Below the pieces are notes generated by a model, which had not been told where the DNA came from, did no database searches, and worked only from the letters and a program-made list of their open reading frames with translations. A stretch of DNA of 64,000 bases from Methylovulum sp. (GTDB lineage Bacteria; Pseudomonadota; Gammaproteobacteria; Methylococcales; Methylomonadaceae), in the NCBI RefSeq assembly GCF_028687615.1, contig NZ_JAQTZU010000011.1, positions 1-64,000 on the forward strand. Direction: 5' to 3'. The position numbers and the translations under genes are program-made. Positions 1-64,000 of the stretch are shown here, piece by piece. Positions within the stretch are counted from its first letter, which is position 1; every line of letters begins with the position of its first letter.

Positions 1-184
1 TGTGCCTGGAGCGATAAGGGGAATTGTTTTGGGCGTGAGATGGCGGCCTCCTTTCTTTAGTCTTTACTTTAAAGCTCAAGTATAATCCTATGCTTTAAAT
101 ATGAAAACTTGTTGGGATTGGTATTACGCCCTTCCCTATTCCTGAATTTGCCTTAGCCGCCCAATCTTTAAGAATCCCCCCAAC

Positions 185-898
185 ATGTCCAATGCCCTGG
201 CAACTAAATCAGCAATCACTTGTGAAAACTGTAACCTCGACAAATTATGTATCCCCAAAGGCTTGAACAGGTCAGAAATCGGCGATCTCAAGCTACTGGT
301 CAACCGTAACAACATCCGCCAGAAAGGCGAGGCAATCTACCATGCCGGCAGCCCCTTCCGAGGCATTATCGCCCTGCGCTCAGGCAGTGCAAAATTACTG
401 AGCTTTGACCGCAACGGCAACGAAATCATCGTGGATTTTATTCTTCCCGGTGAATTGCTGGGCTTTGATGGCGTGTCTTCACAAATACATAACTGCACGG
501 CGATTGCGCTGGAAACCGTCAATTTCTGCCATCTGCCCACCCGCCAAATTGAGGCGTTGACGCTTAACACCCCAGGTTTTTATCAAGTATTGCTACAAAG
601 ATCGTGCAGCCAATTCGACATTCAAGTGCAAAAGATACTGTTAAGCCGACGCTCCGCTGAAGAACGCGCGGCTTCATTCATCCTGCATATCTCCGACCGC
701 CTGAAAATACGCGGTTATTCGGAATTGGAATTTCGCCTGAGCATGTCGCGTGAGGAAATCGGCAATCATTTGGGTATTGCCCATGAAACCGTGAGCAGAA
801 TTTTCAACTATTTCCAATCACTTGAAATTATTGAGATTAAAGCCAAGCACTTAAAAATAATAGACAAAAAAAAGCTGCTTAGCTTCTATAAAGATTGA
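185..898 (+). CDS. Crp/Fnr-family transcriptional regulator (Fnr-type, N-terminal Cys cluster)
   Basis: 237 aa ORF; CENCNLDKLC N-terminal cysteines, cNMP-binding-like fold, C-terminal HTH (MSREEIGNHLGIAHETVSRIF). Confidence 0.9.
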   Translation: MSNALATKSAITCENCNLDKLCIPKGLNRSEIGDLKLLVNRNNIRQKGEAIYHAGSPFRGIIALRSGSAKLLSFDRNGNEIIVDFILPGELLGFDGVSSQIHNCTAIALETVNFCHLPTRQIEALTLNTPGFYQVLLQRSCSQFDIQVQKILLSRRSAEERAASFILHISDRLKIRGYSELEFRLSMSREEIGNHLGIAHETVSRIFNYFQSLEIIEIKAKHLKIIDKKKLLSFYKD

Positions 899-1085
899 AG
901 ACTAAACAGCTTGTAAAAGAGGAAGATTAAAATAACAACTGAAATTCAGCTTCGTTACTGCAAAGGCTGTATTGAGGCATCAACCAACCACGGCTGACAA
1001 CGGCAGGAGGAATCCACCGCAATGTCTTTTTGCCTCAGCCCAAGAGAATACGCAGTAACTAGCAAGATACACTCTAAAAGAATGT

Positions 1086-1250
1086 TTATTTACGGTAGGC
1101 CGAATTGGCGGAATCTTCGGCAATCGCTTTGGCTGTCGATTCGTACTTGCCGTGTTCGCTACCTTTAATCATTAACATGACGGCAATAGCCGCCACCACT
1201 ACACCAGCAACAATAAACCAGAAATTATCTTTTTCTTTTACTTCATTCAT
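1086..1250 (-). CDS. Small single-TM protein (54 aa), absent from supplied ORF track
   Basis: Hand translation MNEVKEKDNFWFIVAGVVVAAIAVMLMIKGSEHGKYESTAKAIAEDSANSAYRK*, one clear hydrophobic helix. Confidence 0.6.
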   Translation of the reverse strand: MNEVKEKDNFWFIVAGVVVAAIAVMLMIKGSEHGKYESTAKAIAEDSANSAYRK

Positions 1251-1473
1251 AATGTTACCACCCCATCAGGATTAAATTATTTGATAGTTGATGCCGTCGA
1301 CGCGGGGCTATTTGAACAAAAAATCCCTTAAAAAAATTGAGCTGGATCAACTATTGTTGCTTTTTTGAAAAAAGCATCGAAAAATTTTGAAAAATGCGCT
1401 TCCATCCAGCGGCATAGTTAATTCTCTTGCACCCTATAGGAGCATTGGACCGATGTTATACTGTCCGCGTTAT

Positions 1474-1609
1474 GGTAGTCCTGCAATCGGAATAATTTGT
1501 AAAAAGTCAAGCCTACCGATTTATTGGGTCGAATGCCCGTACTCCAAGGCGTACAGTCATCGCAATATTTTATTGACAAATCTATTATTATTCCGATTGC
1601 GGGACTACC
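1474..1609. mobile_element. MITE-like element, 136 bp, 23-bp TIRs, 8-bp TSD
   Basis: GGTAGTCCTGCAATCGGAATAAT (1474-1496) vs ATTATTCCGATTGCGGGACTACC (1587-1609), 22/23 inverted match; CGCGTTAT directly repeated at 1466-1473 and 1610-1617. Confidence 0.8.
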
Positions 1610-1652
1610 CGCGTTATTTTCAACATTGACCTATTAATAACATGAGGAGATT

Positions 1653-3902
1653 TTGATGCCGGCATCAACCGATTTTGCAAACGATAAAAAAGCCCACCAA
1701 TGGCAATTTGTCCGATTGGGTGGTTTTGATCAAGTCAAACTGGAAAGGACTGAAGATCTGGTCGCTTTAGCTGATTTGGATCAAAAGCTATGGACGGCGT
1801 TAAGTTGCCCTACCCAGGGGCTGCATTTTGATCCACGCACACTGGCGTTGCTGGACAGTGATAACGATGGGCGAATCCGTGCACCCGAAATTATTGACGC
1901 CATCCAATGGACAACGGCAAGGTTGATCAATCCGCTGGATTTGAAGCAAGGCAATAGCGTGCTGCCGCTCGCAGCGATAGACCAAGCCCATCCTGAAGGT
2001 GCAAATTTGCTGGCTTCTGCGCGGGAGGTCTTAAAAATTATCGATAAAGCCGATGCCAACGAAATTTCAATTGCCGATGTCGCCGATATTGCCCAGATTT
2101 TTGCCCATACCCGGTTTAACGGCGATGGCGTAATCCCGGTAAAAGCCGCAGACGATGAAGCCAGCCAGCAAGTCATTGAGGATATTTTAAGCTGCATCGA
2201 AGGTGTGCTGGACCGCAGTGGTGAAATGGGCGTCAATCAAGAGCAAGTGGATGGTTTTTTTGAACAGGCACAAACTTATGTCGATTGGTGGAACGTAGGT
2301 TCAGCCAGTTCCAGCCATCATTTACCGCTGGGCGCGGGAACCAAATCCGCAGTCGAAAATTACAAGCTGGTCAAGCCTAAGATCGATGATTATTTTACCC
2401 GTTGCCAATTGGCGGCATTCGACCAACAGGCGGCCACCTTGCTGAATCCCTCGGTGGCCCAGTATGAACAAATAAGCCTGCAAGATTTATCCCCTACCGA
2501 CGCAGGTCTTATCGCCCTGCCCCTAGCCAAAATTGAAGCCGATAAGCCCCTATCTTTAACTACTGATCTAAACCCGGCCTGGGCCAGCCAAATAACAAAA
2601 TTGCACCAAGAGGTTTTAAAACCGTTTTTAGGAAATATTGATAACTTAAGCCTCGCGCAATGGCAGGAAGTGAATGGCAAATTTAGCGATTATGACAGTT
2701 GGTTGCAAAATAAACCCGCTGGAACGCTTGAATCCTTAGACATAGACCGTTTGCAAGCAATACTGGCAGGCGGTTATCACGACGTGCTAAACCAATTGAT
2801 CGCTAAAGATATGGCCTTAACCGCCGAAGCGGAAGCGATTGAATCCGTGGAGCGGCTGATTTATTACTACCGTGACTTATATCGCTTGCTTAACAACTTC
2901 GTCTCTTTCCGTGATTTTTACTCGCCCGCCCCTAACAGCATCTTCCAGGCAGGCACTTTGTATATCGATGGCAGAAGTTGCAATTTATGCCTTAGCGTGG
3001 CGGATGTAACCCAGCATAGTGCCCTGGCAAGTTCCAGCCTGATATTTCTGGCCTATTGCGAATGCACCCGCCCCGGGACCCAGGAAACGATGACCATCGC
3101 CGCCGCGTTCACCGCAGGGGATTCCGACAATTTGATGCAGGGACGTAACGGCATTTTTTATGACCGCCAAGGACATGATTGGGATGCCACCATCGTCAAA
3201 ATCATCGAACATCCCATCAGCATTTCCCAAGCCTTTTGGTCGCCGTACAAGCGTTTGGGCAAAATGGTCAGTGAACAAATCGAAAAATTTGCCGCCGCCC
3301 GCGATAAAGACGCCCAAGACAAAACTCTGGCAAACACTACCGCTGTCGCGGCCGCGCCTGCATCAACAACCCCCCCGGCCCCTCCTTTTGATATTGCCAG
3401 ATTTGCCGGTATTTTTGCCGCGATAGGTTTGGCGGTAGGCGCGATAGGCACGATGCTGGCTTCAATCGCCAGCGGTTTCCTGTCACTGGTCTGGTGGCAA
3501 ATGCCCTTGGCCTTGCTGGGGATAATGCTGATTATTTCCGGGCCGTCAATGTTAATTGCGGCATTAAAACTACGCCACCGCAATCTGGCCCCTATCCTTG
3601 ATGCCTGCGGCTGGGCCATTAACACCCAAGCCCTTATCAATATCCCATTCGGACGATTATTGACGGGCACGGCCAAGCTACCCCAAAATGCCGAGCGTCA
3701 GTTAATCGATCCATTTGCCGATAAAAAAACACCTTGGCGTAGATATTTATTGCTTGCCATATTCTTTGGCGCACTGCTGCTTGTCTGGCAAAAAAATCTT
3801 TCCCAACAATGGCTTGTAAATCCGGCTAAACCAGAGGCTGCATCGCAAACCCAAACACCAGCCCCCGCTCCGGTAACCAACAAAACCGCCAATAAACCTT
3901 AG
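1653..3902 (+). CDS. Large EF-hand-containing protein with C-terminal TM helices
   Basis: 749 aa; canonical EF loop DSDNDGRIRAPE, further degenerate loops, hydrophobic C-terminal segments, Pro/Ala-rich tail. Confidence 0.65.
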   Translation: MMPASTDFANDKKAHQWQFVRLGGFDQVKLERTEDLVALADLDQKLWTALSCPTQGLHFDPRTLALLDSDNDGRIRAPEIIDAIQWTTARLINPLDLKQGNSVLPLAAIDQAHPEGANLLASAREVLKIIDKADANEISIADVADIAQIFAHTRFNGDGVIPVKAADDEASQQVIEDILSCIEGVLDRSGEMGVNQEQVDGFFEQAQTYVDWWNVGSASSSHHLPLGAGTKSAVENYKLVKPKIDDYFTRCQLAAFDQQAATLLNPSVAQYEQISLQDLSPTDAGLIALPLAKIEADKPLSLTTDLNPAWASQITKLHQEVLKPFLGNIDNLSLAQWQEVNGKFSDYDSWLQNKPAGTLESLDIDRLQAILAGGYHDVLNQLIAKDMALTAEAEAIESVERLIYYYRDLYRLLNNFVSFRDFYSPAPNSIFQAGTLYIDGRSCNLCLSVADVTQHSALASSSLIFLAYCECTRPGTQETMTIAAAFTAGDSDNLMQGRNGIFYDRQGHDWDATIVKIIEHPISISQAFWSPYKRLGKMVSEQIEKFAAARDKDAQDKTLANTTAVAAAPASTTPPAPPFDIARFAGIFAAIGLAVGAIGTMLASIASGFLSLVWWQMPLALLGIMLIISGPSMLIAALKLRHRNLAPILDACGWAINTQALINIPFGRLLTGTAKLPQNAERQLIDPFADKKTPWRRYLLLAIFFGALLLVWQKNLSQQWLVNPAKPEAASQTQTPAPAPVTNKTANKP

Positions 3903-4094
3903 TGCTTTCCTAAACAGCTCTGTTATCAACGCGGCCCATTCGTTGCCATTCCGGTAATAAGCACCGGAATGGCAGTTTGTGTGCATAGCCGGCATCTGAC
4001 AAGAACAGTTGAATTTTAATCTTAGCTCACCTATGATTCTGGTAGCCGGTTCAATTTAGCCCGGCAATATCCAGGATAGGAGCTAATAATAATT

Positions 4095-4382
4095 ATGAAC
4101 ATCATTGACTTAAGAAAAAACCTGCGAGCCTCGCCCGTTAATCGACGTGCCAGTGACCGACGCCAAAACCCCTACCCTTACGGCTCGCCAGAATGGCTGG
4201 AATTTATCCGCAAACATGGGTTGGAACAACCCGCTTATGACCGCCGCAAAATCCTCAGAAGAGCCAGCGACCAACATGCTCCCACTGAAACTAAATCCAG
4301 TGAAAAACCGTACACGCGTATTTTGCTGACCCCCGCCGAAAAAAAACTGCTCGTCGATATGTATTTGACGGATCTGGAATAG
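4095..4382 (+). CDS. Hypothetical protein (95 aa)
   Basis: ORF preceded by AGGAG-like sequence (ggataggagc); charged, Arg-rich composition. Confidence 0.55.
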   Translation: MNIIDLRKNLRASPVNRRASDRRQNPYPYGSPEWLEFIRKHGLEQPAYDRRKILRRASDQHAPTETKSSEKPYTRILLTPAEKKLLVDMYLTDLE

Positions 4383-4487
4383 CCATAAAAATTGCTGCGC
4401 GGTTCGATTGCAGCGCTGCGCCCTCTTTCCTCATGTACCATGTAGACTCTGAACAGCCGCGTTTTCGGTTGTTGGAGCTTAGGTCTC

Positions 4488-4540
4488 TTGACCGCAACCG
4501 GCGGGCAGGATGGCTTTATGCCCCAGAGGGTACGCTCTCC
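4488..4540. repeat. Dispersed repeat copy A
   Basis: TTGACCGCAACCGGCGGGCAGGATGGCTTTATGCCCCAGAGGGTACGCTCTCC, similar to 49063-49113. Confidence 0.65.
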
Positions 4541-4562
4541 GTGCCGCCTTTAAAACACGTCC

Positions 4563-5267
4563 TTAACCCGCATCACCATCAGCCTCTTTAGGCATTGCCC
4601 TAACAGCCCGTCTTATAGCCCCAATCGCCGCTTCGTTTAACAGCCCGCCCCTCTCATGCGCCAGACACAAAGCCCCTCGAAACCCCAAATAATCCGGCTT
4701 AAAAACCAACAATCTGGCAATATCGCTCTTGCGCAACGAACCCGCCAGACCACACAGCAATGATCTTTTTTTAGCCAAGGTTATAAACCGGCAAATTTCG
4801 ACTTCAGTCATCACCTTGGTCAATGAGCCTTTGCGCTTATTCATCGTATCCAGCATAACACCCTTGAAACCAGCCTTTTTTAATTCCTTAATCACGCCTA
4901 GATCAGGCTGGGCATCGGCAAACAACACGGCAATCAAGGCGTGATGGGGCGTTAATACCGCCAATTTTTCTATGATCGCCATCCAGTCCCCTTCTGGGAA
5001 AAAACCGATTTTTATATAATCAACGCCCGTTGCCGCCATGACTTTGGCGGCAAAAAACACCACTTCCGGCTGCATGGGCAAATCGCCGATAGTGGCGCTG
5101 ACCGGGCAACGATGATTAATGGCTTTCACAATATGTAGCACAGTATCGGTGTCCAACGCCCCCAACGCCCCATGTGCAGGCTGCTTTAAATCAATGATGT
5201 CAACTTGTGCCTCCAATACCAGCAAAGCCTCTTCAACACTCTTCACACTCGCCAGCATCCCCGTCAT
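4563..5267 (-). CDS. mfnB: (5-formylfuran-3-yl)methyl phosphate synthase (DUF556/MfnB family)
   Basis: LASVKSVEEALLVLEAQVDIIDLKQPAHGALGA; start reassigned to 5267 because of ATGA overlap with upstream gene. Confidence 0.85.
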   Translation of the reverse strand: MTGMLASVKSVEEALLVLEAQVDIIDLKQPAHGALGALDTDTVLHIVKAINHRCPVSATIGDLPMQPEVVFFAAKVMAATGVDYIKIGFFPEGDWMAIIEKLAVLTPHHALIAVLFADAQPDLGVIKELKKAGFKGVMLDTMNKRKGSLTKVMTEVEICRFITLAKKRSLLCGLAGSLRKSDIARLLVFKPDYLGFRGALCLAHERGGLLNEAAIGAIRRAVRAMPKEADGDAG

Positions 5268-5827
5268 GCCCTTACTCCTTCGTTGAAAGCGGCGACCCTG
5301 TCCATCAACCAAGCCCACGCCTCACGCTCCCTCTCGCCCGCCGTCTTATCAAAACCAATCTTTAGATACGCCAGTTCCGCGTCAATTTTTGCCACCGGCA
5401 ACAAATGCAGACGGCTGACCAAAATCGCCGCTTCCAGCACAGCAAACTGGGCGCGGTTAAAACCGGTAAACGGCGCGTGATTGACGCTATGCACGGCTTT
5501 GCAAAATAATTTGGGGCGGGTGGCATCGTCCTCTACACGCACCACTTCGACTTCGGTATGCGCCAAGGCACAGGCCAACACAGGGGCTGCGACTTTTTCC
5601 GCCGCCAGCAAAGGCCAATCCCGGCGCCCGCTCAAGCAACCGGCAAATACGCGCACATCATCGCAATAGTTCAACACGGCAACCGGATTTGCCAGCAGGT
5701 TGTCCAGCGTCGTGGACGGGCGGAATGGCAGGATGACAAAACCGTCTTCTTGCAGATGAACGCCCATCGGGGCTATGTGCGCAAGCCCTGCGCCGCTTTG
5801 AGTGGTGACTATCGTTTCTTGAATCAT
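5264..5827 (-). CDS. DUF447 family protein (H4MPT-linked C1 cluster)
   Basis: 187 aa; MIQETIVTT..GLAHIAPMGVHLQEDGFVILPFRPSTTLDNL pattern; position in H4MPT cluster. Confidence 0.75.
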   Translation of the reverse strand: MIQETIVTTQSGAGLAHIAPMGVHLQEDGFVILPFRPSTTLDNLLANPVAVLNYCDDVRVFAGCLSGRRDWPLLAAEKVAAPVLACALAHTEVEVVRVEDDATRPKLFCKAVHSVNHAPFTGFNRAQFAVLEAAILVSRLHLLPVAKIDAELAYLKIGFDKTAGEREREAWAWLMDRVAAFNEGVRA

Positions 5828-5838
5828 GCTTTTATAAA

Positions 5839-7227
5839 TTATGGCTTCTGTAAAGTGGTTCCGGCTGGCTTAAAGCTGTGCAAATCGACTTGGGTTTCGG
5901 CTGCGTCAGTGGCGCAGCCCCAGGCCAGGGCTTGGTCTTGGGTGTAACGTTTGCCCAATTGCCAAGCAATTTCCGCCCGCGCCAATTCCACCCCCAGATA
6001 AAACGCATGGCCGCCGTCGGTTTCCACATGCAGCTTAGGATACAAGGCGAACGGGTCAGTCGCGCTGTGCATACCATCGCGGTTGAAAATATGCAGGCCC
6101 TCGCTACTGTTCTGGATGCGGAAACTAGGGTCTTTGATGTCAGCGGCGAGTTCCTGGATTTCCGCCAGCGTGTAAGGGAACGGGGCGGGTTCATGCGCGG
6201 TCATCAGACCCGGATGAATATGCTTGGGCAAGGTGTCATGCTCTTTGGCGGCGAGCATAATGCGCCGGGCGACATCGGCTTCTTTAATGGCGCGGCAAGC
6301 GTGGCGGCTGACTTCGGTCGCCAAAATGTGGTTGATGTCCAGTTCCGAACAAATCCCCAACAATACCGCGTTCATGCCCACCGTATCGGCGTGGGTCAAT
6401 TCGGTGATATTGCCCACCCCCATCATGATCTCCACATCGGGATGGTTTTTTCTGACCTCATGATAACGCACAATGGATTTGGTGAAACCAAAATGGATAG
6501 GATCAAGAATAGGATCGACGATAAAGGCACGGTTTCTTGCTTGCATTCCTGCAATCGCGCGGTCTAACGAAGCCAAATCTTCATGTTGTTCGGGGATTAA
6601 AATCGGGGTCCCGGCAACTTCATCGGCAATCCATAAGGTCGATTCGTGCAGGCTCAGCAAATAATCCGCCCCCGCCTTGCCGCCGCGCAGCAAATCCTGT
6701 TCGTCCAGCGAGTCGATGCTGACCAGGAACCCTGCCTGTTTCAAGGCCTGTATCAGCTCTTCCAAATGTGGAAACGGGGTGCTGGGCAAGCAGCCAATGT
6801 CGATCACATCGGCGCCGTTATGTTGATAGTAACGGGCGCGTTCCAAGACTTCGTCAACACTTAAGTGAGGCGCATCGGTGATTTCCGCGAAGATTTTTAC
6901 ATGGTACTGGCTTAAATCGTAACTGTGCGCTTTTTTACCGAAATACTGCGGCAAATCTTTCAGCTCTTCCGGGCCGCGCATAATGGGCAGTTTGAAATGT
7001 TGCGACAAGGCTTCCACATCGCCACGGCAACGCCCCGGCAAGATCATCCGGTCAGCACCAAAGGTCTCATGCAAACGCCGCGCAATCATGTCGGTGGTCA
7101 TCAAAGCCGCGACTTTTAGCCCCAATTGATGGACGGTGTAAGTAAAATCCGGCTGCATTTTTTCGAGGATGCGGTGTAATTGTTTTTCCGCCAGCTTACC
7201 GGTCAAAAACAGGATATGTCCGCTCAT
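5839..7227 (-). CDS. Dihydropteroate synthase-related protein (DUF6513 + DHPS-like), H4MPT-linked
   Basis: 462 aa; ILFLTGKLAEKQLHRIL N-terminus, DVIDIGCLPSTPFPHLEE DHPS-like region; overlaps upstream flavoprotein gene by 4 nt. Confidence 0.75.
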   Translation of the reverse strand: MSGHILFLTGKLAEKQLHRILEKMQPDFTYTVHQLGLKVAALMTTDMIARRLHETFGADRMILPGRCRGDVEALSQHFKLPIMRGPEELKDLPQYFGKKAHSYDLSQYHVKIFAEITDAPHLSVDEVLERARYYQHNGADVIDIGCLPSTPFPHLEELIQALKQAGFLVSIDSLDEQDLLRGGKAGADYLLSLHESTLWIADEVAGTPILIPEQHEDLASLDRAIAGMQARNRAFIVDPILDPIHFGFTKSIVRYHEVRKNHPDVEIMMGVGNITELTHADTVGMNAVLLGICSELDINHILATEVSRHACRAIKEADVARRIMLAAKEHDTLPKHIHPGLMTAHEPAPFPYTLAEIQELAADIKDPSFRIQNSSEGLHIFNRDGMHSATDPFALYPKLHVETDGGHAFYLGVELARAEIAWQLGKRYTQDQALAWGCATDAAETQVDLHSFKPAGTTLQKP

Positions 7228-7760
7228 TGCAGGCTAGCCAGACGGGCTTGTATCGTTGCGATCAAATCCCCGACGCTTTCGACTACGGTGGTATATTCAA
7301 ATTGGCGCAATTTATCCGTACCTTCCAGGTCAATCTTGCGCGGATACACCATCACTTTGCCGCCAGGTGCCGTGGTTTCCATTTCCGGCGCAATGTCGCA
7401 CGGATAAACGATGCTCGGAATCCGGCATTTGCCCGCTTGCGAATACAGGTTCGTCACTAGCGTGTCGGCAATGCCCAATACGCATTTGGCAACGGTGTTG
7501 GACGTGGTCGGCGCCATCACAAAAGTATGGTAATAGCCTTTGTAAAATAGCCCGACCGGGGGGGCAGATGCCGCTTTGTCGCGGTACACGGGCATTTTCG
7601 CACGGAGATCATCCAGCTTGATGCGGTACATTTTCAGCACTTCCTCGCCCGCCGGGCTGATGTACAAGTCCACCGCATCCAAGGTCATCAGATACGCGAT
7701 ACAGTCTTCAATATAGTGGCCTGAACCGGTCATCGCCCAGGCTAATCGAGGTTTGTGCAT
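7224..7760 (-). CDS. Archaeal-type flavoprotein (DmrB-like dihydromethanopterin reductase candidate)
   Basis: 178 aa; RLAWAMTGSGHYIEDC..LYISPAGEEV..MAPTTSNTVAKCVLGIADTLVTN typical of the flavoprotein family. Confidence 0.65.
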   Translation of the reverse strand: MHKPRLAWAMTGSGHYIEDCIAYLMTLDAVDLYISPAGEEVLKMYRIKLDDLRAKMPVYRDKAASAPPVGLFYKGYYHTFVMAPTTSNTVAKCVLGIADTLVTNLYSQAGKCRIPSIVYPCDIAPEMETTAPGGKVMVYPRKIDLEGTDKLRQFEYTTVVESVGDLIATIQARLASLQ

Positions 7761-8211
7761 TGGTGCCGTCTAATTGGTGGTGTCTAATAAGTCATTATAA
7801 CCGAATCGCAACGGCGGCGGGGTTACCGCTTTGAATTAGGGCATAGATAACTTGGCGGATGGCGTTCGGGTCAATTAACATCCGGCTATGCTTCTATAAC
7901 TATTTGTTTTAAATTGTTTTTATATCAACTATTACCCATGCGCCGCATATTTTTCCCCTATGCAAACGTGCCCAAAAAGCCAATACGGCAATAAAATTAC
8001 TTTTCCACGCGCCATTTGTGCCCAATAAAAATATCCCCGGCTTAGGCCCTGAATAGTGACAGCATCTAACTTTTACATAATCGCTTACCCAATCAGATGG
8101 GTACATCCTATAATGGCCAGTTAGGATTTTGCCCTGACCGATAAAGCCAGCCATTACCCGCAGCCCTTATACCAAAATCAACACCCCCCGTACGCACAGG
8201 AGCTTCACGCC

Positions 8212-9027
8212 ATGTTCAACCCGTTTTACAAACCGCTCATCATGGGAATTTTAAATGTCACGCCCGATAGCTTTTCCGATGGTGGTCGCTACAGTGATGT
8301 TGAAAGCGCGGTCCGACAAGTGCAAAAAATGCTGGGCGAAGGTGTGGATGTCATTGATATAGGTGGCGAATCGACGCGCCCTGGTTCTGAACCCGTAGCT
8401 GCGGAAGAACAAATCCGCCGCGTCATTCCGGTGATACACGCCATCCGCGAATTCACCGATGTGCTGATCAGCATAGACACCACGTCCAGCACCGTCGCCA
8501 AAACCGCCGTGGAGGCGGGGGCGAACATGATCAATGATGTTTCGGGCGGCCTGAATGATGTGGAAATGCTGCCCTTGGCCGCTGAAGCCGATGTGCCGAT
8601 TATTTTGATGCACACCCAAGGCACACCAAAAACCATGCAGGATAACCCTTATTATGAAGATGTGGTGCGGGAAGTGCGCGACGCATTGCAAGAGCGGATT
8701 GCCACGGCCCTGGCAGCGGGTGTTGAAAGAAAAAATATCGCCCTTGATCCCGGCATAGGTTTTGGCAAACGCAAACAGGACAATCTGGATTTGCTAGCGC
8801 ATCTGGATGTGTTGGTGGCCCTGGGTTTCCCGGTGTTGCTGGGAACTAGCCGCAAACGTTTTATGGGCAGTATTTGTGATGTGTCCGAACCCGCCGAATT
8901 GGTCACGGCAACCGCAGTGACCACAGCATTAGGGGTGATGGCTGGAGTAAAAATATTCCGTGTCCACGATGTCAAAGAAAACCGCCAGGCGGCAGATGTG
9001 GCTTGGGCGATTAGGCAACGTGGTTGA
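8212..9027 (+). CDS. folP: Dihydropteroate synthase
   Basis: MGILNVTPDSFSDGGRY, DIGGESTRPGS, DPGIGFGKR motifs. Confidence 0.95.
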   Translation: MFNPFYKPLIMGILNVTPDSFSDGGRYSDVESAVRQVQKMLGEGVDVIDIGGESTRPGSEPVAAEEQIRRVIPVIHAIREFTDVLISIDTTSSTVAKTAVEAGANMINDVSGGLNDVEMLPLAAEADVPIILMHTQGTPKTMQDNPYYEDVVREVRDALQERIATALAAGVERKNIALDPGIGFGKRKQDNLDLLAHLDVLVALGFPVLLGTSRKRFMGSICDVSEPAELVTATAVTTALGVMAGVKIFRVHDVKENRQAADVAWAIRQRG

Positions 9028-9040
9028 TACGACGCACTGT

Positions 9041-9184
9041 TCACGAAAAACACGAAAAAAAACCTCATGGGAAATGAACGCGGGACGGGGTTTGAACCCA
9101 TACGCATCAAGCTAAGGAATTTTTTCCACGAAAAACACGAAAATTTATCTAGTTTTTTTCGTGTTTTTTCGTGTTTTTCGTGGA
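9041..9184. repeat. CACGAAAAACACGAAAA-type inverted repeat
   Basis: tcacgaaaaacacgaaaa at 9041; TCCACGAAAAACACGAAAA (9125 onward) pairs with TTTTTTCGTGTTTTTCGTGGA (to 9184). Confidence 0.75.
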
Positions 9185-9276
9185 CATATCACTTTGCTCG
9201 CACCCAACCGTTTTGTGTTGTCCCGCCCCGTGTACCTTTCGTACTTTTCGTTGACATTATCCTTAAGAAATAACGG

Positions 9277-11190
9277 CTACTTATGCGACTGCAAAATCAC
9301 CTGCAACGCGGTAATTTCGGCATGGTCGCAAATTTCCGTAGGCCGTCCCATGCACAAGCGCAGGAACACCCTCGCCCCGGCAATCCCGTTAATGACAAAG
9401 GAAATGGCGATTAACGCGGCTATCCAAGCGTGTTGCGTACTGGCATGGTAAAGCAATAAATCCTCGCCAATGAAGGCGGGCGTAATGGGGAAGCCCACCA
9501 ATCCGAGGAAACTCAAAAACAACAGCATCGCCAAACCCGGATAGGTTTCCGCCATCGCCCGATAGGCAAAGGGCGAATCGGCAAATTGCTCTTTGCCGGG
9601 CAGTTTGCTTAACACCAACAGGCCCAACAGCCATGACGGGACGATGCCGGTCATAAATAACAAAATATCAATCCGGGCGGTGGGCTGGAGCAACCACACG
9701 GCCACCGCCGCCAACAAACAGCTCATGGCGATGGCGTTCCAAACCCAGACGAAGCTGTGTTTCTGGCTGAACGCACTCAGCGATGCCAAAACCATCATGA
9801 GGGCAACCGGAATCGCCATAAAATGGGCCGCCATAAGGCCAAAATGGATTAGCGACCCGAAAACGGCGAACACGCTGCCGCCCACCAGCAATTTTTCCCA
9901 GATTTTACAGGCGTTGATGGTTGCGCCTATCCGTTTTAAAGGCGTCCACAGCACTGAACGCACCAGCCGCTCCAAATTGCCTTCTTGCAAGGCGAAAACA
10001 TATAAAGTGTTTTGCAAAACCTCCGGCAAGGTGTCACGGATGGACACGGGCAAATAATTTTGCATGTTTTGGGTATTAAAGCCCATTTCGGTGTCAATCG
10101 CCCCTTCCACACGCAACATGTGCGCGACAATGGACGGTGACACCAGTAATTGGTAGCAACGTAAAAACGCATTGCCCAAAAAGTGGAACAACACCAGCGT
10201 TTCCAAACCAGCCGCTAATTCCATAAACATAATACCAACCTGCGTGATCGACGAATAAGCAATCTGGCCTTTAATATTGGCCTGGGTTTTTTCTGAAATA
10301 CTGGCAACGACTACCGTCAACAAACCGATGCAAAACACGATCAGGCGCGTGAAAATGTGGTAACTCCAGATGGGGGTGGTACGCAACAACAGAAATACCC
10401 CCAAATGCACGGACAATGCCCCATAAAAAATCGCGCTCGACGGCGTTGGCCCTTCCATCGCCCTAGGCAGCCAGAAACAAAAAGGGAATTGCGCCGATTT
10501 TCCCGACGCGGCGATAAAAATCAGCAAGGACATCAGCAGCAAGGCCGGATAACTGGCGGGGGACGGCGCACTGTGCTCAAACAACACCGCCAACTGGCTG
10601 AAATGGTCGCTCTCATGGAACAACAAATGGCTCATCCAGGCGCCCAGCAACAGGCCAATGTCACAAAAGCGATACACCGTATAGGCCCTCAAGGCATTGC
10701 GCACAGGCTGGACACGATGACGGTAAAAGGCGATCAATAAAAACGATGAAATGCCGACAATTTCCCAACCCGCAAACAACATGTCGATGGAACCCGCCAG
10801 AATAACCATGTTCAGGCCGAACGCAAACCCGAAAATGGTCAAAAAGAAACGTTTGTAACCGGATTCACGGTGCAAATAATTACGGCAATAGCGCACGATA
10901 ATCGAAAAAATGACCCATATCGCAAACAGATAAGCCGCGCCCACTTCATCCAGATAAAACAGGATAGGGAAGCGGTAGCTGCCATGTTCATATAAGGTGA
11001 ACCATTCAAATTCATAGCCCGAAAACCCGTGCTTGGCCCAAACCACCAGCAACGCCAAGATGCTCAGGCCCATGGCATGGGTGGCCCAGAAACTGATCGC
11101 GGCGATGCTTTTTTCGTTGTTGCCCAACAATGCGATGAGCAGCAAGCCTGCCAACGGCAAAAATTGGCAAGTCAATAACAGTAAATTCAT
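9277..11190 (-). CDS. dabB: DabB-like NuoL/antiporter-family membrane subunit (inorganic carbon uptake)
   Basis: NADH-quinone oxidoreductase chain L-like; start set at MNLLLLTCQFLPLAGL with ATGA overlap to dabA. Confidence 0.8.
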   Translation of the reverse strand: MNLLLLTCQFLPLAGLLLIALLGNNEKSIAAISFWATHAMGLSILALLVVWAKHGFSGYEFEWFTLYEHGSYRFPILFYLDEVGAAYLFAIWVIFSIIVRYCRNYLHRESGYKRFFLTIFGFAFGLNMVILAGSIDMLFAGWEIVGISSFLLIAFYRHRVQPVRNALRAYTVYRFCDIGLLLGAWMSHLLFHESDHFSQLAVLFEHSAPSPASYPALLLMSLLIFIAASGKSAQFPFCFWLPRAMEGPTPSSAIFYGALSVHLGVFLLLRTTPIWSYHIFTRLIVFCIGLLTVVVASISEKTQANIKGQIAYSSITQVGIMFMELAAGLETLVLFHFLGNAFLRCYQLLVSPSIVAHMLRVEGAIDTEMGFNTQNMQNYLPVSIRDTLPEVLQNTLYVFALQEGNLERLVRSVLWTPLKRIGATINACKIWEKLLVGGSVFAVFGSLIHFGLMAAHFMAIPVALMMVLASLSAFSQKHSFVWVWNAIAMSCLLAAVAVWLLQPTARIDILLFMTGIVPSWLLGLLVLSKLPGKEQFADSPFAYRAMAETYPGLAMLLFLSFLGLVGFPITPAFIGEDLLLYHASTQHAWIAALIAISFVINGIAGARVFLRLCMGRPTEICDHAEITALQVILQSHK

Positions 11191-13781
11191 GATGCTCTCC
11201 GTAATTGGTGGACAGGAATAGTGGCTTTTTGCCCGGCAGTAATCGTTTCCGAACACACATCTTCAGGTATATCACCTATCATTGACAAATCCACCGCTTC
11301 CCATCCGGTGCTGAAATAATAAAACAACTCGCGGCTGACCGGATGGCAGGACACCAGCCTTACCCAGTCATTGTCCAGCCATTCGGTCAACGCGCCCAGT
11401 TTGCCGAAGGCCTTATCCAAAATATCGGTGGTTTGCTCAATCACAATCAGCAAACGCGCCGGTTCATGGACTTCAATCATTTGCGACGGCAAACCCGTGC
11501 GTAAATCGCCTTCGACACCATTCGCCACGCCCAGCAAGCCGATGACGTTATGCGGCAGTTTTGTCCCGGCGCCATAGATCGAGTTGTCAATGCGTGAAAA
11601 CAGATATTCCAGATTGATGCCGCCGCACACAGGAATAATCGCCGAAAGGATTTTTACAATCAGCACACCTTCTGGATCGGAATCGGGATCGTAGGAATGC
11701 AGGAATGCACGGCGGTCAAGGAACAAATCCTCAGTCAAGCTGCGTCTGCCAACGATGCTGTAAAGGTTGTTGGAATGGTTCAGTTCAGGCCGAGGTTCAA
11801 ATATCGACGTTGCCCGGGTGAGGACATGTTCGTGCGCCGCTTCGTAAGATGGCGATTGCGGGCCCAATTCAAACCACCGGCAACGCTCTTGGGCGTTTTT
11901 CTCCAAGGCTTCCTGCATGGCTTGCTGGAATACCGGCAACTGATGGACGGTTTGGGGCAACAAGTGCTTATCGAAATAAACAATTTCATCACGGCTGGTA
12001 TTGTGCAAGGCAGGAACAAAATATGTACTGTCAGGAATGACAATCCCGCGTTCGCCGAGGATTGCCCGGACATTTTCGTGGTTCGCCATCCAGGCAAACG
12101 CCCGCGCATTCGGTGCGCCGGGTTTGCCCGAACACGCCCCGCAATCATAAGCGGCAAAATGCGGATTGTTGGTGCTGCTGGAACCATGCGCCACAACGAC
12201 GACCAAGGGTGCAAAATTTTTAGTCAAACCGATATTGCGCAACAAGCCTTCAATTTTGTCCGCCATTTCCGAAAACGAAAAGCCCAGCAATTTGCCATCT
12301 TCAGTCGGTTCATCACTCTCGCGTAACAAATGCAGATGGGTATGCGAGTCTACTTCACTGAGTTTTTTGATTTTCAACAACTGTGACCCGGGGCGGAAAA
12401 CGTCCCAAACCATCCGTGCGGCATAACTTATCCCCAAAAGCTGGGTAAACAGCCAACCCCGCAACAGCGAATGCGGCTTGATGTGCAAAGCCGAAAAACT
12501 GTCAGCCACCGATACCGAATCTTCTTCGACTTGTAAATTTGTTTCCCGGATCAAATGCTTGGGAGTAACAATATTGGGGCATTGCGCAACCGGATAGGCA
12601 TCGTCAAAGCCTTGGTAAAAAAAATCAATGCCAAAAAATCCGGCAGCCCCGAAAGTCTCAATACCGGCATGGGTTTCTTCCAAATGTCGGCGCAAAGAGC
12701 ATTCGCGGTCATCAATACAAAAAAAGGCTTGCGCAATCGCTTGGGGTTTAGCCATTTCCTGACCAACGCGTGGTTTTAACGCCGCCAACAATTCGGCATG
12801 CAGCGAAAATTCCATCGCCTCATGCCAAACTTTCAGCCGTAACGGAATAACGATTTTTTCCTCGTAATCGCTCAGCAATGGCAGTTTATTTAAGTTCGGT
12901 AATTTGGCAATGCTGGCAAAATGTTGACCGCGTTTTTTCTGGACGACAGCCAATTCCGCCATCAGCTCCACCGCAAGCATTTCTTTCAGGGAAATCTGCC
13001 GACGCTCCAGGAGAATTTTCGGGTCGAGTTCGATAAGCCGCACCATCCCCGCCCAGCCGGGATGCGCCAGCAGCAGCTCCAACAAATACTGTTCATACAA
13101 GGATTCTGAGCCGACGATTTTATCAAGGCAGGTTAAAATCACCGTTTCGGGTTCAAGATTTAACAAGTCCCTGACACCGGCTTCATGAAAAGGGTACAAA
13201 GGTAAAAAGCTGTTTTGCGCCAACCGACGGATACAATCCCAAAAACTTTCGTTAGGCTTAGGCATGGTCCAGTGGCTAATGCCTTGATCTAAAAAATTCG
13301 CCAACAACCGGAACATAATCGGATGCACCAGCGAATTTATGTCGACTTCCAAATGGGTCAGCCAATGGTTGCGGATGCCGTGGTTCGCCAATGACATCGG
13401 CGGATAATGGGCGGTGTGGTCATCGACAAACAAACGTTCGCGCAAGGACTCCGCGCCTTTATGACCAACGTGGGAATGGGCAATCGCCCAATCTATCGCA
13501 AAATCTTTGATCCGTCCTTGCCGATATAAATCCTGATAGTCCGCCAGTGGCAAATAGCTACGCGCACCGAACACTTTCCCCGCCAACGCGATGCCTTTGT
13601 GAAACGGGTAATGCTGGACTGCATGTAAGGTATTGTGATGGATAAAATCTTTAATCGGCCCTTGGGTAGGCAACCAGTGAGCAATGCGGTCGATTACGTT
13701 ATCGAGATTAAAAGGGGCGTCTTCGGCGGCCGCCGAAACATGATGGTGTATGGAGTGGACGTGAGGATGTGTGGCTGTCAT
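11187..13781 (-). CDS. dabA: DabA (DUF2309/UPF0753) inorganic carbon transporter subunit
   Basis: DNVIDRIAHWLPTQGPIKDFIHHNTLHAVQH, FCIDDRECSLRRHLE, VVVAHGSSSTNNPHFAAYDCGACSGKPGAPNARAFAWMAN. Confidence 0.9.
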   Translation of the reverse strand: MTATHPHVHSIHHHVSAAAEDAPFNLDNVIDRIAHWLPTQGPIKDFIHHNTLHAVQHYPFHKGIALAGKVFGARSYLPLADYQDLYRQGRIKDFAIDWAIAHSHVGHKGAESLRERLFVDDHTAHYPPMSLANHGIRNHWLTHLEVDINSLVHPIMFRLLANFLDQGISHWTMPKPNESFWDCIRRLAQNSFLPLYPFHEAGVRDLLNLEPETVILTCLDKIVGSESLYEQYLLELLLAHPGWAGMVRLIELDPKILLERRQISLKEMLAVELMAELAVVQKKRGQHFASIAKLPNLNKLPLLSDYEEKIVIPLRLKVWHEAMEFSLHAELLAALKPRVGQEMAKPQAIAQAFFCIDDRECSLRRHLEETHAGIETFGAAGFFGIDFFYQGFDDAYPVAQCPNIVTPKHLIRETNLQVEEDSVSVADSFSALHIKPHSLLRGWLFTQLLGISYAARMVWDVFRPGSQLLKIKKLSEVDSHTHLHLLRESDEPTEDGKLLGFSFSEMADKIEGLLRNIGLTKNFAPLVVVVAHGSSSTNNPHFAAYDCGACSGKPGAPNARAFAWMANHENVRAILGERGIVIPDSTYFVPALHNTSRDEIVYFDKHLLPQTVHQLPVFQQAMQEALEKNAQERCRWFELGPQSPSYEAAHEHVLTRATSIFEPRPELNHSNNLYSIVGRRSLTEDLFLDRRAFLHSYDPDSDPEGVLIVKILSAIIPVCGGINLEYLFSRIDNSIYGAGTKLPHNVIGLLGVANGVEGDLRTGLPSQMIEVHEPARLLIVIEQTTDILDKAFGKLGALTEWLDNDWVRLVSCHPVSRELFYYFSTGWEAVDLSMIGDIPEDVCSETITAGQKATIPVHQLRRAS

Positions 13782-14249
13782 AGCATGAAACCTGCAAAAT
13801 AAAGCGGAATTGCGCAACAATATCCACAGCACAATTTATGCCTACTATCAAGCCATTGATTTTAATATTTTTTTATTCGCAAGCTATTTATCAATGGTGG
13901 TATTGCCCCACATTACGGTTGATTTAAACCAATTCCATCCATTTAAACTCCCACATCAAATCTTGGTATGTCCCTTTGTTTTTGATAAATATGTCTGCCA
14001 AATTGGTTGGCAAAATGGCTACGTCAAGCGGAATACTCATATCCCCTGCTTATTTTGTTAAATAACAATGAACTTCATAAGTTTATGCTGGTAATGCGCT
14101 GGTCTTTGCATTTACCCGGACGCAGTATGCCCAATCTATAAATTAAACAATTTATATAAGCTCTTCAAATTCACCAGGTTCTGATGGTATATTGGCGCGG
14201 ACATAATAAGTGCGTTAAAGCACAGACTAATAACGAGGAGAGTTTTATA

Positions 14250-14849
14250 ATGATAAATGAAGGCGTCGATAATTCTAAGCGCCAGTTTTTGACCTCGGCT
14301 TTAACCGTGGTTGGCGCAGTCGGCACCGGCTTTTTAGCCGTGCCTTTTCTAGCTCAAATGCAGCCCAGCGTCAAAGCAATGGCGGCAGGGGCTCCGGTTG
14401 AAGTCGATATCAGTAAAATGGAAACCGGTCAACTGATTCGGGTGGCATGGCGAGGCAAACCCGTCTGGATCCTGAACCGGACACCTGAAGTTTTAGAAAC
14501 CTTAAAAACCCTCGATTCCAAACTGCGGGATCCTCAATCTTTGGAATCCATACAACCCGCTTCTAGCAAAAATCCAGGCCGTTCCATCAAGCCGGAAGTT
14601 TTCGTTGCCGTGGGTTTATGCACCCATTTAGGCTGTTCGCCCACCTTCAGACCGGAAATAGCCCCCAGCGATTTAGGTGAAGGCTGGAAAGGCGGCTTTT
14701 TCTGTCCTTGCCACGGTTCCTGGTTTGACTTGGCCGGCCGGGTTTTCCAAGGCGTACCGGCACCGACCAATCTGGAAATCCCGCCTTATCGCTATATCAG
14801 CGACACACAACTTATCATCGGCGAACCTGAAGAAGGAAAAAGCGCATGA
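14250..14849 (+). CDS. petA: Ubiquinol-cytochrome c reductase iron-sulfur (Rieske) subunit
   Basis: CTHLGCSP and CPCHGSWFD Rieske motifs; RBS gaggag upstream of ATG at 14250. Confidence 0.95.
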   Translation: MINEGVDNSKRQFLTSALTVVGAVGTGFLAVPFLAQMQPSVKAMAAGAPVEVDISKMETGQLIRVAWRGKPVWILNRTPEVLETLKTLDSKLRDPQSLESIQPASSKNPGRSIKPEVFVAVGLCTHLGCSPTFRPEIAPSDLGEGWKGGFFCPCHGSWFDLAGRVFQGVPAPTNLEIPPYRYISDTQLIIGEPEEGKSA

Positions 14850-16252
14850 AAACTAATTGGTTCACTTCATCCGGCAACTGGATCTTAGACCGTTTTCCGC
14901 TCACTAAATTGTGGAATGACCACATGGCGCATTATTACGCGCCGAAAAATTTCAATTTCTGGTACTTTTTTGGCTCGCTGGCCTTGCTGGTCTTGGTCAA
15001 CCAGTTTGTGACCGGCATTTTATTGACCATGAACTACAAGCCCGATGCCAAACTGGCGTTTGACTCGGTGGAATACATCATGCGTGATGTCCACTGGGGC
15101 TGGCTGATCCGCTACATGCACTCGACGGGTGCATCGGCATTTTTTATTGTCATTTACCTGCACATGTTCAGGGGGCTAATGTATGGCTCTTTCAAACAGC
15201 CACGCGAATTGGTGTGGATATTCGGCATGTTGCTTTTTGTCGCGCTGATGGCCGAAGCCTTTATGGGCTATTTGTTGCCTTGGGGACAAATGTCCTACTG
15301 GGGCGCGCAGGTCATCATCTCGTTGTTCAGCGCGATTCCGGTGATCGGTGACGAATTATCCCTGTGGGTGCGCGGCGATTATGTCGTTTCCGATGCCACC
15401 TTGAACCGCTTCTTCGCCTTCCATGTCATTTCCGTGCCGTTGGTGTTGGTGATGTTGGTGTTCCTGCATATCGTGGCCCTGCACGAAGTCGGCTCCAACA
15501 ATCCTGACGGCATTGACATCAAAAAATATAAAAATGAACAGGGCGTCCCTTTAGATGGCATTCCATTCCACCCTTATTACACTGTCAAGGACATTGCCGG
15601 CGTTGGCGTGTTTTTGATATTTTTCGCAACGGTGATTTTTTACATGCCGGAAATGGGTGGTTATTTCCTCGAACATGCCAATTTTATTCCCGCTGATCCG
15701 TTAAAAACACCGGAGCATATCGCCCCTGTTTGGTACTTCACGCCGTTCTACGCCATTTTACGGGCTATTCCAGATAAATTCGCCGGGGTTATCGGTATGG
15801 GCGGCGCGATTGTCGTCTTGTTCTTACTACCGTGGCTAGATCGTAATCCAGTCAGATCCATACGCTACCGAGGTGGCATTTATAAAAAAGCCCTGTTGAT
15901 GTTCGCCATCAGTTTTCTGGTTTTAGGCTATTTAGGCACACAACCGGCAACGCCAAGCGCAACCATTGTCGCACGTATTTTTACAGCAATTTACTTTGGT
16001 TTCTTTTTGCTGATGCCAATTTATACCCGCTGGGAAAAAACCAAACCGGTTCCTACCCGCACTACCGAACATCATTCCATTGATGAGCAATTGCCTGCAT
16101 TGTTGGAAGAAATCACTGAATTGAAACCGGCAACCAGCGAAATTGATCATGGTGTATTCCGAAGCTCTTTTTTCAGTAGACGGCCTAGCCCTACTGGCAT
16201 ACGCCATGTCCTAACCCGATTTGCAAAAAAACTGGTAGAGAGCCTCGACTAA
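14846..16252 (+). CDS. petB: Cytochrome b (bc1 complex)
   Basis: 468 aa; GYLLPWGQMSYWGAQVI; ATGA overlap with petA. Confidence 0.95.
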   Translation: MKTNWFTSSGNWILDRFPLTKLWNDHMAHYYAPKNFNFWYFFGSLALLVLVNQFVTGILLTMNYKPDAKLAFDSVEYIMRDVHWGWLIRYMHSTGASAFFIVIYLHMFRGLMYGSFKQPRELVWIFGMLLFVALMAEAFMGYLLPWGQMSYWGAQVIISLFSAIPVIGDELSLWVRGDYVVSDATLNRFFAFHVISVPLVLVMLVFLHIVALHEVGSNNPDGIDIKKYKNEQGVPLDGIPFHPYYTVKDIAGVGVFLIFFATVIFYMPEMGGYFLEHANFIPADPLKTPEHIAPVWYFTPFYAILRAIPDKFAGVIGMGGAIVVLFLLPWLDRNPVRSIRYRGGIYKKALLMFAISFLVLGYLGTQPATPSATIVARIFTAIYFGFFLLMPIYTRWEKTKPVPTRTTEHHSIDEQLPALLEEITELKPATSEIDHGVFRSSFFSRRPSPTGIRHVLTRFAKKLVESLD

Positions 16253-16253
16253 T

Positions 16254-16970
16254 ATGAAAAATTTTCTAACCTTATCTTTATTACTGCTGTCACTGGCGGC
16301 CAACGCCTCTGAAAGCGTCAAACTTGATGACGCCGATATTGACCTTGCCGATAAAATATCTTTATTGCGCGGTGCCAAACATTTTGTCACCAACTGCCTA
16401 GGTTGCCACTCCATTAAACATATCCGTTACCTGCGTATCGCCAAAGATATGGAAGTGGATGAAAAAATGATCCTGAATGACATCGCGCCACTGGGAGCGG
16501 GCATTTATGACCAAATCCACAGTGCCATGAACAAACACGACGCCGAAAAATGGTTTGGCACCCAACCGCCTGATTTATCATTGATTGCCCGCTCGCGCGG
16601 AGCCGATTGGTTGTATAGCTATCTAAAAAGTTATTACATCGACCCCAAACGGCCTTTCGGCGTCAACAATATGATTTTTCAGGATACCGCCATGCCGAAC
16701 CCATTTTGGAAATTGCAGGGTGAACAACAAGCCGTAACCAGAAAAACTATTTATGGCGACCACACTGAATTAGAAATCGAAGAACCCGGCACTTTAAGCG
16801 AAAAAGAATTCGACATTATGGTCAACGACTTGGTGAATTTTTTAGTTTACGTTGGAGAGCCCGTACAATTGGAAAGACGGCAAATGGGTAAATATGTGTT
16901 GCTTTTTCTGTTGATTTTCTTTGTTGTTGGTTATTTACTGAAAAAAGAATATTGGAAAGATATACATTAA
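16254..16970 (+). CDS. petC: Cytochrome c1
   Basis: CLGCHS haem motif, C-terminal TM anchor; follows petAB. Confidence 0.95.
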   Translation: MKNFLTLSLLLLSLAANASESVKLDDADIDLADKISLLRGAKHFVTNCLGCHSIKHIRYLRIAKDMEVDEKMILNDIAPLGAGIYDQIHSAMNKHDAEKWFGTQPPDLSLIARSRGADWLYSYLKSYYIDPKRPFGVNNMIFQDTAMPNPFWKLQGEQQAVTRKTIYGDHTELEIEEPGTLSEKEFDIMVNDLVNFLVYVGEPVQLERRQMGKYVLLFLLIFFVVGYLLKKEYWKDIH

Positions 16971-17660
16971 TCAGCAAGTTATGAAACTTGTAGATTTTAT
17001 CCTTACTATTGCGGGGGGGATGCTTATGTTGGAACGGTCTTTCGATCTGCTCCTTCCCCCTTGCAATCTGGATTTGCTTCGCACTCTAACGGCGGTATCC
17101 CTGCCGGACAATTCCTTTTTCGCCCCCTGATCAACAATCCCGAACCCGTTCCTCTTTTTAAAACGAGAGAAACCAGACAATCAATAAATCCTTTCCCCTT
17201 TTTCAGAAGAGGGAAGTGGAACGTCAAAAAGTAGTTGTTGAGCCAGAATTGTTTCGAGTTTCCTGCACCGATTCCATGCCGGGATGACGGACTATATCCG
17301 AGCAGTTGTAACCGCAACGACTACCTGTCAAAAAAACCAGAAAAGTTGCTAAATCAAGGAACACACCAATAGTAAATTCTACTAATCGTGAATTATTGTC
17401 TTGGGAAATTAGGATTTGTGGAGGATAACCTAAACAACGCGGTTATATTATTATTGATGGATTGATAATTTTAGGTTATCAAAAAAAACGAAGCTACTGA
17501 ACACAAATTGCCGTAGCCAGATATAAAACTTGCTAGCATCCAAGTTGATTAAAAACTTTAAAGTGCCTCATTATTTGCAGGCATCTTCTGTAACTAGCCC
17601 ATATAGAAGATCAACGCAGTTCGACTTAGCGAGTTGCTACTTCACTGCGCTGATTCCCAT

Positions 17661-17966
17661 TTAGTCAACGATACCGCACTTTTCACGGGAAACATCTACG
17701 CGGTCGCGTAGCTCTTTACCTGGCTTAAAATGCGGCACATATTTTTTTGATAGCGTTACCGACTCGCCCGTCTTAGGGTTACGCCCGACACGCGGTGGAC
17801 GCATATGTAGGGAAAAACTGCCAAAACCTCTGATTTCGATTCTTTCACCAGTAGATAATGCCTCATTCATTTTTTCAATGATACATTTGACTGCCAGCTC
17901 CACATCCTTTAAAGCCAGATGTGGTTGTTGTTTAGCTAAGGCTTCAATTAATTCGGATTTTGTCAC
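17661..17966 (-). CDS. ihfB: Integration host factor subunit beta
   Basis: [46 protein letters not shown]. Confidence 0.95.
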
Positions 17967-18015
17967 ATTCTATCCTATGTTTTAAATCCACACCCGTGCA
18001 TCCGATGGGCGAAAC

Positions 18016-18039
18016 GCCACCCACATTGTTGTGGGTGGC
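18016..18039. promoter_or_regulatory. Perfect 10-bp stem hairpin between rpsA and ihfB
   Basis: GCCACCCACA-TTGT-TGTGGGTGGC; no T-run on the minus-strand side. Confidence 0.6.
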
Positions 18040-18159
18040 TTATCCTCTCCGTCAGCGACGAGGTTACCAAAAACGATAGCGCTGCTTACACAGCACCGTC
18101 ACCTGTCAATAATTCCCCTAAAGAGAGAAGTTTGTTTCATTTAGATTACAAGAAAAAAT

Positions 18160-18193
18160 CAAACGCGACAGATATGCCTTTACGGCATATCTG
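18160..18193 (-). terminator. Likely rpsA terminator
   Basis: Minus strand CAGATATGCC-GTAAA-GGCATATCTG hairpin followed by a T-rich tail (TCGCGTTTGATTTTTT). Confidence 0.5.
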
Positions 18194-18204
18194 CTGTGAT
18201 AATT

Positions 18205-19866
18205 TTACTTTTCAATTTGTTTAAAGATATCCGCAAAAGTTGGTGTACCAACGGATTGCTGGGAATGATCTTTAATGGTATGGGTTTCTTCGTCTTGATC
18301 TTTCGCTTTGATGGACAAAGAAATGGATTTGCTCTTTTTGTCCACACCAATGAACTTGGCTTCCAGGGTATCGCCTTCTTTCAGCAAAGTCCGCGCATCT
18401 TCAACACGGTCACGCTGGATTTCAGAAGCACGCAGATAACCTTCAACATGGTCAGCCAATGTCACCACGGCGCCTTTGGCATCAACTTCTTTAATCGTGC
18501 CTTTCACCAAGCTGCCTTTCTCGTGGGTCGCAAGGAAATTTTGGAATGGGTCTTGCTCCAATTGCTTGATACCTAAAGAGATACGCTCGCGTTCGGAATC
18601 AACTGCCAAGATGACGGTTTCCAGTTCATCGCCTTTCTTGAATTCACGCACTGATGCTTCGCCGCCTTCCGCCCAAGAAATGTCGGACATGTGCACCAAA
18701 CCATCAATACCGCCATCCAAGCCGATAAAGATGCCAAAATCAGTGATGGATTTGATTTTACCGGAGATTTTGTCACCTTTGTTATGAGTCGCCGCGAATT
18801 CATCCCAAGGATTGGTTTTGCATTGTTTCATGCCCAATGAAATACGACGGCGTTCTTCGTCAATTTCCAGAACCATGATTTCAACTTCGTCACCTAATTG
18901 AACCAGTTTGGATGGGTTGACGTTTTTGTTCGTCCAGTCCATTTCGGAAACGTGGACCAAACCTTCAACGCCTTCTTCAATCTCAACGAAACAGCCGTAA
19001 TCAGTCAAGTTGTTGACTTTACCGAACACGCGGGTCCCGGCTGGATAACGGCGGGCGATGTTTTGCCAGGGATCTTCGTTCATTTGTTTCATGCCCAACG
19101 ACACGCGATTTTTGTCTTTGTCGTATTTCAGCACCTTAACTTTAATTTCTTGGCCGATTTCCACACACTCGGAAGGGTGGCGGACACGTCTCCAGGCCAT
19201 GTCAGTGATATGCAACAAACCGTCAATACCACCCAAATCAATGAACGCGCCGTAATCGGTCAGGTTTTTGACTACGCCGACCACTGTTGCGCCTTCTTCC
19301 AGGGTTTTCAGCAATTCTTCCCTTTCGGCACTGTATTCTTTTTCGACGACGGCACGACGTGACAGGACAACATTGTTACGTTTTTGGTCAATTTTGATGA
19401 CTTTAAAGTCAAGGTCGCGGTTTTCTAGGAACGTGGTGTCGCGGATTGGACGCACATCAACAAGCGACCCGGGCAAGAAAGCCCGCAACGCGCCAACGGC
19501 CACAGTGAAACCACCACGGACTTTGCCAGTGATGCGCCCCACGATAGTCGCTTCTTTTTCAAATGCCGTTTCAAGTTCAGACCACGCTTTGTTTTTCTTC
19601 GCTTTATCTCGGGAAAGAAGGGTAGCACCTAAACCATCTTCAAATAAATCCAATGCGACTTCGATTTCATCGCCAATGGCAACTTCCAATTCGCCATCGT
19701 TATTGAGAAATTGCCATTTAGGAATGACGCCTTCTGATTTGGAATGGGTGCTGACGATGACCATATCGTTTTCGATGTCAATCACTGTACCCATTAACAT
19801 GGCACCAGGACTCATTTTGGTCTTGGTTAAACTTTCTTCAAGTAATGCTGCAAAGCTTTCGCTCAT
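18205..19866 (-). CDS. rpsA: 30S ribosomal protein S1
   Basis: 553 aa with repeated S1 domains ([23 protein letters not shown]). Confidence 0.97.
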
Positions 19867-19949
19867 TTTCTATTCCCAAGCAGGCCAGTTGGCCTAGCCT
19901 TAATTAAATTATCTAAAGTTAAAAAAACTGCCTAAACCTAAGTTTGGGA

Positions 19950-20627
19950 TTATTGGACGAGACCCAATACCTGGTTTATCACAGCGTCGATTGTCATATC
20001 AGAAGAATCAATAAAAAGCGCGCCATTCGCCAAGCTTAGTGGAGCCGTTGCCCGCTCCCTATCGCGACGATCACGTTCTTCTATGTCTTTTGTTAAGCCT
20101 GTAAGATTAGCATCAATTCCTTTTTCTTTCAACTGTTTATATCGACGCTCAGCACGTTTTTCGCTGCTTGCCGTTAAAAACACTTTATATGCTGCATCAG
20201 GGAAAACGACTGTCCCCATATCCCTGCCATCTGCAACCAATCCAGGAGCCTGTTTAAAATCCTGTTGTTTTTGTAGCAACACAGCTCTGACTTCAGGTAA
20301 AACTGCAATGATTGACGCCGCAATACCGGTTTTTTCCAGCCCTAACTGCGCCGTTATATCTTCGCCGTTCAATTTGACAGCCAAGTCATCACCGCATTCG
20401 AATTCCAACACCATAGCTCGCGCCATTTCAACAATCGCGGGAATATCGTCCAAAGCCACGGACTGCTTTAATAATGCAATAGCCAAGGAGCGGTAGATGG
20501 AACCGCTGTCCAGATAATGCCAGCCTAATTTTTTTGCCAGTAAGCGGCTGACCGTACCTTTACCTGCGCCGCTAGGGCCATCTATCGTCAAAACCGGAAC
20601 TGTCACTTGCCTCATTCCTCGGTGCAA
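19950..20627 (-). CDS. cmk: Cytidylate kinase
   Basis: TIDGPSGAGKGTVSRLLAKKLGWHYLDSG. Confidence 0.95.
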   Translation of the reverse strand: MHRGMRQVTVPVLTIDGPSGAGKGTVSRLLAKKLGWHYLDSGSIYRSLAIALLKQSVALDDIPAIVEMARAMVLEFECGDDLAVKLNGEDITAQLGLEKTGIAASIIAVLPEVRAVLLQKQQDFKQAPGLVADGRDMGTVVFPDAAYKVFLTASSEKRAERRYKQLKEKGIDANLTGLTKDIEERDRRDRERATAPLSLANGALFIDSSDMTIDAVINQVLGLVQ

Positions 20628-22810
20628 ACTAAAGCCAAGCCCAAGTTCTTGACCAAATCCTTAAACTCCGGGAAAGAAGTATTGACGTTGGCACAATCAC
20701 GCACGGTGATCGGTGCGTTGGCACGGAGTCCGGCGATGGAGAATGACATAGCGATACGGTGGTCGCCATGAGATTCAACTTCACCCCCACCAATGGGTTT
20801 GCCACCGTTGATAATCATGCCGTCAGGCGTCGGCTGGGCATCCACGCCCAAAATCAGCAAACCGTCCGCCATCACCTGGATGCGGTCAGATTCTTTCACG
20901 CGCAACTCTTCCGCGCCACTCAAACGGGTTTGGCCTTCGGCACAGGCAGCGGCGACAAACAACACGGGGAATTCGTCAATCGCCAATGGCACCAAATCTT
21001 CTGGAATATCAATACCTTTTAATGGGCTGTAAACGACATGCAAATCGGCGACTGGCTCGCCACCGACTTCGCGTGGATTCAACACCTCGATATTCGCGCC
21101 CATCAAACGCAAAATATCAATCACCCCCGTGCGGGTTGGATTGATGCCGACATGTTTCAACGTCACGTCCGAACCTGGCGCAATTGACGCGCCGACCAAG
21201 AAAAACGCCGCCGAAGAAATATCGCTAGGCACATCAATATCCATCGCCGTCAAGCTGCCTTCGGAAGAAATGATCGCCGTGCTGCCTTCGCGTTTGACCG
21301 GATACGAAAAGCCTGCCAACATCCGCTCGGTGTGGTCGCGGGTGGGCGCAGGTTCGGTTACGCGGGTTTCGCCTTGGGCGTACATGCCCGCCAACAACAA
21401 ACAGGATTTGACCTGTGCACTGGCAATCGGCATCGTGTAATCAATGGCTTGCAACTGTCCGGCTTTACCGGTGATATGCAAAGGCGCAGTGCCATTTTCA
21501 GTGGTTTTGATCTCCGCGCCCATAGTCGCCAGAGGATCAGTGACGCGTTTCATAGGACGGCCAGACAAGGATTTATCGCCCGTCAACACGCAATTAAACG
21601 GCTGGCCCGCCAACAAACCGCTCAGCAAACGCATCGACGTACCGGAATTGCCCAGATACAGCTCACCTTCGGGCTTTTTTAAGCCGTGCTTGCCGACACC
21701 GTGGATAGTCACGCAACCATTCACCGGGCCTTCAATTTCCACGCCCATATCGCGGAACGCCTGCAAGGTCGCCAACGCGTCTTCGGCCTCCAAAAAGCCC
21801 GTGACATGCGTCACGCCATCTGCCAGGGAGCCGAGCATGATCGAGCGGTGCGACATGGATTTGTCGCCAGGGACGCGGGTTTCGCCGTGCAGTTTGCCGC
21901 CGGGTTGGATATGGAAAGTGATTGATTTTGACATAGTAGTTTCTATTTGGTTAAGAAAGCGTTGCCGCGCCTGATTGGCATACGAAAAGGTTGAAAAAAG
22001 TTGCTGGCGGCTATCGTCCTCCAGCATTTGGTAAATTTTGCCCAACTCGCTTTGCAACTCGGCAATCAAGGGCAAGATAGCCGGTTTGTTCGCCGCGCAA
22101 ATGTCCGTCCACATGGTCGGGCTACTGGAAGCAATGCGGGTAAAATCTTTAAACCCGCCCGCAGCGTATTTAAAAATTTCACTTTGCTCGTCTTTATGGC
22201 CCAGCATATCGACCAGCGCGAAGGCGAGGATATGCGGCAAATGGCTGGTTGCCGCCAGAATTTGGTCATGGTGGGCGGCATCCATGATAGAAACCGCCGA
22301 ACCCAACGCTTGCCAAAAGTCTTGGATTTTCCGCAAGGTTTCAGTATTAGTGCTTGCCGTAGGCGTGATGATGAGGCGTTTATTGGCAAATAACTCATCC
22401 ACTGCCGCCAACACACCGCTTTGTTCACCGCCGGCAATCGGGTGGGCGGGGACAAAATTATCCGGCACGTAGCCAAACACAGCCTCAGCAGCAGCAAGCA
22501 CACTACCTTTGGTGCTGCCGACATCGGTGTAAATCGTGCTCGACGACCAATGCGGATGCAATAATTTCAAAATATTGGCGATGCTCGCCACAGGCGTGGC
22601 AAGCAGCACCAAATCGGCTTCGGTGACCGCTTCGGCAATATCCAAATAAAATTCATCTATCACGCCGGTTTGCTTAGCGGTTTGCAGATTTTGCAAGTCT
22701 TCTTCGCGTCCAAAACCGACAATGTTAGTTGCCAAATTGTGTAAACGTGCGGTTTTGGCGATGGAACCGCCAATCAAGCCTACGCCGATGATGCAAAGCT
22801 TATTGAACAT
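20612..22810 (-). CDS. Fused prephenate dehydrogenase / EPSP synthase
   Basis: N-terminal GVGLIGGSIAKTA (TyrA) and C-terminal PGDKSMSHRSIM, LGNSGTSMRL, RDHTERML (AroA) in one ORF. Confidence 0.93.
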   Translation of the reverse strand: MFNKLCIIGVGLIGGSIAKTARLHNLATNIVGFGREEDLQNLQTAKQTGVIDEFYLDIAEAVTEADLVLLATPVASIANILKLLHPHWSSSTIYTDVGSTKGSVLAAAEAVFGYVPDNFVPAHPIAGGEQSGVLAAVDELFANKRLIITPTASTNTETLRKIQDFWQALGSAVSIMDAAHHDQILAATSHLPHILAFALVDMLGHKDEQSEIFKYAAGGFKDFTRIASSSPTMWTDICAANKPAILPLIAELQSELGKIYQMLEDDSRQQLFSTFSYANQARQRFLNQIETTMSKSITFHIQPGGKLHGETRVPGDKSMSHRSIMLGSLADGVTHVTGFLEAEDALATLQAFRDMGVEIEGPVNGCVTIHGVGKHGLKKPEGELYLGNSGTSMRLLSGLLAGQPFNCVLTGDKSLSGRPMKRVTDPLATMGAEIKTTENGTAPLHITGKAGQLQAIDYTMPIASAQVKSCLLLAGMYAQGETRVTEPAPTRDHTERMLAGFSYPVKREGSTAIISSEGSLTAMDIDVPSDISSAAFFLVGASIAPGSDVTLKHVGINPTRTGVIDILRLMGANIEVLNPREVGGEPVADLHVVYSPLKGIDIPEDLVPLAIDEFPVLFVAAACAEGQTRLSGAEELRVKESDRIQVMADGLLILGVDAQPTPDGMIINGGKPIGGGEVESHGDHRIAMSFSIAGLRANAPITVRDCANVNTSFPEFKDLVKNLGLALVCTEE

Positions 22811-23913
22811 CAGCCCAAAACTTCACTTAACGCCTGTAAAAACAAGGTGTTTTCTGCGGCTGTGCCGATGCTGATCCGCAAGAAATTAGGCATTTCATAA
22901 TTCGCCACGGGGCGGACAATCACGCCTTTACGCAACAAGGCTTCGTATACAGGCATCCCTTCACGCTTGACATCGACTGACACGAAATTGCCCGCTGACG
23001 GTATCCATTGCAAACCCAAGGCTTTAAAACCATCGGTCAGTAGTTGCATTCCTAGGCTGTTGTTACTGATGGTGTTGTGTAAGTGTTCTTCATCCGCCAA
23101 GGCCGCTTCCGCAGCCGCCAAGGCCAAGCTGTTGTTGTTAAACGGTTGGCGGACGCGGTTCAAAATATCGGCGATTTCAGGGCAAGACAGGCTGTAACCA
23201 ACCCGCAAGCCAGCCAAACCGTAAGCTTTGGAGAACGTGCGGGTAATAATCAGGTTGGGGAATTTTTTTAACCAGTCTATGGAGTTGATGGCGGCAGTTT
23301 GGCTGACGAATTCAAAATACGCTTCGTCCAACACACACACAACCGTATCCGGCAATGCGCCGATAAACCGCTCCAATTCCGCTTGCGCCAATAACGTTCC
23401 GGTCGGATTGTTAGGATTGGCGATAAAAACCACGCGGGTTTTCGCCGTGACCGCCTGCGCCATACCGGCTAAGTCATGGCCATACTCTTTGGCTGGCACG
23501 ACCACCGCCGTCGCCCCCACCGCTTGCGTCACCAACGGATAAACGGCAAACGCATGTTGCGAGAACACAACTTCCAACTCCGGGGTCAAAAACGCCCGCG
23601 CCACCAATTCCAGCAATTCGTTAGAGCCGTTGCCCAAGGTGATTTGGCTGGCATCCAGCGCATATTTGCTCGCCAAAGCCTGTTTTAACTGGAAACCGCT
23701 GCCATCAGGATACAAGGCCACAGCCGGCAAGGCTTTTTGGATCGCCGCTATCGCTTGCTTGCCTGGGCCCAAGGGGTTTTCGTTGGAAGCCAGTTTGATG
23801 ATTTGTGTCAAACCCAGCTCGCGCTCCAGCTCTTCTATGGGTTTGCCGGCTTTGTAAGGGATTAATTTTTGCACACCTGTTACGGCGAGCTTGTAAATGT
23901 TTGGGTTATTCAT
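22810..23913 (-). CDS. hisC: Histidinol-phosphate aminotransferase
   Basis: KLASNENPLGPG, FIANPNNPTGT, TRTFSKAYGLAGLRVGY. Confidence 0.93.
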   Translation of the reverse strand: MNNPNIYKLAVTGVQKLIPYKAGKPIEELERELGLTQIIKLASNENPLGPGKQAIAAIQKALPAVALYPDGSGFQLKQALASKYALDASQITLGNGSNELLELVARAFLTPELEVVFSQHAFAVYPLVTQAVGATAVVVPAKEYGHDLAGMAQAVTAKTRVVFIANPNNPTGTLLAQAELERFIGALPDTVVCVLDEAYFEFVSQTAAINSIDWLKKFPNLIITRTFSKAYGLAGLRVGYSLSCPEIADILNRVRQPFNNNSLALAAAEAALADEEHLHNTISNNSLGMQLLTDGFKALGLQWIPSAGNFVSVDVKREGMPVYEALLRKGVIVRPVANYEMPNFLRISIGTAAENTLFLQALSEVLG

Positions 23914-23967
23914 GGGAATAATAAAGTATCAGTCATTGTTTGCGCCCGTCAATTTAAAGGGCAAAAG

Positions 23968-24618
23968 TTAATGAATCTGGGATAAATGGCTTGTATGTCG
24001 CCGCTTCCAATCGAGCAAGGTGGCAACCACCTTATTTTGTTGAGGAAATGGGCCTGAATAAAAACCTACGGACACATCACCCGTTTCGCATTGTTGTTTA
24101 TCGGCACGGACATATTCATAGCTATTTTTTCTTTTGTCTTCACCAACAATGACATATCCAAAAAATTGATTGACTTCATCAAGGGAAGCATTCACATCTA
24201 AAACCGCGCTTTTTGAATAACCATCAGAATCGCTAATGGTGGCAACCCAAATTTTGGAAACAGCCTCCCACGGCACAAAAAGCCAGCTATTTTGAGGCTG
24301 CTTCACGCCAATGGCCCAAACAAACCGATTTGAATCACTAAAATACATACCCAGGTGATCTGCCAAAAACAAAGGGTTTGACGACCAAAAAACCAATCCT
24401 CTGGAATGGAATACCCCCAAAAAAATGACAGGTATCAGGACACAAAACAATAGGGACACCCACAATGGCATCATTTGCCAATTCTCAAAAACAACCTTCG
24501 CCATGAAAACGCCCAAGCCCAAAAAAACGATCCTTAGCAAATTAATGAACCATTTCGGTATGCAGGGGGCGTAGTGTTCCCATTGGAGTCTAGGCATTTC
24601 AGGGAGCATCTTGTTCAC
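23968..24618 (-). CDS. Hypothetical membrane protein (216 aa)
   Basis: ORF with N-terminal TM segments; no family recognised. Confidence 0.6.
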   Translation of the reverse strand: MNKMLPEMPRLQWEHYAPCIPKWFINLLRIVFLGLGVFMAKVVFENWQMMPLWVSLLFCVLIPVIFLGVFHSRGLVFWSSNPLFLADHLGMYFSDSNRFVWAIGVKQPQNSWLFVPWEAVSKIWVATISDSDGYSKSAVLDVNASLDEVNQFFGYVIVGEDKRKNSYEYVRADKQQCETGDVSVGFYSGPFPQQNKVVATLLDWKRRHTSHLSQIH

Positions 24619-24636
24619 AGTTAAGTTGAATGCCGT

Positions 24637-25239
24637 TTACTTTGAAAAAACTTCTTGCAAATCAATTAATAGCTCTGGAAACAACAAAGGACTAGCCCTA
24701 TCTTGCCGTGAGAACATATTAACCAATTGATATTTTTCTTCCGCATCGTCCAACACAAATTGCGACACGGTGGCTTCATAAGGATAAACCAGCCAATATT
24801 CTTTAACGCCCGCTTCTTGATAGAGCTGGAACTTGGTTTGGGTATCTTTTTGCGCGGTGCTTTTGGAAAGGATTTCGATAATCCAATCGGGTGCGCCTAA
24901 GCAGCCTTTGCTATCGAGCTTATCGGTATCACAAACCACGCATAAATCCGGTTGCACGACTGTGTAAATTTCTTGCGACGCTACCAACGATTTTTTCCGG
25001 TCATACAAGCGTACATCAAACGGTGCACTAAAGACCTTGCAATGCTTATTTTTTAGATAATAGCCAATATCCACCAGCAAATTTCTGGATATGCTTTGGT
25101 GGTTAATATTCGGCGCAGGACTCATCAAAATTTTCCCACGCAACAACTCCACCGCCTCATCGAACCGCCACGTCAAATAATCGGCGTAGGTGTAGGTTTG
25201 TTCCAAATCCAAATCAGATAGTTGGGTGATTTTTGCCAT
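24637..25239 (-). CDS. Uma2 family (DUF820, PD-(D/E)XK-like) protein
   Basis: YTYADYLTWRFDE.., PDLCVVCD..GCLGAPDWIIEILSKSTAQKD..KFQLYQEAGVKEYWLV; start set at MAKITQ. Confidence 0.88.
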   Translation of the reverse strand: MAKITQLSDLDLEQTYTYADYLTWRFDEAVELLRGKILMSPAPNINHQSISRNLLVDIGYYLKNKHCKVFSAPFDVRLYDRKKSLVASQEIYTVVQPDLCVVCDTDKLDSKGCLGAPDWIIEILSKSTAQKDTQTKFQLYQEAGVKEYWLVYPYEATVSQFVLDDAEEKYQLVNMFSRQDRASPLLFPELLIDLQEVFSK

Positions 25240-25241
25240 GC

Positions 25242-26336
25242 TCAGAACACCGCTTTCGGGTAAGAGCCTAATATTTTCAGCATATTGACTTGGTCTTGCA
25301 AAGCCGCCAACGCTCCCGCGACTTGCGGGTCGTCGGCGTGGCCTTGGATGTCGATAAAGAACACATAATCCCACAAACCTTGGTGCGAAGGACGGGATTC
25401 GATATTCACCATATCCACACCAAACCTCGCAAACGGCTCCAACGTCCGGTGCAATGCGCCCGGTTTGTTGCCCGTGGAAACTACTAGCGAAGTTTTGTCC
25501 TTGCCTGTCGAAGTCGAGGTTTGCTGGCCGATAATAATGAAGCGCGTGGTGTTGTTGGCAATATCTTCAATATTTTTTTCGATGACGGGCAATTGGTAAA
25601 CATCAGCGGCGGCGATACCGGCAATGGCGGCAAATTGCTTATCGCTTGCCGCCAACCGCGCGGCTTCGGCGTTGCTGCTGACGGCGACACGTTGGGCGTT
25701 CGGCAAATATTTGTCCAACCATTGCCGACATTGCGCCAGGGATTGCTGATGCGAATAAATGGTGTTTATGTCCGCCAAATTTTCTGCCAAACCCAGTAGG
25801 TTTTGGTGGACGCGGATTTCCACTTCGCCGCAAATATTTAACGGCGACACCAGCAATCTATCTAAAGTATGGCTAATCACGCCTTCGGTGGAATTTTCCA
25901 CAGGCACGACCCCGAACTGGCATAAACGGGTTTCAACGGCGTTAAAAATTTCGCTGATGGTCGCCGCCGGCACGGTTTTGACGGCATGACCAAAATGTTT
26001 GAACGCCGCTTGCTGGGTGAACGTGCCTTCCGGCCCTAAAAATGCCACTTCCAAAGGTTTTTCCAAGGCCAAACAGGCTGACATGATTTCGCGGAAAAAG
26101 CGGATGACTGTCTCATTCGACAACGGCCCTTCGTTCAACTCTTGAATGCGCCGCAATACCAGTGATTCGCGGTCAGGCCGGTAAAACGTGCCGACTTCAC
26201 CTTGGGCGATTTTGGTTTTGGCGACTTCCATCGCACACGTTGCCCGCTGGTTCAGCAAACGCAGGATTTCTGCATCAATCGAATCGATTTTTTCCCTTAA
26301 TTCGGCAAGCGGGGTGATGGCGGTCATGGCGGTCAT
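25242..26336 (-). CDS. pheA: Chorismate mutase / prephenate dehydratase
   Basis: LREKIDSIDAEILRLLNQRA, AFLGPEGTFTQQAA, NKPGALHRTLEPFA. Confidence 0.95.
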   Translation of the reverse strand: MTAMTAITPLAELREKIDSIDAEILRLLNQRATCAMEVAKTKIAQGEVGTFYRPDRESLVLRRIQELNEGPLSNETVIRFFREIMSACLALEKPLEVAFLGPEGTFTQQAAFKHFGHAVKTVPAATISEIFNAVETRLCQFGVVPVENSTEGVISHTLDRLLVSPLNICGEVEIRVHQNLLGLAENLADINTIYSHQQSLAQCRQWLDKYLPNAQRVAVSSNAEAARLAASDKQFAAIAGIAAADVYQLPVIEKNIEDIANNTTRFIIIGQQTSTSTGKDKTSLVVSTGNKPGALHRTLEPFARFGVDMVNIESRPSHQGLWDYVFFIDIQGHADDPQVAGALAALQDQVNMLKILGSYPKAVF

Positions 26337-26351
26337 GGCGGTTTTATCCGG

Positions 26352-27431
26352 TTAGTGCGTGCGTTCAAATTCCGCCATGAACGCAATCAAGGCATCGACA
26401 CCCGCTTCCGGCATGGCGTTGTAAATGCTCGCCCGCATCCCGCCTACCGAGCGGTGGCCTTTCAATTCGTACAACCCATTGGCTTCGGCAGCGGCGATAA
26501 AGGCTTTATCCAAGCTTTCATCCGCTAAAATGAAGGGTACATTCATGCGCGAACGGTAAGGCACAGAAACGGGGTTGCGGTACAAAGCCGATTGGTCTAT
26601 GGCTTGATACAGCTTCGCCGCCTTGGCGATATTGCGTTGTTCCATCGCGGCAACCCCGCCCTGCCCTTGCAGCCATTTCAACACCAAACCCACCAAATAC
26701 CAGTTATAAGTCGCTGGCGTGTTGAGCATGGATTGGTTTTTCGCTTGCTCGGCATAATTGAACACCGATGGCGTCGTTTTAGGTGCGTGCCCTATCAAAT
26801 CATCGCGGACAATGACGATGGTGACACCCGATGGCCCCATGTTTTTCTGGGTTCCGGCATAAATCAAACCGTATTGGCTGACATCAACCGGACGCGACAG
26901 GATATTGGATGACATATCCGACACCAGCGGTAAGCCTTTGCTGTCAGGCACACCGGAAAACTCCACACCGTGGATGGTTTCGTTGGACGTGTAATGCAGA
27001 TACGCCGCGTCGGTATCAATCACCCAACCGGCAACATCAGGCACATGCGTGAATTTTTCCGCTTCGGAACTAGCGGTCAGCACCACGTCGCAATAATTTT
27101 TGGCGTCGCTAATGGCTTTTTCCGACCATGCGCCCGTTTTGATATAACAGGCTTTGGCTTTGCCATTGAGCAGGTTTTGCGGGATAAACGAAAATTGCCC
27201 CGATGCGCCGCCTTGCAAAAACAACACCTTATAATTGGCAGGAATTGCCATCAAACTACGCAAATCACTTTCCAGCTCTTCGGCGATAATGGCGAAATGT
27301 TTGCCGCGATGGCTCATTTCCATCACCGACATGCCGCTATCGCGCCATTCCAACATTTCTTGTTGGGCTTGCGCTAAAACCGCTTCCGGTAAGGTGGAAG
27401 GGCCGGCGCTGAAATTATAAACTCTGGACAT
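26352..27431 (-). CDS. serC: Phosphoserine aminotransferase
   Basis: YNFSAGPSTLPEAVL; adjacent to gyrA. Confidence 0.95.
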   Translation of the reverse strand: MSRVYNFSAGPSTLPEAVLAQAQQEMLEWRDSGMSVMEMSHRGKHFAIIAEELESDLRSLMAIPANYKVLFLQGGASGQFSFIPQNLLNGKAKACYIKTGAWSEKAISDAKNYCDVVLTASSEAEKFTHVPDVAGWVIDTDAAYLHYTSNETIHGVEFSGVPDSKGLPLVSDMSSNILSRPVDVSQYGLIYAGTQKNMGPSGVTIVIVRDDLIGHAPKTTPSVFNYAEQAKNQSMLNTPATYNWYLVGLVLKWLQGQGGVAAMEQRNIAKAAKLYQAIDQSALYRNPVSVPYRSRMNVPFILADESLDKAFIAAAEANGLYELKGHRSVGGMRASIYNAMPEAGVDALIAFMAEFERTH

Positions 27432-30049
27432 TATTCTTCTCCTGATGGCTGTTCATCATCGGTATCGGCGACGGTATTTTCGCCAGTTAAATCATCGTCC
27501 TCGATACTGCCATCGTCATCCCCGGCCAAGCCCGCAATCCGGTCAACCCCAATGACTTTTTCACCTTTGTCCAAACGGATGATGGTCACGCCTTGGGTGT
27601 TACGTCCGACCACGGAAATTTCATCGACACGGGTACGCACCAGTGTGCCGCCGTCGCTAATCAACATGATTTCGTCGTTATCGTTGACCAGCACCGCGCC
27701 GACCACCGCGCCGTTGCGCTCAGAAGTTTGGATGGCGATCAAGCCTTGGCCGCCGCGCTTGTGGCAGGTGAACTCTTCGAGCTTGGTGCGTTTGCCGTAA
27801 CCGTTTTCGGTGATGTTCAGCACCGTACCATCGGTGGCGATAATCAAGGAAATGACTTTATGGCCTTCTTGAAGACGCATCCCGCGCACACCGGAAGCGG
27901 TACGCCCCATCGAGCGCACGTCGGTTTCGTTAAAACACACGGCTTTGCCGGAGCTACAGAACAATAGGGCATTTTGCTGGCCGTCAGTGACCGCAACACC
28001 CACCAAAGTATCTTCTTCGCGCAAGTCAATGGCGATTTTGCCCGTGCTGCGTTGGCGTTCAAATTCGTTGAGCGGGGTCTTTTTGACCGTACCCGCCGAC
28101 GTCGCCATGAAAATGAATTTATTGTCTGAAAATTCCTGGATCGGCAACAGCGCGTTGATTTTCTCGCCGTCTTCCAAAGGCAACAGGTTGACAAACGGCT
28201 TGCCACGCGCGGCGCGGCTGGCGACGGGCAGTTGGTACACTTTCAGCCAATAGACTTTGCCCAGCGATGAGAAACACAAAATCGTATCGTGGGTGTTGGC
28301 GACGATCAGCTTGTCGATATAATCGGTTTCTTTCATTGCCGTCGCCGATTTGCCGCGCCCACCACGGTGCTGGGCTTTGTAATCGGTCAAGGGTTGGGAT
28401 TTGACATAACCTTCGTGAGACATAGTCACGACCATGTCTTCAACAGTGATCAAATCGCCATCGGACAAATCCAATTGGTTTTGGACGATTTCAGTGCGGC
28501 GCGGGTCGGAATACTGGTCTTTAATCGCCGTCAATTCTTCACGGATGATTTCCATCAAACGGCTGTCGTTGCTGAGGATATACAAATATCCGTCAATTTG
28601 AGTGAGCAATTCTTTGTATTCAGCGACAATCTTGTCTTGCTCAAGACCCGTCAAACGGTGCAAACGCAAATCCAGAATCGCTTGGGCTTGGGTTTCGGAA
28701 AGCTGGTAAATGCCGCCATGAATGCCAAAGGCTTCCGGCAAATCATCTGGCCTGGAACGGCTGGCATCGGCCCGTTCCAACAAGGAACCGACCAAGCCCG
28801 CATCCCAGGTTTTTGCCAACAAGCCGTCTTTGGCCTCTTCGCGGCTGGCGGAGGTTTTAATCAGCTCGATCATCTCGTCGATATTCGCCAACGCCACCGC
28901 CAAACCTTCCAGGACATGGGCGCGTTCGCGGGCTTTGCGGAGCAAATAAATCGTGCGGCGGGTGATGATTTCACGGCGATGGTCGATGAACGCGGCGATG
29001 ATCTCTTTCAAGCTCATGCAATGCGGGCGGCCATCCAACAAGGCGACCATATTGATGCCGAACACGGTTTCAAACTGGGTTTGCTTGTAGAGGTTGTTCA
29101 ACACCACATCAGGCATTTCGTTGCGTTTCAGCTCGATGACCATACGCATCCCATCTTTGTCTGACTCGTCGCGCAAACCGGAAATGCCGTCGATTTTGCC
29201 TTCTTTGACCAATTCGGCGATTTTTTCCAGCAACCGCGCCTTATTGACCTGATACGGCAGTTCGGTGACGATAATCGCCTGGCGGCTGCTGTCGCCGATG
29301 TCTTCAAAATGGCAACGGGCGCGTAGATAAATTTTGCCGCGTCCGGTGGTGTAGGCGCTGTAAATGCCGGATGCGCCGTTGATGATCGCTGCGGTCGGAA
29401 AATCCGGGCCCGGAATCAACTGCATTAATTCCATCACGGTGATTTCTGGATTGTCACAAAACGCCAGACAAGCGCTGATGACTTCACCCAAATTATGCGG
29501 CGGGATATTGGTCGCCATACCGACGGCAATACCGGATGACCCGTTGACCAACAAGGTCGGCAAACGGGTCGGCAATACCTGCGGCTCGGATTCGGATTCG
29601 TCGTAGTTGGGGATGAAATTGACGGTTTCCTTGTCAATGTCCGCCAATAATTCATGGGCAATTTTCGCCATGCGCACTTCGGTGTAACGCATCGCCGCTG
29701 GCGCGTCGCCATCGACCGAACCGAAGTTGCCCTGCCCGTCGATGAGCATATAGCGCATCGAAAATGGCTGGGCCATGCGCACCATCGTGTCATACACTGC
29801 CGTGTCGCCATGCGGATGGTATTTACCGATGACATCCCCGACGATACGCGCGGATTTTTTATAAGCTTTGTTCCAGTCATTGCCCAATTCGCTCATCGCG
29901 TACAGCACACGCCTATGGACAGGCTTCAGGCCATCACGGACATCAGGCAGGGCACGACCGACAATCACGCTCATGGCGTAATCGAGATAGGACTGTTTCA
30001 TCTCGTCTTCGAGATTGACAGCAATAATTTCTTTAGCGAAGTTTGACAT
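27431..30049 (-). CDS. gyrA: DNA gyrase subunit A
   Basis: 872 aa; [44 protein letters not shown]. Confidence 0.98.
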
Positions 30050-30413
30050 TGATCCCTATATAAACATAAACGCCGGATAACGAATGATACCGACCAGTTT
30101 TTTAATCTTTGTAAATATCGAATGCTTACCCGCCCCGTTTGATCCTTAACAGGTTGCGGACATCACCTAACAAGCCGCTTATTATAGCAAACCGCAAGCA
30201 GTGAGTCGAAACCGTTGTCGTCCATATAACAATGGCCACCACTGCCTCCAATTTCCTAGATGATTTGAAACCACAAATCAATTAAATAGGCTTTTATGAA
30301 ATTTCTTCTACGGGCACTGACAATCTCATTATAATTATTGAAACAGCAACCATTCCAAGAACTTAATCAGCCCGCCCCATATCGACTTTTTTATCACTGA
30401 TATTACGCACCAG

Positions 30414-30450
30414 CTACGGGGGATCAATTACCGTAGGTTATTGATCCCCC
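30414..30450 (+). promoter_or_regulatory. Overlapping, mutually exclusive hairpins upstream of icd
   Basis: CTACGG(30414-30419)/CCGTAG(30431-30436) versus GGGGGATCAATTACC(30418-30432)/GGTTATTGATCCCCC(30436-30450). Confidence 0.5.
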
Positions 30451-30506
30451 GCCAACCAGGGCAATATCAGCCAACCAATAACCCACACACTTCGTTGGAT
30501 AACATC

Positions 30507-31724
30507 ATGGCAAAAATAAAAGTAAGCACCCCGCTCGTAGAAATGGATGGCGATGAAATGACCCGTATCATTTGGGCCTATATCAAAGACATGCTGATCT
30601 TGCCCTATCTTGATATTGAGCTTAAATATTTTGATTTATCAATCACTAATCGTGATGCCACTGAAGACCAAGTCACTGTAGATGCCGCTAACGAAATCAA
30701 AAAATACGGCGTAGGGGTAAAATGCGCGACCATCACGCCTGATGAAGCCCGTGTGAAAGAATTTAAGCTCAAGCAAATGTGGAAATCGCCTAACGGGACT
30801 ATCCGCAATATTCTTGACGGCACCATTTTCCGTGAGCCGATTATTTGCCGCAACGTCCCTCGGTATGTACAAGGCTGGACAAAGCCCATCATCGTTGGCC
30901 GCCATGCGTTTGGCGACCAATATAAAGCCACTGATTTTGTCGTGAAAGAAGCGGGCAAATTGACCATCACTTTTACGCCAACGTCAGGCGCAGCACCGGC
31001 CCACTATGATGTCTTTGACTTCCCCGCCAATGGCGTGGCAATGGCGATGTATAATTTAGACGACTCAATAGAAGGATTTGCCCGGGCCTGCTTTAATTAT
31101 GGCCTAGCCCGCAAGATGCCAATTTATCTCTCAACCAAAAACACGATCCTGAAAAAATATGACGGCAGATTTAAGGATATTTTCCAAGCTGTATTCGATA
31201 AAGAATTTAAGGAAAAATTTGCAGCCGCCAACTTAACTTATGAGCATCGCTTAATTGATGATCTAGTCGCGTTTGCGATAAAGTCCGACGGTGGTTTTGT
31301 CTGGGCGTGCAAAAATTATGATGGCGACGTGCAATCCGATGTCGTGGCGCAAGGCTTTGGTTCACTAGGCTTGATGACTTCAGTCCTGATCACCCCTGAT
31401 GGCAAAACCGTGGAAACAGAAGCCGCACACGGTACAGTGACCAGACACTTTCGGGAATACCAACAAGGCAAAGACACGTCCACCAACCCCATCGCCTCCA
31501 TATTTGCCTGGACATCCGCGCTACGTTACCGTGGTGGGTTTGACCAAACACCAGCCGTTGTAGAATTTGCCGATAAATTAGAAAAAGCGACGATTGGCGC
31601 AGTTGAAGCGGGTTTTATGACCAAGGATTTAGCGTCTTTAGTGGGCAAAGGGCAAGAATATCTAAGCACCCAAGCTTTCATAGAAAAAATCGTGGCAAGA
31701 ATGCAAGGAATGTGCATGGAATAA
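30507..31724 (+). CDS. icd: NADP-dependent isocitrate dehydrogenase (eukaryotic-like subfamily)
   Basis: [45 protein letters not shown]; start set at 30507. Confidence 0.92.
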
Positions 31725-31737
31725 ACTCGCGGATCAA

Positions 31738-31786
31738 GACCTGTCAGGTTTCTTGTACCCCAGAGGGTATCAAAACCTGACAGGTC
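31738..31786. repeat. Nested palindromic hairpin downstream of icd (possible terminator)
   Basis: GACCTGTCAGGTTT ... AAACCTGACAGGTC with inner TACCC-CAGA-GGGTA. Confidence 0.6.
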
Positions 31787-32026
31787 TGACGAGCCGGTGC
31801 GGAAATTATTTCAAGTCCCGCCTGATCATAAACCTTTTTAACCAACACCCCTTTGCGCTGAATAATCACTTCCCACGACCCGACACCTTTTCTTTGCCTT
31901 TATTGTCGCCACTCTCGTAAATCCCCTGCCAAACAGTTTAACAGTGGCTATGACCACTATTTAGCTATTTTTAGGTAATTATTAGAGCATTTTTAACAGT
32001 ATTTTTCTGTGATTTTTCGACAGGCA

Positions 32027-32051
32027 TAAAAAAACCGCTGATTAAGCGGTT
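32027..32051 (-). terminator. Rho-independent terminator after tRNA-Cys
   Basis: Minus strand ACCGCTTAATCAGCGGT followed by TTTTTT. Confidence 0.75.
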
Positions 32052-32068
32052 GATTTATTTGATAAGTT

Positions 32069-32142
32069 TGGAGGCTGCGGCCGGAATCGAACCGGCGTAG
32101 ATGGCTTTGCAGGCCACTGCATAACCATTTTGCTACGCAGCC
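32069..32142 (-). tRNA. tRNA-Cys (anticodon GCA)
   Basis: Minus strand GGCTGCGTAGCAAAATGGTTATGCAGTGGCCTGCAAAGCCATCTACGCCGGTTCGATTCCGGCCGCAGCCTCCA; anticodon loop CTGCAAA, encoded CCA. Confidence 0.95.
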
Positions 32143-32154
32143 ATATCTCGAAAT

Positions 32155-32182
32155 AAAAAAGCCGCGAGGTTCGCGGCTTTTT
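32155..32182 (-). terminator. Terminator between tRNA-Gly and tRNA-Cys
   Basis: Minus strand GCCGCGA-ACC-TCGCGGC-TTTTTT. Confidence 0.75.
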
Positions 32183-32190
32183 GAATTTAT

Positions 32191-32265
32191 TGGAGCGGGA
32201 AACGAGATTCGAACTCGCGACCCCAACCTTGGCAAGGTTGTGCTCTACCACTGAGCTATTCCCGC
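32191..32265 (-). tRNA. tRNA-Gly (anticodon GCC)
   Basis: Minus strand GCGGGAATAGCTCAGTGGTAGAGCACAACCTTGCCAAGGTTGGGGTCGCGAGTTCGAATCTCGTTTCCCGCTCCA. Confidence 0.96.
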
Positions 32266-32320
32266 ACTGGAATTTATCTTTGTAATTATAAAGATTTTAT
32301 TATTAACGTCAACTTAATTT

Positions 32321-32836
32321 TTACTGAACATCAATCGACAAAGCCCAACCTGAATTGCCTTTGCACTCGCCTTCTTCAATTTGAACCTTCGAGTAGGCAT
32401 TTTTCTTGCCGTAGGCATCTTGTAATTCAAGAATAGTCACAGCGGTTCCTTGTGGCATGTGTTGGCAAGCACCATTTCTATCGGCTTCTTCGGTGTCATC
32501 ATACGCAGCGATGGTGCCAGGTACCGCCACTAAACGAACAGTTGCATCTTTATCATAGGCGTTCGCGCTTTTTAATACATATTGTTGACCCACAACAAGA
32601 TTTTTAATGACTGGGCCCGAAACTGTTTTTGAATCACCACCGCCCATCATCATTATGATTATGATTATGATTATGATTATAAGAAGAGCGACACCGCCCA
32701 CTGCACCCAAAAATACTTTTGGATTTTTATCTTTTAAGTCCATTAGATTGGAAAGAATGTTGTCCGCAACCCTTTTTGGCACTTCCGGTGTGGCAGTATT
32801 TTCTACAGTTTGGTTTTCGTTTTCTTCATTGCTCAT
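32321..32836 (-). CDS. Single-TM protein, possible SH3-like C-terminal domain; TM encoded by a microsatellite
   Basis: 171 aa; GGVALLIIIIIIIIIMMMGGG TM, acidic N-terminus. Confidence 0.7.
   Translation of the reverse strand: MSNEENENQTVENTATPEVPKRVADNILSNLMDLKDKNPKVFLGAVGGVALLIIIIIIIIIMMMGGGDSKTVSGPVIKNLVVGQQYVLKSANAYDKDATVRLVAVPGTIAAYDDTEEADRNGACQHMPQGTAVTILELQDAYGKKNAYSKVQIEEGECKGNSGWALSIDVQ
32652..32680. repeat. Hexanucleotide microsatellite (ATTATG)n inside CDS
   Basis: Four full copies plus a partial copy read directly. Confidence 0.9.
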
Positions 32837-33273
32837 TTTTCATCCTCACGATAGTTCAGTTTTATTTATTATATTTATACATCATTGCTGGAAGCGTTTT
32901 TTTCGCGTTTCCCATGCAAGCTTGCGCTTCAACAATCCCTTAACTTTAAGTAGTTAGATGAATAATTGATAACCACTTGTTCCTCCAACTTACCACGATG
33001 CCAATTCTTTTCAAGTGCATTAGGGCTATTAATTATTATTTATTCTGGCTGATAAGGCGATTTCCAAGAGATTTCCAAGAATGGATGCACCCAAATCACC
33101 CAGGATTTTTTCTCATTTTCAAGGCGTAAAAATAGGCACATAGCGGATTATGTAACTGTTTTTACAACGCAGACGCTGTCCATGTATGGACAAGGATCGC
33201 AGCGACAAATGGGCGAAAAGACTAGCGGGTTGGGTATATTCTTCACCGGAAATCGCCTAAAGTATCGACTTTT

Positions 33274-34836
33274 TTATTCGTTGTCCATTTTCTTTTTTTC
33301 GGGCGATTTCGTGCATTCAAATTGCCAATATCCCAGACCAATGTTTTTTTTGTTTTTCAAAGCGATATTAAATTCCTCATGTTCAATGAACAGGCGGATC
33401 ATATCACCTGTTTTGAGTATGAAGGTATCGGTGATCAAATAGCTTTTTGATTCTTGATCTTTTACCTGATAAAAAAGTGCTTTTTTAAAAACTTCGTTGC
33501 TTCCCGTGTTTATAGGGAAATAATTGACGGCTATGGCATTGGCAGTCAACAACGCCATACCAAAATTGAGCTTGCCATTCTCTTTCTCTACGACAAGCCT
33601 ATCGACAATGCCTAATCCGCGCCTATTGACCGGGGCATCGGCTTTTCTAAAACTGACCAGGCTACCAACCGACAAAACCCCCGGTTTTTTAAAGATACAT
33701 GACAAATGCCGGTTCGAAACTGACTGGGCGATAAACTCCAACTCGTCTTCCTCCGATACATCAAGCGTTTTCTGTAACTTGTAGGTGGCCGTCAAACCGA
33801 TAGCGATGTAACGGTCTAATCTGTCGCCAAATAGCGAAGCACTTTCATGAGGAATTCCCGACCATCTTTGTTTAAGGTAATTGAGCAATTCTACGGTTAG
33901 CATTTCGGGCGAGCTGCCCATTATGTTTAATGCGGCAAATCTTGATTCTGAGATGTTAAAACCGGTTTTTTTTGTATCTAGTGCCGGATATAACGCGGTA
34001 AAATCAACATAGAACCTGATCGAATCAGATTGGATAGCATCCCCTGCCTGAAAGAAGGGTGGTTTATCCTCATCAGCCAAAATAACACATTGCCTGAGCT
34101 GGCCAATAACAGGTTGGCTTTTAAAACTTATAAGTGAACTCAATGTCTGTGTAAAACTATAAACCAACTTAATTTCCCGTTGCATCAAACCTTTAGGATC
34201 TGCAAGCAATAACAAAATAGTTTCGATATAAATCTCTTCAGGGCTACTGGTTTTATTCGCGGGATTGACATCATCATTCAGCGCGATTTGCGTCGTTTGT
34301 TTTTTGAGCCTGATACTGAGCTTGTATAACGAATGAATATCCATCCATATCCAGTCAGGCACAGCCATACCCATTATAAAATAGCTTTTGACAATTTCGC
34401 TTAAGCCCTTGATGCAACGCTGTATCGACAACGGGGTATTTTTACCCTGGAACCAGCTTACCGATTGGGCGGTAAATTCTTTCAACGCAATCCAATAACT
34501 CAAGGTAAATTCTTTCTCAAGGGCAACCAAAAATCTTAACGTTTTCTTTTCACTTTCTTCTTTAGGAAAATCAGTCTTCATCAACCTTGAACGCAAATAT
34601 TCTTCGATAGCAAGAAAACTCGACCTTAATTTTTCCAGGGTATCCAAGCGCAATTGCGCGGGCATTTTTATGCCATTGAGACCGGTAATATAGTCATATA
34701 CCAATCTTGAGGCCAATAGGGGATTGGCAATTGGCAAATTAGATATCCATTGTTCCAAAATTTTTTCATCAAACTCCTTCAGCCGCTGAGGACTGTTTTC
34801 TTGCTTTGGAATGACTAGAAAAAATGAATGTTTCAA
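33274..34836 (-). CDS. Hypothetical protein (520 aa), possible PilZ-like C-terminal region
   Basis: Long ORF; C-terminal VGSLVSFRKADAPVNRRGLGIVDRL only weakly suggests a PilZ-like/barrel domain. Confidence 0.55.
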   Translation of the reverse strand: MKHSFFLVIPKQENSPQRLKEFDEKILEQWISNLPIANPLLASRLVYDYITGLNGIKMPAQLRLDTLEKLRSSFLAIEEYLRSRLMKTDFPKEESEKKTLRFLVALEKEFTLSYWIALKEFTAQSVSWFQGKNTPLSIQRCIKGLSEIVKSYFIMGMAVPDWIWMDIHSLYKLSIRLKKQTTQIALNDDVNPANKTSSPEEIYIETILLLLADPKGLMQREIKLVYSFTQTLSSLISFKSQPVIGQLRQCVILADEDKPPFFQAGDAIQSDSIRFYVDFTALYPALDTKKTGFNISESRFAALNIMGSSPEMLTVELLNYLKQRWSGIPHESASLFGDRLDRYIAIGLTATYKLQKTLDVSEEDELEFIAQSVSNRHLSCIFKKPGVLSVGSLVSFRKADAPVNRRGLGIVDRLVVEKENGKLNFGMALLTANAIAVNYFPINTGSNEVFKKALFYQVKDQESKSYLITDTFILKTGDMIRLFIEHEEFNIALKNKKNIGLGYWQFECTKSPEKKKMDNE

Positions 34837-34919
34837 TTAATTATCCACCCGGTTTTTTGAGAAATGGTTGCCTGAACATAATCTTAAGAAATATCAAGCC
34901 TAAATTAGGTGTAAGCTCA

Positions 34920-35723
34920 TCAAACGCCGCCTTTTCTGCTCATCATGCCTTTTGATGGATTGTAGCCTATGATAGCCAAGGTCATGAACACTATAAATGC
35001 AACCAGCGTATAAACAAATGCGTATTGGTTAATTTGTCCATACAAGGCGAAGCGGATCAGCTCAACCGTTTGCGAAAACGGGTTATATTGCGCCAGATTG
35101 TGTAACAAAATGCTGGATTCTTTTAACTTCCATAAAGGATACAAGGCGGTTGACATAAAAAACATCGGGAAAATGACAAAATTCATCACGCCGGCAAAGT
35201 TTTCGAGCTGCTTAATAAATGATGACAACAATAAACCTAATGCCCCTAACATCAAACCTGACAGCATCAACGCCGGCAAAACCCACAGATAGCCTTGCCA
35301 GGGCGCATGGATGTCGTAAGCCCAAGCAATCGCTAAAAATACATACACTTGCAAGATGGAAACCCCCGCACCCGCCAGCAATTTACTGAGCAGTAAAAAC
35401 CAACGCGGCAATGGACACACCATGAGGATACGCATACTGCCCATTTCACGGTCATAGACCATCGACAAAGAACTTTGCATGCCGTTGAACAACTGGATCA
35501 TGCCGCATAAACCGGGTGTGATATACACTTCATACAAAATATACGTTTCGTAAGGCGGGCTGATTGCCAAACCCAATGCCGCCCTAAATCCGGCGGCAAA
35601 CACAAATAGCCAAACCAAAGGCCTGACCAATGCTGACACAAAACGTTCGCGCTGGGTGACGAACCGCCACAGCTCACGTCCAACAATTCCCCACATCGCC
35701 CGCCAATAATGGACTATCCTCAC
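34920..35723 (-). CDS. ABC-2 type permease (PQQ-dependent dehydrogenase-associated transporter)
   Basis: 267 aa ABC-2 membrane protein in operon with ATPase, beta-propeller and binding protein. Confidence 0.85.
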   Translation of the reverse strand: MRIVHYWRAMWGIVGRELWRFVTQRERFVSALVRPLVWLFVFAAGFRAALGLAISPPYETYILYEVYITPGLCGMIQLFNGMQSSLSMVYDREMGSMRILMVCPLPRWFLLLSKLLAGAGVSILQVYVFLAIAWAYDIHAPWQGYLWVLPALMLSGLMLGALGLLLSSFIKQLENFAGVMNFVIFPMFFMSTALYPLWKLKESSILLHNLAQYNPFSQTVELIRFALYGQINQYAFVYTLVAFIVFMTLAIIGYNPSKGMMSRKGGV

Positions 35724-36481
35724 GCCGCTTCCCCTTGCGTCAAGTGATGGAACGCATCTTTAACCAACGTTGTCCCGGTCACTTGCAAAATGTCATCTAC
35801 AGCACCATTGGCTTTGATCTGGCCCTTATGCAAAACCAGCAAATGGTCGTTTGGGTAAATTTCATCAATTAAATGAGTCGCCCATAACACGGCAAGCCCC
35901 TTGTCTTGGCTGAGTTGATGGACATATTCAACTATCGCCTGCCGGCTTGGCACATCCAAGCCGACGGTAGGTTCATCCAGCAACAATAAGGATGGCTCGT
36001 GCAACAAAGCGCGGGCGATTTCTACGCGGCGTTTGTGTCCACCATTGAGCTGGCGGACTTTTTCAAACCGCCTGTCCCACATAGTGAGCCGCTCCAATTC
36101 CTGCTGGATACGCTGGTCAGCCTGCTTGCCGCCCATGCCGTGCAAAGCGGTGTGGTAACGCAAATTGCCGATGACTGACAAATCCATGTCCAAGGTGGTT
36201 TGCTGGAAAACAATGCCCAGTTTCGCCAAAGCCTTGCCAGTTTGTTGTTTCAGGTCGAAACCGCATAATTCGATACGCCCGTCATGGCTGTCATACAAAC
36301 GGGTGATCAAGGAAAACAAGGTGCTTTTGCCAGCCCCGTTAGGCCCTAGCAACACCGTGCATTCACCGGAACGGATTTGGAAACCGACGCTGTCCAGGGC
36401 TTTTTTACCGCCGTAGGAAAAACTTAAGTTTTCGACAGATAAGGCGATGGCTGGCTTCATGGTTTTACTGCGACACCCCAA
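35720..36481 (-). CDS. ABC transporter ATP-binding protein (PQQ-associated system)
   Basis: [43 protein letters not shown]. Confidence 0.9.
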   Translation of the reverse strand: MGCRSKTMKPAIALSVENLSFSYGGKKALDSVGFQIRSGECTVLLGPNGAGKSTLFSLITRLYDSHDGRIELCGFDLKQQTGKALAKLGIVFQQTTLDMDLSVIGNLRYHTALHGMGGKQADQRIQQELERLTMWDRRFEKVRQLNGGHKRRVEIARALLHEPSLLLLDEPTVGLDVPSRQAIVEYVHQLSQDKGLAVLWATHLIDEIYPNDHLLVLHKGQIKANGAVDDILQVTGTTLVKDAFHHLTQGEAA

Positions 36482-37416
36482 GGATAAGTGCCGACCCCCA
36501 CCGATTTGGTCACGGTTAGGCTTTCAAGATCAATGATCGACATATCATTGCTTACGCCATTGGTCGTGTACAGGCGTTTTTGGTCGGGCGAAAAGGCCAG
36601 ATTCCACACCCGCGAACCGACCAGGAGCATTTTTTCGACTTCGAAGGTTTGGGCATTGATCACGGCAACACGGTTGGCAGGGCCTAAAGCGACATAGCCT
36701 CTGCGCCGCTCTTTGTCGATGACGATGCCGACGGGCTGGATTTTGTCGGAAGTCACTCCCGTAGCCTCAAATTTAACCGTCTTGATGGCTTGCTTCGTTT
36801 TGACGTCCAAAATCATCAACGTCCCCGCCATTTCGGAAGTCACCCACAATTGCTGGCTGTCGGCGGTGAAGGCAACTGCGCGCGGGCGTGGGTCAACCAG
36901 CGTGTTTTCGCTGATTTCATGGGTTTTAGTCGTTATCCAATGCACCATGTTGGTTGTTTCGGAAGCACTGACCAACCATTGGTTATCGGGGCTGACGGTA
37001 ATCCCTTCCGGCTCGACACCGACTTTAATCCGTTTGAAGGCTTTCTTTTTGGCAATGTCTATCGCCGTGACCATGCTGTCATCTTCATTGGAAACATAGA
37101 GCTTGTCGCCAGCAGGATTCAGCGCGAAAGTTTCAGGATCTTCGCCGGATGGCAAGCGTCCGGCTTCCTTTAGGGTTTGCGTATCAATAATTTTGATGGT
37201 GTTGTCGTCACTGGTGGCGACATATAAAAACTTGTAGTCAGGGCTAATGGCAATGCCTCGTGGACGTTGGCCCACCGGCACGGTTTTTAACAACTTACCT
37301 TCGATAGGATCGACAACAGCCAAGGCATTATCTTTTTCCAACGTGAGAAACACCGTTTCTGCGGCAACAATGACCGAAAATGCCAACAAAAAGCAAGTCA
37401 AAAGTGTTTTTATCAT
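36457..37416 (-). CDS. YVTN-family beta-propeller protein (PQQ-associated), exported
   Basis: Signal peptide MIKTLLTCFLLAFSVIVAAE; repeated SPDxxxLYVATSDD/ IDTQTL motifs. Confidence 0.88.
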   Translation of the reverse strand: MIKTLLTCFLLAFSVIVAAETVFLTLEKDNALAVVDPIEGKLLKTVPVGQRPRGIAISPDYKFLYVATSDDNTIKIIDTQTLKEAGRLPSGEDPETFALNPAGDKLYVSNEDDSMVTAIDIAKKKAFKRIKVGVEPEGITVSPDNQWLVSASETTNMVHWITTKTHEISENTLVDPRPRAVAFTADSQQLWVTSEMAGTLMILDVKTKQAIKTVKFEATGVTSDKIQPVGIVIDKERRRGYVALGPANRVAVINAQTFEVEKMLLVGSRVWNLAFSPDQKRLYTTNGVSNDMSIIDLESLTVTKSVGVGTYPWGVAVKP

Positions 37417-37418
37417 AA

Positions 37419-38597
37419 TTAATCCTTCCATTGACAATGTGTTTCGGGTTGGTCAAAACCCAGCGTGTCCAGTTCCGTCCTGGGATGCAAAAAACCTTCG
37501 ACAGGAGCCACTGCGACCAATGATCGAGGTGCCGCCAACAACACGGGTTGGCGAAGCTGACCATCCCAAGCCCTGAAGGACAGCGGATTGCCTTTATAGC
37601 CCTGCAAGGCGAACTGGTCGCTGAGCAGATAGGCTTTAATTGGCCCCAACTCATTGGATTTAGTTCGTGTCGCCGCCTCGCCAATAGCCCTTGCCGCCAG
37701 ATACGCGGCGTAATCTTCTTCTTCCGGCCAACGCCCGGCCAGATCTTTGAAGCGGTTTTGAAGCTGGGTCGCGCCCCATTGATCATGAGTGTGGTGCCAA
37801 GCCGTGGCGACCAGGCCTTGGGTGCCGATAACAGGCCTGGGCAACCAAGTGCGGTAATCCAGATATTCGCCGAACATGCCTTGCTCATCGGCAACCACCA
37901 GCACATCGTAATCATCAACTTGGCTGAACACCGCGACATCGGACTGGGCGGTGCGCCGCGCATCGAAGCTGTGCTCCCAAGTTTTCTCGACAACAATGTC
38001 CATATTAAACCGTTTGGCGGAACGTTTGATGGCTTCGACAAATAAACGGTCTTCAGGTGTATTGCCAATCACCAAAAACCATTTTGTCCAGCGTTTTTTC
38101 ATCATGTATTGCCCCAGTGCATCTGCCCGCATGGCGCGGTCAGGCAACAAATGCAGGACATTGCCACGGCATTGCCCGTTACGCAAATCATCATCGACCG
38201 TCGTGGCATCAAATATCAGCATCTGCTTGGCGACGGGCATATCGGCCAGCTTGAGCAGCGACTCCGCAGGTAAATTGCTTATGACATAACGGAATTTATC
38301 GGCAATATTTTTAGTAAAAACATCTACAACATTACCGTCCACCGGTACAATAAACTTTTTTAGAATGAATTGCTGGTTGGTAAATTTTCCGGTGGTGTTG
38401 TTGTCACTGATTGCCAGCTCAGCTCCAAAAATACCTTTGTTTTTGATAAAAAGGTCTACATTGGAGAAGGATGGAGGCGGTATTTTTTCTTGTGTTAAAT
38501 AAGCAATATCAATAACTTGATTGTTCTTGGCAAAGGCCGTCACAAAAAATAAACTAAAAAACAAAGCTATAATGTGAAATATTACCTTAGATATCAC
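37419..38597 (-). CDS. ABC transporter substrate-binding protein (PQQ-dependent alcohol dehydrogenase system)
   Basis: 392 aa; signal peptide; periplasmic branched-chain-type binding fold; cluster context. Confidence 0.82.
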   Translation of the reverse strand: MISKVIFHIIALFFSLFFVTAFAKNNQVIDIAYLTQEKIPPPSFSNVDLFIKNKGIFGAELAISDNNTTGKFTNQQFILKKFIVPVDGNVVDVFTKNIADKFRYVISNLPAESLLKLADMPVAKQMLIFDATTVDDDLRNGQCRGNVLHLLPDRAMRADALGQYMMKKRWTKWFLVIGNTPEDRLFVEAIKRSAKRFNMDIVVEKTWEHSFDARRTAQSDVAVFSQVDDYDVLVVADEQGMFGEYLDYRTWLPRPVIGTQGLVATAWHHTHDQWGATQLQNRFKDLAGRWPEEEDYAAYLAARAIGEAATRTKSNELGPIKAYLLSDQFALQGYKGNPLSFRAWDGQLRQPVLLAAPRSLVAVAPVEGFLHPRTELDTLGFDQPETHCQWKD

Positions 38598-38754
38598 TTG
38601 AACTTTCCTTACTATAAGAGATTTATCGGTAACAATTCTAGTCGATTCGCAAAATTTTTTTTAACCTTGTTAAAAAACTGCCCCAAACCCAATTGGAACT
38701 TTCTTTTTACACTACACTTTACGGGAGCTTTTGCCCCTTTAGGACTGTTCACTT

Positions 38755-39150
38755 ATGATTGACTTTGATAACGATTTGGATGTGTTGTTTAATGCTGATT
38801 TTCCTGAGGATTTGGTCAAAAATCATCGCATTGCCACACGTTACGTACGAGAAGACATTGACGCATCGGTCAGTTACCTGGACTGGTTTAACCGCAAGAT
38901 AGTATTTGCCGTTAAACTGATCGACATCACCAGTAAAGGCGCGCTGATTGAATCTGAAAAAAAGCTCAAGATTAATCAAACCTTGATTCTGAATTTGCAA
39001 TTTAAAGCCGGAAAATCGTTTGTGATCAAAGCCAAAATCGTGCGTATCGCCGCCAATACCAACAATCAATTTGGCGTGAAGTTTGACAAATATAACAATG
39101 AATTAGGCGATTATCTTTTCGACACCCAAACCAAGCTGGTGTTTAAATAG
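38755..39150 (+). CDS. PilZ domain-containing protein
   Basis: RVREDIDASVSYLDW-type start, LIDITSKGALIES, FGVKFDKYN; short PilZ-like ORF. Confidence 0.65.
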   Translation: MIDFDNDLDVLFNADFPEDLVKNHRIATRYVREDIDASVSYLDWFNRKIVFAVKLIDITSKGALIESEKKLKINQTLILNLQFKAGKSFVIKAKIVRIAANTNNQFGVKFDKYNNELGDYLFDTQTKLVFK

Positions 39151-39151
39151 C

Positions 39152-39976
39152 ATGGCCGGGATTATCCTAAGCCAAATTACCGTTTATCCGGTGAAATCAC
39201 TGGCGGGTATCAACGTCCCCTCTTGGCCTGTTACGGCCACGGGCTTACGGTACGACCGGCAATGGATGCTTATCGACGCCACCGGGCAATTTCTCAGCCA
39301 ACGCCGTTTAGCCGCGATGGCCTTGATCAAAACCGCCTTAACTGACCGGCATCTGATCTTATCCGCCCCAGGCAAAACGGATTTACATCTACCCGTATCA
39401 CCCGCCCTCGGCATCACAGTAGCTTGCACTATCTGGGAAGACCAATGCACCGCCCGTCATGTGTCCACAGATGCCGATGAATGGCTAAGTGATTTTTTAC
39501 AACAAGAGTGCCGCTTGGTTTATCTGCCGGAAGATGAGATCCGCACCGTCGACCCTGATTATGCAAAGGCAAGTGATCAAACCGCTTTTTCTGATGGCTT
39601 CCCGTTTCTGCTGGTTTCGGAAAACTCCCTGGCCTGCCTGAATGAAGCCATGCAATTAGCTATGAGCATGGCGCGTTTCCGGCCGAATTTGGTGGTTTCC
39701 GGTTGCGCGGGCTATGCCGAAGACAGTTGGCGGGAAATCCGCATCGGCGCCATTGACTTCAGATTACCCAAACCCTGCTCCCGTTGCTCCGTACCCACCG
39801 TCGATCCAAACACCGCACAAACCGGCAAAGAACCGTTGACCACCCTGAACCGCACCCGCAAATGGCAGAACAAAGTCTACTTTGGACAAAACGCCTTGCA
39901 CAACCAAACTGGGAGTTTGGCAGTCGGCGATGTGGTCACGGTGACGCGGTCGGGCGACAAACAACCGCCAATTTAA
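39152..39976 (+). CDS. MOSC domain-containing protein (YcbX-like)
   Basis: ITVYPVKSLAGINVPSWPVTATGLRYDRQWMLID, RFRPNLVVSG, CSRCSVPTVDP. Confidence 0.9.
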   Translation: MAGIILSQITVYPVKSLAGINVPSWPVTATGLRYDRQWMLIDATGQFLSQRRLAAMALIKTALTDRHLILSAPGKTDLHLPVSPALGITVACTIWEDQCTARHVSTDADEWLSDFLQQECRLVYLPEDEIRTVDPDYAKASDQTAFSDGFPFLLVSENSLACLNEAMQLAMSMARFRPNLVVSGCAGYAEDSWREIRIGAIDFRLPKPCSRCSVPTVDPNTAQTGKEPLTTLNRTRKWQNKVYFGQNALHNQTGSLAVGDVVTVTRSGDKQPPI

Positions 39977-40671
39977 TTTTGTCCCCGCTCGTACCAGCCG
40001 TAATACAGCAACCAAGCCACCAAAAACACCAGATAGCCAGTCCACAAAATATCCGATATAAAATGCCCGCCCGCCGCCATGCGCGACAAGCCCATCACTA
40101 ACCCCGCTGCCAGGGTCAAGGAAAAATACCATGCCTTACGCCTACGCGATAAAAAATACGCGGCAAACAAACTAAAACCCACCGAACAGTGTCCGCACGG
40201 AAAGGATTTATGGGGCGTACCGCCAATTTTCAGCGGCGGGACATAATCATTGTGCCCGCCAAATTCCGTGATGTGCAAGGGTCTAGGCCGCCCCCAATGG
40301 TCTTTGAAGACGAGGTTGACCACCAACCCCGGACCCAATGCGATAACCAACAAAACATACAAAGCGGGTCGGCGCAAAGGCTGTAATTTTGCCAGCCCAA
40401 AACTGGCAACTGCAAGCAACAATGCGCCTATAGCCGTAGCAACCAACACTTTGGGTGCATAGGCAAACAAACCGCGCCATAACCACCAATCGCCCCAAGT
40501 CCAAACGGAATGCCCTTCACCAGACTGATAACCAGATTGATAAACGGGTTGATAAAAAACCGCCGCCACTTGCCGGTCAATATCCGTCAACCAAAATACA
40601 GGTGTCGTGATACCCATCAACAATAGCAGGATCAATAATTCTCGCCAGCGGCGGCTTAAAAGCAAATTCAT
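39973..40671 (-). CDS. PAP2 family phosphatase
   Basis: KDHWGRPRP, FPCGHCSVGF, GLSRMAAGGHFISDI. Confidence 0.9.
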   Translation of the reverse strand: MNLLLSRRWRELLILLLLMGITTPVFWLTDIDRQVAAVFYQPVYQSGYQSGEGHSVWTWGDWWLWRGLFAYAPKVLVATAIGALLLAVASFGLAKLQPLRRPALYVLLVIALGPGLVVNLVFKDHWGRPRPLHITEFGGHNDYVPPLKIGGTPHKSFPCGHCSVGFSLFAAYFLSRRRKAWYFSLTLAAGLVMGLSRMAAGGHFISDILWTGYLVFLVAWLLYYGWYERGQN

Positions 40672-40697
40672 CTTTTGTTCCAGTCAAATCGATACGG

Positions 40698-42275
40698 TTA
40701 TTTTCTCTGAAAATAACGGCTAGAGATAAGCAAAATCAACAATCCCCCCCACAGCAACCCAGGGACTAACCAAAAATAGTCTTGGTAAAACGTCGATTCT
40801 GGATGGCTACGATAAGGGACGCGATACAAACCGGCCCAAGACTGTGCCAACGGCGATTGCTCCAGCACCTCCCCCGATGCCAAGCCCACCGTGGAAATCC
40901 CCGTATTGGTCACCCGCAATACCGGACGGCGAAATTCCACGCCACGCGCCAGCGTCATGTACAAATGCTGGTAAGGTTCCTGCCAAGTGCCGTACCATGA
41001 ATCATTGGTGACATTGACGATGAATTGCGCCCCCAATTGCGCCAACTCCCGCGAGAACGCCGGAAACAAACTCTCGTAACAAATCTGCGCCCCCATTTTA
41101 AACCCGTGCAATGTCAACAACTGTTCAGGCCCTGCCCCACGCGCAAAATGTCCGGTGGCGGGCAACCATTTGCGGATTTGCGGAAAATAGCTTTCGCCGG
41201 GAATAAATTCACCAAACGCCAACAAAATCGACTTGCCGTAATGCGGCGGCACGATCACGCCATTTTCATCCAAAACAAACAAGGAGTTGGTGATTAATTT
41301 GGATGCCGGATCGACGCTGTACGCCCCGGTCAACAACGGCACTTGTTGCCTACGGACAAACTCAGACAAAGCCTGCGATTGCCCGGAAGCCTTAAACCAG
41401 CCGCCCAACAAATACGGGTAAGCGGTTTCCGGCCACATGACAAAATCAATTTTTGCACCCTGATGTGCCGCCATCGCCTCCGCCGTCAGGCTCGTGTAAC
41501 GTTTATAAATAGTATCACGATTATTTTTACCCAATTCCGCCGAGATTTTTTCCTTATTGCTGATACTGGCCTGCACCAACAACGCGTTCAGCTCCGCATC
41601 CGGTTTCGGCAAGCGTGACTTCAACCACAGCCCGCCGCAATTGAGCACCATAAAAACCGCCAGGACACCGCCACAGATGAATTTGCCGGATGGCTGCCGC
41701 CGCTGTTGCCATGCCATCGCCAGCGGCAAATTGGTCAACACCGTCACCGCGCTCAAACCACTGAAACCAATCATTTCCGCCCATTGATAAACCGGAAAAT
41801 CCGCGCCGTACCACGAATAACCAAAATTCCAGTCGAACACCGTGTAAGAGTTCGCCTCGCACAACACGGTGATGACCGCCATCAGCCACAATGACCAGCT
41901 CTCCGACCCGCGCAAAAATCGTCGCCCCAAAAACCAGAACAAACCCGCCACGGGCACATACAAATTGGCAATCAGCGCGTACAGCATCAACCCGACAATC
42001 GCCCAAGGCCAATCCAGATGGGCAAATAGATGCAGCGTCAACGCCACCCAGTTAAAGCCAATCAAGGTGAACACAAACGCAGTCAACAAACCGCCTAACA
42101 AAACCGGTCTGAGCCGGGTTTGCCGCAACCAAAACAACCACAAAGGCACAAAACCAAACAAGGAAGCCCACGGCGGAAACGGGATGTAACTCGTGCCGAT
42201 GAAAATCCCGGACAGGACAGGCAGCAACCACGGGTTGCGGAGAAAAGATAACGCGGGAATCATAAGGTTTGCCAA
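40698..42275 (-). CDS. lnt: Apolipoprotein N-acyltransferase
   Basis: 525 aa; MWPETAYPYLL, ICYESLFP, NVTNDSWYG. Confidence 0.93.
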   Translation of the reverse strand: MANLMIPALSFLRNPWLLPVLSGIFIGTSYIPFPPWASLFGFVPLWLFWLRQTRLRPVLLGGLLTAFVFTLIGFNWVALTLHLFAHLDWPWAIVGLMLYALIANLYVPVAGLFWFLGRRFLRGSESWSLWLMAVITVLCEANSYTVFDWNFGYSWYGADFPVYQWAEMIGFSGLSAVTVLTNLPLAMAWQQRRQPSGKFICGGVLAVFMVLNCGGLWLKSRLPKPDAELNALLVQASISNKEKISAELGKNNRDTIYKRYTSLTAEAMAAHQGAKIDFVMWPETAYPYLLGGWFKASGQSQALSEFVRRQQVPLLTGAYSVDPASKLITNSLFVLDENGVIVPPHYGKSILLAFGEFIPGESYFPQIRKWLPATGHFARGAGPEQLLTLHGFKMGAQICYESLFPAFSRELAQLGAQFIVNVTNDSWYGTWQEPYQHLYMTLARGVEFRRPVLRVTNTGISTVGLASGEVLEQSPLAQSWAGLYRVPYRSHPESTFYQDYFWLVPGLLWGGLLILLISSRYFQRK

Positions 42276-42493
42276 TCAGGGATTTTTTGATTTTGTGGCG
42301 GACAACTTTAGCACAAGCCCCGAATAAGCCGTAAAATGGTTTTGCCTTGGGTTTGCTTTGGGTATCAGTAATCCCGACAGTCATGTGATTGAGGATTCTA
42401 TTGCGGCCCTAGTTTAGACACATGTTCCCAAGCTGAGGTTATCCTAGGGCATAATGGGAATGCGGTACGGGAAACCCTGTCTTCCAGCCATTC

Positions 42494-42544
42494 TCGAAGC
42501 TAGAGCTTCAGTGACCTGGGTTACCAAGCTAGTGCTTGGTAACC
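42494..42544. repeat. Dispersed short hairpins (GAAGCTAGAGCTTC, GGTTACCAAGC..GCTTGGTAACC)
   Basis: GGTTACCAAGC(42519-42529)-TAGT-GCTTGGTAACC(42534-42544), perfect. Confidence 0.75.
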
Positions 42545-42661
42545 AGTACGAATTAAAGAGTAGCTGTGTGCCGGGGCGACCCGTTCCAAAATATTTCAAA
42601 TGATTATAGGCAATTCAAGACGTTAAATACATGATTACAAAACAACTAACTCAACCTTAAC

Positions 42662-44146
42662 TTAATTCGCCGCTTTAAAATCAAACTTCTTAAATATCTC
42701 TTTCAAATCCTCAATTTTATCTTTCAGCGTCACAGATATGGATTTTGTCTCCCTGATAGCCTCAAGCAATTTTTCGGTGGTAACCGTTTTATCATCGGAA
42801 ACAAAAGCCGCTTCAATGGTTTCTTTAACGACCGCCTCAATATCCGCACCGCTAAAGCCATCGGTTTCTTTGAGCAACTTGATCGTGTCAATCGCCTGGC
42901 TGAATTTGCCGCGTTTTTTGAGGTGGATTTCAAAGATACGGCGGCGTTCTTCGGCATTGGGCAATTCCACTAAAAACAATTCGTCAAAACGGCCTTTACG
43001 CAAAAATTCCGGTGGCAATTGCGAGACATCGTTAGACGTTGCCAGCACATAAACCGAACTTTCTTTCTCTTGTAGCCAGGTTAAAAAATTGCCGAACAAG
43101 CGCGTGGTGATGTCGCTACCGCCTCCGGTGCCGCCAACGCCCGCAAAGGCTTTTTCCAGTTCATCAATCCACAATACACAAGGCGACACGGCTTCGGCGG
43201 TTTTAATGGCTTTGCGTAAATTGTCCTCACTTTCACCGACATATTTGCCCATCAATTTGCCAATATCCAAACGTAACAGCGGCACTGCAAACAAATTGGC
43301 AGTCGCTTTGGCGGTTAAACTTTTGCCGCAACCGGGCATTCCGACAATCAACAAGCCTTTCGGCAAATCAATACCGAATTTTTTCGCTTCACCGAGATTA
43401 TTAAAAATCTTCGCTTTCGCAGTCAGATAATCCTTGAGTTTTTCCAAACCACCGACACTGCCTAAATTAGCTTCAACATGAATAATTTCCAACAAGCCAG
43501 ATTTTTTTATGATTTGTTCTTTCTCATTCAAAATAAGCTGCTTATCCTTGCCATCTATCGTGCCACTTTCTTGATAGGCCAAATTGAGAATTTGCCGGAT
43601 TTCAAAATCACTCAAGCCCTTAAAAGACACTGCCAATTCGTTTAGGACCGTTTCAGTTAAGGCCAATTTAAAACCCAGTGCATAATCTTGGATGGTGGCA
43701 AGAATCTCTGCGTGGTTCGGTAGCGGAATATCAAAAACCGTAATCATCGCTTCCAATTCGGGCGGAATCACTAAGGTGGTATTGACCAGAAAAACCGTGA
43801 CATAAACATCAGCTTGATAAATAGTTTTTAAGGCGATGGATTTTAAGCGGGCAATAATTTCTGAATTATTGAGTTGATGATGGACATCTTTTAAGACAAT
43901 AAAGGCTTTTTTCGCTTCATTGTCATCTAACAGGGCAAGAAAATCATTTAAGCCGTAACTGTGCTTGGGTGCTTTGGTGACAAAATCGACGTACTTATTG
44001 GCTTCGTTATATTCATAAACGTCAAAGCCTTTGCGGGCGGAGGCGATTAAGGCATCCACCGCTTGAAAGTCAAAACTGTGGATATAAATGATGGGGCGCA
44101 AGGCATCGACATAACTGGCTAATTTTTGGCTGGCGTTCAGTTCCAT
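42662..44146 (-). CDS. AAA+ ATPase, Ycf46-like
   Basis: GLLIVGMPGCGKSLTAKATAN, VLWIDELEKAFAG, ATSNDVSQLPPEFLRKGRFDELF. Confidence 0.85.
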   Translation of the reverse strand: MELNASQKLASYVDALRPIIYIHSFDFQAVDALIASARKGFDVYEYNEANKYVDFVTKAPKHSYGLNDFLALLDDNEAKKAFIVLKDVHHQLNNSEIIARLKSIALKTIYQADVYVTVFLVNTTLVIPPELEAMITVFDIPLPNHAEILATIQDYALGFKLALTETVLNELAVSFKGLSDFEIRQILNLAYQESGTIDGKDKQLILNEKEQIIKKSGLLEIIHVEANLGSVGGLEKLKDYLTAKAKIFNNLGEAKKFGIDLPKGLLIVGMPGCGKSLTAKATANLFAVPLLRLDIGKLMGKYVGESEDNLRKAIKTAEAVSPCVLWIDELEKAFAGVGGTGGGSDITTRLFGNFLTWLQEKESSVYVLATSNDVSQLPPEFLRKGRFDELFLVELPNAEERRRIFEIHLKKRGKFSQAIDTIKLLKETDGFSGADIEAVVKETIEAAFVSDDKTVTTEKLLEAIRETKSISVTLKDKIEDLKEIFKKFDFKAAN

Positions 44147-44148
44147 TG

Positions 44149-45222
44149 TTAAATCACCATGTAAAGTAAAGCGTGGTTAGCGTTATTGCTCTTGTAATCA
44201 ATGCCATCAAGAATTAAAAACTCTTTATTAACCGCTTCGGCGTTGAGTTCTTCGCCGTTTTTGCCCGCATTACGGACAAAATTACCTGCTTCCATTTTTA
44301 GAACCAGGCATTTTGTGCCTTTGGGTTCTAAATCTTTCCAATAGCCTTCGGTTGCTCCTGCATAAGAGCGATAAGATGATTGCACGGGTAACAGCAGTTC
44401 GTATTCAATATAATCGCTAGAACTATTTGAATAAAAACTCAACCCATCAAATATTAATCCAATTCCTTGTGTACCTAGGTATTCATCAGTACCATCATTT
44501 TCTTTAATTTTTACGGAACTGGATGCGTCATTAATTTGGGTCACACAAACTTTCTGATCGGTAACTTTTTCCCATGTAAGATTAGTATCTTTTTGATATT
44601 TTCCAATTTCATTCAGTCTAGGTATTTTTAAAAATGCCGTTTCTTTTTGTTCTTTATCAAACAGATTTGAGTGCCGATAAGCCTCATTTGCCAGCATGGT
44701 AAACAGCGTTAGCGGGCTTTTTTCTATAAACAGGGCGAAAAACAAAGCAAAATCCACCCGGAACAATGGTTCATAATCACTCCACAGAGTATCAACAGCG
44801 GTTTTTAAAAACGGGTAATCTCCGGCTTTTTCTAACATATCAAGACATAACTGTTCATAACCTGCGTGATAGTTTTTAATGACCGCATTTCTTTGAAATT
44901 GCTGGTTAGCGAGTGCTTCAAGCTGTTGCCGCTGCTGTTCCCGAAACTCAAACGGATGCACTGCCGCTTGAATCTGCGCTTCGCTGATGTCTGCATGGAA
45001 TAACTGGCATAAGGCGCGGGCAATGGTCAGCTCATTTTTACTCGTGATCTCCTGCAATTGGCTGAGTTCGGCACTTAAGCCCCGCACTTCCAGCCAACGG
45101 TGCAGCACTTGGCTATGGTATGCGGTTAATAAATCATCCAGATTGAAATTTGCCCGTAAATCAGTTAAATCTCTGACGGGATGTTTGTCTAACAGTAAGT
45201 TAAATTTTATCGCTTTGGTCAT
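44149..45222 (-). CDS. Uncharacterised partner of the AAA+ ATPase (357 aa)
   Basis: Start at MTKAIKFNLLLDKHPVRDLTDLRANFNLDDLLTAYHSQVLHRWLEVRG; 2-nt gap to AAA+ gene. Confidence 0.7.
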   Translation of the reverse strand: MTKAIKFNLLLDKHPVRDLTDLRANFNLDDLLTAYHSQVLHRWLEVRGLSAELSQLQEITSKNELTIARALCQLFHADISEAQIQAAVHPFEFREQQRQQLEALANQQFQRNAVIKNYHAGYEQLCLDMLEKAGDYPFLKTAVDTLWSDYEPLFRVDFALFFALFIEKSPLTLFTMLANEAYRHSNLFDKEQKETAFLKIPRLNEIGKYQKDTNLTWEKVTDQKVCVTQINDASSSVKIKENDGTDEYLGTQGIGLIFDGLSFYSNSSSDYIEYELLLPVQSSYRSYAGATEGYWKDLEPKGTKCLVLKMEAGNFVRNAGKNGEELNAEAVNKEFLILDGIDYKSNNANHALLYMVI

Positions 45223-45259
45223 AATGGCTGGTTTTGTCGGGTTAATGAAAGGGTTTGTT

Positions 45260-45379
45260 TGTAGGTCGGGTCGCCTAATGCGCCTACTGTTGGTAGCGAT
45301 AGCGTAACCCGACAATTGTGTCGCCTAAAATGTCGGGTTACGTTATCTCGCTACGCTCAATAAGCTAACCCGACCTACA
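45260..45379. repeat. Nested inverted repeat (GTAGGTCGGGT / CGTAACCCGACA family)
   Basis: TGTAGGTCGGGT(45260-45271)/ACCCGACCTACA(45368-45379) enclosing CGTAACCCGACA(45303-45314)/TGTCGGGTTACG(45331-45342). Confidence 0.8.
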
Positions 45380-45393
45380 GGGTGATCAGCATT

Positions 45394-45654
45394 TCAATAA
45401 AACTGTTCATAATCATCGTGGTTGCCAATCCAAAACCACGTCACGGTATCGTCTTCCATAATGCCAAGCGCACGATAACCGCGTGTGATTCTGACTGACC
45501 ACACGTCTTCGGCATGGTTGACGCATTTAAAATGCAATGACGGATGAAAAGGGTTGTTCGACCATATAACATAGGTTTTTCGGGCTTTGCGGCGTATCGC
45601 CCCGTCTAATCGCCGATAATTTTCCCAAAAACTGGGCAAAGTCAGCGACTCCAT
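45394..45654 (-). CDS. RelE/ParE-superfamily-like toxin
   Basis: 86 aa; HPSLHFKCVNHAEDVWSVRITRGYRALGIMEDDTVTWFWIGNHDDYEQFY. Confidence 0.8.
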   Translation of the reverse strand: MESLTLPSFWENYRRLDGAIRRKARKTYVIWSNNPFHPSLHFKCVNHAEDVWSVRITRGYRALGIMEDDTVTWFWIGNHDDYEQFY

Positions 45655-45887
45655 AAGTCATCATGATTTAAAGGTTGTGCCAAGCCTTCTTTAATTTGCT
45701 GTTTTGCCAAACGGGCTTTTTGGATCAAGTTATCTTGCGTTTTTGCAAAAGCTTCATCCCAAGACAGCTCATCTTGCAGATCGGCAACATAAGATTGTAA
45801 ATGCTCAACGATTTGGTTTTGGGTGGCATCGGGCAATGTCCCCATCATTTTAACAACTGTGGCAATGGCTTCTGATGACATAATCAT
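45642..45887 (-). CDS. Cognate antitoxin candidate
   Basis: 81 aa acidic/helical protein overlapping the toxin start by 13 nt. Confidence 0.72.
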   Translation of the reverse strand: MIMSSEAIATVVKMMGTLPDATQNQIVEHLQSYVADLQDELSWDEAFAKTQDNLIQKARLAKQQIKEGLAQPLNHDDLWSR

Positions 45888-45929
45888 TTCCTTTTTTTTA
45901 GATTCAATTCACGATGGTTTGTTTTAGCT

Positions 45930-46001
45930 GGTTACCAAGCTCTAGCTTGATAACCCGTCTCAGAAGCTCCAGCTTCGATCATGATGGAAGCTAGAGCTTC
46001 C
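45930..46001. repeat. Dispersed hairpin cluster (same family as 42494-42544)
   Basis: GGTTACCAAGCTCTAGCTTGATAACC, AGAAGCTCCAGCTTCG, GGAAGCTAGAGCTTCC. Confidence 0.75.
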
Positions 46002-46083
46002 CGTGCTGCGTTCCCAAACCGGATATTCACTGTCATTAATTTAAAAAATAAGGCTATAAAAATCATAAAGTTGTGTATTTTGA

Positions 46084-46189
46084 AAATCCCCCTCAATCCC
46101 CCTTTTTCAAAGGGGGAAGTTCATTTTTTCAATCTCAGCGAAGAGTAGGCTAATTCCCCCCTTTGAAAAAGGGGGGCTAGGGGGGATTT
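46084..46189. repeat. Long inverted repeat AAATCCCCCTCAATCCCCCTTTTTCAAAGGGGGAA
   Basis: Left arm 46084-46118 pairs with TTCCCCCCTTTGAAAAAGGGGGGCTAGGGGGGATTT (46154-46189). Confidence 0.8.
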
Positions 46190-46275
46190 ATCAACATAAC
46201 TATCTGTTTTATAAAAATTTTTATTAACTCAATGGGAGAGAAGCCGGAGCTTGGGAACGAGCAATTTTGTTCTAG

Positions 46276-47844
46276 TTACGAAAACAAACCGAATGTTAAC
46301 GTGTTGAATACGTTTTTCGCTACCGTTTTTGTGCCTTCCCAAGCCGATTCCGCAATTTTAGCAGCAGTCTTGGCAACGGCTTTCGCGCCTTTATGAAGCA
46401 CATCGCCCACCGCGCTACCTGCAATACCGCCCGCCACTGCCCCGACAAACGCGCCGACCGGGCCGCCTAAGGCAAAGCCTACCACCCCGCCTTTTACCGA
46501 ACCGGCAAGGCCGCCCACGGCGGTGCAAGTGACATTGCCCATCGCGTCTATGGCTTCCAGCGGGTTTAGTTCGCCTTTGGCGAGTTTGTACAGGCATTTG
46601 GCGTTTTCCAGGCCGATGTAGGCGATATTGGCGATTTGCCCTGCCGGGGTGTTTTGCAGGATTTTCAGCCAGCCGCTTTTTGCCGCCACGACTAGCGCAC
46701 CAGACACGGCGACTTGCACGCCGACATTGCCCGCGCTTTGCAAGGATGCGTTGAAAAATTCTTGCATGTCTTCGCTGGCTGGGCGGTTTTCTTTGCCGGT
46801 CAGGGCATTCCACGCCCGCCGCCCCAAAATCCGTGCGCCTTGGAAGCCCGCGTTAAACGCCGCCGCAATCACGGCTTTTCTGCCGATTTCTTTGGCAATG
46901 GTCAGGCGATTGGTGTCGTTCCAGTCGTATTGTTTGATTTCGGCTTCTTGTTGGGCTTGGTCTTGCAAGACTTTGGCCTCTTCTTTTGACAATGGCTTGG
47001 AGCTGACACCATCAATTTCTATCACTTCGGCAATGCCTGTGTCGCCATGCCCTTCTGGAACCAGCTTTCTTTGCCCCCGATAGTCGCCTTTCTTAAATAA
47101 TTTGATGGTGGCGTCGGCATCCGAACCATATTTTGCCTGATAACGGCGCACCAGTTTGCCGTCGGCATCATAAATGCCGATGTCCATAGAGTTTTTTCTA
47201 TAAGCTTCGCCCGGTTGGGGTTCGAGCACTTTGGCACGGTAAAGGCTGCCTTTGGCGGCGGCATCCATATTGAACGTGTTGGCATGATGGTGTTCGGCAA
47301 TAAAACCATCCAGATTGCCGTTTTGGCTGATGGTGAACCCATCTTTTCGAATCACGGCATCCCAATTTTTACGGTTGGCCTGTTCCAGAACATTATCAAT
47401 ACTTTGTGCATACGTCCCGACTTCCGCCGCGCCACCACTACTTGCGCCTTGTTCGATTTTTTTCGCCAGCCAACTTTCGCGGCTTTTGCCTTTGTCCAGA
47501 TGGGCATACAAATCGGCTTTAATCTGATTATTTTGCTCTATTTTTTCAATAATTTGCAAGGCCGTAGCATGGCGTTCGGCGGCATCCGCCCAAAGATCAG
47601 GATATTCGCTAAAAGTTTGCTCCAACCAGGCTTCAATCGGTAGCGTGTTTTTATTGCGGCTGTAAGATTCGACAAAATGGGCAATCACCCCGGCGGTTTT
47701 TGGGGCGTTGTCTTCACTGCCGAATAGCTCCGTGGTGGCTTGGTCGGCTTCGGCTGAGGTTTCTGAGATTTGCTCTTGATCGTCATCAGCCAAAATATGG
47801 CCTGTGGCGTTATCAATCACAACGGGTTTGGGTGCATGGCTCAT
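46276..47844 (-). CDS. Uncharacterised protein: putative PD-(D/E)XK-like (QxK) domain plus C-terminal glycine-zipper/TM region
   Basis: 522 aa; NLDGFIAEHHHANTFN..SMDIGIYDADGKLVRRYQAKYG; GGLAGSVKGGVVGFALGGPVGAFVGAVAGGIAGSAVGD. Confidence 0.6.
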   Translation of the reverse strand: MSHAPKPVVIDNATGHILADDDQEQISETSAEADQATTELFGSEDNAPKTAGVIAHFVESYSRNKNTLPIEAWLEQTFSEYPDLWADAAERHATALQIIEKIEQNNQIKADLYAHLDKGKSRESWLAKKIEQGASSGGAAEVGTYAQSIDNVLEQANRKNWDAVIRKDGFTISQNGNLDGFIAEHHHANTFNMDAAAKGSLYRAKVLEPQPGEAYRKNSMDIGIYDADGKLVRRYQAKYGSDADATIKLFKKGDYRGQRKLVPEGHGDTGIAEVIEIDGVSSKPLSKEEAKVLQDQAQQEAEIKQYDWNDTNRLTIAKEIGRKAVIAAAFNAGFQGARILGRRAWNALTGKENRPASEDMQEFFNASLQSAGNVGVQVAVSGALVVAAKSGWLKILQNTPAGQIANIAYIGLENAKCLYKLAKGELNPLEAIDAMGNVTCTAVGGLAGSVKGGVVGFALGGPVGAFVGAVAGGIAGSAVGDVLHKGAKAVAKTAAKIAESAWEGTKTVAKNVFNTLTFGLFS

Positions 47845-47934
47845 AAGATATTCCTTGGTTTGTTGTTGGTTAAAAAATCAAGCTGAAACATATCATCGGG
47901 GTAGCATAAGCCGGCACATCAGGACGGCAAAGGC

Positions 47935-48840
47935 TTAAGGCTTGTTATCGTCACTGCCCAAATACTCGCGCAGGCTTTGCAATAAGCTATCGCGCAATTC
48001 TTTGGGGGCAATGATGGCGATATTCGGCACCCAGTATTTAATCATCGGCATAATCTGGTTGTCGTGGGAGATGCGCGTTGACACAATCAAACTGCCGTCT
48101 TCGAGTTCCTTATCAATCTGTTGGTTAGGCAACACGGGGCGGCGTTTGAAATAGGCCGCGACGCTGTGGTCGATTTTCAACACCACTTCGCGTTTTTCCG
48201 CGCCAAACCAGATGCCGTCTTCCTGTTCGATCAGCGTGTTAATGTCGGCTTCGGGCGTAAACGTGCGCTCGTCGGTCTGTATGCCTTTTAGTTGGCTGAA
48301 ACAGAAAGTTTTCAACTGTGGCCCGTCTTGGGCGGCGAGATACCAGATGCCTTTTTGGTTGATGAGTTTATACGGGGCAATGCCTGTGTAGGATTTGGCT
48401 TTATACAGGAAGTGGATGAGCCGATGCTGGACGATGGCTTGTTCTAGCTGTTTGAATTCGCCGCTTTTTTCGCGCAGGTCTTCGTAATGGTGGCCTTTGA
48501 CCAGATACGCTTGGCTGACGCGGGTGTCGAAAATCTCACGGAGGAAATTGTCGCTCAAGACGGGGAACAGGGCTTTGATGCCGGACAGGCTGGCGAAACG
48601 TTGGATGTCGGCGGTGGAAAGCTTGCCTAGGTAATACGGGTCTAGGACAAAAAACTGCTGGTCTTTGCTGAACGGCAGATAGGCCAGACGTTCGAGCAAG
48701 TCGCGTTGGATGGTGCGCAAAGTCACGCCGAACTCTTCGGCGAGTTGGCGTGGGTCGAGTTTTTCGCCGCGATTCAGTTTGATGAGGATTTCGGCAAGGC
48801 GCACCGAAACTTTTTCATGGGAGCTGGTTGTTTTAGCCAT
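47935..48840 (-). CDS. HTH + WYL-domain transcriptional regulator
   Basis: DPRQLAEEFGVTLRTIQRDLLERL HTH; WYL-type region LIHFLYKAKSYTGIAPYKLINQKGIWYLAAQDG; start set at MAKTTSS. Confidence 0.85.
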   Translation of the reverse strand: MAKTTSSHEKVSVRLAEILIKLNRGEKLDPRQLAEEFGVTLRTIQRDLLERLAYLPFSKDQQFFVLDPYYLGKLSTADIQRFASLSGIKALFPVLSDNFLREIFDTRVSQAYLVKGHHYEDLREKSGEFKQLEQAIVQHRLIHFLYKAKSYTGIAPYKLINQKGIWYLAAQDGPQLKTFCFSQLKGIQTDERTFTPEADINTLIEQEDGIWFGAEKREVVLKIDHSVAAYFKRRPVLPNQQIDKELEDGSLIVSTRISHDNQIMPMIKYWVPNIAIIAPKELRDSLLQSLREYLGSDDNKP

Positions 48841-48850
48841 TGTACACCTC

Positions 48851-48908
48851 GTGTGCTTGAAGAAGTTGGCACACGATAACATGGGAAGGTGACAGGTTGT
48901 GTCATCGT
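48851..48908. promoter_or_regulatory. Candidate operator inverted repeats upstream of WYL regulator
   Basis: GTGTGC-N12-GCACAC (48851-48874) and ACGATAACA-N18-TGTCATCGT (48873-48908). Confidence 0.4.
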
Positions 48909-49062
48909 AACGGAGGGAGTCGAAAATTTTTTACTGTTGGCTTTAGGCGAGATTCGTTTGTCTTTTACCCTGTCTGTCAGGCAATATAGGCTTTTACACT
49001 TGTGCGCCTAGATGGCGCATCCTTTTGATCATGTTTAAAATCCAACTGGGAGCCTACTCATC

Positions 49063-49113
49063 TTGACCGTGACTTGCGGACAGGATGTCTTTATGCCCCA
49101 GGGTACACGCTCC
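49063..49113. repeat. Dispersed repeat copy B
   Basis: TTGACCGTGACTTGCGGACAGGATGTCTTTATGCCCCAGGGTACACGCTCC, similar to 4488-4540. Confidence 0.65.
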
Positions 49114-49144
49114 AATTACATACCCTTTTCTTGAGAGGCACTTC

Positions 49145-50146
49145 ATGCTGTATTGGCTAAAACGCATCACGATTACCCTTGTCATAGTATTGCCCGCTTT
49201 GTTTGCCTTCTTGCGTTTTCAGGGGTTGCAATATTTCAATGCTTACACGGGTGGCGGGTTTGCGCGGAGCTTGCCCGATGCCAACACGATTGCCAAAAAC
49301 CAAAGCTGCAACACGCCGCCTATCCAGGTGCTGAGTTATAACGTGATGTATGGTTCGGCGTTGATTGAGGCGATGGCGGCGCGGTTCCGGCATGACGGAA
49401 CGGGCAAGGGCGAGTTGCCGTGGTCGGTGCGCTTGCCGGAAATCCGCGAGCGTATCGCCAGTTATGCACCCGATTTACTGGGTTTGCAGGAAATGGACAC
49501 CGATAATGACATTGCCGCGATTGTGCCTTTGGAGCAATACACGCTGGTCAGCTACCATTTAGGGAATTTCCAATACGGCGATTCGGCCCTGTTGTACAAA
49601 ACCGCACGGTTTGAACCATTGGATAGCGGACAATTGTGGCTGGGCAATACGCCGGAACTGCCGATGTCTTTGGGCTTCCGTCCGTTGGCGGTGATCCGTT
49701 ATGTCAACTGGGTGCTGCTGCGCGAGAAGACCAGCGGTTTTACGTTTATGTTTGTCAACACCCATTTCGACAATGCCGGTGTCAATAAAGAACCCAGCGC
49801 GACTTTGTTCCGTGGGCGCATAGCCGCACTCAGCCGGGGCTTGCCGATTATTGTCACGGGTGATTTTAACACCACCGTCCGTGACGAACGTTACCGCCGC
49901 TTTACCGGAGCGGATTTGCAACCGCCACTGTTGGAAAATGCCTATACGCTGGCCCACAGCCCACCCGTCGATGCGGCTTTGCATCCTGACCAGCGTATTG
50001 ACCATATCCTCGTGGGCGGCCCGTGTAAAGCGGAAGCCGGACAATGGCTGATAGACCCGCGCCCGCTCAAAAACGGCTTGCCTATGTCTGACCATGATCC
50101 GGTATTTGCCCGGCTACGGTTTGTTGATAATCCGGCGGCAAAATAA
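49145..50146 (+). CDS. Endonuclease/exonuclease/phosphatase family protein, membrane-anchored or exported
   Basis: LSYNVMYGS, LGLQEMDTDND, NTHFDNAG, VTGDFNTT, RIDHILV; N-terminal TM; start set at MLYWLKR. Confidence 0.88.
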   Translation: MLYWLKRITITLVIVLPALFAFLRFQGLQYFNAYTGGGFARSLPDANTIAKNQSCNTPPIQVLSYNVMYGSALIEAMAARFRHDGTGKGELPWSVRLPEIRERIASYAPDLLGLQEMDTDNDIAAIVPLEQYTLVSYHLGNFQYGDSALLYKTARFEPLDSGQLWLGNTPELPMSLGFRPLAVIRYVNWVLLREKTSGFTFMFVNTHFDNAGVNKEPSATLFRGRIAALSRGLPIIVTGDFNTTVRDERYRRFTGADLQPPLLENAYTLAHSPPVDAALHPDQRIDHILVGGPCKAEAGQWLIDPRPLKNGLPMSDHDPVFARLRFVDNPAAK

Positions 50147-50159
50147 GCCAGGACTATTA

Positions 50160-51761
50160 TCAGTCCACCAACATACGCCCCAACACGCCGTTGTTGTCCA
50201 CGCACAAGCGTGATTCCAGTTCCGGGCAATGGCATTGCCCAATCAACGCATCCAGTTGCTGGAGTTGTTCCGCATGGGCGTGATCAAACATTTCCAGGTT
50301 TTGTAAAACCTCATCACCAAGCAAATCAAACGCTTGCTGGATGCCTTTATCCAAGCCTTTCAACGCGCTTTTTTGCAGGGAAGGCTGGGATTTTTTCAGG
50401 ATGAAAAACGGCACTAGCCAGGTGATGGCAATCAATAAAGTGCTGTGAATAGCAAAATCGACACCCAAATAATGGGTGCTGGTCTGGTTGCTATGATAAA
50501 AACCCATAAACACCTGATAGCCAACCCAAGCCATCGCCGCCAACGGCAGGGTGATTTCCGCCAGGCGCATCATTTTCAAAAACACCCGGTGCAAGCTGTG
50601 GCCGGGATTCGCCAGGGCTAGCCGTACGCCCAATTCGGTTTGGGCTTGCAAGGTCTTGCTGGCGTTGCCACGCAATTCCAGCAATGCGGTTTTCAATGGC
50701 GTGACGGGCAAGCCTTGTTGCGCGGCATCGAGGATAAAGGTGTCCAGCGCATCATCAAAACGCGCTTGCGCCCAGTGATCCCATAATTCAATGCGCTTGG
50801 CTTGCGGCTGGCTGAGCAAATCGGGGGCGTGTTCGGCGTAATAATTGGCGGCGTTTTTGATGGGCCAACTAAAGCCTTGTTGCAAGACGGTGCGGGTTTG
50901 TTGCCATTGGCTTTGCCAAAGGGTTTGCAAATCGGCCAGGGAAATTTGCGCGGCAAATGCAGACCGAATCATTTCCAACTGCCCTTGCAAGGTTTTTTTA
51001 CGCAGGAATTGGCTGCGTTGTTGCAATTGCTGCACGGTATGGCCTTGCGCCAAATCCATTAGCGTTGTTTCCAGCGTAGCAAATTCATCGTCTTGCCATT
51101 CGTCCGTGCAAATGGTCTTGAAAATGATGGGTTCAAAAAATCCGGCTTTGTGCAATTGTTGTTTGAAATCATCCACTTGTTCGGCTTGCCCTCTGTCCCA
51201 TTGGTTGAGCACAAACAACCAGGCGTGTTTCGCGCCTTCAGCCAGCAAGATTTGCCAGGCTTTTTCATCACGGTAGCGTTCCGGGCTGACCACATAAATC
51301 AGCACGTCGATATGCGGCAGCCATTGCAACACCAATTGTTTGTTGGCCTGTTCGGTGCTGTCAAAATCCGGCATGTCGATCCAGATGATCTGTTTTTTGG
51401 CTTCTTCTTCGTGCTGGGCGATTTTGATATGGGTGATAGGGAAATGCTCAGGCAAGTGCTGGATGGCGACACTGTGATGGTGGAATAAAGTGACTTCGCG
51501 TGAAGTCGGGCGTTCCACACCAACACGGGCAATCGGCTTGCCAGCCAAACGGTTTAGCAAGGAGCTTTTGCCAACCCCGCTACCGCCTAAAAAGGCGACG
51601 ATCAAAGGCCGTGCCTCTTGCTGGTTGAATAAATTATCCGGCGTTTTCACGTCCAATCCAGCCAATGCCCCTGCGGTTTCCGCATTGATCCAACCCGCAG
51701 CCATCGCTTGCTGCGCCCAAGCTTGGGTGTTTTCCACCACCTCAGAGTAATCGTAAGCCAT
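50160..51761 (-). CDS. Dynamin-like/Era-like GTPase with C-terminal TM hairpin
   Basis: FLGGSGVGKSSLLNRLAGKP, WIDMPDFDST, NQWDRG; hydrophobic pair MRLAEITLPLAAMAWVGYQVF..LLIAITWLVPFFI. Confidence 0.82.
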   Translation of the reverse strand: MAYDYSEVVENTQAWAQQAMAAGWINAETAGALAGLDVKTPDNLFNQQEARPLIVAFLGGSGVGKSSLLNRLAGKPIARVGVERPTSREVTLFHHHSVAIQHLPEHFPITHIKIAQHEEEAKKQIIWIDMPDFDSTEQANKQLVLQWLPHIDVLIYVVSPERYRDEKAWQILLAEGAKHAWLFVLNQWDRGQAEQVDDFKQQLHKAGFFEPIIFKTICTDEWQDDEFATLETTLMDLAQGHTVQQLQQRSQFLRKKTLQGQLEMIRSAFAAQISLADLQTLWQSQWQQTRTVLQQGFSWPIKNAANYYAEHAPDLLSQPQAKRIELWDHWAQARFDDALDTFILDAAQQGLPVTPLKTALLELRGNASKTLQAQTELGVRLALANPGHSLHRVFLKMMRLAEITLPLAAMAWVGYQVFMGFYHSNQTSTHYLGVDFAIHSTLLIAITWLVPFFILKKSQPSLQKSALKGLDKGIQQAFDLLGDEVLQNLEMFDHAHAEQLQQLDALIGQCHCPELESRLCVDNNGVLGRMLVD

Positions 51762-53481
51762 GGCGTTTCTCTGTCAGTTGCTGTTCCATTGCCCGCATCT
51801 GTTCGGGTGAAATATTAAAATGGGTGGCACTTGCCAATTGTTCAGGCAAGTCCTTGAGGGTGTCCATCAAGATACCGGCAAACAGGGCCTGGTTGACGGC
51901 TTTGAGCTGTTGCTGTTTCAAATGCGCCTCGACTTTGTGCATATAACTGCCGATGGCGCTTTCTGCCAGCAAAGATGTGACCGTGAGTAGGGCGGGCGCA
52001 ATCACCAAATCATGCACGCCAATGCCGCCGGTATGCAAGGTCAACGCAATCACCACCGCATCCGCCGTCACGCGGGTGGCACGCAGGCTGTTCAACACCA
52101 TCGGTTGCTCCTGTAATTTATGGTACAAATGCCGCGCGGACTCTTCCACATCTTGCTGAAACGCCAAATGGTAATCTTTCACCGCGACGGTAAATTCCTG
52201 CAAAATACCGGGACGTTGGCGGCGTAGCAAAGCACTTAATCCTTGCCACCAATCACGCTGTTTACCCTGTCCGGTTTTATCAAGCAAGTGGTCGGCAAGC
52301 TGGATTAAAGCATGTTCGGCAAGCTGGTCCAGCAGTTTGACTTCGTGGCTGCTATCGGTGATATGCAGACGTTTGCGCCCCAGTTTCACCATCTGGCGCA
52401 TAGGCCAAGTCAGGGCTTTCCGCGCCCCGGTCATGAATCCTGCCAGGCCGGGAATTTCCAGCAAGGTCAACAATTCCGCCATCGCCTGATGGAAGGTTTC
52501 ATAATGGTGCGGGTGGTTGAGGTAATCACGTTGGTAATTGCTTAGCGCCTGTTCCAGCACACTATCCAGCAGGGTTTGCCAATCGTCCAACAATTGATGC
52601 TCTTCGCGCACGGGTTCCAGCCACGCTTGCCAATGTTTTTGCAACAAGGCTTGTTCGAAACGCGCGTGTTTGTGGTGGCTGATTTTTTTGGCGAGTTGCG
52701 CGATAGCATTTTTATGGCCAGCAGGCCACAACGGAACCCCGGTGTTTTTTTGGTAATACAAGGGAATCACGTCAGGAAACGTATCACTACGGGCTTGCTG
52801 CCATTTTTCCTTTAACGACGGGAGCAACAGACTTTCTGAACCTTCGGCAAGCTTGTTCATGCAAATCAAGGTCGGTTGGTTCAATGCCGCCACTTCCGCC
52901 ATCATCTCCCACACCGATTGGTCGGCGTATTTTTCTTTGCTGACCACCAGGATCAAGACATCGGCAAGGGCGATGGCCCTCAACACGCCTTCGCGGTAAG
53001 TCTCTGAATCAATTGAATCAAAATCAGGCGTATCCCATAACACGCAAGCGGGCAAATACGGCGATTGCACGGTATTTTCACTCAAAGCATAACAATCGTA
53101 ACGTTGCTTGCCTAATTGCTCGCGTGGCAGACATTGGAATCGCCCGAAATAACGTTGCAAGCCCTGGCTATCGCCGCGCCCCACGCCGTGGCAAAAACCC
53201 TGGGGATGCACCGTGTAACCCGCCAAAGGACTGACTCCCGCCGCCTGGCTGTTGAGCAACACATTGACCAACGAACTTTTACCCGCTTGGGTCGGGCCTA
53301 TCACCGCCACTTGCAACACCTGTTTGTCTTTGGATTCCAGCCATTGGCCCTTGCGCAAAAACGCTTCCGCCAAGGTCAATTGGGCTATGCGCCGCTGATA
53401 ATCCCAATTGCCAGAAAGCTTGCCGGGTTGAGCAACTATGGCTTGATAACGCTGTTTTAGTAATTGGATAAATTCCAGCAT
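51742..53481 (-). CDS. Dynamin-like GTPase (second of tandem pair)
   Basis: VIGPTQAGKSSLVNVLL, LWDTPDFDSID, MNKL; start set at MLEFIQLL. Confidence 0.82.
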   Translation of the reverse strand: MLEFIQLLKQRYQAIVAQPGKLSGNWDYQRRIAQLTLAEAFLRKGQWLESKDKQVLQVAVIGPTQAGKSSLVNVLLNSQAAGVSPLAGYTVHPQGFCHGVGRGDSQGLQRYFGRFQCLPREQLGKQRYDCYALSENTVQSPYLPACVLWDTPDFDSIDSETYREGVLRAIALADVLILVVSKEKYADQSVWEMMAEVAALNQPTLICMNKLAEGSESLLLPSLKEKWQQARSDTFPDVIPLYYQKNTGVPLWPAGHKNAIAQLAKKISHHKHARFEQALLQKHWQAWLEPVREEHQLLDDWQTLLDSVLEQALSNYQRDYLNHPHHYETFHQAMAELLTLLEIPGLAGFMTGARKALTWPMRQMVKLGRKRLHITDSSHEVKLLDQLAEHALIQLADHLLDKTGQGKQRDWWQGLSALLRRQRPGILQEFTVAVKDYHLAFQQDVEESARHLYHKLQEQPMVLNSLRATRVTADAVVIALTLHTGGIGVHDLVIAPALLTVTSLLAESAIGSYMHKVEAHLKQQQLKAVNQALFAGILMDTLKDLPEQLASATHFNISPEQMRAMEQQLTEKRHGLRLL

Positions 53482-53861
53482 AGTTGTTCGGCTCAGGGTT
53501 ATAATATTCATTTTCCTATAAATTCTTGCTTACGGCGATAGAGGATACCGCGCAAGAATTTGTAGGATTGTAATTCCTTATTCAATAAGTTATGTGTGTT
53601 TTATTAGTGCAAGCACTGAGGGGACACACATAACAGACCATTTTACTTAGTTAAACAATACTAAAGAACCAATCCTCATGAACTCATTAGTTTTTTATTC
53701 TCACAGCGGCTCCAGCCACCATCAAAAACCTGTTCGGCCCACACTTGCCGCCGTTTATTTCATTGTTAAACTTGGCATCTACGGCAACAACGAATATAAC
53801 TATAAAATAACATCAACACTAAAATAACAACAAAATTGTCATAAACATCGAGGCCCTCATT

Positions 53862-54290
53862 ATGAAAAAACTTTCCCTTTTACTTATCGCTTTATGTTGC
53901 ACCACGTTAGTCGCCTGTAACAAAGGCCAAGTCGTCAACGGACACAACATGAAAACTGCTTACCGCTCCGTTAAAGGATTGAAGCAGCGGATGCCTTCTG
54001 AAAGCCGTATCGAATTTGAGGTGGCATTTTGGACGGTGCGGGACGCCAATAAGGACGAAAGCAAATTCCTTGACTTGGTTGACGGCAAAAAACCAGAAGA
54101 AATCATCGCGATGGGCAAAGAAGTTTACCAAGAACGTAAAAATGCCGGTTATAAAGGCTATGGGCAATATTCAAGCTGGGGGGAAATGATCACCAAATTT
54201 GGCCGCGAACGCATGGATCAGGAAAACCGCAAATCCTCCCCAAAAGCAGACCCCCGGGATAAAGCCAACGACATACTTTATAAGCTCTAA
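53862..54290 (+). CDS. Lipoprotein
   Basis: MKKLSLLLIALCCTTLVAC lipobox; 142 aa. Confidence 0.8.
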   Translation: MKKLSLLLIALCCTTLVACNKGQVVNGHNMKTAYRSVKGLKQRMPSESRIEFEVAFWTVRDANKDESKFLDLVDGKKPEEIIAMGKEVYQERKNAGYKGYGQYSSWGEMITKFGRERMDQENRKSSPKADPRDKANDILYKL

Positions 54291-54292
54291 AC

Positions 54293-54997
54293 CTATCTTC
54301 CAGGCAATGCCTTTTGCACCGTCGCTGGTTGATGGGACAGGGCGCTAACAAACTGATTGGCCTCAGCAATAATATGCTCCATCGCTTGCAGCAATTGGGA
54401 AATATCCAAACCAATTCCAACAAATTCTTGCTGTAGTGCGGCAATCGCGCGGGCGTTCAGATTGTGCTTAAGATACAGCACCTGATCCCTAAACGCCGCC
54501 AACACGGGATGGATTTTGCTTTCCGCCTTGTGCATCGCTTTGATTAGCTTTGCATAATGCTGTCTGGCCATCTTTAGCTGCTGCTTGCTGTTGCTCCGTA
54601 AAGACCGGTTGCTATAGTCATCCAGTTCTTTTTCCCATTCCATAAACAAGGCCTCACTGACCTCCTCTAGTGCGCGGATACGCTGGCTGACCACCTCCGA
54701 TTTGGCGCGGCAAAATTGGTACTGCCGGTTCAGCAATTGGTATTTATGTTCCAACGCCGCATCCGGTGTGGACACCAAACTGTTAAACCGCTCCAAAGCG
54801 TCCGCAAAGCCATCGCGGGTATCCTGCAAACTCAAACACGCCTGTTCCACCTGCGCCACGACTATCGTGCGCTTAGGCTCGCCTATGGATTCACGGGCGT
54901 GGTAAAAAACCGCCTGGAGTTTTTGGACGAAAATTTTCTTGACCACACGCAAAGATAGCGTGAGCAGTCCGTTTGCCTGTTTATTTTGATCAGCCAT
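54293..54997 (-). CDS. DUF2959-like coiled-coil protein
   Basis: EWEKELDDYSNRSLRSNSKQQL..YAKLIKAMHKAESKIHPVLAAFRDQVLYLKHNLNARAIAAL. Confidence 0.75.
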   Translation of the reverse strand: MADQNKQANGLLTLSLRVVKKIFVQKLQAVFYHARESIGEPKRTIVVAQVEQACLSLQDTRDGFADALERFNSLVSTPDAALEHKYQLLNRQYQFCRAKSEVVSQRIRALEEVSEALFMEWEKELDDYSNRSLRSNSKQQLKMARQHYAKLIKAMHKAESKIHPVLAAFRDQVLYLKHNLNARAIAALQQEFVGIGLDISQLLQAMEHIIAEANQFVSALSHQPATVQKALPGR

Positions 54998-55550
54998 TAA
55001 ATTGCCGGGCGTTAATGAGGGTTATCGGAAAAACCGCCTGGGCGGCAAAGTGTTCAAAAGCGTTATCGACGATGCCTTGTCGGGCCAATTCTTGCCAGGT
55101 CAATTGCATATCAATGGCGGCAGATTTTACCAGCACCAGGGCTTCGGCTGAAAGCGTATTCGCCAGCCATGCGGCAAGGCTATCGGAAGTGATGTCCCAA
55201 CTTGCGGGTATGCCCGCCTGATCAAGTTCAGCCACATCCGGCGACCAAATCACGATGTTGGTTTCGGCAAGCCGTTGCCCGATAGCCGCCACCGAAGGCA
55301 CCAGCATAAATTGCTTTTTCAGGCTATGAAACAACAAGGCCATTTGCTGCATCGCCAATATCGCCATCGCGTGGGCGGTCTGGTCATCGAACCGCCAGGC
55401 TTGCTGGCTTAAGCGCACTTGGTCGGCAAAACCGCCGCCACCCGGCACAATCACCACCGCCCTGCCCTGATAATTTTTCCCGATGGTGTCCAGGCAAGCC
55501 AGCACAGCCCCGGATTGGGTAAGGCTGCCGCCCAGTTTAATCACTATCAT
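54990..55550 (-). CDS. Amino acid kinase family, MfnE-like (methanofuran/H4MPT-linked)
   Basis: MIVIKLGGSL, VVIVPGGGGFADQVR, WDITSDSLAAWLA. Confidence 0.78.
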   Translation of the reverse strand: MIVIKLGGSLTQSGAVLACLDTIGKNYQGRAVVIVPGGGGFADQVRLSQQAWRFDDQTAHAMAILAMQQMALLFHSLKKQFMLVPSVAAIGQRLAETNIVIWSPDVAELDQAGIPASWDITSDSLAAWLANTLSAEALVLVKSAAIDMQLTWQELARQGIVDNAFEHFAAQAVFPITLINARQFNG

Positions 55551-56934
55551 CGGGTTTCCTTAACTGTTGCAACACCCTAAGCAAGGCCGCCGCCTTGTCG
55601 AAACATTCCTGATATTCCTCGGCCAACACCGAATCATTGACGATGCCGCCGCCCGCCCAAAAGCGGATGGTCTCACCGGATTGCACCAGCGTTCGGATGG
55701 CGATATTGCTGTCCATATTGCCGTCAAAGCCGATGTAGGCGATGGAGCCGCAATACACGCCACGGCGGTGCGGCTCCAATTCCTCTATCACTTCCATAGA
55801 CCGGATTTTCGGGGCGCCGGTGATGGAACCGCCAGGGAAACAGCTACGCAACAAATCCAGCGCGTGCCGATTATCAGCCAGCACCCCGGTGACGGTGCTG
55901 ACCAAATGATGCACGGTCGCGTAGCTTTCCACGGCGAACAATGCCGGCACTTTCACGGAACCGTTTTTACAGGTTTTGCCCAGGTCATTGCGTAGCAGAT
56001 CGACAATCATCAGGTTTTCGGCACGGTCTTTCTGGCTGTTTTCCAATACAGTGATTTGCCCCGCATCCTCGGCGGCATCCGCTTTGCGCGGCCGCGTGCC
56101 TTTAATCGGCTTCGTTTCCACTTTACCGTTTTGCAATTTTAAGAAACGCTCCGGCGAACTGCTTAAAATCCGCACTTCGGGGAAGTTTAAGTAGGCGCTG
56201 AACGGGGCGGCATTGACTTGCCGCAATAGTTGATAAGCTGTCCACGGATCGCCCACGCAAGCGGCGGAAAAACGCTGGGTGAGGTTGACTTGATAGCAAT
56301 CGCCTTCCAACAAATATTGTTTGATGCGCTGGAAAGCCTGGGCATAATAAGCCCTGTCCATATTCGGCTGGATTTCGCCCAGCACAGCAAACGGGCGATG
56401 GGGCTGTGTTTCCGGCAACACGCTAAAACGGGCGACCAACCGTTGGCAGGCTTGCGCACCCAGGCCTTGGGCTACCAACGTGCTTTGTCGCTGCTGATGG
56501 TCAACAATCACCGCCCAGGGGTAAATCCCCACCGCCATTTCGGCAATCTGCTCGGCATCTTCGGCAATGGCAGGCAGTTGTTCCAAACGCCGCGCCAGAT
56601 CATAAGAAAAATACCCAACCGCCCCGCCATTAAACGGCAAACCGTTGATATTGATGGCGCGATCTGCAAACGCCTGTAGCTTTTGCTTGACCAACAAAAA
56701 GGGGTCAGCTTGGCTTTGAATGACTTCGCTAGCCGAGGTAATGGTAGTGGTCCCGCCATGCGTGACCAAGGTACACAATGGCTCGGCGGCGATAATGTCA
56801 TAACGGCCTTGTTGGCTGGACGGATGCCCGCTATCGAGAAACACCGCCCAAGGCTGGTCTGCCCACGCTGAAAACAGCGCGGAACTGTCCGCAAAATACG
56901 GCAATAGGTAAGTAGTTGGATGAGGTACCGGCAT
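55537..56934 (-). CDS. pabB: Aminodeoxychorismate synthase component I
   Basis: SSSPERFLKLQNGKVETKPIKGTRPR, DLLRNDLGKTCKNGSVKVP, PGGSITGAPKIRSMEVIEELEPHRRGVYCGSIAYIG. Confidence 0.92.
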   Translation of the reverse strand: MPVPHPTTYLLPYFADSSALFSAWADQPWAVFLDSGHPSSQQGRYDIIAAEPLCTLVTHGGTTTITSASEVIQSQADPFLLVKQKLQAFADRAININGLPFNGGAVGYFSYDLARRLEQLPAIAEDAEQIAEMAVGIYPWAVIVDHQQRQSTLVAQGLGAQACQRLVARFSVLPETQPHRPFAVLGEIQPNMDRAYYAQAFQRIKQYLLEGDCYQVNLTQRFSAACVGDPWTAYQLLRQVNAAPFSAYLNFPEVRILSSSPERFLKLQNGKVETKPIKGTRPRKADAAEDAGQITVLENSQKDRAENLMIVDLLRNDLGKTCKNGSVKVPALFAVESYATVHHLVSTVTGVLADNRHALDLLRSCFPGGSITGAPKIRSMEVIEELEPHRRGVYCGSIAYIGFDGNMDSNIAIRTLVQSGETIRFWAGGGIVNDSVLAEEYQECFDKAAALLRVLQQLRKPDDSD

Positions 56935-57064
56935 TAAAAAGATGTGTAATAGGAGGGACGGATTAAGCTTGCAAATATGGATAAGGCGTTATGCTGCGGC
57001 AAGATTAATTCGGGGACGGGCCAGGACTATGACTGATCGTACAATCCTGGCGGCATTGTAACAT

Positions 57065-57411
57065 TTACACCAATGGCTGAAAAATTCCCTGCTCTTTATC
57101 CCGCTGTTCGCGGCGCATCAAATTACCCAAGCCGATCATTGGTTGACGCTGTTAGTGGCTTTTTTTCATTCAGCCTATGCTTCATCGGTTTATATCGCCA
57201 ATGATTTGCTGGACTTGGAGAGTGGCGGCCAGCCTAGGATTGGCACAAGATGTCGGCGGTACTTTTTTACCCTGGCTGGTGTTTTATTTTGTTTTGACCT
57301 GCGCCTACTCGTGGAGGCTTAACCTGAAATTGTCTGGGGAGCCGTACCCGTGGTGTTGTTCTGGATAAGCTGGATGTGGATGCAGGCCCATCGGGGCAAT
57401 ATGCACCCGGA
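57065..57411 (+). pseudogene. Decayed UbiA-family prenyltransferase (decaprenyl-phosphate phosphoribosyltransferase-like)
   Basis: Fragments in different frames: LHQWLKNSLLFIPLFAAHQITQ..SSVYIANDLLDLESG; AASLGLAQDVGGTFLPWLVFYFVLTCAYSWRLNLKL; VVLFWISWMWMQAHRGNMH; intervening conserved regions missing. Confidence 0.72.
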
Positions 57412-57535
57412 ATGCTTATCGCCTATTTGCTGTTTAGGTTATGTATTTAAGGCTAGCCAACAAACTACGCACCGTTCCGTGGCTTTTTTTGTTATGGTAA
57501 ATTTTTTTGGTTTATTGCAAACATAGGGCATCAGC

Positions 57536-57667
57536 ATGGCTTTGGCCACTTACCTCTTACCCTCACTTAACGTAACCCTGTTCGCACACGAAATTGCCCA
57601 TTTATCTGGTTTATCAGTAAGTGCAATTACCCGCTATATCGGTCACAAACGGTGGTCATTCCGATAA
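57536..57667 (+). CDS. Small ORF (43 aa), possibly a remnant
   Basis: MALATYLLPSLNVTLFAHEIAHLSGLSVSAITRYIGHKRWSFR*; no further support. Confidence 0.25.
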   Translation: MALATYLLPSLNVTLFAHEIAHLSGLSVSAITRYIGHKRWSFR

Positions 57668-57674
57668 CAGTTTG

Positions 57675-58502
57675 TCAATAACGCCGACCCGTAGCCAACA
57701 AATCGTCAATATAATTTTTGGCAGGGTAATGGAAATGGACGGGGCCATCAGCCGCCCCTGACATAAATTGCCGTGTCCATTCAGAAGAAGATTGTTTAAT
57801 TTCAACAGGACTGCCCTGGTCAACCACTTTTCCTTCAGAAATGATGTAGATGTAATCGGCGATTTGTGAAGTCTCGGCAACGTCATGGGAGACGATAATG
57901 CTGGTCAAACCGAGCGCGTTATTCAAGGATTTGATCAGATGCACCAAAATCCCCATCGCAATCGGGTCTTGTCCGGTAAACGGCTCATCGTAAAGGATCA
58001 TCATCGGATCGAGGGCAATCGCCCTGGCTAAGGCCACGCGCCGCGCCATCCCCCCCGATAGCTCGTTCGGCATCAGTTGGCTCGCCCCCCGCAAACCGAC
58101 CGCCTGCAACTTCATCAGCACTAAAGTGCGGATCATGGATTCGGGCAAATGCGTATGTTCACGCAATGGAAATGCGACATTATCGTAAACCGTCATGTCA
58201 GTCAGCAATGCCCCGCTTTGAAACAACATGCCCATGCGTTTACGTAGCTCGTAAAGTTCATAGCGGCGTAGTTGATGGACGTTTTGACCATCCACAGTAA
58301 CAGAGCCTTGTGACGGGCATAACTGCCCGCCAATCAATTTTAACAGGGTCGTTTTGCCAGTACCGCTAGGGCCCATGATCGCCGTCACTTTGCCGCGCTC
58401 AAAATCCAAGGAAATATCGTCGAATATTTTTTTGTCGCCACGGGAAAATGACAATTGTCGGACACAAACCAAACTCGTTTCGGGAAAATCGCTGTTATCC
58501 AT
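57675..58502 (-). CDS. mlaF: Phospholipid-transport (Mla) ABC ATP-binding protein
   Basis: IMGPSGTGKTTLLKLIGGQ, LFQSGALLTDMTVYDNVAFPLREHT, ELSGGMARRVALARAIALDP, YDEPFTGQDPI. Confidence 0.88.
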   Translation of the reverse strand: MDNSDFPETSLVCVRQLSFSRGDKKIFDDISLDFERGKVTAIMGPSGTGKTTLLKLIGGQLCPSQGSVTVDGQNVHQLRRYELYELRKRMGMLFQSGALLTDMTVYDNVAFPLREHTHLPESMIRTLVLMKLQAVGLRGASQLMPNELSGGMARRVALARAIALDPMMILYDEPFTGQDPIAMGILVHLIKSLNNALGLTSIIVSHDVAETSQIADYIYIISEGKVVDQGSPVEIKQSSSEWTRQFMSGAADGPVHFHYPAKNYIDDLLATGRRY

Positions 58503-58504
58503 GC

Positions 58505-58577
58505 TATTAATTGTTTCATAAGTAATCGCACCTTAATTTCAAAATTGTTTCGGCGATTACTTATGAAACAATTAATA
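58505..58577. repeat. Long palindrome 1 (25-bp perfect stem, 23-nt loop)
   Basis: TATTAATTGTTTCATAAGTAATCGC (58505-58529) / GCGATTACTTATGAAACAATTAATA (58553-58577). Confidence 0.95.
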
Positions 58578-58592
58578 ACCTATTGATTGGAT

Positions 58593-58665
58593 GTATTAAT
58601 CGTCCCATAAGTTCGCGTACAGTAACCTTATCCTACTGTGCGCGAACTTATGGGACGATTAATAC
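58593..58665. repeat. Long palindrome 2 (32-bp stem, 31/32 match, 9-nt loop)
   Basis: GTATTAATCGTCCCATAAGTTCGCGTACAGTA (58593-58624) / TACTGTGCGCGAACTTATGGGACGATTAATAC (58634-58665). Confidence 0.95.
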
Positions 58666-59025
58666 TTAGGGAGCCACTTTGAAGTAAATTTATTTATTGT
58701 GTCTGACTATACTTTATTAAGTCAATCCCAATCCATTTTTAAACGGAAGCTTGATAAAAGTACAATAGGACGTTTTAAGAGGGCCGCCATCGCCTGGTTC
58801 ATTTAACACGGAAACAATTTATCGCTTTCTGATGGAGCGCGAAGGGAATAAGCATGGCATAATGGCGATATTTTTAGATTCGCTTATCGCAACACCAACT
58901 TGCTTGGGCGTATACGATGGCTGGCATTACCTGCTTTTATATTTCATGACGAACGCTATGATCAAACCGTTTTTTAATCATTTTTTTGTCCTAAACTCAC
59001 TAACGCGCAAATTTGGAGGCAAAAA

Positions 59026-60003
59026 ATGAAATTAAATGACCAAAAACTCCGTGAATTAGGAAAAGCGGTCATCCAAGTGGAAGCGCAGGCAATAGCCGAT
59101 CTGGAAGATCAAATTAACGATAATTTTGTCGCCGCGTGTAAACTGCTGTTCGAATGCACTGGACGGGTGGTGGTCATCGGCATGGGCAAATCCGGGCATA
59201 TCGCCAGCAAAATTGCCGCAACGCTCGCCAGCACCGGCACACCGGCTTTTTTTGTACATCCGGGTGAGGCCAGCCACGGAGATTTGGGCATGATCACCAA
59301 ACATGATGTGGTGGTGGCGCTGTCAAATTCCGGGGAGACCGAAGAAGTCCTGACCATTTTGCCTATCATCAAACGTCTGGGCGTCCCGCTGGTTGCGATA
59401 ACGGGTAATGAGAAATCAACTTTAGCGGGATTTTCAACTACTTACCTAAATGTCGCCGTTAAACAGGAAGCCTGTCCCTTGGGGCTGGCCCCAACATCGA
59501 GCAGCACCGCCGCCTTGGTGATGGGCGACGCGCTGGCTGTTTCATTATTGGAAGCACGCGGTTTCACCCGCGATGATTTTGCCCTCGCCCATCCTGGCGG
59601 AAGCTTGGGAAAACGTTTGTTATTGCGGGTCAGGGATATTATGCACGTCGGTGTCAACATGCCTTCCGTGCCTGAATCGGCATTGATCAGCCACGCCCTG
59701 CTGGAAATGACCGAAAAACAATTGGGTATGACGGCTATTGTGGAAGCCAACAACCGGGTCATCGGTATTTTTACCGACGGCGATTTACGCAGGATGCTGG
59801 GAAGGAACTTGGATATCCATAGCACCCCGATCACCGAAGTGATGACCCCGCATTGCGCCGTCATCACTGCCGATATACTCGCTGCCGAAGCCATGCAAAT
59901 TATGGAACAGAAAAAAATTAACGCGCTCATTGTGGTCGATAACCAGCAATGCGCTATCGGGGCCTTGAACATGCACGATTTGATCCAGGCAGGTATTGTC
60001 TGA
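59026..60003 (+). CDS. kdsD: Arabinose-5-phosphate isomerase
   Basis: SIS domain VVVIGMGKSGHIASKIAATLASTGTPAFFVHPGEASHGDLG + CBS pair. Confidence 0.95.
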   Translation: MKLNDQKLRELGKAVIQVEAQAIADLEDQINDNFVAACKLLFECTGRVVVIGMGKSGHIASKIAATLASTGTPAFFVHPGEASHGDLGMITKHDVVVALSNSGETEEVLTILPIIKRLGVPLVAITGNEKSTLAGFSTTYLNVAVKQEACPLGLAPTSSSTAALVMGDALAVSLLEARGFTRDDFALAHPGGSLGKRLLLRVRDIMHVGVNMPSVPESALISHALLEMTEKQLGMTAIVEANNRVIGIFTDGDLRRMLGRNLDIHSTPITEVMTPHCAVITADILAAEAMQIMEQKKINALIVVDNQQCAIGALNMHDLIQAGIV

Positions 60004-60545
60004 TGCCAAATACCAAATCCCTATCCAGCCTATACGCCAAGGCCAGCCAGATTAAATTGCTGATCCTCGATGTTGACGGCGTTTTGACAGATGGTAAGTT
60101 GTTTTTTGACCACGAAGGAAATGAATATAAAAGTTTCCATGCCCAAGACGGGCATGGCATTAAATTACTGCGTCAAACGGGCGTAGAAGTGGCGGTCATT
60201 TCAGGCCGCCGTTCCAACGCAGTCAGTTTACGCATGAACAGCCTGGGCATCGCCCATGTTTATCAAGGGCACGAAGACAAACGCGCCGCGTTCCAGGAAC
60301 TGCTGGCCACACTCAAGATAACACCGGCACAAGCCGCCTATGTCGGCGATGATTTGCTGGACTTGCCGATTATGGCGCGGGCCGGTTTGGCAATTGCCGT
60401 CAATGACGCTGTTGATACGGTCAAACAACACGCACAATGGCATACCCAACGCAACGGTGGGCAAGGTGCGGTACGCGAAGTGTGTGATCTTATCATGCAA
60501 GCACAAGGGCATTATGATGCCATCGTCGAAACTTATCTGATATGA
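60003..60545 (+). CDS. kdsC: KDO-8-phosphate phosphatase
   Basis: LLILDVDGVLTDGKLFF; start set at 60003 (TGATG overlap). Confidence 0.95.
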   Translation: MPNTKSLSSLYAKASQIKLLILDVDGVLTDGKLFFDHEGNEYKSFHAQDGHGIKLLRQTGVEVAVISGRRSNAVSLRMNSLGIAHVYQGHEDKRAAFQELLATLKITPAQAAYVGDDLLDLPIMARAGLAIAVNDAVDTVKQHAQWHTQRNGGQGAVREVCDLIMQAQGHYDAIVETYLI

Positions 60546-61114
60546 CGTTTTTTAGAGACCAATACGGCTATCTCTATTTGTTTTTTGTTGCGCTGGCTAG
60601 CTGGATACTTGTTAATTTAAGCGGGGGCGACAATCTGGGCAACCGCTTAATACCGCCGCATAGCCCCGATTTGTTCAGCAAAGGCTATACTAAGTGGGAA
60701 ATGGACACGTCAGGTTTGGTAAACACCCAATTGTTTGCTGATAAAATTGTCCATTATAGCGATGACCACACCACCCAAATGGAGAAGCCATCCATCGTTT
60801 TTTATCTGGAAAAACAACCGCCGTGGCGCATCCAGGCGGAATCGGGCAGCGTGTCGGCGGATAGAAAAAATATCCTGCTCCACGGCAAAGTCATTGTTGA
60901 CAGGGACCAATACAACAATACCAAAGCCCTGAAGATAAACACCTCCAATCTTAAAGTGAAACCAGAAACTCATTTTGCAGAAACTGATGAGCAGGCAGAA
61001 TTACTGAGCCTGCCAAACAAAACCACAGGGACTGGAATGAAACTGGTTTTTAAGCAGCCAATTCGTATTGAATTACTGGCTCATGTGCAAGGGAAATATG
61101 AAAGACAACAATAA
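60542..61114 (+). CDS. lptC: LPS export protein LptC
   Basis: 190 aa, N-terminal TM, synteny kdsC-lptC-lptA-lptB. Confidence 0.88.
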   Translation: MTFFRDQYGYLYLFFVALASWILVNLSGGDNLGNRLIPPHSPDLFSKGYTKWEMDTSGLVNTQLFADKIVHYSDDHTTQMEKPSIVFYLEKQPPWRIQAESGSVSADRKNILLHGKVIVDRDQYNNTKALKINTSNLKVKPETHFAETDEQAELLSLPNKTTGTGMKLVFKQPIRIELLAHVQGKYERQQ

Positions 61115-61616
61115 AAAACTCATTCTCTTCTGCGGTATCTTACTAAACACTTTTTATAACACCGTCAGCTTTGCCCTGGAAAGCGATGCAGATCAACCCA
61201 TTTCGATTGATTCCAACACCGCAACTTATGACGATGCCACAGAAACCAGCACCTACACCGGCAACGTCATCTCCATCCAGGGCAGTATCCGGGTCAATTC
61301 CGATAAATTGGTCGTTTATTTGAAAAATGGCGAAGTCGATAAATTGATATTCACCGGCAACCGCGCCAAATTTAAGCAAACACCTAATGCCGGTGCCGAA
61401 GACATTATTGGCGAAGCCTTGCTTGGCGAATATTATCCGAAAAAAAATTTGCTGGTCTTGCAAAATAAGGCGGTTGTGACCCAAGGTAACGCCACTTATT
61501 CGAGCAACTTAATCGAATACGATATTAAAAGCTCACTGGTGAAAGCGGGTGAAAAATCATCCGATACCAAACGCGTCCATGTTATATTAAAGCCGAAAGC
61601 TAAAAACGCCCCATAA
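61098..61616 (+). CDS. lptA: LPS transport periplasmic protein LptA
   Basis: Signal peptide; [43 protein letters not shown]. Confidence 0.92.
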
Positions 61617-61618
61617 GC

Positions 61619-62344
61619 ATGGCAACCCTGACAGCAACCCAATTATTTAAAGCTTACCATAAGCGCAATGTTGTCGATGGCGTATCCCTGGAAATCAATA
61701 CAGGGGAAGTCGTCGGTTTATTAGGGCCGAACGGTGCCGGAAAAACCACTAGCTTTTATATGATGGTCGGCTTAATCAAAGCGGATACGGGCGAGATCAG
61801 ACTGGATGACAAGGCCATCACATATTATCCGATGCACTTGCGGGCACGCTTAGGTATCGGTTATTTACCGCAAGAACCATCGATTTTCCGTAAATTGAGT
61901 GTCGCCGACAATTTGCGGGCGGTGTTACAAATCAGCGGAGATTTGAGCAACAGCCAAATTGAATTGGTCATTGATGATTTGTTGCAGGAATTTAATATCT
62001 TGCATTTGCGCAACCAGCAGGCACTGAGCTTGTCAGGCGGCGAACGTCGGCGCGTTGAAATTGCCCGCGCATTGGCAACCCAACCACAATTCATTTTACT
62101 GGATGAGCCTTTTGCCGGCGTCGACCCCATATCGGTGGACGACATAAAAAAAATCATCGTGCATTTGAAGCAACGCGGCATCGGCGTTTTGATCACCGAA
62201 CATAATGTTCGTGAAACTTTAGGTATTTGTGACCGCGCTTATATACTCAATAATGGCAAAGTCATCGCCGAAGGCGGCGCAGAAGCCATTGTTGCCAATG
62301 AGGAAGTTAGAAAAGTTTATTTAGGCCAAAATTTTAGTCTTTAA
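61619..62344 (+). CDS. lptB: LPS export ABC ATPase LptB
   Basis: [52 protein letters not shown]. Confidence 0.96.
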
Positions 62345-62362
62345 GTACTGTATTCAAATAAA

Positions 62363-63808
62363 ATGAAACAATCCCTACATCTTCGGCAAGGCCTGCAGCT
62401 TACCATGACGCCGCAATTGCAGCAGGCGATCAAGTTGTTGCAGATGTCTACTTTAGATTTGCAACAAGAAATCCAGCAAGCGCTTGAATCTAACATGATG
62501 CTGGAGATTAACGAAGACGAAAACAATATCCCGGTTTCTGAACTGCTCCCGGAGAAAAAAACCGAACACTCGGATTCGCAAACCAGTGAAGGCTCGCAAA
62601 CGGATATTCCTGATGAGCTGCCCATTGATTCATCATGGGAGGATATCTACGACGCCGTCATGGAGTCCGGTAGCCATAACAGCGAAACCGTTGAATTTGA
62701 AACCCAACGCAGCAATAGTGCGACCCTGCTGGACCATTTGTTATGGCAACTGGAACTGACGCGTTTTTCCGAACGCGACCACGCCATTGCCATCGGCATT
62801 ATTGATTCGATTAATGAAGACGGCTATCTGACCAGCAAGCCTGAAGACATATTTCAAGCGATGCAAACGCAATTGGATGACTTGGATATTGAAGAAGTCT
62901 TTGCCGTCTTGCACCGAATCCAAAACTTTGACCCCGCCGGCGTCGCCGCGATTGACTTAAGTGATTGTCTACGTCTGCAATTGCGCCAGTTGCCTGAAAC
63001 CACGCCTTATCGTGAAGAAGCCCTCGCCGTGGTCACCCAGCATCTGGATTTACTGGCTACCCATGAGCAAACCAAGCTGATGCGCAAACTGGGCTTGACC
63101 GAACGGCAACTGGACACCGTAGTCGCCTTGATCAGGACACTTGAGCCCAAACCAGGCTCACGCATCCAAGAACACGATTCCGAATACGTCATCCCAGATG
63201 TTTATGTCATCAAGCAAAACGGGGTATGGCAAGTCAATTTAAACCCTGATATTGCCCCAAAATTGCGTATCAACCCGTTTTATTCGGCAATGATCAAGCG
63301 GGCGGATAACAGCAAAGACAACACCTGCATGAAAGACCATCTGCAAGAAGCCCGCTGGTTTATCAAAAGCCTGCATAGCCGCAACGACACGCTGTTGCGT
63401 GTTGCCAGATCTATCGTCGAAAAACAAACCGCGTTTCTTGAGCATGGCTCGGTCGCGATGAAACCGATGGTGTTGCGTGATATTGCCGAAGAGCTTGAAT
63501 TGCACGAGTCGACTATCTCGCGCGTGACTACACAAAAATTCATGCACACCCCCAATGGTATTTTTGAATTCAAATACTTTTTTTCCAGCCATGTCTCGAC
63601 CGAAGGTGGCGGTGAATGCTCGTCCACCGCGATACGGGCGATTATTAAAGAATTAATCAGCAATGAGGATCCGGCGAAACCGCTGAGTGACAGCAAAATT
63701 GCCGATTTTTTAAACGAGAAAGGCATCAATGTTGCCAGAAGGACAATTGCCAAGTATCGGGAAGCGATGTTTATCGCATCATCTAGCCAGAGAAAACGGA
63801 TTTTGTAA
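62363..63808 (+). CDS. rpoN: RNA polymerase sigma-54 factor
   Basis: LRQGLQLTMTPQLQQAIKLLQMS; RpoN-box ARRTIAKYREAM. Confidence 0.97.
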   Translation: MKQSLHLRQGLQLTMTPQLQQAIKLLQMSTLDLQQEIQQALESNMMLEINEDENNIPVSELLPEKKTEHSDSQTSEGSQTDIPDELPIDSSWEDIYDAVMESGSHNSETVEFETQRSNSATLLDHLLWQLELTRFSERDHAIAIGIIDSINEDGYLTSKPEDIFQAMQTQLDDLDIEEVFAVLHRIQNFDPAGVAAIDLSDCLRLQLRQLPETTPYREEALAVVTQHLDLLATHEQTKLMRKLGLTERQLDTVVALIRTLEPKPGSRIQEHDSEYVIPDVYVIKQNGVWQVNLNPDIAPKLRINPFYSAMIKRADNSKDNTCMKDHLQEARWFIKSLHSRNDTLLRVARSIVEKQTAFLEHGSVAMKPMVLRDIAEELELHESTISRVTTQKFMHTPNGIFEFKYFFSSHVSTEGGGECSSTAIRAIIKELISNEDPAKPLSDSKIADFLNEKGINVARRTIAKYREAMFIASSSQRKRIL

Positions 63809-63853
63809 GATCCTTCCCTGCTAAAAACCATCAATTCATTAAGGAGTTTTACC

Positions 63854-64000
63854 ATGCAAGTCATAATAACAGGTCATCATCTTGAAATAACCGATGCGTT
63901 ACGGACGCATATCGACGCAAAATTTGCCAAATTAGCCCGGCATTTTGACAACGTCACTGATGTACATGTTATTTTAAGTGTAGAAAAACTGGTGCAGAAA
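63854..64000 (+). CDS. hpf: Ribosome hibernation promoting factor / RaiA family (truncated by window end)
   Basis: MQVIITGHHLEITDALRTHIDAKFAKLARHFDNVTDVHVILSVEKLVQK; RBS aaggag; downstream of rpoN. Confidence 0.92.
   Translation, partial: MQVIITGHHLEITDALRTHIDAKFAKLARHFDNVTDVHVILSVEKLVQK

What the first reader, a model, noticed from the sequence alone, without database searches (positions are those of the whole stretch)
58505..58665. Two tandem, related long palindromes 3 nt upstream of the mlaF start codon
Seen: stems of 25 bp (perfect) and 32 bp (31/32), 15 nt apart, whose outer arms share TATTAATyGTyyCATAAGT, giving four related half-sites in 161 bp. They lie between divergent mlaF and kdsD, and palindrome 1 occupies the mlaF leader where the RBS would be. 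Such length and arm similarity point to a mobile or recombination-associated element (MITE-like or recombinase sites) or an unusual regulatory structure.
Basis: partly seen in the sequence, partly recalled or inferred. Interest (0 to 1): 0.7.

Follow-up and report, generated by a model that had tools for sequence, protein, structure and literature searches.

The report
Double-hairpin MITE inserted before mlaF
The two long palindromes are one copy of a small, gene-less jumping DNA element (a MITE of the IS630/Tc1-mariner group) that is scattered in dozens of places in this methane-oxidising bacterium and landed right in front of the mlaF gene; it is an ordinary kind of element with an unusual two-hairpin build.

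Summary
Both palindromes together are one copy of a multi-copy, two-hairpin MITE of the IS630/Tc1-mariner group in a Methylovulum-like methanotroph. The genome holds 108 matches to its terminal repeat (control 3); related copies occur in other Methylovulum genomes. The sister species M. miyakonense has the uninterrupted kdsD-mlaF spacer with a single TA where this genome has TA-element-TA, so the element inserted with TA duplication. Four further loci show clean empty sites, one of them for a single hairpin A alone. A ~1.1 kb IS630-family insertion sequence with the same ~20-bp terminal repeat occurs in Methylobacter, Crenothrix and another gammaproteobacterial MAG, with an intact transposase in one. 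No DDE_3 transposase was found in the window's own genome, so the copies look orphaned there. The less ordinary part: many copies have terminal-repeat ends only on the outside, while in others, including this one, the inner arms exactly mirror the outer arms, giving internal transposon-like ends. Arms agree within single copies more than between copies, as template-switch (quasipalindrome) correction would give. Any effect on mlaF expression is inferred only.

The parts
58505..58664 (.). whole composite MITE, counting the TA at each end (net insert 158 bp plus duplicated TA)
   Evidence: filled/empty comparison with M. miyakonense G019 and three other genomes; about 8 two-hairpin copies elsewhere in the genome
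58505..58577 (.). hairpin A: 25-bp perfect arms, 23-nt loop, bounded by TATTAAT...ATTAATA; inserted alone at another locus
   Evidence: L097 vs L257
58578..58592 (.). 15-nt connector between the hairpins, shared by other two-hairpin copies (consensus AACTTATTGATTGGATG region)
58593..58665 (.). hairpin B: 32-bp arms (31/32), 9-nt loop
58505..58523 (+). outer terminal repeat (A side)
58559..58577 (-). inner terminal-repeat-like arm of A
58594..58612 (+). inner terminal-repeat-like arm of B (reads TATGTGTATCCCAT-like, not TIR-like, in half of the aligned copies)
58646..58664 (-). outer terminal repeat (B side)
57675..58502 (-). mlaF (ABC transporter ATP-binding protein), start codon next to the element
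   Evidence: start position conserved in the genus
58696..58725 (-). possible native mlaF promoter (TTGACT-18-CACAAT, 9/12), now separated from mlaF by the element; weak consensus match, not above chance
   Evidence: stretch largely conserved in the aligned relatives
59026..60003 (+). kdsD, divergent neighbour

Best explanation
The two palindromes are one non-autonomous transposon copy: a two-hairpin MITE of the IS630/Tc1-mariner superfamily that inserted into a TA dinucleotide just upstream of the mlaF start codon, after this lineage split from Methylovulum miyakonense. Shown: multi-copy family; terminal repeats shared with an IS630-family IS in related bacteria; TA duplication; empty sites. 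Inferred: an IS630-family transposase recognised the TATTAATyGTyyCATAAGT ends and joined the element at a TA; that source is not found in this genome now. Inferred: the inner arms of the hairpins were overwritten with copies of the outer arms by template-switch correction of imperfect palindromes, which explains the four related half-sites. Inferred and untested: if transcribed from a native promoter, the mlaF leader now folds into two very stable hairpins, the second ending 2 nt before the start codon, which would be expected to lower translation initiation or change mRNA stability.
For: Own genome: 8 two-hairpin copies including this one (86-100% identity) plus many single-hairpin and partial copies; 108 half-site matches against 3 for the reversed control pattern. 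Relatives: copies in G010, G019, G009, G023 and others; half-site hits in Methylovulum, Methylobacter, Crenothrix and other Methylococcales records, among chance hits in unrelated taxa. Empty sites: kdsD-mlaF; L065/L255, L087/L259, L077/L267 and single-hairpin L097/L257, all fitting a TA duplication. Autonomous partner: ISs of 1,089-1,095 bp bounded by the same repeat in L104, L119 and L128; L119 encodes a 337-aa protein with DDE_3 (1.3e-34) and HTH_33 domains; remnants of such an IS with the same terminal repeat in two Methylovulum genomes. Arm concordance: arms within a hairpin are more alike than arms shuffled between copies (own genome, B: 22.9 vs 19.9 of 25; long A-like type: 23.2 vs 22.2; 0 of 5000 shuffles reach either); 7 pairs with changes on both sides. 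RNA fold of the leader -96.8 kcal/mol, z = -11.6.
Against: No DDE_3 transposase and no match to the L119 transposase in this genome, so present mobility is unsupported; the assembly has 56 contigs and could lack a repeated IS. Identity to the IS ends is limited to about 20 bp. The TA duplication can be read only from filled/empty comparisons because the ends are themselves TATTAAT; at L063 the empty allele is ambiguous. Arm concordance could also come from selection on paired ends or from subfamily structure.
Confidence: 0.95

Rival explanations
1. The palindromes are a conserved local regulatory structure of mlaF or kdsD (operator pair or RNA leader switch).
For: Very stable predicted leader fold next to the start codon; other copies also lie within a few nt of gene starts.
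Against: Absent from the kdsD-mlaF spacer of the relatives aligned, including the sister species; same sequence at dozens of unrelated loci.
Confidence: 0.03
2. REP/REPIN-type repeats moved by a RAYT (Y1 HUH) transposase.
For: Hairpins in tandem and inverted orientation; Y1_Tnp genes exist in the genome.
Against: Insertion at TA with duplication and ~20-bp TIRs shared with an IS630-family IS. The flanks of the Y1_Tnp genes were not inspected.
Confidence: 0.02
3. Recombination sites of a tyrosine or other site-specific recombinase.
For: Four related half-sites in 161 bp.
Against: Copies sit at many unrelated TA sites with precise empty alleles, and the half-site is the end of an IS630-family IS.
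Confidence: 0.01
4. Alternative for the inner ends: two single-hairpin MITEs A and B were originally separate and became neighbours by one inserting beside the other, and the copies with non-TIR inner ends are decayed forms, rather than template-switch correction creating new ends.
For: Hairpin A is found inserted alone (L097/L257).
Against: Two-hairpin copies share the connector; the non-TIR inner ends TTATGTGTG and GTATTACAAT recur in the same form across loci and genomes (20 and 4 arms), which independent decay would not give; copy-specific variants are mirrored in both arms of one hairpin (C24c CGCCCC/GGGGCG; hfq copy).
Confidence: 0.35

Closest known systems
RUP (repeat unit of pneumococcus), thought to be mobilised by IS630-Spn1
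   Same: Short gene-less intergenic repeat, 108 copies, TA target, TIRs shared with an IS630-family IS (PMC2229807)
   Different: RUP is a single ~107-bp unit; here two long hairpins in tandem, each with transposon-like ends, in a methanotroph, with no partner transposase found in the genome
Correia/NEMIS elements of Neisseria
   Same: TA at termini, target duplication, ~107/155 bp, ~24-bp TIR, stable stem-loops in transcripts (PMC2229807)
   Different: No sequence relation shown; IHF-site and promoter functions were not looked for here
IS630/Tc1-mariner insertion sequences such as ISY100
   Same: DDE_3 transposase with N-terminal HTH domains and TIRs in the proposed partner; ISY100 belongs to the Tc1/mariner/IS630 family and its transposase suffices for excision in vitro (PMC2170065 abstract)
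   Different: The window element encodes nothing and would need transposase in trans
Template-switch (quasipalindrome) correction of inverted repeats
   Same: Homogenises the arms of imperfect inverted repeats (PMC8604942 abstract; PMC8794818 and PMC7202029 abstracts)
   Different: Here proposed to have produced new transposon ends inside a MITE; not demonstrated

Membership tests
MITE | short, non-coding, multi-copy, interspersed | tested here: met
   about 160 bp; dozens of loci; none of 35 inspected copies lies deep inside an ORF (crude ORF calls)
MITE | terminal inverted repeats shared with an autonomous element | tested here: met
   19-21 bp shared with ~1.09-kb ISs in L104, L119, L128, all in other genomes
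MITE | target-site duplication and empty sites in relatives | tested here: met
   TA at kdsD-mlaF and four further loci
IS630/Tc1-mariner-derived | partner IS encodes a DDE_3 transposase with HTH domains | tested here: met
   PF13358 1.3e-34, PF13592 1.5e-15 on the L119 protein
IS630/Tc1-mariner-derived | partner transposase present in the same genome (needed for present, not past, mobility) | tested here: not met
   no DDE_3 and no L119-like match in G000
IS630/Tc1-mariner-derived | transposase acts on these ends | not testable with these tools
   needs a transposition assay
REP/REPIN with RAYT | tagged 20-40 bp hairpin flanking a RAYT gene | tested here: inconclusive
   Y1_Tnp genes exist but their flanks were not read; hairpin length and TA insertion do not fit
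site-specific recombinase site | fixed site with linked recombinase | tested here: not met
   copies at unrelated TA sites with empty alleles; linked recombinase genes were not searched for

The most novel reading that the evidence does not exclude
A MITE can make new transposon ends inside itself: template-switch correction of its imperfect hairpins copies the outer terminal repeat onto the inner arm, turning one two-hairpin element into two potentially independent mobile units. Replication errors, not only the transposase, would then multiply transposon families.
Probability: 0.35. Interest if true: 0.55.

Novelty: new member of a known kind. Interest (0 to 1): 0.33.

Why it matters
It explains a striking structure as a MITE insertion and shows such elements sitting against gene starts in a methanotroph (mlaF, trpB and others). 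If the inner ends really arose by arm correction, it gives a directly testable route by which a palindromic MITE acquires new transposon ends.

Tried and rejected
Plasmid search gave only E = 7 chance matches; phage search (E limit 1e-3) gave no match; an exact 20-mer scan of viral contigs gave none. RAYT transposases were considered but TA duplication and the IS630 link fit better; the attempt to read the RAYT flank failed on a coordinate error and was not repeated. I first read several copies (L078, L079, L094) as precise losses of one hairpin; L079 turned out to carry a diverged hairpin B upstream, and the others were not resolved against an empty site, so no claim of precise unit excision is made. 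Recalled resemblances (Nezha, ERIC) were not tested.

Full report
Observation. The palindromes are present exactly as described: 25/25 and 31/32 bp arms, 15 nt apart, with four perfect copies of TATTAATyGTyyCATAAGT that occur nowhere else in the window. The element begins 2 nt upstream of the mlaF ATG (58502, minus strand); kdsD starts about 360 bp on the other side.

It is a repeat family. In the window's own 3.49-Mb genome the 191-bp region finds seven other two-hairpin copies at 86-91% identity and many single-hairpin or partial copies. The half-site pattern with up to 2 mismatches has 108 matches against 3 for the reversed control. Among 40 relatives, other members of the genus (G010, G019, G009 and weaker ones) and one other genus of the family (G023) have matches, while none of the 16 genomes of other families in the order does. 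G019 is Methylovulum miyakonense HT12: its single contig has the length of NZ_KB913025.1. The window genome is in the same genus.

It is a transposon insertion. Aligning the mlaF-kdsD spacer with G019, G006, G013 and G015 shows a 158-bp gap exactly at the element: the filled site reads ...ccatgcTA-TTAAT...ATTAA-TActt..., the empty site in G019 ...ccatacTAcc.... Four more loci have empty alleles in M. miyakonense, or in both M. miyakonense and G006, consistent with duplication of a single TA: C6 (L065), proA-like (L087), C17 (L077), and C43 (L097), the last being hairpin A alone. At a fifth (L063) the junction is ambiguous. At trpB (L094) the insertion is shared with M. miyakonense but absent in G006, hence older.

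Its likely driver. Scanning loci from the public genome set for pairs of these ends about 1.1 kb apart gave three insertion sequences: L104 (Crenothrix MAG), L119 (Methylobacter MAG) and L128 (gammaproteobacterial MAG). L119 has an open 337-aa transposase matching DDE_3 and several HTH families, as in the IS630/Tc1-mariner group; the other two have interrupted frames. Their ends match the MITE ends for 19-21 bp. Remnants with the same end and 64-88% similarity to the transposase over short stretches lie in two Methylovulum genomes, G001 and G011. The window's own genome has no match to this transposase and no DDE_3 protein at all, so its copies look orphaned unless the assembly dropped the IS.

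Architecture. Across copies there are two hairpins: A (or a longer A-like form with 63-67 nt between half-sites) and B, joined by a connector related to AACTTATTGAATGG(G)(T)ATTAC or AACTTATTGATTGGATG. In many copies the inner ends are not terminal repeats (TTATGTGTG... for A in 20 arms, GTATTACAAT... for B in 4 arms); in others, including the window copy, they mirror the outer ends exactly. In the ten-copy alignment, five copies carry the mirrored inner end of B, and copy-specific variants occur in both arms (C24c CGCCCC/GGGGCG; TGTTAAT/ATTAACA in C24c hairpin A; the hfq-locus copy CATCAG/CTGATG with lost TATTAAT ends). Within-hairpin arm identity exceeds that of arms shuffled between copies for B and the long A-like type (0 of 5000 shuffles), less clearly for the short A (p = 0.06 own genome, 0.017 all), and seven base pairs show changes on both sides. 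This is what template-switch correction of imperfect palindromes would give, a process described for inverted repeats (abstracts of PMC8604942, PMC8794818, PMC7202029); selection on paired ends or subfamily history are not excluded. The shuffle test does not account for relatedness of copies.

Consequence at mlaF. In the alignment a stretch that includes a weak promoter-like match on the mlaF strand (58725-58696) is largely conserved upstream; the three promoter-like matches in the region are no more than chance (2.3 expected). If mlaF is transcribed from there, its leader would fold at -96.8 kcal/mol (z -11.6) with hairpin A ending just before the ATG. That this lowers or alters mlaF expression is inference. 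In crude ORF calls, other copies also lie close to gene starts, for example 4 nt before trpB and 7 nt before a PilB-like start; whether this exceeds what intergenic TA sites would give was not tested.

Comparison. The closest described case is RUP of Streptococcus pneumoniae with IS630-Spn1; Correia elements are similar in size and TA ends (PMC2229807). The window element works like RUP as far as the sequence shows, but is a sequence-unrelated, two-hairpin family. No description of it was found in the paper library searched, which is limited to open-licence papers; ISfinder was not available.

Noticed in passing
L079:1750-1906: Copy upstream of hfq: both arms of hairpin B changed to TGAGCGTCCCATCAGTTCGC, losing the terminal-repeat ends while staying palindromic.
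   Followed up: partly
L094:1688-1778: Hairpin A with connector remnant a few nt before trpB; shared with M. miyakonense, absent in G006, so an older insertion kept in both species.
   Followed up: partly
L091:1963-2046 and L068:1865-1948: Hairpin copies ending 7 nt before, and overlapping, the start codons of a PilB-like gene and a response regulator gene (names from reading the first residues only).
   Followed up: no
L153:3097-3200 and L175:2579-2734: Gammaproteobacterial MAG HyVt-418 carries different short elements with the same terminal repeat, apparently another MITE family of the same IS group.
   Followed up: no
L168:4775-5271: Internally shortened copy of the IS630-type IS with both ends, an intermediate between IS and MITE.
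   Followed up: no
L200-L204 (G000 C2, C56, C19, C51): Y1_Tnp (RAYT/IS200-like) genes in the window's genome; flanks not examined for their own palindromes.
   Followed up: no
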